Shown here in pieces: positions 1 to 22,612 of a stretch of DNA of 22,612 nt (the stretch's first letter is position 1; the number at the start of each line of letters is the position of its first letter). Source of the stretch: a virus. The position numbers and the translations under genes are program-made. The notes beneath the pieces are model-generated. The model saw only the letters and a list, made by a program, of their open reading frames with translations. It made no database searches and was not told the origin of the DNA. The stretch is taken from positions 1 to 22,612 of the IMG/VR virus record IMGVR_UViG_3300020185_000282; one strand, given 5' to 3'.

Positions 1-1
1 G

Positions 2-61
2 GCTGGATTCCACCCAGAAACTCAGTACATTAGCTTTAACGTTTCTAACTTAGAACTGTGA
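2..61 (+). CDS. C-terminal end of an upstream gene (partial, unidentified)
   Basis: An open frame enters from the left edge and encodes about 19 residues ending in NVSNLEL before a TGA stop. A good intrinsic terminator begins 36 bases later, which supports a real gene end here. The fragment is too short for me to assign a family. Given the late-gene context it may be a virion protein, but that is only inference. Confidence 0.5.
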   Translation, partial: AGFHPETQYISFNVSNLEL

Positions 62-96
62 TTCTAAATATTAATTAGAATTTAATACAATATAAG

Positions 97-125
97 GAAA
101 GCCCGCGAATGCGGGCTTTCTTTTT
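97..125 (+). terminator. Rho-independent terminator
   Basis: A perfect 10-bp stem (GAAAGCCCGC pairing with GCGGGCTTTC) has a GAAT tetraloop and is followed by a T-rich tract. It closes the gene ending at 61 and insulates it from the promoter-like motif at 152. Confidence 0.9.
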
Positions 126-151
126 GTGCATACTTTTCACATAAAAACAAT

Positions 152-160
152 GATATATAG
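152..160 (+). promoter_or_regulatory. Candidate phage late promoter, GATATATAG
   Basis: GATATATAG lies 40 bases upstream of the ATG at 192. Together with the next six bases it is identical over 15 positions (GATATATAGAAAAAG) to the motif before the sheath gene at 10553. The same core recurs before the other late-type genes. The resemblance to the T4 late promoter TATAAATA is inference, and no transcription start is known. Confidence 0.5.
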
Positions 161-191
161 AAAAAGCAATAATAAATAATATTTACAAATT

Positions 192-1448
192 ATGAAATTA
201 AGTTCAAAAATTAAAATGTTTGAGGAGTTTACTTCTGCTGAGAAGAACACTGAAACAGCAATCGATTCAAAGGGTGCAGTAACTACTACACCAACTACTA
301 CTATTCTAGATGACGTAGATCATATTCTAGGAGATTTAGAGACTTTATCTAAGCAGATTGATGAAGATATCGAAAATCTTATGTCAGAATTTGATTCAAT
401 TAATGAAGCTGAAGGATTTATGGATAGAATCATGAAAGAAATTAAATCTGCAAAAGCATATGGCGTACTTACTGCAAATTACAGAAAATATTTAAGAAAT
501 AAAAACGCAGCAGAAATTGCAAAAAAACAAGCAGAGTACAAGTTCGAAGAAGAAAAGGATAAGCATACTAAAGATAGAGAAGATATGATTAAGCAAAAAT
601 TCCAAAATATGCTTGATAAAGTTAGTCAAAGTAATAATAAGCCATCCGTTAAATCTGCTAAAAAGGATAAAATAAGAGATGCCAAAATGCAAGCCCTAGG
701 ATTTGTAAAAAAGGGTGATGAGTATGTAAAAGACGAAAAGGCAGGAGACGCTCTAAAAAGAGAGCTTGAATTAGCTAAAGCTAAAATGACCAAAAGACAT
801 GATAACGAAATTAGAGATAGAACCGAAGCAATAACAGAGTTAGGAGCTGACAATACTATCGAAAGCGAGCTAATGAAAAAAAGATGGAGTATTAGAAAGC
901 TAGAAATAGACGACGAAGAATTTATGAATCATCTAGATGCTATGGCTGAAGTAGATCTTGAAAATATAACAGATGAAGATAGAAAAGAAAGAATCAAACA
1001 AAGCACAAAACAAAAAGCAAATGAGAATAAAGCAGAATTTGATAAAAGATTAAGAGAAAGAGAGCAAGAACTTCAAGATATTCAAAATCAATATGATCAG
1101 CAAGACGATAATGCGTCCCAAAAAGAAAAAGACGCAAGAAAAAAGATCAAAGATTTATTAGATGCACATAGAAATTATTTAAATAGGATTTCAAATACCG
1201 ATTTTAATAATTTAACTGAAAACGATATTACTGATATTGGAAAGAAAAAGAAGACGTATACTGAAGCAAAAGATAAAGTAACGGTAAATGTATATAAAGC
1301 TTCAGAAAGCGGTATGGACGATGAAACAGCAACAGATATGGAAAATAGCATGAGCGATATGCTTACGACTTCTATAGCTCCTTACAAAACAAAAGTTCGC
1401 GGCATGACTAAAAACTCCAATTCCACACCACCGCCGCCCGCACAGTAA
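192..1448 (+). CDS. Charged coiled-coil protein, candidate prohead core/internal head protein
   Basis: The product is 418 residues, very rich in Lys, Glu, Asp and Gln, with long helical or coiled-coil stretches (about 60-330) and a Pro-rich C-terminus (TPPPPAQ). I see no enzymatic motif. Residues 8-17 (KMFEEFTSAE) resemble the N-terminal capsid-targeting peptide of T4 internal head proteins (KTYQEFIAE type), which prohead protease gp21 cuts after Glu. With the acidic/basic helical composition this suggests a scaffold-core or internal head protein. It has its own late-type promoter motif and no Shine-Dalgarno. Its stop lies 5 bases from the convergent minus-strand gene. The family is not recognised, and any other long helical virion protein is possible. 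Confidence 0.8.
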   Translation: MKLSSKIKMFEEFTSAEKNTETAIDSKGAVTTTPTTTILDDVDHILGDLETLSKQIDEDIENLMSEFDSINEAEGFMDRIMKEIKSAKAYGVLTANYRKYLRNKNAAEIAKKQAEYKFEEEKDKHTKDREDMIKQKFQNMLDKVSQSNNKPSVKSAKKDKIRDAKMQALGFVKKGDEYVKDEKAGDALKRELELAKAKMTKRHDNEIRDRTEAITELGADNTIESELMKKRWSIRKLEIDDEEFMNHLDAMAEVDLENITDEDRKERIKQSTKQKANENKAEFDKRLREREQELQDIQNQYDQQDDNASQKEKDARKKIKDLLDAHRNYLNRISNTDFNNLTENDITDIGKKKKTYTEAKDKVTVNVYKASESGMDDETATDMENSMSDMLTTSIAPYKTKVRGMTKNSNSTPPPPAQ

Positions 1449-1453
1449 AATAA

Positions 1454-1960
1454 TTAAAGACGGCGTTTAGCGCTCTTCTTTGCAACTTTAAGGAACTCCT
1501 GTCTCTCATTGAGCAGGAGTTCTTTGCATTTCTTGCGAAACTCAATTGAGCTTTTAAGTATACGACTGTCCACCATTGGGGCATTCAAAGTATCGTGATA
1601 TTCTGGATGGACAAAGTTTTCCAAATCAAAATTCATAAACTTAGCTTTAATAGGTCTTAGGCTTATAGCGCATTGCCAATCTATGTAGTTGGTCACTTCC
1701 TTAAACTCTTCTAAGCTGACAGGCTTCTTATTTTCCCAGTCATAATAAAGCCTAACTGAGGCTGCATCGCGCTGACCGGGCCTTTGCATCTTTATGGCAC
1801 ACTCTATAAATTGATCACTTTGTGCCCATCTCTTAATATATCTATTCTCTACTAAAAATTTACGATGTGTTTTTAATAGATTTCTTAAGATGATTCCGTA
1901 TCTATTTTTAGGATATGGTCCATTTGTTCTTTCTATAACAATATTCCTCCAATTTTTCAT
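1454..1960 (-). CDS. Hypothetical protein, only minus-strand gene in the window
   Basis: The product is 168 residues, basic overall, and ends in a Lys/Arg-rich tail (KKSAKRRL). I do not recognise a family, and there is no obvious signal peptide or membrane helix. The ATG at 1960 is the first in the frame and fits the divergent gap. The gene converges on the coiled-coil gene (5-base gap, no terminator between) and diverges from clamp loader 44. A Bacteroidetes-type promoter lies upstream at 2008-2038, partly inside the start of gene 44. That suggests host-polymerase, early expression, opposite in timing to the head gene it faces. A regulatory or host-takeover role is possible but not shown. 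Confidence 0.75.
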   Translation of the reverse strand: MKNWRNIVIERTNGPYPKNRYGIILRNLLKTHRKFLVENRYIKRWAQSDQFIECAIKMQRPGQRDAASVRLYYDWENKKPVSLEEFKEVTNYIDWQCAISLRPIKAKFMNFDLENFVHPEYHDTLNAPMVDSRILKSSIEFRKKCKELLLNERQEFLKVAKKSAKRRL

Positions 1961-2007
1961 ATATTATTTATCGCATTAAACAAAGTAGCATTTTTACATA
2001 TAAGATA

Positions 2008-2038
2008 CAAAGCTAATTATATGAAGTCCATCAACCAA
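2008..2038 (-). promoter_or_regulatory. Bacteroidetes-type promoter for the minus-strand gene
   Basis: Read on the minus strand, TTG (2038-2036) is followed by 20 bases and then TAGCTTTG (2015-2008). This fits the Bacteroidetes housekeeping consensus (TTTG or TTG near -33, TAnnTTTG near -7). Transcription would start near 2000, about 40 bases before the ATG at 1960. The -33 element lies inside the coding start of gene 44 on the other strand. Confidence 0.45.
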
Positions 2039-2977
2039 CTATTTACAGAGAAATATAGACCACAAAACCTAGAAGAACTTATTTTGCCAGATCGAGTGAT
2101 GGGTAAGTTTAAAGACGGTTTAGTTCAAAATATGTTGTTTGCTGGTTCACCAGGTACGGGTAAAACCTCTACTGCAAAAGCAATCGTTAAACAATTTAAA
2201 CTACCTTACTTGTATATTAACGCGTCAACTGATACGTCAGTTGATGTTATTAGAACTAGAATCATTGACTTCTGTTCTACAGTGTCTATTATGGACGCAC
2301 CGGGAGCTTTTAAGGTTGTTATCTTAGATGAGGTCGATGGAGTCAGCGATCAATTTTTTAAAGCTCTTAGGGCTACTATGGAACAGTTTGCAAGTAATAG
2401 TAGATTTATTGCGACATGTAACTATATTAATAAAGTCCCGGATCCAGTATTAAGCAGATTTGAAGTTATTAATTTCGACTTTGACAAACAAGAAGAAAGT
2501 GAACTAACTAAGAAATATATTAAGCGAGTTTATCATATTTGTAAAGAAGAAGGATTAACTATTCAAAAAGATGCTTTGGTTGAATTCGTCCGTCGTAATT
2601 TTCCAGATCTTAGATCAACTTTAAATAAACTTCAAGGTTTCAAGACGCAAGGCACAGACAACATTACAGTTAATGATGTTAAGCGATTTAACTCCGTATT
2701 TAAAGATGTCTTTGAACTTATTTTTAAAGAAACAGATCCGGCTAAAAATTACCAAATGTTAGTTAGTAATTATTCTAACCGAGTTGACGATGTACTTCAG
2801 TCACTTGGCGCAGAATTTATTGAATACATAAACCAAGAACAAACACAATGTAGCAAACATATACCGCAAGTTATTATCTCAGTTGCTAATCACCAAGCTC
2901 AAAGAGTTCATGTAATTGATCCAGTAATTACGATGCTAAGTTGTGTATATGAAATACAAACCGTAATACGTTCGTAA
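2021..2977 (+). CDS. 44: Sliding-clamp loader large subunit (gp44-like AAA+ ATPase)
   Basis: This is the ATPase subunit of the phage clamp loader. It opens and loads the polymerase sliding clamp at primer-template junctions. The 318 residues match T4 gp44 (319) and the RFC small-subunit architecture. Visible motifs are an N-terminal EKYRP segment (10-14), Walker A GSPGTGKT (42-49), Walker B ILDEVD (101-106), sensor-1 region ATCN (131-134) and the SRF arginine finger (145-147), then a helical C-terminal collar domain. The start at 2021 gives the standard N-terminus, and there is no Shine-Dalgarno. It is followed by RNase H and, two genes on, a probable gp62 partner. The T4 order 44-62 is therefore interrupted here by two genes. 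Confidence 0.96.
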   Translation: MKSINQLFTEKYRPQNLEELILPDRVMGKFKDGLVQNMLFAGSPGTGKTSTAKAIVKQFKLPYLYINASTDTSVDVIRTRIIDFCSTVSIMDAPGAFKVVILDEVDGVSDQFFKALRATMEQFASNSRFIATCNYINKVPDPVLSRFEVINFDFDKQEESELTKKYIKRVYHICKEEGLTIQKDALVEFVRRNFPDLRSTLNKLQGFKTQGTDNITVNDVKRFNSVFKDVFELIFKETDPAKNYQMLVSNYSNRVDDVLQSLGAEFIEYINQEQTQCSKHIPQVIISVANHQAQRVHVIDPVITMLSCVYEIQTVIRS

Positions 2978-2996
2978 ATAAGTGTTAAAATATTTT

Positions 2997-3004
2997 TATA
3001 TTTG
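2997..3004 (+). promoter_or_regulatory. Possible Bacteroidetes-type -7 element (TATATTTG)
   Basis: TATATTTG matches TAnnTTTG exactly and lies 37 bases before the RNase H start, in the gap after gene 44. The -33 side is poor: only TTCG at 2971-2974, with 22 bases of spacing. This may be an early or middle promoter for rnh, but a chance match in AT-rich DNA is possible. Confidence 0.25.
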
Positions 3005-3040
3005 ATAGGAATTAGTTATATTTAACTGTAAAAGAAACAA

Positions 3041-4303
3041 ATGAAAGTGGGAAAACATACTCTATTAATTGACGGAAACTATTTCGTCTTCAGCCGGCTT
3101 TTTGTAATGCCGAAACCAAAATCAGGTAAATTGTTAGGTGACGATAAAGCAAAGTCCCAATTCATGCGCAAGCTTGCTATTGACTTCGCATCAGAAATGC
3201 GTAAACTTAATGCATTTGTTGATGATGTAGTTGTTGCAGTTGATGCTAAATCATGGCGTAAGGATCTATATCCTGAGAGTGATTATAAAGGCACCAGAAA
3301 GCAATCGTCTGATGTTGATTGGAATGCAGTATATAGTACATACGAACAGTTCCAGGAGATTCTAAAGACTAAAGGTGTAACCGTTCATCAAACACAGGGT
3401 GCAGAAGCAGATGATGTTTTGTTTGGTTGGTCTGCAATGCTTAATGGCCGAGGAAAATCATGTATTGTTTGGACAGGCGATAGAGACTTAATTCAATTAG
3501 TTAACTATTCAGAAGCAAACGACGCTCATACGCTTTGGTACTATAATACTCGTAAAAGTTTGTATGCCTTTGAAGGTTTTAATAAAGAAATGGAATCTTC
3601 AGCTTCGTTGGATATGACCAACGATGACATGTTATTTAACATGGGAGGTCAGCATATGTCAAGAGATCGTTATCAAGGTGATATTTTACAATGGATTAAA
3701 GATAATAAAATTACTATAACAGAAGTAGACTGTGATCTATTCATTCTTCAAAAGATTTTGACAGGTGATAAATCAGATAATATTCCATCTGTAGTAACTT
3801 GGCAGAAAGAAATGAAAAGCGGTAAGCTTCGTAATTATTCTATCACTGATAAACAAGCTGAAAAGATTATTGCTCAATTCTTAAAAGAAAAGGATGAATT
3901 TGCAATCGATCATCTATTTTCTTCAGAGGTTAAGTCATCTATTTGTGATATTATCTATAGGGTTATTGGTCATAGCAATCCGGCTTTGATCCAGGCTAAT
4001 TTCAATAGTAATATTTCTTTGATGTTGCTACACACTAAAACCATTCCCGATTCTATTCAAAATGCAATCTATGAAAAGATTGATAATGAATGGGAAGGAG
4101 CCATTGATAACATGTCAGTTATCTTAGATAAAGATTTAATTTTAGAAGGCACGCATTGGCTAAAAGCCAGTTCAGCTCCATCTTCAATGGATCCATTCGC
4201 AGGTATTGATGTTCCTAAAGAAGAGCCCATTAAAAGAGTTAAAGGTAAAAAAATCAAAGAAGATTCAAACCCAAAAACTAAAAAACTTACAGATTTATTT
4301 TAA
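3041..4303 (+). CDS. rnh: RNase H / 5'-3' exonuclease (T4 Rnh, FEN-1 family)
   Basis: This is a flap-endonuclease-family nuclease that removes RNA primers and adjacent DNA from lagging-strand fragments. Its acidic metal ligands are easily placed: LIDGN (Asp11), VVAVDAKSWRKD (Asp68, with following basic residues), GAEADD (Glu122, Asp124, Asp125), WTGDRDL (Asp147, Asp149) and LTGDKSDNIP (Asp243, Asp246). At 420 residues it is longer than T4 Rnh (305). The extra length includes a segment after about 180 and a Lys-rich C-terminal tail ending KKLTDLF, which resembles a sliding-clamp-binding peptide. It sits between clamp loader genes 44 and 62, consistent with lagging-strand work. The ATG at 3041 precedes the conserved first Asp motif by the usual short distance. 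Confidence 0.93.
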   Translation: MKVGKHTLLIDGNYFVFSRLFVMPKPKSGKLLGDDKAKSQFMRKLAIDFASEMRKLNAFVDDVVVAVDAKSWRKDLYPESDYKGTRKQSSDVDWNAVYSTYEQFQEILKTKGVTVHQTQGAEADDVLFGWSAMLNGRGKSCIVWTGDRDLIQLVNYSEANDAHTLWYYNTRKSLYAFEGFNKEMESSASLDMTNDDMLFNMGGQHMSRDRYQGDILQWIKDNKITITEVDCDLFILQKILTGDKSDNIPSVVTWQKEMKSGKLRNYSITDKQAEKIIAQFLKEKDEFAIDHLFSSEVKSSICDIIYRVIGHSNPALIQANFNSNISLMLLHTKTIPDSIQNAIYEKIDNEWEGAIDNMSVILDKDLILEGTHWLKASSAPSSMDPFAGIDVPKEEPIKRVKGKKIKEDSNPKTKKLTDLF

Positions 4304-4305
4304 TT

Positions 4306-4464
4306 ATGAATTTAGCAGAACATATGTATATTGAAGAGATATTAGCAGAAGCTAACGCATTTGGTTTAAAGGATGAAGTTCAACGATATGCCAATAGGTT
4401 TTTAAAAGAAGGCCATGATTGTGAGACTGCATATAGTATGGCATATTATGAATGGTGTAAATAA
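4306..4464 (+). CDS. Small hypothetical protein (52 aa)
   Basis: A 52-residue frame starts two bases after the RNase H stop and ends in AYYEWCK. It is acidic and helical: an amphipathic first half (IEEILAEANAFGLKDEV) is followed by a second helix rich in aromatic residues. The tight spacing to rnh and the codon use like its neighbours support a real gene. No family is recognised. It is co-transcribed with the replication genes, so a small accessory role is possible but unproven. Confidence 0.7.
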   Translation: MNLAEHMYIEEILAEANAFGLKDEVQRYANRFLKEGHDCETAYSMAYYEWCK

Positions 4465-4493
4465 ACTTTACGCTTTATTGATGTATAATATAT

Positions 4494-4922
4494 ATGCTAG
4501 ATGAAACTAAACTTTTTGATTTTGTGAAGATAATGTTCACAAAAAAATCAGATTATAATAAAATAAAACAACATAGCAAAAAGAGACATCATTTTATGAT
4601 CAATCGTTTTTTTGCAATTAAATATCCTTCTAACGCCAATGCGTTTAATCTTAATGGAATAGATGGAGCTTCAGTCGTTGACTGTTGGTCATTGGTTTCT
4701 AGTCGATTTAAATCTGTACCTGGTTGGTTTTACACCAAAACTAAAAAAGCACCTAAGCAAAAGGCTGATAAATACATTCCTAGCGAAGAAGCCATTCAAC
4801 TATATCTAGATAAGAATGAAATAGGTAAAAGAGAGTATCAAGAGATGCTTGATTTTGCAAAGAATGACTTGTTTGATGACCTTAAAAATATCGAACAACA
4901 AATTAATGTTTACGGAAAATAA
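4494..4922 (+). CDS. 62: Probable clamp loader small subunit (gp62-like)
   Basis: The product is 142 residues. I place it as the gp62 partner of gp44, the non-ATPase subunit that completes the clamp loader. Support comes from the segment HHFMINRFFAI (about 32-42), like the FMINRF motif in the short gp62 proteins of marine T4-like phages. A C-terminal helical part (YLDKNEIGKREYQEML, about 104-119) also has the spacing seen there. T4 gp62 is 187 residues, and the short marine versions are near this size. Context agrees: it follows 44 and rnh. The match is from memory and by architecture only, so an unrelated replication accessory protein cannot be excluded. Its 3' end overlaps the next gene by 17 bases. 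Confidence 0.6.
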   Translation: MLDETKLFDFVKIMFTKKSDYNKIKQHSKKRHHFMINRFFAIKYPSNANAFNLNGIDGASVVDCWSLVSSRFKSVPGWFYTKTKKAPKQKADKYIPSEEAIQLYLDKNEIGKREYQEMLDFAKNDLFDDLKNIEQQINVYGK

Positions 4923-5547
4923 AGATACATTTTCAGAAGTTGTAGATATTACACTTTATAGATACAATTCTGTTGATAATAAAATTTGGGGAATACTTAA
5001 AGGATTTGATTCTCATAAGAAATTAAGTAAACATTCTATTTTAATTTCTTCCGATTCTCTTAAAGCTATACTTTTAGCTAATTTTAGAAAAGAAATTAAT
5101 AGGGTTGAATCTTTGCATAGTTCAGTTGTTCATAAAGAAGCGACCTCAATTTACTTTTTATGGAAAATGTTAGAAGATCTTATAGGTTTAAGATGGGTCA
5201 AATTTACTCTTAATTCTAACGTTTCTTATAACAGAGTAGTTGACATAGATGATATGAAAACTATTAAATATTCAGTTAAGGTAGTTAGAGGAACCCTTAG
5301 GACTTTTGATATATTTAGTAAAGCTCAACTTCCATTAGTTAATATTATACTTAATAAAGCTAAAGTAATGAAACATGGTCAACAGTTTACTATTATAAAA
5401 ACCGATGATCTAAGCACTAAATTGGACATATTTTTGGCTACAAATAATTCTAATGAAATTGTAATGCCAGTTAACGTAATTTTACAAGAAATAGAACCAT
5501 ATCAAACAGATAATCCAGAGCTTCTCCTGGTGACTGATTTCGACTAA
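4906..5547 (+). CDS. Hypothetical protein (213 aa)
   Basis: I start the gene at the ATG at 4906 (MFTENKDTF) rather than at 4849, because the upstream part only reads through the clamp-loader gene in another frame. The result overlaps gene 62 by 17 bases, suggesting translational coupling. The protein is mixed alpha/beta with many short hydrophobic strands and an acidic C-terminus (VTDFD). There is no signal peptide or clear catalytic motif, and I do not recognise a family. It lies at the junction of the replication block and the late block. The late-type promoter motif begins one base after its stop codon, so it probably belongs with the replication transcript. Confidence 0.8.
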   Translation: MFTENKDTFSEVVDITLYRYNSVDNKIWGILKGFDSHKKLSKHSILISSDSLKAILLANFRKEINRVESLHSSVVHKEATSIYFLWKMLEDLIGLRWVKFTLNSNVSYNRVVDIDDMKTIKYSVKVVRGTLRTFDIFSKAQLPLVNIILNKAKVMKHGQQFTIIKTDDLSTKLDIFLATNNSNEIVMPVNVILQEIEPYQTDNPELLLVTDFD

Positions 5548-5556
5548 GATATATAA
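5548..5556 (+). promoter_or_regulatory. Candidate phage late promoter, GATATATAA
   Basis: GATATATAA lies 26 bases before the ATG at 5574 and immediately after the stop of the preceding gene. It shares the core of the motifs at 152, 8032, 10553, 13507 and 15627. It would drive the membrane-protein/neck-protein pair. Confidence 0.5.
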
Positions 5557-5573
5557 AGAAAAGTCGAAATAAT

Positions 5574-5966
5574 ATGGGAAAGAGAGAAGGCCTAGTTTAT
5601 CTTGTAGTTACATTATGGGTCATATTAGGAGCTTTAGGCGTATTCAAAGATACTAGCCTATCGGAATTATCTGTTTACTTTGGATCATTAACTGCATATG
5701 TTGGCATATATGTTTGGTCAGAAACTAAAAAACCTTCTATAAAAACAAGCGTATTTAGAAAAGGACCTACTTCGAGAAGAGAAGCTATGATTTACATAGT
5801 AACTTTACTATGGGCGCTTGCTGGAGGATTTACAATGTGGTATAATCAAAATTTAAACGAAGTTACCATTTATTTTGTTTCTCTTTCTGGTTTTGTAACT
5901 AGTTGGATTCTAGGTGAAGTATATAAGCCTGAAGATGATATTAAGAAAAATATAACCAAAGTATAA
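5574..5966 (+). CDS. Four-helix membrane protein with internal duplication
   Basis: The 130-residue protein consists of two copies of one unit. Copy 1 (3-55) and copy 2 (68-121) each begin with a basic R-R/K-E stretch. A hydrophobic helix containing the T-L-W motif follows, then a polar N/S-L-x-E turn leading into a second helix with YF-SL/SG. Each unit is a two-helix hairpin, so about four membrane segments with short polar ends are predicted. Size and topology are holin-like, but gene position (before the neck gene and coupled to it by a TAATG overlap) does not prove a lysis role. An inner-membrane or virion membrane-interaction function is equally possible. Confidence 0.8.
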   Translation: MGKREGLVYLVVTLWVILGALGVFKDTSLSELSVYFGSLTAYVGIYVWSETKKPSIKTSVFRKGPTSRREAMIYIVTLLWALAGGFTMWYNQNLNEVTIYFVSLSGFVTSWILGEVYKPEDDIKKNITKV

Positions 5967-7999
5967 TGGTAACTGGTTACACCGCAACTGAAATTGGAGA
6001 TGTTCTAATAGCTAGGCTTAAAGAACCATATAGTGGAATTCTTAGGGTATTAGGTTGGACTATTGTCGCTGGACTTTCTACAAGTAGAACAAGAAATATT
6101 ACCCTCAATTTTACAGCAGGTTCTAATGTTGTGGCTTCATCTGCTAGTTTTTCTTTTAATATTGGTGAAAAAATTATAGTAGGTAATCAATACTTTACAG
6201 TTAATTCTCTATATGATACTATTACGGGAGAGTTTGAAATATTAGAAACTCCAACATTTAGCGGTGATTCACTAAAGGTATATGAAGAACCTAATGCAAA
6301 CAATTTGTTTGTTTATGAATATAGATGGTCTCAAAATAAAGAGGCCAACGGAGGAGAAATGTCTGAGTTTAGACCACTAAATGAAGGTACATCAAATGGA
6401 GACATCATGTCTATTAACTTTAATTCTGAGCTTCCTCTTTGGTTAGATATACGAGCTACTGTTGATCGAATGTCTGGTAACGGAGTCACTGATTCTTTAA
6501 GTATATTGAGCGTTACATACGAATTAGAAACAGAGAATGGAACAATAGAAGCATGTCCTCAATTTTGTGGAGAATGTGAAGATCCATGGGCATTTGTTGG
6601 GTGTGAAGGTATAACTGTAGAATGTGAATCTAACTTATTTAATCCATATGAACTTAAAAGGCCAGTTAACTTATATAAACAAATAACCGATGTTTCTACT
6701 TCTATTTGGGGACATGAAGTAAGGTATTTTAGAGTAGAGCCAGATACTAGAACAAAGGACGTAATATTAATGGAATATTCTTTATATAGTGTTGTAGAAG
6801 AGGGTTCAGTTAAAATTATGGTGCCAGATAATGAATTTCCAACTGAAGAATTTAACTATGACATCTTTGGAATGGGCTTTGAAGAGTTTGAAATCCATAT
6901 TACTGAAAATGAATTTAATAAAACATTTGGATTAGGACCTTCTCCAAGAAGTAGAGATTACTTATTCTTTCCATTTAACAACAGAATGTATGAAGTTTCT
7001 TCTGTTGTTTTTGCAGATGAGTTTAATAGAAGTTTGACGTATTGGAAAGTCATGCTTAAGAAATATGAAGATAGAACTTCTAGTATTCATACCGATACAA
7101 CAGTTGAACAGACCGTTGATGATTTAGTAGTAGGCGTAGAAGAAGTTTTTGGAGAAGAAATTCAAGAAGAGTTTGATAAGGTTACAAAACCTCAACAATA
7201 TAAAACAGTATTCCACGTTGTACAAGATGGAATTAGAGCAGCTATACACAAGCAGCTTAAAATAGCTGATGTTGATTTAAGAAATAGATGGACTGTGGTT
7301 TCTAGAAACTATTATGACTTAACAACAGCTACTAATAAAGTATTTAATCAAACTACTCAAAGAAATGATAATGTATTCGATGAAGCTATTATTTATAATT
7401 TAAACTCTTCTTTAACAGAGGATGCTAACATAGCATACACTGCTTGGTTTAAACCAATCTTAAACACAACATTCCAAACAGTGCATCAAACTTTGATTAA
7501 TGGATTAGATGGAGATAAGGGCATTTTAATAGAAACTTCTAGACAACAATTTAGAATTACTCTCAATGATCAGATTTATACATATGATTTTGGAAATATA
7601 GACAATTCAGAAAATCCATTTTTTGAAGCCAGTGATTCAACTTGGTATTCAATGGTTGTTAATATAAGTAATCAGTACAATGAAATGTCGGTTAACATAT
7701 ATAAACTTAAAGATGAAGTAAACGAGGGATTACCTCAAAACTCACCTAATAGATTAGAGTCTGTATTTACTGAATTAACTACCATTCCAGCTAATTTAAC
7801 ATGGGAGACTAGTAAACAGTATAATTTACAAGGAGGATACATGTGGATGACAAACATTAGAATATTTACCAAAACAATTGGATCTGATCAACATCAAAAT
7901 GTTCTTCAGCAATATGTTGTTAGAGATTCGCATATAAACATCTTAACAGATAATGCTATTCCAAGTATTATGTTAAGAAAGTATAGTTCATCTAGGTAA
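5966..7999 (+). CDS. 14: Large neck protein, gp14-like core with LamG-like C-terminal domain
   Basis: The product is 677 residues. The central part (about 240-370) follows the pattern of T4-like gp14 neck proteins: G-H-E-V-R-YF near 249, an IFGMGFEEFEIHI strand region near 300, then RSRDYLFFPFNNRMYEV (328-344) and YWKVMLKKYE (359-368). gp14 helps connect the filled head to the tail. T4 gp14 is only 256 residues. Here an N-terminal beta-rich part (1-195) and a five-Cys cluster (197, 201, 204, 213, 220) come first. A C-terminal region (about 470-640) has concanavalin/LamG-like strands (YTAWFKPI, WYSMVVNIS, MSVNIYKL). It lies directly upstream of gene 16, as gp14 nearly does in T4. The start overlaps the previous stop by one base (TAATG). 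The neck assignment is a remembered pattern match. Confidence 0.65.
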   Translation: MVTGYTATEIGDVLIARLKEPYSGILRVLGWTIVAGLSTSRTRNITLNFTAGSNVVASSASFSFNIGEKIIVGNQYFTVNSLYDTITGEFEILETPTFSGDSLKVYEEPNANNLFVYEYRWSQNKEANGGEMSEFRPLNEGTSNGDIMSINFNSELPLWLDIRATVDRMSGNGVTDSLSILSVTYELETENGTIEACPQFCGECEDPWAFVGCEGITVECESNLFNPYELKRPVNLYKQITDVSTSIWGHEVRYFRVEPDTRTKDVILMEYSLYSVVEEGSVKIMVPDNEFPTEEFNYDIFGMGFEEFEIHITENEFNKTFGLGPSPRSRDYLFFPFNNRMYEVSSVVFADEFNRSLTYWKVMLKKYEDRTSSIHTDTTVEQTVDDLVVGVEEVFGEEIQEEFDKVTKPQQYKTVFHVVQDGIRAAIHKQLKIADVDLRNRWTVVSRNYYDLTTATNKVFNQTTQRNDNVFDEAIIYNLNSSLTEDANIAYTAWFKPILNTTFQTVHQTLINGLDGDKGILIETSRQQFRITLNDQIYTYDFGNIDNSENPFFEASDSTWYSMVVNISNQYNEMSVNIYKLKDEVNEGLPQNSPNRLESVFTELTTIPANLTWETSKQYNLQGGYMWMTNIRIFTKTIGSDQHQNVLQQYVVRDSHINILTDNAIPSIMLRKYSSSR

Positions 8000-8031
8000 T
8001 TATTCCTTTTTTAATATAGAATAATTTACTA

Positions 8032-8040
8032 GATATATAG
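8032..8040 (+). promoter_or_regulatory. Candidate phage late promoter, GATATATAG
   Basis: GATATATAG lies 25 bases before the terminase small-subunit ATG (8057), in the 57-base gap after the neck gene. It is the closest of the series to its start codon. Confidence 0.5.
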
Positions 8041-8056
8041 AATATAATATCATAAT

Positions 8057-8713
8057 ATGAGTGAAAAGAAACAAACCATTTCAGAGCAAGCTGACGAGAT
8101 AAGAAGAGAGCTTGATAATTTAATAGGAGACAATGATGATTTGGATGTAGATTCAGATCCTACTGATTTACCTATTATAAACCAACCTTCAACTCCTATG
8201 GTTAACTATGCTGAATTAAAGGGTAAAGCCAGTAAGCAAGCACAAAAAACTATTACTAGTCTCATGAAGTTTTATCTTGATGCTGACATCATAGAAAAAG
8301 ACGAGTATATTAAAGCTAAAAAGCAAATGGATGAAATGACCATGGCTTCTTTAATTTATCAATTACAAGCTGGAGAAAAAGCGTTAACAACTTTATTAGA
8401 AACTATTGATGGTGGTGAATTAGCACCGAGAATGTTTGAAGTATTAGCTACTTTGCAAAAATCAATGCTTGATATTATTAAATCACAAACTATGTATTTG
8501 ATGGCGGCTGAAGAATCAACTAAAAGAATTGCACGTGACGCAGAACTTTACAATAAAAGAGTAAACGATTCTGAAATAGAAAAGGCAATCGGTGGAGAAG
8601 AAGCTGGTAATGTAATGAGAGGTACTAAAGACCTAATGGCAAAGATACAAATGGGTATAACAAACAGCGACGAAGATATAGAAGATATAGAAATAGAAGA
8701 GATAGATGAGTGA
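8057..8713 (+). CDS. 16: Terminase small subunit (gp16-like)
   Basis: This is the DNA-recognition and regulatory subunit of the packaging motor. It has 218 residues (T4 gp16 has 164), with an acidic N-terminal region, a central helical domain (about 60-185) and a very acidic C-terminus (DEDIEDIEIEEIDE). The helical segment LAPRMFEVLATLQKSMLDI (about 121-139) has the arrangement of gp16 proteins of marine T4-like phages (P-R-x-FEV-x-x-L). The position is decisive: its last 8 bases overlap the start of the large terminase. There is no Shine-Dalgarno before the ATG. The acidic tail is encoded by an AT-rich run of GAA/GAT/ATA codons. Confidence 0.82.
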   Translation: MSEKKQTISEQADEIRRELDNLIGDNDDLDVDSDPTDLPIINQPSTPMVNYAELKGKASKQAQKTITSLMKFYLDADIIEKDEYIKAKKQMDEMTMASLIYQLQAGEKALTTLLETIDGGELAPRMFEVLATLQKSMLDIIKSQTMYLMAAEESTKRIARDAELYNKRVNDSEIEKAIGGEEAGNVMRGTKDLMAKIQMGITNSDEDIEDIEIEEIDE

Positions 8714-10535
8714 TTACGTTGGAGATAATAAATGGATTCCTAGAGGAGAAAGTTCAGTAGATTCTGAAAGATTAATTTGGTCTACAAAGCAAATTAATGA
8801 TCTTTTATTAGCACTTGATCAAGGATATAGACCAAAGGTTAAGATGCCCTTTTATGAAGGTAAACAATTTCTTAAAAAAGGTAATATTGTTTTTGATTAC
8901 ACTGATGAAGAAATAACAGAATTAGCTAGATGTGCTACTGATATAAATTATTTTGCTGAAAAATATGCAGTTGTCATGACAGACGAGGGCATTCAACAAG
9001 TAAAACTACGTGATTATCAAAAAGACATGTTAAAAAACTTTCAAAATGAAAGATTTAATATAGTACTTGCATCTAGACAGATGGGTAAAACAGTAACAGC
9101 TAGTATTTTTAATGCATGGTATCTAACATTTAATCATGATAAAAATACACTTTTACTAGCTAACAAATCTGAATCAACTAAAGAAATTATAGATAAAGCT
9201 AAAATAGTTATTGAGAATTTACCATTCTTTATGAAGCCTGGTATAATTAAGTACGACGTCATGAACGTTAAATGTGATAATGGATGTAGACTGGTAGGAC
9301 AAGCAACAACAGCTAAAGCGGGTATTGGTTTTACTATACATAACTTATACTTGGACGAGTTTGCACATATTCATCATACCATTGTTGACTCATTCTATGA
9401 AAACGTTTATCCTACACTATCTGCTTCTAAAATATCCAGAATTAATATTACTTCTACACCAAATGGATTTAATAAGTTCTATGAAATATATGCTGCTGCT
9501 GAGAGAGGAGATAATGAATATAGTGCTATAAGAATAGATTGGTGGCAACATCCAGATAGAGACGATGCATGGTATGACAGAGAATTAAAAAATCTTGGTT
9601 CTATTGAAGCATTCAACCGGCAATATGGAAACGAGTTTGTAAGTTCATCTAACCTTCTACTAGATCCAGCAGACATGAAGGTTATGAGAAAAAGAATGAA
9701 ACAGTTTGTTTGGCATGATATGGAAGAATTTGACTCAGCTAAACTTGATACTAAAGGCTTTTTAGGTTTTCACCCTGACTTCGATACAACAGATGCGCGC
9801 AACGGAGAAAAGTTTTGGCTATTTTCAGTAGACATTGCGGAAGGAAACGGAGGTGATTGTTCTGTAATTAATATTTTCGAAGTTAAACCTATGGAAGATG
9901 ACGAACTAAATAAAGTCATAAATCCTGGTGCAATGTATGATTTTTTTAAGATAGATCAGGTTGCAGTATTTAGATCAAACGAGCATGTTATAGAAGATTT
10001 TGCAAAAGTTTTATACATATTAGCAATAGATATATTCTATTTTGAAAACGTAAAAATGATAATTGAATATAACACATATGGGACCGTTTTAATACAGTAT
10101 TTAAGAAGTATATTTCCTCAAACAAATGATTTTGACGATGATATGATAGTTAGATTTAGACATCGACATGATGCTAAAACTTTAAAACCCGGCATTAAAC
10201 TTAAATCCGATAATAAAGCCATCTTTTGTCAAAACTTCGCTAAATTATATAAAACAAATAGAATAAACATTACTGACATAGAAACGGTTAGAGAAGCGAG
10301 CCTTTTTGGTACATTACCAAATGGCAGTTATGGAGCTCAAATGGGTAATGACGATATTGTAATGACGGCTATTACTTCAACTGAGTTTTTTAATACAACT
10401 GACTATGCTGACTATATAGAAGAATTATTAGATTTTATAGAGCCTAGTATGCATTATAAAATGGAACAAATCTTGTATAAAGATACAACCGATGCTGGTG
10501 ATTTACAATATGATATTTATGATCTGTTAAAGTAA
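8706..10535 (+). CDS. 17: Terminase large subunit (gp17-like ATPase-nuclease)
   Basis: This is the packaging motor ATPase and headful nuclease. Its 609 residues compare with 610 in T4 gp17. The N-terminal ATPase has Walker A SRQMGKT (123-129), Walker B LYLDE (214-218) and coupling motif TSTPNG (249-254). The C-terminal RNase H-fold nuclease has the expected acidic triad: Asp376 in SVDIAEGNGGD, Glu454 in IIEYNTYG and Asp549/550 in GNDDIVM. The gene is intact, starts 8 bases inside gene 16 (ATGAGTGA overlap) and is probably coupled to it. It docks on the portal, which is not in this window. No terminator is seen before the sheath gene. Confidence 0.98.
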   Translation: MSDYVGDNKWIPRGESSVDSERLIWSTKQINDLLLALDQGYRPKVKMPFYEGKQFLKKGNIVFDYTDEEITELARCATDINYFAEKYAVVMTDEGIQQVKLRDYQKDMLKNFQNERFNIVLASRQMGKTVTASIFNAWYLTFNHDKNTLLLANKSESTKEIIDKAKIVIENLPFFMKPGIIKYDVMNVKCDNGCRLVGQATTAKAGIGFTIHNLYLDEFAHIHHTIVDSFYENVYPTLSASKISRINITSTPNGFNKFYEIYAAAERGDNEYSAIRIDWWQHPDRDDAWYDRELKNLGSIEAFNRQYGNEFVSSSNLLLDPADMKVMRKRMKQFVWHDMEEFDSAKLDTKGFLGFHPDFDTTDARNGEKFWLFSVDIAEGNGGDCSVINIFEVKPMEDDELNKVINPGAMYDFFKIDQVAVFRSNEHVIEDFAKVLYILAIDIFYFENVKMIIEYNTYGTVLIQYLRSIFPQTNDFDDDMIVRFRHRHDAKTLKPGIKLKSDNKAIFCQNFAKLYKTNRINITDIETVREASLFGTLPNGSYGAQMGNDDIVMTAITSTEFFNTTDYADYIEELLDFIEPSMHYKMEQILYKDTTDAGDLQYDIYDLLK

Positions 10536-10552
10536 AAACACCGCCAAAGACA

Positions 10553-10561
10553 GATATATAG
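10553..10561 (+). promoter_or_regulatory. Candidate phage late promoter, GATATATAG
   Basis: GATATATAG lies 37 bases before the sheath ATG. It is followed by AAAAAG, which makes it identical over 15 bases to the motif at 152. A dedicated promoter fits the high copy number needed for sheath protein. Confidence 0.55.
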
Positions 10562-10589
10562 AAAAAGTAAAAAATACAAATTAAAAGAT

Positions 10590-13499
10590 ATGGCAATAAG
10601 TCCCGAACTACAACAGTTTAAAAGCTCAGGTGTATACCGCCTAGAGTTTGACAAATCACAAACAGTAAATGTTCCTCAAGAGACTATTAGATTAGTCGTA
10701 GGTCACTCCGAAACAGGACCCTATAATACTCCAGTTTTCATAGAGAATACTGAACAATTTATCCAGGCTTTTGGAACAGCTACTAAATCTATGGAAAATA
10801 GAGGTATGTTCTTTCACAGATCAGCTATAGAAGCTCTATCAAGAGGTCCTATTTTAGCAGTTAACCTATATAAGGCATCTGAAGGAGACACGGCTGTTTG
10901 GACATCAATCGCAACTAATGGCTCTGAGCAAGGTTTAACTTCAATTCAAGGTTCTTCAGGTTTCTCAACATACTTTGATACTGAAAGATTTTGGACACCT
11001 AATGACGATAAGTTATTAAAGGTAGTTGAACAATCATATGGTATTGATGCTGCTGCGGCTGAAGCTGGTTTGCAAAATAGAACATTAAACTTTACTAATA
11101 TTAAGCAAGACCCAATTACAGTTATTGTAAAACAGGCTGCTGATACTAGAGGTTTTGAAATTACAGCAAGAGAATGGTATGGAGAAGGAAATCAACCAGA
11201 AGGAGTTGATCCTCTTGATTATATCTCAGAATACATGGTAGACGTATTAGTCTTTAAGGGTAAGTTTGAAGCATCTGAATTGACAAATGATCCAGTATAT
11301 GGAACATATTTTGATGAAGACGGTTTAGTTAAAGAAAAACTAGGTGGTTTTGCAAATCTAAGAGAAGTTTCTCTAATGGCAAGCTATACTGGTTCTTTAT
11401 TACCTGATTTCATAGACTTAGAAGGCAGACAACTTTACATTGAGGCTCTAATAAATCTAGAAACTAGAAAAACAGGTCTATTTTGTGCTGTTAACGAAGA
11501 AGCAACTGCACATGTTGATTTAGTAGGAGATTCATTTGATGTTTATCAAGACTACGAGGTTCTTTCACATATTGTTAAGCAAGATACTTCACTTGATCAA
11601 TTAGGACAAATAGATGTTACTGATGTACCAGTCGTTGGTTTTGTTGAAAAAATTAGTGATTATGAAGTAAGAGTACATGGAGAAGACGTAAGCTCTACTA
11701 TTTCAACTGGAGCATTTTTAGCTTCAACCACGGGAGGAGAATATGCTAGAGTAGAAAGTTCTATTTATAATGTAGCTAGCGATTTAACAGTTATTATAAC
11801 ATCAGGAGAGCCTGTATCAGATTTAGGCAATGGTACTCCAGCAGCTACACCATTTAGCTTTACATCTGCAGCTGGTTTAACTCTTGTAACTAATGTATCT
11901 GCAGATGATACAATAAGAATACAATCACCACAGGGTGTTAATGCACAGCCAACTGCTGGTCAATTTATTGAATTAAACGGATCTTGGTATAAGGTATTAA
12001 ATGTAACACCACAGGGTCAAGATTTAGATATTCAACTTACAATTTCTACAACTGCAGGTTTGCAAACTTATCTAACAGGTTTAGACGTTTCTCAGCCAGT
12101 TAGCTTTGACATCATATCAGCAGCTTCTTCAACAGTAGGTGTATATAACATTGGTTTAAATAGCAGAGTGCTTATAGTACCTGATGAAAATGTAGACGGT
12201 TGGGGATATGAAGCGGTCGGAGCTGGCGTAATTGTTTTTGATAAACTTCAAGGCCCTGGAGATCCTGAGCCTGATTTCAATGACGCAATTAAAGTTGGTC
12301 AGTATTTATCTATGCCAAATAACAATAAATTGGCAAGAATCTTACAAATCATTAAATCAACTGAAGATGAAGGAAGCGCAGGCGTAAGACATAAAGTAAG
12401 AATAGTTACACATAGAGAAGTAACAGCTAGACCAGCTTATGCATTTAAGTCATATGATGAAGTTACAGTTTCTTATAAAACTTTCCCACTAGAAGGTTGT
12501 AATATAGAAGCTAAAAATATCAAGGACTTATTATCTGTTTTAGTTCCAGGAGAAGATCAAGGTTTTGCAAATACTTTGGTTGACAAAGACGCTATTACTT
12601 ATAGATACTTAGTTGACACGTTTGGATCATTAGAAAATAACGAAATCTTTAATAAAGTTGAGTTTACTCAATTGGCTAGAGAAAGACAAAATGCTTCAGC
12701 TATTTTGAATGCACCTATGGTTACTGAACTTAGAAAATGTACTAATCCTTCATTTGTTAATTCTGATGATGTATTTAAAACTAAGTTTATTCAAACTGGA
12801 GGTAATTTGGATCAAAACCCATCTAGACTATATGCTATGCCTGAGGTACTAGAAGGAGCTAATTACGGTTTCTATTATGGTCCAGGTTTAGTTGTAGTTG
12901 AAGGTGGTAAAAGAAAGATTATTCCACCAGCAGCATACGTATCTAATAACTATATCGATAAGTATACTAATTCATTACCATGGTCTATCGTTGCAGGTCC
13001 AAGAAGAGGAGTTGTGACAGGTGTAGACGTACAAGGTGTTGAATATTCTTTTGATAAAATAGATAGAGATGTAGTCGAACCATTTGGTATTAATCCTATC
13101 TGCTTTGAAAGAGGCGTAGGTTTAGTTATTAAAGGTAATAAGACAGCACAGCAAAAGATCACATCTGCTTTATCTTCAGCTCATGTTAGAGAAGCTCTTA
13201 TTTATATCGAAGATGGTCTTGCTGAAATTCTACAAAACTACTTGTTTGAATTTAATACAGCACAGACTAGACTTGAAATTAAGACTCTAGCCGATGCGTT
13301 TATGGAAGCAGTTAAGAAAGATGGAGGTGTTTACGATTACCGTAACATCATGGATACAACAAATAACACTAACGAAGTAATTGATGCAAATATAGGTGTC
13401 CTTGACACCTTTGTTGAGCCAGTGAAAGGATTGGAAATCTTAGTCTCTAGGGTAACTGTTCTAAACACAGGTGAAATTGCAACAGGTAACTTCTCATAA
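10590..13499 (+). CDS. 18: Tail sheath protein (gp18-like), enlarged
   Basis: This is the contractile tail sheath subunit. The N-terminus (SPELQQFKSSGVY... TGPYNTPVFI) is typical of sheath proteins. The conserved C-terminal domain (about 850-969) carries the sheath hallmarks: HVREALIYIEDGL, FEFNTAQTR, and a TTNNTNEVID-type segment before the closing beta strands (SRVTVLN). At 969 residues it is about 310 longer than T4 gp18 (659). The surplus appears to lie in a beta-rich, Thr/Ser/Gly-rich middle region (about 340-560), a likely surface-exposed insertion on the sheath. It is followed by the tube gene under its own promoter motif. There is no Shine-Dalgarno. Confidence 0.96.
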   Translation: MAISPELQQFKSSGVYRLEFDKSQTVNVPQETIRLVVGHSETGPYNTPVFIENTEQFIQAFGTATKSMENRGMFFHRSAIEALSRGPILAVNLYKASEGDTAVWTSIATNGSEQGLTSIQGSSGFSTYFDTERFWTPNDDKLLKVVEQSYGIDAAAAEAGLQNRTLNFTNIKQDPITVIVKQAADTRGFEITAREWYGEGNQPEGVDPLDYISEYMVDVLVFKGKFEASELTNDPVYGTYFDEDGLVKEKLGGFANLREVSLMASYTGSLLPDFIDLEGRQLYIEALINLETRKTGLFCAVNEEATAHVDLVGDSFDVYQDYEVLSHIVKQDTSLDQLGQIDVTDVPVVGFVEKISDYEVRVHGEDVSSTISTGAFLASTTGGEYARVESSIYNVASDLTVIITSGEPVSDLGNGTPAATPFSFTSAAGLTLVTNVSADDTIRIQSPQGVNAQPTAGQFIELNGSWYKVLNVTPQGQDLDIQLTISTTAGLQTYLTGLDVSQPVSFDIISAASSTVGVYNIGLNSRVLIVPDENVDGWGYEAVGAGVIVFDKLQGPGDPEPDFNDAIKVGQYLSMPNNNKLARILQIIKSTEDEGSAGVRHKVRIVTHREVTARPAYAFKSYDEVTVSYKTFPLEGCNIEAKNIKDLLSVLVPGEDQGFANTLVDKDAITYRYLVDTFGSLENNEIFNKVEFTQLARERQNASAILNAPMVTELRKCTNPSFVNSDDVFKTKFIQTGGNLDQNPSRLYAMPEVLEGANYGFYYGPGLVVVEGGKRKIIPPAAYVSNNYIDKYTNSLPWSIVAGPRRGVVTGVDVQGVEYSFDKIDRDVVEPFGINPICFERGVGLVIKGNKTAQQKITSALSSAHVREALIYIEDGLAEILQNYLFEFNTAQTRLEIKTLADAFMEAVKKDGGVYDYRNIMDTTNNTNEVIDANIGVLDTFVEPVKGLEILVSRVTVLNTGEIATGNFS

Positions 13500-13506
13500 T
13501 AAGAGT

Positions 13507-13515
13507 GATATATAA
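13507..13515 (+). promoter_or_regulatory. Candidate phage late promoter, GATATATAA
   Basis: GATATATAA lies 29 bases before the tail tube ATG, in the 36-base gap after the sheath gene. It would allow the tube to be expressed independently of the long sheath message. Confidence 0.5.
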
Positions 13516-13535
13516 AATAAATTATAGACATTAAA

Positions 13536-14099
13536 ATGGCAGGTTTACCACATTACAGAGAAGATCAAACTAGCAAAAAAAACAGGCAGTTTGAGCCAGT
13601 ACAAGCTAACCTATTTGAGGTTACTATTTTGGCACCAGACGCGGTTACTGGAGATACAGATCTTCTTCTTCAACACGTTAATTCAATCTCAGGATTAGAA
13701 GGTATTCATAGAGAAGTTGCGGCAATTGAGCAAAAATATAAGTTTGCTACCAGATCATATGCTGGTGTACCAGACGGAACAGCGCTCGACGTAACAGTTA
13801 ATTTCTCATTGAATTTAAACGATTCTAACCAAGCTTACGTTTACAAAACATTAAGAGATTGGTACAGAGCTCAATATAATCCAGAGACTGGTGAAATGGG
13901 ATTAAAGAAAGATTATACAGGAACAATTGTTATAGTTCAATTCAATAGAAAGGGAGATATCTACAGAAAGGTAACTCTTGAGGATTGCTTTATTACATCA
14001 GGACTTGGTTTTACCGGTACTTTAGATTATGGTACAGCTGACGCACAGACTCTAGAAGTATCTTGGAGATCTGACGTATTTGCTGAAGAATTAACTTAA
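13536..14099 (+). CDS. 19: Tail tube protein (gp19-like)
   Basis: This is the major tail tube subunit that stacks as hexamers inside the sheath. It has 187 residues, against 163 in T4 gp19. The pattern is standard: N-terminal FEPVQANLFEVTI strand (about 18-30), a loop followed by REVAAIEQKYKFA, a central DVTVNFSLN strand, the helix YKTLRDWYRAQYNPETGEMG (about 108-127) and C-terminal strands IVIVQFNRKGDIYRKVT, then LEVSWRSD. The gene directly follows the sheath and is closed by a strong terminator, so it ends the 16-19 block. Confidence 0.96.
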   Translation: MAGLPHYREDQTSKKNRQFEPVQANLFEVTILAPDAVTGDTDLLLQHVNSISGLEGIHREVAAIEQKYKFATRSYAGVPDGTALDVTVNFSLNLNDSNQAYVYKTLRDWYRAQYNPETGEMGLKKDYTGTIVIVQFNRKGDIYRKVTLEDCFITSGLGFTGTLDYGTADAQTLEVSWRSDVFAEELT

Positions 14100-14108
14100 T
14101 TATTATTT

Positions 14109-14145
14109 AAGAAAGGGAGAGAAGGCTATTCTCTCCTTTTCTTTT
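14109..14145 (+). terminator. Rho-independent terminator after the tail tube gene
   Basis: A 13-bp stem is formed by AAGAAAGGGAGAG (14109-14121) and CTCTCCTTTTCTT (14131-14143), with one G-T pair and a 9-base loop. The T-rich 3' arm serves as the terminating tract. Confidence 0.85.
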
Positions 14146-14177
14146 GTAACATAAATATATTACAATATCAACATAAT

Positions 14178-14405
14178 ATGTCGAATAGAAGAGAAAAACT
14201 TACTAAAAAGTTACAAGTTCTTTTAACTGAGGAAGAGGTTAATATGGTTAATCGTATAATCTTAAATGAAGCAATAGAATCTGAAGCTAGGCCTATATCT
14301 GTAAGCGCGTTTATTAGAGATCTCATTCAACGAGAAATAAAACAAAGAACGCCACAGCAAATGTCAATAACAAGAGAGAATATTAAAAATCTTAAATCAA
14401 AATAA
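14178..14405 (+). CDS. Small ribbon-helix-helix (Arc/CopG-like) protein
   Basis: The 75-residue basic protein has the pattern of ribbon-helix-helix DNA-binding proteins. A strand (KKLQVLLT, 10-17) is followed by helix A (EEEVNMVNRIILNEA, 18-32), a turn with ISVSAFIRDLIQREI (40-54) as helix B, and a polar tail. Such proteins act as dimeric repressors or plasmid/phage regulators. It stands between the tube terminator and the gp26-type gene, with 4 bases before the latter, so it is co-expressed with a tail-assembly gene. It could be a late-stage transcriptional regulator. A structural use of the fold cannot be excluded. Confidence 0.75.
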   Translation: MSNRREKLTKKLQVLLTEEEVNMVNRIILNEAIESEARPISVSAFIRDLIQREIKQRTPQQMSITRENIKNLKSK

Positions 14406-14409
14406 CACA

Positions 14410-15384
14410 ATGAGTGATAATACAAACGAAAAAGAGCTAGAAAGAATGCTAGCTGAAAAAGAATCTCAAATTAGTAATGAGGTTACAGATGCCGATTTAA
14501 TTGAAAGTGCAATTTCAAAAGAAGGATTAGGCAATGTTGACGTATCTAAATTTGGTCCTGAAAAAGCATCAAAGTCAGATTTACACCTAGGATGGTATAA
14601 CGTCAATATGGAGGACTTACCATCTCGTGGTAGATTTTATCCAACCGATACAGAGATAAAAATTAGATCTGCAAAAGTTGCAGAAATTAGACATTTTTCT
14701 ACAATGGACGAAAACAATATTTTAGATATTGACGAAAAATTAAATTCTATAGTTCAGTCATGTACTGTTGTTTCAGCTTCTAATAGTAGAGTATCTTTTA
14801 AAGATATCTGTGAAGAAGATAGATTCTTTATTATACTTTCTATTAGAGATTTAACCTTTCCAGAACCAGAAAATGCACTAAAGGTCAATTTTACAGCTCC
14901 TAGCGGTAATACGCATGATATAGAAATCAAAAGAGATTATTTTAGATTTTTTGAAATTCCAGGTGAAATAGAAAAATATTACGATGCTTCAGCCCGCTGT
15001 TTTGTTATTAAAACAAAAACATATGGTGAGATTTATATGAAGCCGCCTTCTATTGGTATTATGCAAGAAGTTACTAAATATATTAGAGATAGACAAGAAA
15101 AAGGAATTAACATAGATCAATCTTTAATTCAGATCTTGCCATTTATTTCTACTGATTGGAGAAGCTTCAATCAAAAGAAAATCTTTGAAATGGAAGTTGA
15201 TATGAATGGTTGGGATAATAAAAAATATACACTATTATATAGATTAGCTGAGAAAATGAAGGTTGGTATTCAACCTGAAATGCAAGTTATGGTGGAGGAT
15301 GAGGAGGCCTCCGTACCTATCAACTTTCGCGACGGCATCAAATCTATTTTCATTATTCAAGATTTCTCTGGAGAACTTCTTTAA
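14410..15384 (+). CDS. 26: gp26-type baseplate hub / tail-assembly chaperone protein
   Basis: The product is 324 residues in the zero frame. After a charged helical N-terminus (1-55) comes the T4 baseplate-type domain. LPSRGRFYP (70-78) starts a conserved strand region, with IVQSCTVV, the FKDICEEDRFFIILSIRDLTF segment (about 131-150) and a C-terminal part with WDNKKYTLLY and SVPINFRDGI. T4 gp26 (208 residues) is assigned to the baseplate hub. Related proteins just upstream of a tape-measure gene serve as its chaperones. The frame ends at CTT CTT TAA, where a +1 slip would add 70 residues. The family assignment is by motif memory, and the N-terminal 55 residues are unassigned. Confidence 0.75.
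   Translation: MSDNTNEKELERMLAEKESQISNEVTDADLIESAISKEGLGNVDVSKFGPEKASKSDLHLGWYNVNMEDLPSRGRFYPTDTEIKIRSAKVAEIRHFSTMDENNILDIDEKLNSIVQSCTVVSASNSRVSFKDICEEDRFFIILSIRDLTFPEPENALKVNFTAPSGNTHDIEIKRDYFRFFEIPGEIEKYYDASARCFVIKTKTYGEIYMKPPSIGIMQEVTKYIRDRQEKGINIDQSLIQILPFISTDWRSFNQKKIFEMEVDMNGWDNKKYTLLYRLAEKMKVGIQPEMQVMVEDEEASVPINFRDGIKSIFIIQDFSGELL
15370..15384 (+). other. Candidate programmed +1 frameshift site (CTT TAA)
   Basis: The zero frame reads GGA GAA CTT CTT TAA. If tRNA-Leu on the last CTT (15379-15381) slips to TTT (15380-15382), the next codon is AAA and the ribosome continues in the frame ending at 15595. The bacterial prfB (RF2) frameshift uses the same logic (CTT before a stop, slip to TTT) with an upstream Shine-Dalgarno-like stimulator. 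Here GGAG (15370-15373) ends 5 bases before the slip codon, in a phage whose genes otherwise lack such sequences. Confidence 0.5.
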
Positions 15385-15595
15385 AACTAAGTTCTATGTT
15401 TATCTTAAACTTCACATTCAACCATCGGAGTTGGACAATATGGAATACTATGAGTTTCACTATCTAGTAAAAGATTTAGTAGATCATATTAAAGAAGAAA
15501 ATAAACAGAATGAGAAACAGAATGATGCATACAGTGCAGGTATGCCTAAAATTCCAAATATGAAGGTTCCAAATATGTCGGTTCCAAAATTATAA
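15383..15595 (+). CDS. C-terminal extension of the gp26-type protein in the +1 frame
   Basis: Entered by the proposed slip at 15379-15382, this frame adds 70 residues, giving a 394-residue fusion. The added part is clearly protein-like: KTKFYVYLKLHIQPSELD, then MEYYEFHYLVKDL, a charged helix (HIKEENKQNEKQN) and a tail with the repeat PNMKVPNMSVP. The MEYYE... helix resembles C-terminal parts of T4-like tail chaperones. The frame is also open upstream from 15263, with ATGs at 15263, 15299 and 15440, so an independent small protein (110, 98 or 51 residues) is the rival reading. The KTKFYVYLKLH part precedes the 15440 ATG, which argues against the shortest version. A terminator follows directly. 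Confidence 0.6.
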   Translation, partial: KTKFYVYLKLHIQPSELDNMEYYEFHYLVKDLVDHIKEENKQNEKQNDAYSAGMPKIPNMKVPNMSVPKL

Positions 15596-15596
15596 T

Positions 15597-15625
15597 AAGA
15601 TAGGGGCAATAGCCCCTATCTTTTT
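15597..15625 (+). terminator. Rho-independent terminator
   Basis: An 11-bp perfect stem (AAGATAGGGGC with GCCCCTATCTT) has an AATA loop and ends in TTTTT. It closes the RHH/gp26-type unit two bases after the stop of the shifted frame, and a late-type promoter motif begins two bases after the T tract. Confidence 0.92.
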
Positions 15626-15626
15626 G

Positions 15627-15635
15627 GATATATAA
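15627..15635 (+). promoter_or_regulatory. Candidate phage late promoter, GATATATAA
   Basis: GATATATAA immediately follows the terminator at 15597-15625 and lies 48 bases before the tape-measure ATG. The terminator-promoter pair resets transcription for that long gene. Confidence 0.5.
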
Positions 15636-15674
15636 TTAGATTAAAATAATATACGGTTAATTCCGTCTATATCT

Positions 15675-18600
15675 ATGACAGAAAAGCAATTTCAAGCAAT
15701 CTTAAGTCCTATTTCTAGGTTAGAAGCTGTTTCAGAACAAAATTCTGAAAAACTTTCTAGTATTGAAATGTTAACTATAGACATTAAATCTTTACAATCT
15801 GATACAGTTGCTGAGCTTAAACAACAGACAACTTTATTGAGCGATATAAAGTCTATGATCAAAGAAAGTAGCAAAGGGGGCGCAGGTGAATCTAAAGAGA
15901 TAGAATCATCTACATTTAAACCGATGTCAGTTAAAGATACTGGTTTAGCCGCATTTATGATGGTTAGTTTATCTGCTGCAATTGTAGCGTCAGCCGGACT
16001 ATTTACATTAATACCTAAAGTTAGTTTAGGTCAATTAGGAACTGCGGTTGCTATATCAGCCACATTCGCTCTTGTTGCTCCTAAGTTTGTAGAAGTTATG
16101 AAAACATTAAGTGGCGTAGAAACTAAAGACGGCGAAAATACAGAATTTAATCCGTTTGATGCTCAAACTATGTTTAATTTAGTAGGAGGTTCTTTATTAC
16201 TTATGGTTGGTTTAGCTGCTGCTATTACAGCGGCTAGTTGGGTTATGCAACTTATTATGCCTGTTTCTCCATTACAATTGTTAACAGCTATTTTAATTGG
16301 AGCAGGTTTAGCAGCCGCTAGTTTTGCTTATGTTAAAATACTAGAAGCATTAGAAGATCGCGACATAAACGATATAAAAAATGCTGGAATAGCAATGGTT
16401 GTTATAGCTGGAGCGATTGCAGTTGCTAGTTTGATATTACAATTAGTAATACCGGTTAGTTTAGATAAAGTCGGGACTATTTTATTAGTAGGTATTGCAT
16501 TAATAGGAGGAGCTTACGCAATGGCTCAAATATTAAAAGAAATAGAAGGTAAAACATTAAAAGATATAGGACTAGCAGCACTTGCTATGTTAGCTATAGC
16601 GCCTGCTATGGTAGCAGCTAGTCATATTTTACAATATATCAACCCAATAACTGATCCATATATTTATTTAACAGTATTTTTAATAGGCTTATCAATGGTA
16701 TCTGCTGCATATAGCTTTAAGTTATTAATAGATGCCGTATCTGGTAAAAGTACTAAAGATTTAGTAGCAGCTGGAGCTGCGATGATAGTTATAGCTGGTG
16801 CAATATGGGCAACTGCATGGATATTTACTCAACTGCCACCAGTAAATGATATGGTAGCTCCTCCTTGGAAATGGACATTAAAAACTGGCTTAGCTTTAGT
16901 TATTTTTGGTTTAGCATTTGCTGGATTAATAAAAGCAGTTAAAGGACAAAGTGTTCCTGATTTATTAAAAGCCGCTGCTGCGATGGTTGTTATTTCTATA
17001 GCAATATTAGCGGTTGCGTGGATATTTCAAGTTTTACCTGATTCATTTAAAACAGTTCCAGTAGAATGGACTTTAAAAACTGGCTTAGCTATACTAATAT
17101 TTTCTGTATCTATAGCAGTTGTAGGCTTACTAACTAAAAGTTTAGGAGTTCCAACAATGGCAATGGGAGCATTAGGTTCGGTTATCGTTGCTCTTGGAAT
17201 ATTAGGAGTTGCTTGGATATTTAGTGCATTACCCTCTGCTGAATTAACAGCTCCACCGATTAGTTGGACTTTATCTGTTGCTTTAGCTTTAGTTTTATTT
17301 AGTATACCTATAGCAATTATAGGGGCTATAGCAATGTCAGGTGCAGGAGCTGTTGCTATATTGGCAGGGGTTGTCGGTATGATAGTTATAGCATCTGGTA
17401 TATGGGCAGTAGCTTGGATATTTAGTAAAATGCCAGATATTAGCGGAGTTGCTAAAATGTTAACAACTGCGCTTTTGGCTCCTGTTAATGGCATAGTTGA
17501 TGTTCTAAAAAGACTAAAAGACGAAGTAGGAGTTGAAAACTTATTACCACTAGCTGGCGGCATAGTTGCTATAGCAGGATCATTGTTAGTATTAGCCGCG
17601 GCTTCTGCTGGTGCAGCTGCTGCAGGATTAGGCGCATCTTTAATGAATGCAGGTAAAGCTTTTGTTGATTTTATATCAGGCTCAGAAACCAGAGGACCTC
17701 TTGATACTCTTTCTGAGATAGTAAATATGGCACCTCAAATAGCTAAAGTAGCTGGACCAATTAAAATACTTGGAGAAGCGTTTATGTTTTTACAAGGTGG
17801 TCAAAATATGGAAGTGCTTGTTAGATTCTTTGAGATTATGCAAAAGGATCCTAAAATGAGCAATGTTAAGGCTATTCAAGATATATCAAATCCTATGGTA
17901 AAAATGATATCAGCTTTATCTAATATACCAGTAGATGCCCCACAAAGACTTCAAGATCTATTTTCAAAAGTAAGTTGGTCTTCAATTATGGCACCTGTTG
18001 CTTCTGTTGCAAGTTCTATGGCTATATTAGCTCTTAATGCAAGTTTAGCTGGTAATGGAGTTACATTAGTTGCGTCTGGTATGGAAAGAATGGTTAAGGC
18101 TTTAAACAGTTTAACCAAAGATTCTATAGAAAGTATCATAAAATTATTTAATGATGTCAATTGGCCAATATTAGTAGATCCTATTGATGCCATATCCATA
18201 TCTATTAAAAGAATGTCAGATGGTGCTATAGAAACAGGAGAGGGTATGAAAATGGCTGCAAATGCTTTACAATTAATGTCATCTATTCCGGCTGAAATAT
18301 TAGCTGAAATAGCTAAAGTATTTAACGCATTGGCTAAAGATCCTTTAACTACGCAAGGGGAAGCAATGGGTTTAATATCCAGATCTATTGTTACAATATC
18401 AGCTTCTATGTTAACTATGAGATCTGATGCGTTTGTTCGTATGTTTGAAGTCATGTCATCTAGTAGTTCAGCTATTGCTACTATGTCTAAACCGATGAAA
18501 ACAATTGCTGGAGCATTAGATCAAATGGGAAGAATAAATGTAGACGGTATAGAATGGGCCCATAAAATGGCTAGACAATTGGCTAGGTCATCATTTAATT

Positions 18601-19052
18601 CACAAGCAACTGCCCTTGAAAAGATGGCAAAATCATACGGTGATATATCTAAGTCTAGTAATTCTATGAATGTTGAAGCTATTAATGCGACATCTGACAT
18701 GTTTAAGGCTCTTGCATATTTATATCAAAATGGTAAAAGAAATGCTATAGAAGAATTAGGTGATAAGCTCATAGACGCTGTACAAGAATTAGCAAGTATG
18801 ATAGCTGATTTTGATAATACAGTAGGTGAGCAAAATCAAGGTAGTAAAAGCGTAGGAGAAGCTCTTGCTAAGGCTGCTGATAATTTAGTTAATGTCGTTG
18901 GTCTAGGAGGTAATTCATCAAGCGGCGCTTCTTCACCTGCATCAGGTCAAGATCTTGCATTTGCGATGCAAGAAATGGTTGATCTTCTACAAACAGGTCA
19001 AGCTAAAATCACTATTACAGACATAGATCAATTAGCAGCTGATAAAATTTGA
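15675..19052 (+). CDS. Probable tail tape measure protein with tandem hydrophobic repeats
   Basis: The product is 1125 residues. It is called tape measure from its length, its place after the gp26-type chaperone and its composition: helical, Ala/Ile/Val-rich and almost without Cys or His. Residues 1-80 are a coiled coil. Residues about 90-660 are strongly hydrophobic and built from about eight tandem units of 60-67 residues, each with two membrane-like helices. The signatures are A-x-A-M-x-V-I-A, A-W-I-F-x-x-L-P and WTLKTGLA (exact at 400-407 and 465-472). Residues 680-1060 form a soluble helical region with many Met and Ser. The end has a Ser/Gly-rich linker (NSSSGASSPASG). T4 gp29 has 590 residues and is not so hydrophobic, so this protein may also form a DNA-entry channel. 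A multi-pass membrane protein unrelated to the tail is a weaker alternative. Confidence 0.75.
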   Translation: MTEKQFQAILSPISRLEAVSEQNSEKLSSIEMLTIDIKSLQSDTVAELKQQTTLLSDIKSMIKESSKGGAGESKEIESSTFKPMSVKDTGLAAFMMVSLSAAIVASAGLFTLIPKVSLGQLGTAVAISATFALVAPKFVEVMKTLSGVETKDGENTEFNPFDAQTMFNLVGGSLLLMVGLAAAITAASWVMQLIMPVSPLQLLTAILIGAGLAAASFAYVKILEALEDRDINDIKNAGIAMVVIAGAIAVASLILQLVIPVSLDKVGTILLVGIALIGGAYAMAQILKEIEGKTLKDIGLAALAMLAIAPAMVAASHILQYINPITDPYIYLTVFLIGLSMVSAAYSFKLLIDAVSGKSTKDLVAAGAAMIVIAGAIWATAWIFTQLPPVNDMVAPPWKWTLKTGLALVIFGLAFAGLIKAVKGQSVPDLLKAAAAMVVISIAILAVAWIFQVLPDSFKTVPVEWTLKTGLAILIFSVSIAVVGLLTKSLGVPTMAMGALGSVIVALGILGVAWIFSALPSAELTAPPISWTLSVALALVLFSIPIAIIGAIAMSGAGAVAILAGVVGMIVIASGIWAVAWIFSKMPDISGVAKMLTTALLAPVNGIVDVLKRLKDEVGVENLLPLAGGIVAIAGSLLVLAAASAGAAAAGLGASLMNAGKAFVDFISGSETRGPLDTLSEIVNMAPQIAKVAGPIKILGEAFMFLQGGQNMEVLVRFFEIMQKDPKMSNVKAIQDISNPMVKMISALSNIPVDAPQRLQDLFSKVSWSSIMAPVASVASSMAILALNASLAGNGVTLVASGMERMVKALNSLTKDSIESIIKLFNDVNWPILVDPIDAISISIKRMSDGAIETGEGMKMAANALQLMSSIPAEILAEIAKVFNALAKDPLTTQGEAMGLISRSIVTISASMLTMRSDAFVRMFEVMSSSSSAIATMSKPMKTIAGALDQMGRINVDGIEWAHKMARQLARSSFNSQATALEKMAKSYGDISKSSNSMNVEAINATSDMFKALAYLYQNGKRNAIEELGDKLIDAVQELASMIADFDNTVGEQNQGSKSVGEALAKAADNLVNVVGLGGNSSSGASSPASGQDLAFAMQEMVDLLQTGQAKITITDIDQLAADKI
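16386..17546 (+). repeat. Tandem protein repeats (six clear units) inside the tape-measure gene
   Basis: Six units cover residues 238-300, 301-366, 367-432, 433-498, 499-563 and 564-624. Each starts with an A-x-x-M/V-x-V-I-A helix, passes a proline turn and ends in a second hydrophobic helix with a short polar link. Units 3-5 share the W-T-L core after the proline turn. Two earlier, more diverged units lie at about 91-150 and 168-237. At DNA level the units have diverged, apart from short matches such as AAAACTGGCTTAGCT (near 16881 and 17076, 195 bases apart). Confidence 0.75.
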
Positions 19053-19072
19053 AACAACTAACTAGTTCTACG

Positions 19073-19080
19073 TATAAATA
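19073..19080 (+). promoter_or_regulatory. TATAAATA, T4 late-promoter-like, before the tRNA genes
   Basis: An exact TATAAATA octamer lies in the 50-base gap between the tape-measure gene and the first tRNA. It differs from the GATATATA series seen elsewhere in the window. It is the only promoter-like element I see for the tRNA cluster, but a chance match in AT-rich DNA is possible. Confidence 0.35.
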
Positions 19081-19102
19081 TTGTTCTTTGAAAATAATAA
19101 AT

Positions 19103-19182
19103 ACGGGCGTGGCGGAATTGGTAGACGCGCTAGTTTTAGGCACTAGTTCCTAGGAGTGAGAGTTCGAGTCTCTCCGCCCGTA
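19103..19182 (+). tRNA. tRNA-Leu (anticodon TAG)
   Basis: The acceptor stem is ACGGGCG (19103-19109) with CGCCCGT (19175-19181), discriminator A. The anticodon stem CTAGT/ACTAG encloses loop TTTAGGC, with anticodon TAG at 19137-19139. A T-arm GAGAG-TTCGAGT-CTCTC and a class II (11-base) variable region are present. CCA is not encoded. It reads CTA and related Leu codons. Confidence 0.96.
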
Positions 19183-19196
19183 CTAAATTATAATAT

Positions 19197-19270
19197 GCGC
19201 CCATAGCTCAACTGGATAGAGCATCGCCCTTCTAAGGCGAGGGTTCGGGGTTCGAGTCCCTGTGGGCGTA
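19197..19270 (+). tRNA. tRNA-Arg (anticodon TCT)
   Basis: The acceptor stem is GCGCCCA (19197-19203) with TGGGCGT (19263-19269, one G-T pair), discriminator A. The anticodon stem TCGCC/GGCGA encloses loop CTTCTAA, with anticodon TCT at 19231-19233. It reads AGA, the dominant Arg codon in the genes of this window. CCA is not encoded. Confidence 0.96.
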
Positions 19271-19289
19271 CTAAAAAAATAAAATTAAG

Positions 19290-19532
19290 ATGAAAGCCGC
19301 TTCGTACAAAGTAGAAATAGTTGAGTACAGATTAGAGGAGGAGTTGATCGCGTATAAGATAGTTGAAAAACACTATTTTTTAGGTATACGCACATACACA
19401 GAAGAACATTCAAAGATGTTTAGAGATTTAGAGTATACTAAATCTATTGCTAAAAAGATATCAAAAAGAATTTACAGAGAATATTCAAGAGATGTTTTAA
19501 GTAGATCAATAGTTCATAAGATACATAGTTAA
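19290..19532 (+). CDS. Hypothetical protein between tRNA genes (80 aa)
   Basis: An 80-residue, strongly basic protein with helical Lys/Arg-rich segments (KSIAKKISKRIYREYSRD, about 51-68) follows a beta-like N-terminus (YKVEIVEYRLEEELIAYKIVEKHYF). It fills the space between tRNA-Arg and tRNA-Ser with 19- and 9-base gaps and has no Shine-Dalgarno. The family is not recognised. The charge suggests nucleic-acid contact, which is only inference. Confidence 0.65.
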   Translation: MKAASYKVEIVEYRLEEELIAYKIVEKHYFLGIRTYTEEHSKMFRDLEYTKSIAKKISKRIYREYSRDVLSRSIVHKIHS

Positions 19533-19541
19533 CAAACAAAC

Positions 19542-19629
19542 GGAGAGGTGGCAGAGTGGTCGAATGCACCGGTCTTGAAAACCGGCGTACCTCACGGTAC
19601 CGGGGGTTCGAATCCCTCCCTCTCCGCCA
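19542..19629 (+). tRNA. tRNA-Ser (anticodon TGA), CCA encoded
   Basis: The acceptor stem is GGAGAGG (19542-19548) with CCTCTCC (19619-19625), discriminator G and an encoded CCA (19627-19629). The anticodon stem CCGGT/ACCGG encloses loop CTTGAAA, with TGA at 19576-19578. A long class II variable arm (GTACC...GGTAC) is typical of Ser. It reads TCA, and is the only one of the three with CCA encoded. Confidence 0.97.
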
Positions 19630-19646
19630 CATATAAATTATTAAAT

Positions 19647-19790
19647 ATGCATAAAACTACACTATACTATAAACTATCAGTATATGATATCATAGAAAAC
19701 TATGATAAAATGTCAAAAGAAGATATTTTAGTATCTTTAAATAAAATGGTTGAAGATGACAAAACAAGCTATCGTCCTACGTCTACTTGA
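19647..19790 (+). CDS. Small hypothetical protein (47 aa)
   Basis: The frame is open from inside tRNA-Ser, but the first sensible start is the ATG at 19647 ([10 protein letters not shown]), 17 bases after the tRNA. The product is a short helical protein ([22 protein letters not shown]). Its end overlaps the next small gene by 35 bases. No family is recognised. Overlap with a downstream frame and normal codon use give moderate support. Confidence 0.6.
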
Positions 19791-19905
19791 GACTGGACAT
19801 ATAACACAAGATGAAGCGAATGTTCTTTTAAAAGAATATTCAGAAACAATTACAGTACCATATCATATAAATAACAATGATTATTGGTATTCTACCATTA
19901 GTTAA
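19756..19905 (+). CDS. Small hypothetical protein (49 aa)
   Basis: A 49-residue frame starts at ATG 19756 inside the previous gene. It encodes [20 protein letters not shown], then [16 protein letters not shown] and an aromatic tail (NDYWYSTIS). The first half looks like a helix-turn-helix-sized helical pair ([16 protein letters not shown]), but the protein is too short to assign. It is followed by another tiny gene 14 bases on. This is too small for many gene finders but has coherent amino-acid composition. Confidence 0.6.
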
Positions 19906-19919
19906 TTTTAGTTACAGAA

Positions 19920-20078
19920 ATGAAACGAAAGGGTAAAAATAAACGCCTAGACGTAGATCCAGTTGATCGTAAAAGAAAATTGGTTGAAAAGAACGAAAAG
20001 AAGAATAGGCAAAAGCCAAAAAAGAAATCCAATAATTGGCAGGATTGGGCAGAAGAAGATTTAGAAGATTATGTTTAA
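19920..20078 (+). CDS. Small Lys/Arg-rich protein (52 aa)
   Basis: The product is 52 residues. The first 36 are about half Lys/Arg (MKRKGKNKR... EKKNRQKPKKK) and the last part is acidic and aromatic (NWQDWAEEDLEDY). This bipolar make-up suggests an RNA- or DNA-binding or disordered adaptor protein, by inference only. The last 8 bases overlap the next ATG, pointing to translational coupling. Confidence 0.65.
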   Translation: MKRKGKNKRLDVDPVDRKRKLVEKNEKKNRQKPKKKSNNWQDWAEEDLEDYV

Positions 20079-20301
20079 AGAAATAGATTATAAAAATATG
20101 CCCGAAGACAGATTTAAGCATTTATATATTGAATCTATACTAAACAAAAACTCAGTTTGGGGATGTGTGCCTGAACCAGCGTTTGATAGAGTTTGTAAAA
20201 ACTTATCAGAACTAGGATTTAAAAAAATAGAGATCGAACAAGTTATAAACGATCCAGAAACAGTTCAAACATTTGTTATATCTTCAACCAAAGATGTCTA
20301 A
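20071..20301 (+). CDS. Hypothetical protein (76 aa)
   Basis: The 76-residue mixed alpha/beta protein starts 8 bases inside the previous gene and overlaps the next by 8 bases. A middle segment with WGCVPEPAFDRVCKNLSELGF (about 30-50) has two Cys. The C-terminus ends FVISSTKDV. No family is recognised. The reciprocal 8-base overlaps make a coupled three-gene run with its neighbours. Confidence 0.7.
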   Translation: MFKEIDYKNMPEDRFKHLYIESILNKNSVWGCVPEPAFDRVCKNLSELGFKKIEIEQVINDPETVQTFVISSTKDV

Positions 20302-20704
20302 GATTCCTAAAATTTATAAATACGGCATTGAATTGACTAAACCATGGTCAAATGAGATGTATGAATTTAATGATTCGGTATCACAAACCATGATATCAAA
20401 CATTACAGCTCTTATAGAATCTATAGAAACAGAAGAACAGGCTCAACAAATTGCAGATATTATAAATCCATATACATACGGCAATGGATATGACCTATCT
20501 AAAATGAAGCAAGATATGTTGAACAATACAGAAATGTTTGAAAATTGGTGGTTAAATGAAATTTGGCCTCAGTTAATAGACAAAAATATTATTGATCCAA
20601 TATTAGATAAACTTAATCAAGATCTTCGTATAATCGGATTCGAAGATTCTAAAGAGATTAAGATTTTAAGAGAAATATATGGACCATTAAACATTAGTAA
20701 ATAA
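20294..20704 (+). CDS. Hypothetical acidic protein (136 aa)
   Basis: I chose the ATG at 20294 (MSKIPKIYKYG) over the frame's first ATG at 20273, because it gives the same 8-base overlap seen one gene upstream and a natural polar N-terminus. The 136-residue product is helical, rich in Ile, Asn, Glu and Trp (NWWLNEIWPQLIDK, about 84-97), with no membrane segment. No family is recognised. Confidence 0.75.
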   Translation: MSKIPKIYKYGIELTKPWSNEMYEFNDSVSQTMISNITALIESIETEEQAQQIADIINPYTYGNGYDLSKMKQDMLNNTEMFENWWLNEIWPQLIDKNIIDPILDKLNQDLRIIGFEDSKEIKILREIYGPLNISK

Positions 20705-20729
20705 TAACATACAAATACAAAAGTAAGCA

Positions 20730-21203
20730 ATGAAACTTATTGTCGTAGGAAAAGCAGCATCAGGTAAGGATTTTTTAAAGAAAAAAGTAGAAAAGCGAGG
20801 ATTTAAATCAGGTGTTAGTTTTACTACTAGACCTCCTCGTCAAAATGAAAAAAATGGAGAAGATTATCATTTTGTAACTGAACAAGAATTCGATCAGCTT
20901 ATAAAAGATGGTCAAATGGTAGAATGGATGGAGTTTATAGGTTGGAAATATGGATTGACAATCGAAGAATTTGAAAAAGCTGATATTATGATTATGTCCA
21001 AAGATGGACTTGAGATGTTGCCTAAAAAATATAGAGATAGATGCTTTGTTATTTACCTAGATGTTGATCGAATGGTTAGACTAGATAGACTAAATACTCG
21101 TAATGATAAAAACGATAACGTATGGCGAAGAATGTCAACTGACGAGAAACAGTTTGATGGTTTTACAGATTATGATATAAAGATCAAAAATGAGGATTTT
21201 TGA
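20730..21203 (+). CDS. Guanylate kinase-like nucleoside monophosphate kinase
   Basis: The product is 157 residues. A P-loop GKAASGKD (7-14) has Asp where guanylate kinases have Ser/Thr. The GMP-binding block is clear: SFTTRPPR (30-37), then NEKNGEDYHF (39-48), and MVEWMEFIGWKYGL (63-76), matching the L-E-W-x-E...Y-G pattern. The Arg-rich lid segment (RLDRLNTRNDKNDNVWRR, 117-134) is also present. Such an enzyme would convert GMP or dGMP to the diphosphate for phage DNA synthesis. T4 uses gp1 for this, which also has a Gly-Lys-Asp type P-loop. It is shorter than bacterial Gmk (about 205). A kinase with altered specificity is possible. No Shine-Dalgarno is seen. Confidence 0.85.
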   Translation: MKLIVVGKAASGKDFLKKKVEKRGFKSGVSFTTRPPRQNEKNGEDYHFVTEQEFDQLIKDGQMVEWMEFIGWKYGLTIEEFEKADIMIMSKDGLEMLPKKYRDRCFVIYLDVDRMVRLDRLNTRNDKNDNVWRRMSTDEKQFDGFTDYDIKIKNEDF

Positions 21204-21205
21204 GA

Positions 21206-21215
21206 GAATATATAA
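21206..21215 (+). promoter_or_regulatory. Weak late-promoter-like motif, GAATATATAA
   Basis: GAATATATAA lies 38 bases before the ATG at 21244, in the 40-base gap after the kinase. It has one extra A compared with GATATATA, so membership of the series is uncertain. Confidence 0.3.
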
Positions 21216-21243
21216 AAAAGTTAATTTTAAAAATTTATAAAAA

Positions 21244-21777
21244 ATGCAAAATTTAAGTGATTTAAAAGCTACACGCGCAGAATTAGAAAAAACTGCAGAA
21301 GAGCTTCAAGTAAAACAGGCAGAGCATGCCTTTGATATCAATTTAGAAGATCGTAAAATGCTAAAAACAGTCATGGAACACCTTAACAAAGGTTACACAT
21401 GGAAGACACAGAACGCAGCCGTTCTAGTTACCTTATATGATAAACTAAAAGATCAAAACAACGCACTCTTGAAGTCCGATAGTGATGACGGAGATACTGT
21501 AGTTTCTCTTAGAGGGCATGAGCTTAATGGATTGTATCAGGCGTTGCTAAATGTAGAAGGAACTGGAGTTGAAAGCGCTAGAAAGTTTATTAAGATGTTA
21601 ACACTTGTTGGCGAATCTGTAACTACTGCGATGTCAGAACTTGCTGAAATGAATAATAAAATTCAAGAAACACACCAACAACTGTCTAAGCTAGATGCTG
21701 AAATTGATAAATTATCTACTGCTAAAGAAATTAGTGAATCAGACGTAGAACTCGTTGCAGATGAAACAAGCAAGTAA
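21244..21777 (+). CDS. Coiled-coil hypothetical protein (177 aa)
   Basis: The 177-residue protein has coiled coils at both ends (residues 5-30, LKATRAELEKTAEELQVKQA; and about 125-165, MSELAEMNNKIQETHQQL then LDAEIDKL) and a central globular part with VVSLRGHELNGLYQALLNV. Acidic overall. No family is recognised and no catalytic motif is visible. The last 17 bases overlap the nuclease-like gene, so the two are probably co-translated. A virion, chaperone or accessory role cannot be distinguished. Confidence 0.8.
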   Translation: MQNLSDLKATRAELEKTAEELQVKQAEHAFDINLEDRKMLKTVMEHLNKGYTWKTQNAAVLVTLYDKLKDQNNALLKSDSDDGDTVVSLRGHELNGLYQALLNVEGTGVESARKFIKMLTLVGESVTTAMSELAEMNNKIQETHQQLSKLDAEIDKLSTAKEISESDVELVADETSK

Positions 21778-22297
21778 AAGTAAAAAAAGAATATCATTGT
21801 TGGACATGGTCAGTGAGGCTATGACCCACAATGATATTTTTCATACTATAAACTATCGAAATAAGAATGAGGATAGCATTAAGCAATTCATTTATCCTCA
21901 TCTTGTTGATGCTTTAGCTGAAAGAATGGTCGAAGAAAAAGGCATTTCTAAAGACAGAGCTAAAGAAGTTGTTAAGAAAAATCTAAAATGGGAAGGAAAC
22001 GTGAATACCACCGTTAGTCACGTTCTTTTCATGGGAACGCAAAATAGGCCGGATATGGTTTTAGAGTCAGATGGGTTAAAGATAGCAATTGAATTTAAAA
22101 AAGGTGACAAAGGTTCATCTCTTAGGTCAGGTGTTGGACAATCAATGGTTTATGCTACGCATTATGACTTTGTTATCTATTTATTTATTGATACATCAAA
22201 TGATAAAAGAATCGTTAATTCTATTGGAGGTACTAATGAATCAGCATTTATTGATACTCTTTGGGATAATTACAACATCAAGTTTGTAATTAAATAA
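21761..22297 (+). CDS. PD-(D/E)XK nuclease-like protein
   Basis: The product is 178 residues from the ATG at 21761. A TTG six bases upstream would add only two residues. After a helical N-terminus (1-90), the restriction-endonuclease-like core is visible: NRPDMVL (Asp98), a strand with AIEFKKG (Glu111-x-Lys113) and GQSMVYA (Gln127-x3-Tyr131, motif IV type), followed by a hydrophobic strand DFVIYLFID. These are the metal-binding and catalytic positions of the PD-(D/E)XK superfamily, spaced normally. Roles in phages include host DNA breakdown, recombination and exclusion of competitors. The sequence does not say which. The start overlaps the coiled-coil gene by 17 bases, and a terminator follows. 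Confidence 0.78.
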   Translation: MKQASKSKKRISLLDMVSEAMTHNDIFHTINYRNKNEDSIKQFIYPHLVDALAERMVEEKGISKDRAKEVVKKNLKWEGNVNTTVSHVLFMGTQNRPDMVLESDGLKIAIEFKKGDKGSSLRSGVGQSMVYATHYDFVIYLFIDTSNDKRIVNSIGGTNESAFIDTLWDNYNIKFVIK

Positions 22298-22320
22298 AAC
22301 ATATCAATAAAATAATGATA

Positions 22321-22350
22321 AATAAAGCAGAGCATAAGCTCTGCTTTATT
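22321..22350 (+). terminator. Rho-independent terminator
   Basis: A 13-bp perfect stem (AATAAAGCAGAGC with GCTCTGCTTTATT) has an ATAA loop. Because the A-rich 5' arm mirrors the T-rich 3' arm, it could work in either direction. It separates the nuclease-like gene from the secreted protease. Confidence 0.8.
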
Positions 22351-22363
22351 AATATCCGATAAT

Positions 22364-22612
22364 ATGAAATTTTATACATTCTTATTTACAGTATTGTTTT
22401 CGTTAAATGCATTAGCTCAACCTACAGATAAAATAATACCTGTAGTTGTTAATGTTTTACATGTTGGTGATAATACGGCTGGATTTGGAGACAATCTTTC
22501 ATACCAAGAAGTTTCTTCAGCTGTGTCGATTATGAATTCTGGTTTTTTAGAAGGCTGGGATAATGGAATTGATCCTCAACAATCTAATTCGCAATTTACG
22601 TTTATATTAGCC
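22364..22612 (+). CDS. Secreted M43-like metalloprotease (N-terminal part, runs off window)
   Basis: The first 83 residues are visible. Residues 1-19 form a type I signal peptide (MKFYTFLFTVLFSLNALAQ; cleavage expected after ALA). The mature part begins with IIPVVVNVLHVGD, then NLSYQEVSSAVSIMNSGF and FTFILA. This order (I-P-V-V-x-x-V-x-H, N-x-S-x-x-x-x-x-x-x-x-x-x-N-x-x-F, then F-x-L-A) is the N-terminal pattern of Bacteroidetes M43 (cytophagalysin / PAPP-A type) proteases. The zinc motif HExxH would lie beyond the window edge. A signal-peptide protease is unusual in a T4-like phage and suggests cargo taken from a host. The start is set by the signal peptide. Confidence 0.7.
   Translation, partial: MKFYTFLFTVLFSLNALAQPTDKIIPVVVNVLHVGDNTAGFGDNLSYQEVSSAVSIMNSGFLEGWDNGIDPQQSNSQFTFILA

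What the first reader, a model, noticed from the sequence alone, without database searches (positions are those of the whole stretch)
14410..15595. Probable +1 programmed frameshift in the gp26-type tail chaperone, at CTT CTT TAA
The zero frame stops at 15382-15384. The +1 frame is open through and beyond it, and continues as a convincing protein (FYVYLKLH..., MEYYEFHYLVKDL). The stop is preceded by CTT, so the P-site tRNA can re-pair on TTT one base on, as in bacterial prfB. A GGAG element sits upstream. The gene lies just before the tape measure, where tail-assembly chaperones of many phages make a short and a frameshifted long form. Those shifts are usually -1, and I know of none described for a T4-like gp26 with a stop-codon +1 mechanism. 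It would yield a 324- and a 394-residue product.
Basis: partly seen in the sequence, partly recalled or inferred. Interest (0 to 1): 0.78.

Follow-up and report, generated by a model that had tools for sequence, protein, structure and literature searches.

The report
Tail chaperone made by +1 frameshift
A large bacterial virus appears to make a short and a long version of one tail-building helper protein by having some ribosomes skip a single base, at a UUU-C site 57 bases before the place first proposed, and the same trick is conserved across giant phages related to T4, a group said to lack it.

Summary
The +1 frameshift is very probably real, but its site is not CTT-TAA. In all relatives examined (64 distinct loci, many under 30% identical) the downstream frame is open and continuous with the zero frame in +1. 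Zero-frame synonymous change falls to 0.14 of expectation from one exact codon, TTT 57 nt (63 nt in the megaphage clade) before the stop, through to the stop. Dual coding therefore begins there. 63 of 64 loci carry an in-frame UUU_C in that stretch, usually before a rare codon (CGC, CGU, CCC). In 57 of these 63, GGAGG lies exactly 17 nt upstream. Outside the window's clade and its nearest relatives the stop context is not slippery (GAA TAA, AAG TAA, GAG TAA, TTA TGA). The best-conserved +1 residues (SLF...L) are encoded before the stop. UUU_CGC matches influenza PA-X (UUU_CGU), not prfB. The proteins belong to the T4 gp26/gp51 family: T4 gp26 and gp51 are paralogues (short and long), while cyanophages and KVP40 carry U_UUU_UUY before the gp26 stop with gp51 in -1. 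So T4-type phages, described as the exception, probably do make a G/GT-like pair: by +1 shift, by -1 shift, or (T4) by two genes. No expression data exist here.

The parts
14410..15384 (+). Zero-frame gene: short form (324 aa) of a T4 gp26/gp51-type tail (baseplate hub) assembly chaperone
   Evidence: PF12322 matches relatives (PAU 2.7e-9, LR756500 7.6e-8, LR756502 4.6e-6; 5 of 27 members of A3, best 1.4e-7), although not the window protein itself. AF2 model (pLDDT 77) matches T4-like baseplate hub assembly proteins in BFVD.
15325..15328 (+). Shift site UUU_C (zero frame AAC UUU CGC GAC): P-site UUU re-pairs on UUC, base C15328 skipped, decoding resumes at GCG 15329
   Evidence: In-frame UUU_C in 63 of 64 distinct loci; background 0.0055 per codon, about 0.09 expected per stretch. 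Synonymous divergence collapses exactly from this codon. +1 frame closed a codon or so upstream in L001, L029, L011.
15328..15330 (+). Zero-frame A-site codon CGC, a rare Arg codon (4.1% of Arg codons in the window)
   Evidence: Other loci have CGT, CGA, CCC (1.8-3.8% of Pro codons in the mega clade), CCA, CCT, CTA or CAA.
15303..15307 (+). GGAGG (Shine-Dalgarno-like), 17 nt 5' of UUU; candidate stimulatory or pausing element
   Evidence: Exactly 17 nt in 57 of 63 loci, with different amino acids (E, G, R, A) encoded by the preceding codon, which always ends in G. GAG GAG codons synonymously invariant in two clades.
15329..15595 (+). +1-frame extension: 88 residues ATASNLFSLFKISLENFFKTKFY...VPKL plus stop TAA; the C-terminal part of the long form, equivalent to the C-terminus of T4 gp51
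   Evidence: phrog_634 'baseplate hub assembly catalyst' E 8.5e-5, residues 8-68. Conserved across clades. Helical AF2 model, pLDDT 72.
15325..15384 (+). Dual-coding overlap: zero frame ...FRDGIKSIFIIQDFSGELL*, +1 frame ...ATASNLFSLFKISLENFFK
   Evidence: Synonymous differences 0.141 of expected, upstream windows minimum 0.78 (window clade); 0.143, minimum 0.51 (mega clade).
15376..15384 (+).
   Evidence: Not conserved outside the window's clade and its nearest relatives.

Best explanation
The gene makes two proteins. Most ribosomes read 14410-15384 and release a 324-aa short chaperone. A fraction slips +1 at UUU_CGC (15325-15330): tRNA-Phe moves from UUU to UUC while the A site waits on a rare CGC codon. 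These ribosomes finish in the +1 frame at 15595, giving a 394-aa long form with an 88-residue helical C-terminal extension. GGAGG 17 nt upstream is a candidate stimulator. The two products are the counterparts of T4 gp26 (short) and gp51 (long), and in role probably of lambda gpG and gpGT: both would bind the tape measure or hub, and the extension would recruit tube or hub subunits. Shown by sequence: both frames, dual coding starting at UUU, conservation of UUU_C and of GGAGG, family membership. Inferred: that slippage happens and how often, the tRNA step, the stimulator role, and the function of the extension.
For: Frame relation kept in all 64 distinct loci, including LR756500, PAU, PTm1, pT24, MaF61, MA9V and the Lak phages. 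Synonymous constraint begins exactly at UUU in two independent clades. In-frame UUU_C in 63 of 64 loci, with rare CGN or CCC codons following in 59 of the 63 if CCA and CCT are left out of the rare class (56 by count of CCC, CGC, CGT, CGA alone). GGAGG-N17-UUU in 57 of 63. Invariant +1 residues S, L, F, L encoded before the stop. The +1 part read from UUU_C matches phrog_634 at 8.5e-5, while the part after the stop alone does not reach it. The transframe long form aligns nearly end to end with the cyanophage gp26-gp51 long form, hhalign Prob 96.5, E 8.4e-10; with the shift placed at the stop, E 1.1e-8. T4 gp26 and gp51 are paralogues, E 5.7e-17, gp51 being longer at the C-terminus. The UUU_C mechanism is experimentally shown for influenza PA-X (PMC3498833).
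Against: No peptide, ribosome profile or reporter data. L012 lacks UUU_C (it has CCC_A). In PTm1 and MA9V the in-frame UUU_C lies at other positions (-75, -36). Five loci (L001, Lak, PTm1) have the common codon CAA after UUU. A 17-nt GGAGG spacing fits neither the prfB (+1) nor the dnaX (-1) model, and Bacteroidia largely ignore SD sequences (PMC8710568). The window protein itself has no Pfam hit, and direct hhalign of the long forms with T4 gp51 alone is not significant; the link runs through the cyanophage long form.
Confidence: 0.85

Rival explanations
1. prfB-like +1 shift at CTT_TAA at the end of the zero frame.
For: CTT CTT TAA is invariant in the window's clade and also present in L001, L046, L049. 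CUU can re-pair on UUU. A GGAG lies a few nt upstream.
Against: Other clades end in GAA TAA, AAA TAA, AAG TAA, GAG TAA, TCT TAA or TTA TGA and still have the same +1 continuation. It does not explain synonymous constraint starting 57-63 nt upstream, nor +1-frame conservation (SLF..L) before the stop. The conservation of CTTCTTTAA in the clade follows from dual coding (zero frame LL*, +1 frame NFFK).
Confidence: 0.05
2. The +1 shift is real and lies in the same few codons, but slips on a different codon (for example CCC_N in the megaphage clade and L012, or the next codon), so the chemistry is mixed between clades.
For: 40 loci read UUU CCC; L012 has TAC CCC ATC with no UUU_C. CCC is a known +1-prone codon (Listeria phage PSA, PMC5009743).
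Against: UUU_C is the only element common to 63 of 64 loci; the window's clade has no CCC there.
Confidence: 0.08
3. No frameshift: the downstream frame is a separate small gene started at its own codon (for example ATG 15440, as annotated in PAU gp94 and PTm1 ORF-023).
For: ATG 15440 has GGAG 10 nt upstream. Annotators call small ORFs there. Cyanophage gp51 has a conserved ATG at +5 after the gp26 stop.
Against: Position +58 is not a start codon in L014, L015 and L019 and is TTG in L016 and L017. No +1-frame start exists upstream of +28 in L001, and none near the site in L011. The conserved +1 block and the synonymous constraint begin well before any conserved start. T4 gp51 has both parts in one protein.
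Confidence: 0.04
4. Assembly or sequencing error: one base missing or extra.
For: Homopolymers near the stop (TTT, AAAA).
Against: The same frame relation in 64 distinct loci from isolates and unrelated metagenomes, including an independent contig of the same phage type (L013).
Confidence: 0.005

Closest known systems
Lambda gpG/gpGT-type tail assembly chaperone frameshift
   Same: Short and C-terminally extended chaperone from one gene just upstream of the tape-measure gene; extension reached by programmed frameshift in a minority of ribosomes.
   Different: Lambda uses -1; here +1 at UUU_C. The chaperone belongs to the T4 gp26/gp51 (PF12322) family. PMC5009743 calls the G-T shift widely conserved 'except T4'; known tailed-virus +1 cases there are archaeal HSTV-2 (G-T) and Listeria PSA, A118, A500 (capsid and tail shaft).
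Influenza A PA-X +1 frameshift (UCC_UUU_CGU)
   Same: UUU_C P-site slip site followed by a rare CGN Arg codon, +1 direction, site read from dual-coding constraint.
   Different: Eukaryotic ribosome and RNA virus; no GGAGG element; E-site UCC there, AAC, ACA, CAA or CAG here. PMC3498833 left open whether such motifs are used in cellular genes.
T4 gp26 and gp51 (hub assembly chaperones)
   Same: Family and short/long relation: gp51 is gp26-like plus a C-terminal extension.
   Different: In T4 they are two separate paralogous genes; here one gene with a frameshift. gp51 is described as essential and of unknown function (PMC3004832).
Cyanophage, pelagiphage and KVP40 gp26/gp51
   Same: Same family; gp51 part in another frame overlapping the end of gp26; long forms align nearly end to end.
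   Different: -1 frame, with U_UUU_UUC or U_UUU_UUU right before the stop (68 of 68 distinct loci), and an ATG at +5, so separate initiation is not excluded.
prfB (RF2) +1 autoregulatory frameshift
   Same: +1 direction, SD-like sequence upstream.
   Different: Slip at CUU_UGA with the stop in the A site and SD 3 nt away; here a sense codon in the A site and GGAGG 17 nt away.

Membership tests
T4 gp26/gp51 family (PF12322 / phrog_150) | Profile match of the zero-frame protein | tested here: met
   Met through relatives: PAU 2.7e-9, LR756500 7.6e-8, LR756502 4.6e-6, all over the curated cut-off; 5 of 27 members of A3, best 1.4e-7. The window protein alone has no hit.
T4 gp26/gp51 family (PF12322 / phrog_150) | gp51-type C-terminal extension | tested here: met
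   Window +1 part matches phrog_634 at 8.5e-5; LR756500 4.3e-5.
T4 gp26/gp51 family (PF12322 / phrog_150) | Fold similarity to T4-like hub assembly proteins | tested here: met
   Foldseek BFVD hits to 'Baseplate hub assembly protein, bacteriophage T4-like', E 4.6e-8 and others; 45 hits with E <= 0.001. No PDB match.
G/GT-type tail assembly chaperone with programmed frameshift | Gene between tail tube and tape measure, with two overlapping frames | tested here: met
   Tail tube 13536-14099, chaperone 14410-15595, long ORF 15675-19052 of tape-measure size and position (identity of the last inferred, no profile hit).
G/GT-type tail assembly chaperone with programmed frameshift | Both frames under coding selection in the overlap, frame relation conserved | tested here: met
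G/GT-type tail assembly chaperone with programmed frameshift | Transframe protein made at a set low ratio and needed for tail assembly | not testable with these tools
   Needs mass spectrometry, reporter or genetics.
PA-X class UUU_C +1 frameshift site | In-frame UUU_C at the 5' end of the dual-coding region, A-site CGN or slow codon | tested here: met
   63 of 64 loci; window UUU_CGC, CGC 4.1% of Arg codons.
PA-X class UUU_C +1 frameshift site | Junction peptide showing Phe then the +1 codon | not testable with these tools
   Predicted tryptic peptide contains ...PINF-ATASNLFSLFK.
prfB-like stop-codon +1 shift | Conserved slippery codon plus stop at the shift point, SD 3 nt upstream | tested here: not met
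   Stop contexts vary between clades; +1 coding begins 57-63 nt upstream.

The most novel reading that the evidence does not exclude
Huge and jumbo phages of Bacteroidetes use a so far undescribed bacterial recoding cassette, GGAGG-N17-UUU_C(rare codon), to make gp26/gp51-type short and long tail chaperones by +1 slippage. The T4 superfamily as a whole keeps a short/long chaperone pair produced in three different ways: +1 shift, -1 shift (cyanophages, KVP40), or gene duplication (T4 26 and 51).
Probability: 0.65. Interest if true: 0.8.

Novelty: new variant of a known kind. Interest (0 to 1): 0.74.

Why it matters
T4 has been listed as the exception to the frameshifted tail-chaperone rule. This analysis gives a simple, testable account: its relatives keep the frameshift, and T4 encodes the two forms as paralogous genes 26 and 51, which suggests what gp51 (essential, function unknown) is. 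It also places the PA-X type UUU_C +1 site, so far described in viruses of eukaryotes, in viruses of bacteria, with an unexplained conserved GGAGG at a fixed 17-nt distance in phages whose presumed hosts hardly use Shine-Dalgarno pairing. Current annotation splits or drops the long form in the records looked at.

Tried and rejected
Shift at CTT_TAA: rejected (stop context varies, constraint starts upstream). Independent start at ATG 15440 or other +1 starts: rejected (not conserved). Assembly error: rejected (64 loci). A 3' RNA structure as common stimulator: no support in the window (z -0.28); L008 alone folds better than shuffles (z -2.85); not pursued across the clade. A codon-resampling test of +1-frame similarity gave modest support only (37/2000 and 4/2000 simulations reach the observed value); the synonymous-rate test is the strong one. 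The search for related loci with the diverse alignment failed. PDB fold search gave nothing. hhalign against T4 gp51 alone was not significant. Literature searches found no description of a gp26/gp51 frameshift, but the library holds open-licence papers only.

Full report
Observation. The window carries a 324-codon zero frame 14410-15384 ending CTT CTT TAA and a +1 frame open from 15263 to the stop at 15593-15595. Skipping one base gives a 394-residue protein. The gene lies between a tail tube gene (13536-14099) and a 1125-residue ORF in the place of the tape measure.

Relatives. tblastn with the two parts found jumbo and huge phages, most with recorded hosts in Bacteroidetes: LR756500, the Lak phages of Prevotella, PAU, PTm1, pT24, MaF61, MA9V and several 630-735 kb genomes. 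Scans of IMG/VR added three groups. In all 64 distinct loci the downstream part is in +1 and open. For the Lak phages this needs TAG read as Gln in Lak-B5. An independent contig of the same phage type (L013) has the same arrangement. This excludes an assembly error.

Where the shift lies. In zero frame, synonymous differences run at the gene average until one codon, TTT at -57 in the window's clade (window 15325) and at -63 in the megaphage clade. From there to the stop they drop to 0.141 and 0.143 of expectation, while the lowest upstream window of the same length is 0.78 and 0.51. The codons just before TTT vary freely (CCN, ATC/ATT; CAA/CAG). In L001, L029 and L011 the +1 frame has a stop a codon or a few before this point, so ribosomes cannot enter it earlier. 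The invariant residues of the +1 part across clades (S, L, F, L of LFSLFKISL) are encoded before the zero-frame stop. The +1 part read from UUU_C matches phrog_634 at 8.5e-5; the part after the stop alone did not reach it. The stop context, in contrast, is CTT TAA only in the window's clade and its nearest relatives (L001, L046, L049), and GAA TAA, AAA TAA, AAG TAA, GAG TAA, TCT TAA, TTT TAA, ATT TAA, TTA TAA or TTA TGA elsewhere. The shift is therefore at TTT, not at the stop.

The site. 63 of 64 loci have an in-frame TTT followed by C in the stretch; background is 0.0055 per codon. The next zero-frame codon is CCC (41 loci), CGC (9), CGT (4), CAA (4), CCT (2), CGA, CCA or CTA (1 each), counted from the list. 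In these AT-rich genomes CGC and CGT are 4-7% of Arg codons and CCC 2-5% of Pro codons. Influenza PA-X is made by +1 slippage at UCC_UUU_CGU, proved by mass spectrometry, and the authors predicted a class of UUU_C sites with slow A-site codons (PMC3498833). The window's UUU_CGC fits that class; the proposed step, tRNA-Phe moving from UUU to UUC, is inference from it.

An upstream element. GGAGG ends exactly 17 nt before UUU in 57 of 63 loci, in the window clade, LR756500, L046, L049, PAU, Lak-C1, the megaphages and the 735-kb genome. The codon before GAG encodes Glu, Gly, Arg or Ala in different clades but ends in G each time, which points to selection on nucleotides. L003, L005 and L007 lack it and L029, L004 and L006 have other spacings. 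The distance is unlike prfB (3 nt) and, from general knowledge, unlike dnaX (about 10 nt). Bacteroidia ribosomes mostly ignore SD sequences but do use one in prfB (PMC8710568). Its role here is unproven.

What the proteins are. PF12322, the T4 gp26/gp51 family, matches the zero-frame product of PAU, LR756500 and LR756502 over the curated cut-off, and five members of the alignment used here, though not the window protein itself. An AF2 model of the short form (pLDDT 77) matches many T4-like hub assembly proteins in BFVD. T4 gp26 and gp51 are paralogues (hhalign E 5.7e-17), gp51 carrying about 47 more residues at its C-terminus. In P-SSM2, S-PM2, HTVC008M and KVP40 the gp51 part overlaps gp26 in the -1 frame, with U_UUU_UUC or U_UUU_UUU directly before the stop; 68 of 68 distinct IMG/VR relatives of P-SSM2 keep it, with GGAGG about 10 nt before it in those printed. 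The +1 long form aligns with the -1 long form nearly end to end (Prob 96.5, E 8.4e-10; E 1.1e-8 if the shift is placed at the stop), and the -1 long form with T4 gp51 (E 2.4e-15). Direct comparison of the +1 long form with T4 gp51 alone is not significant.

Reading. The most likely account is a G/GT-type chaperone pair: many short molecules and few long ones on the tape measure or hub. A review calls this frameshift widely conserved 'except T4' (PMC5009743), and T4 gp51 is described as essential and of unknown function (PMC3004832). The comparison suggests that T4 encodes the pair as two genes while its relatives use +1 or -1 shifts. Steps shown: frames, dual coding, conservation of site and element, family. 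Steps inferred: slippage, its rate, tRNA behaviour, and function of the extension. No peptide or ribosome data were available.

Correction of a count given elsewhere in this report: of 63 sites, the A-site codon is CCC, CGC, CGT or CGA in 55, CCT or CCA in 3, CAA in 4 and CTA in 1; the figures 59 and 56 in the field on evidence should be read as 55.

Noticed in passing
L118 (P-SSM2) 2167-2196, L119, L121, L122, L137-L216: Cyanophage, pelagiphage and KVP40 gp26 ends in U_UUU_UUC or U_UUU_UUU just before the stop, with the annotated small gene 51 continuing in the -1 frame: probable -1 programmed frameshift; an ATG at +5 leaves separate initiation possible in the cyanophage group.
   Followed up: partly
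L034 (T4) 5803-6429 minus and 6480-7229 plus: T4 gp26 and gp51 are paralogues (hhalign E 5.7e-17); gp51 is gp26-like with a C-terminal extension.
   Followed up: yes
window 15303-15307 and equivalents in 57 loci: GGAGG at a fixed 17 nt before UUU_C, unlike known prfB or dnaX spacings; mechanism unexplained.
   Followed up: partly
L007 (Lak-B5) and L009 (Lak-C1), +1 part: The +1 extension of Lak-B5 contains an in-frame TAG that must be read as Gln (code 15), so the extension combines a frameshift with stop reassignment; in Lak-C1 it is open without this. Lak extensions are longer than in other clades.
   Followed up: partly
L002 (PAU gp94), L003 (PTm1 ORF-023): Public annotation shows the end of the +1 part as separate small hypothetical proteins; the transframe protein is not annotated.
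   Followed up: partly
window 15597-15622: Strong hairpin AGATAGGGGCAATAGCCCCTATCTTTTT directly after the +1 stop, like an intrinsic terminator, between the chaperone and the putative tape measure.
   Followed up: no
window 19103-19629: Three phage tRNA genes: Leu(TAG), Arg(TCT), Ser(TGA). Arg(TCT) fits the heavy AGA use and leaves CGN codons rare.
   Followed up: partly
window 14178-14405: 75-aa ORF between tail tube and chaperone, weakly like phage transcriptional regulators (phrog_536, E 0.022).
   Followed up: no
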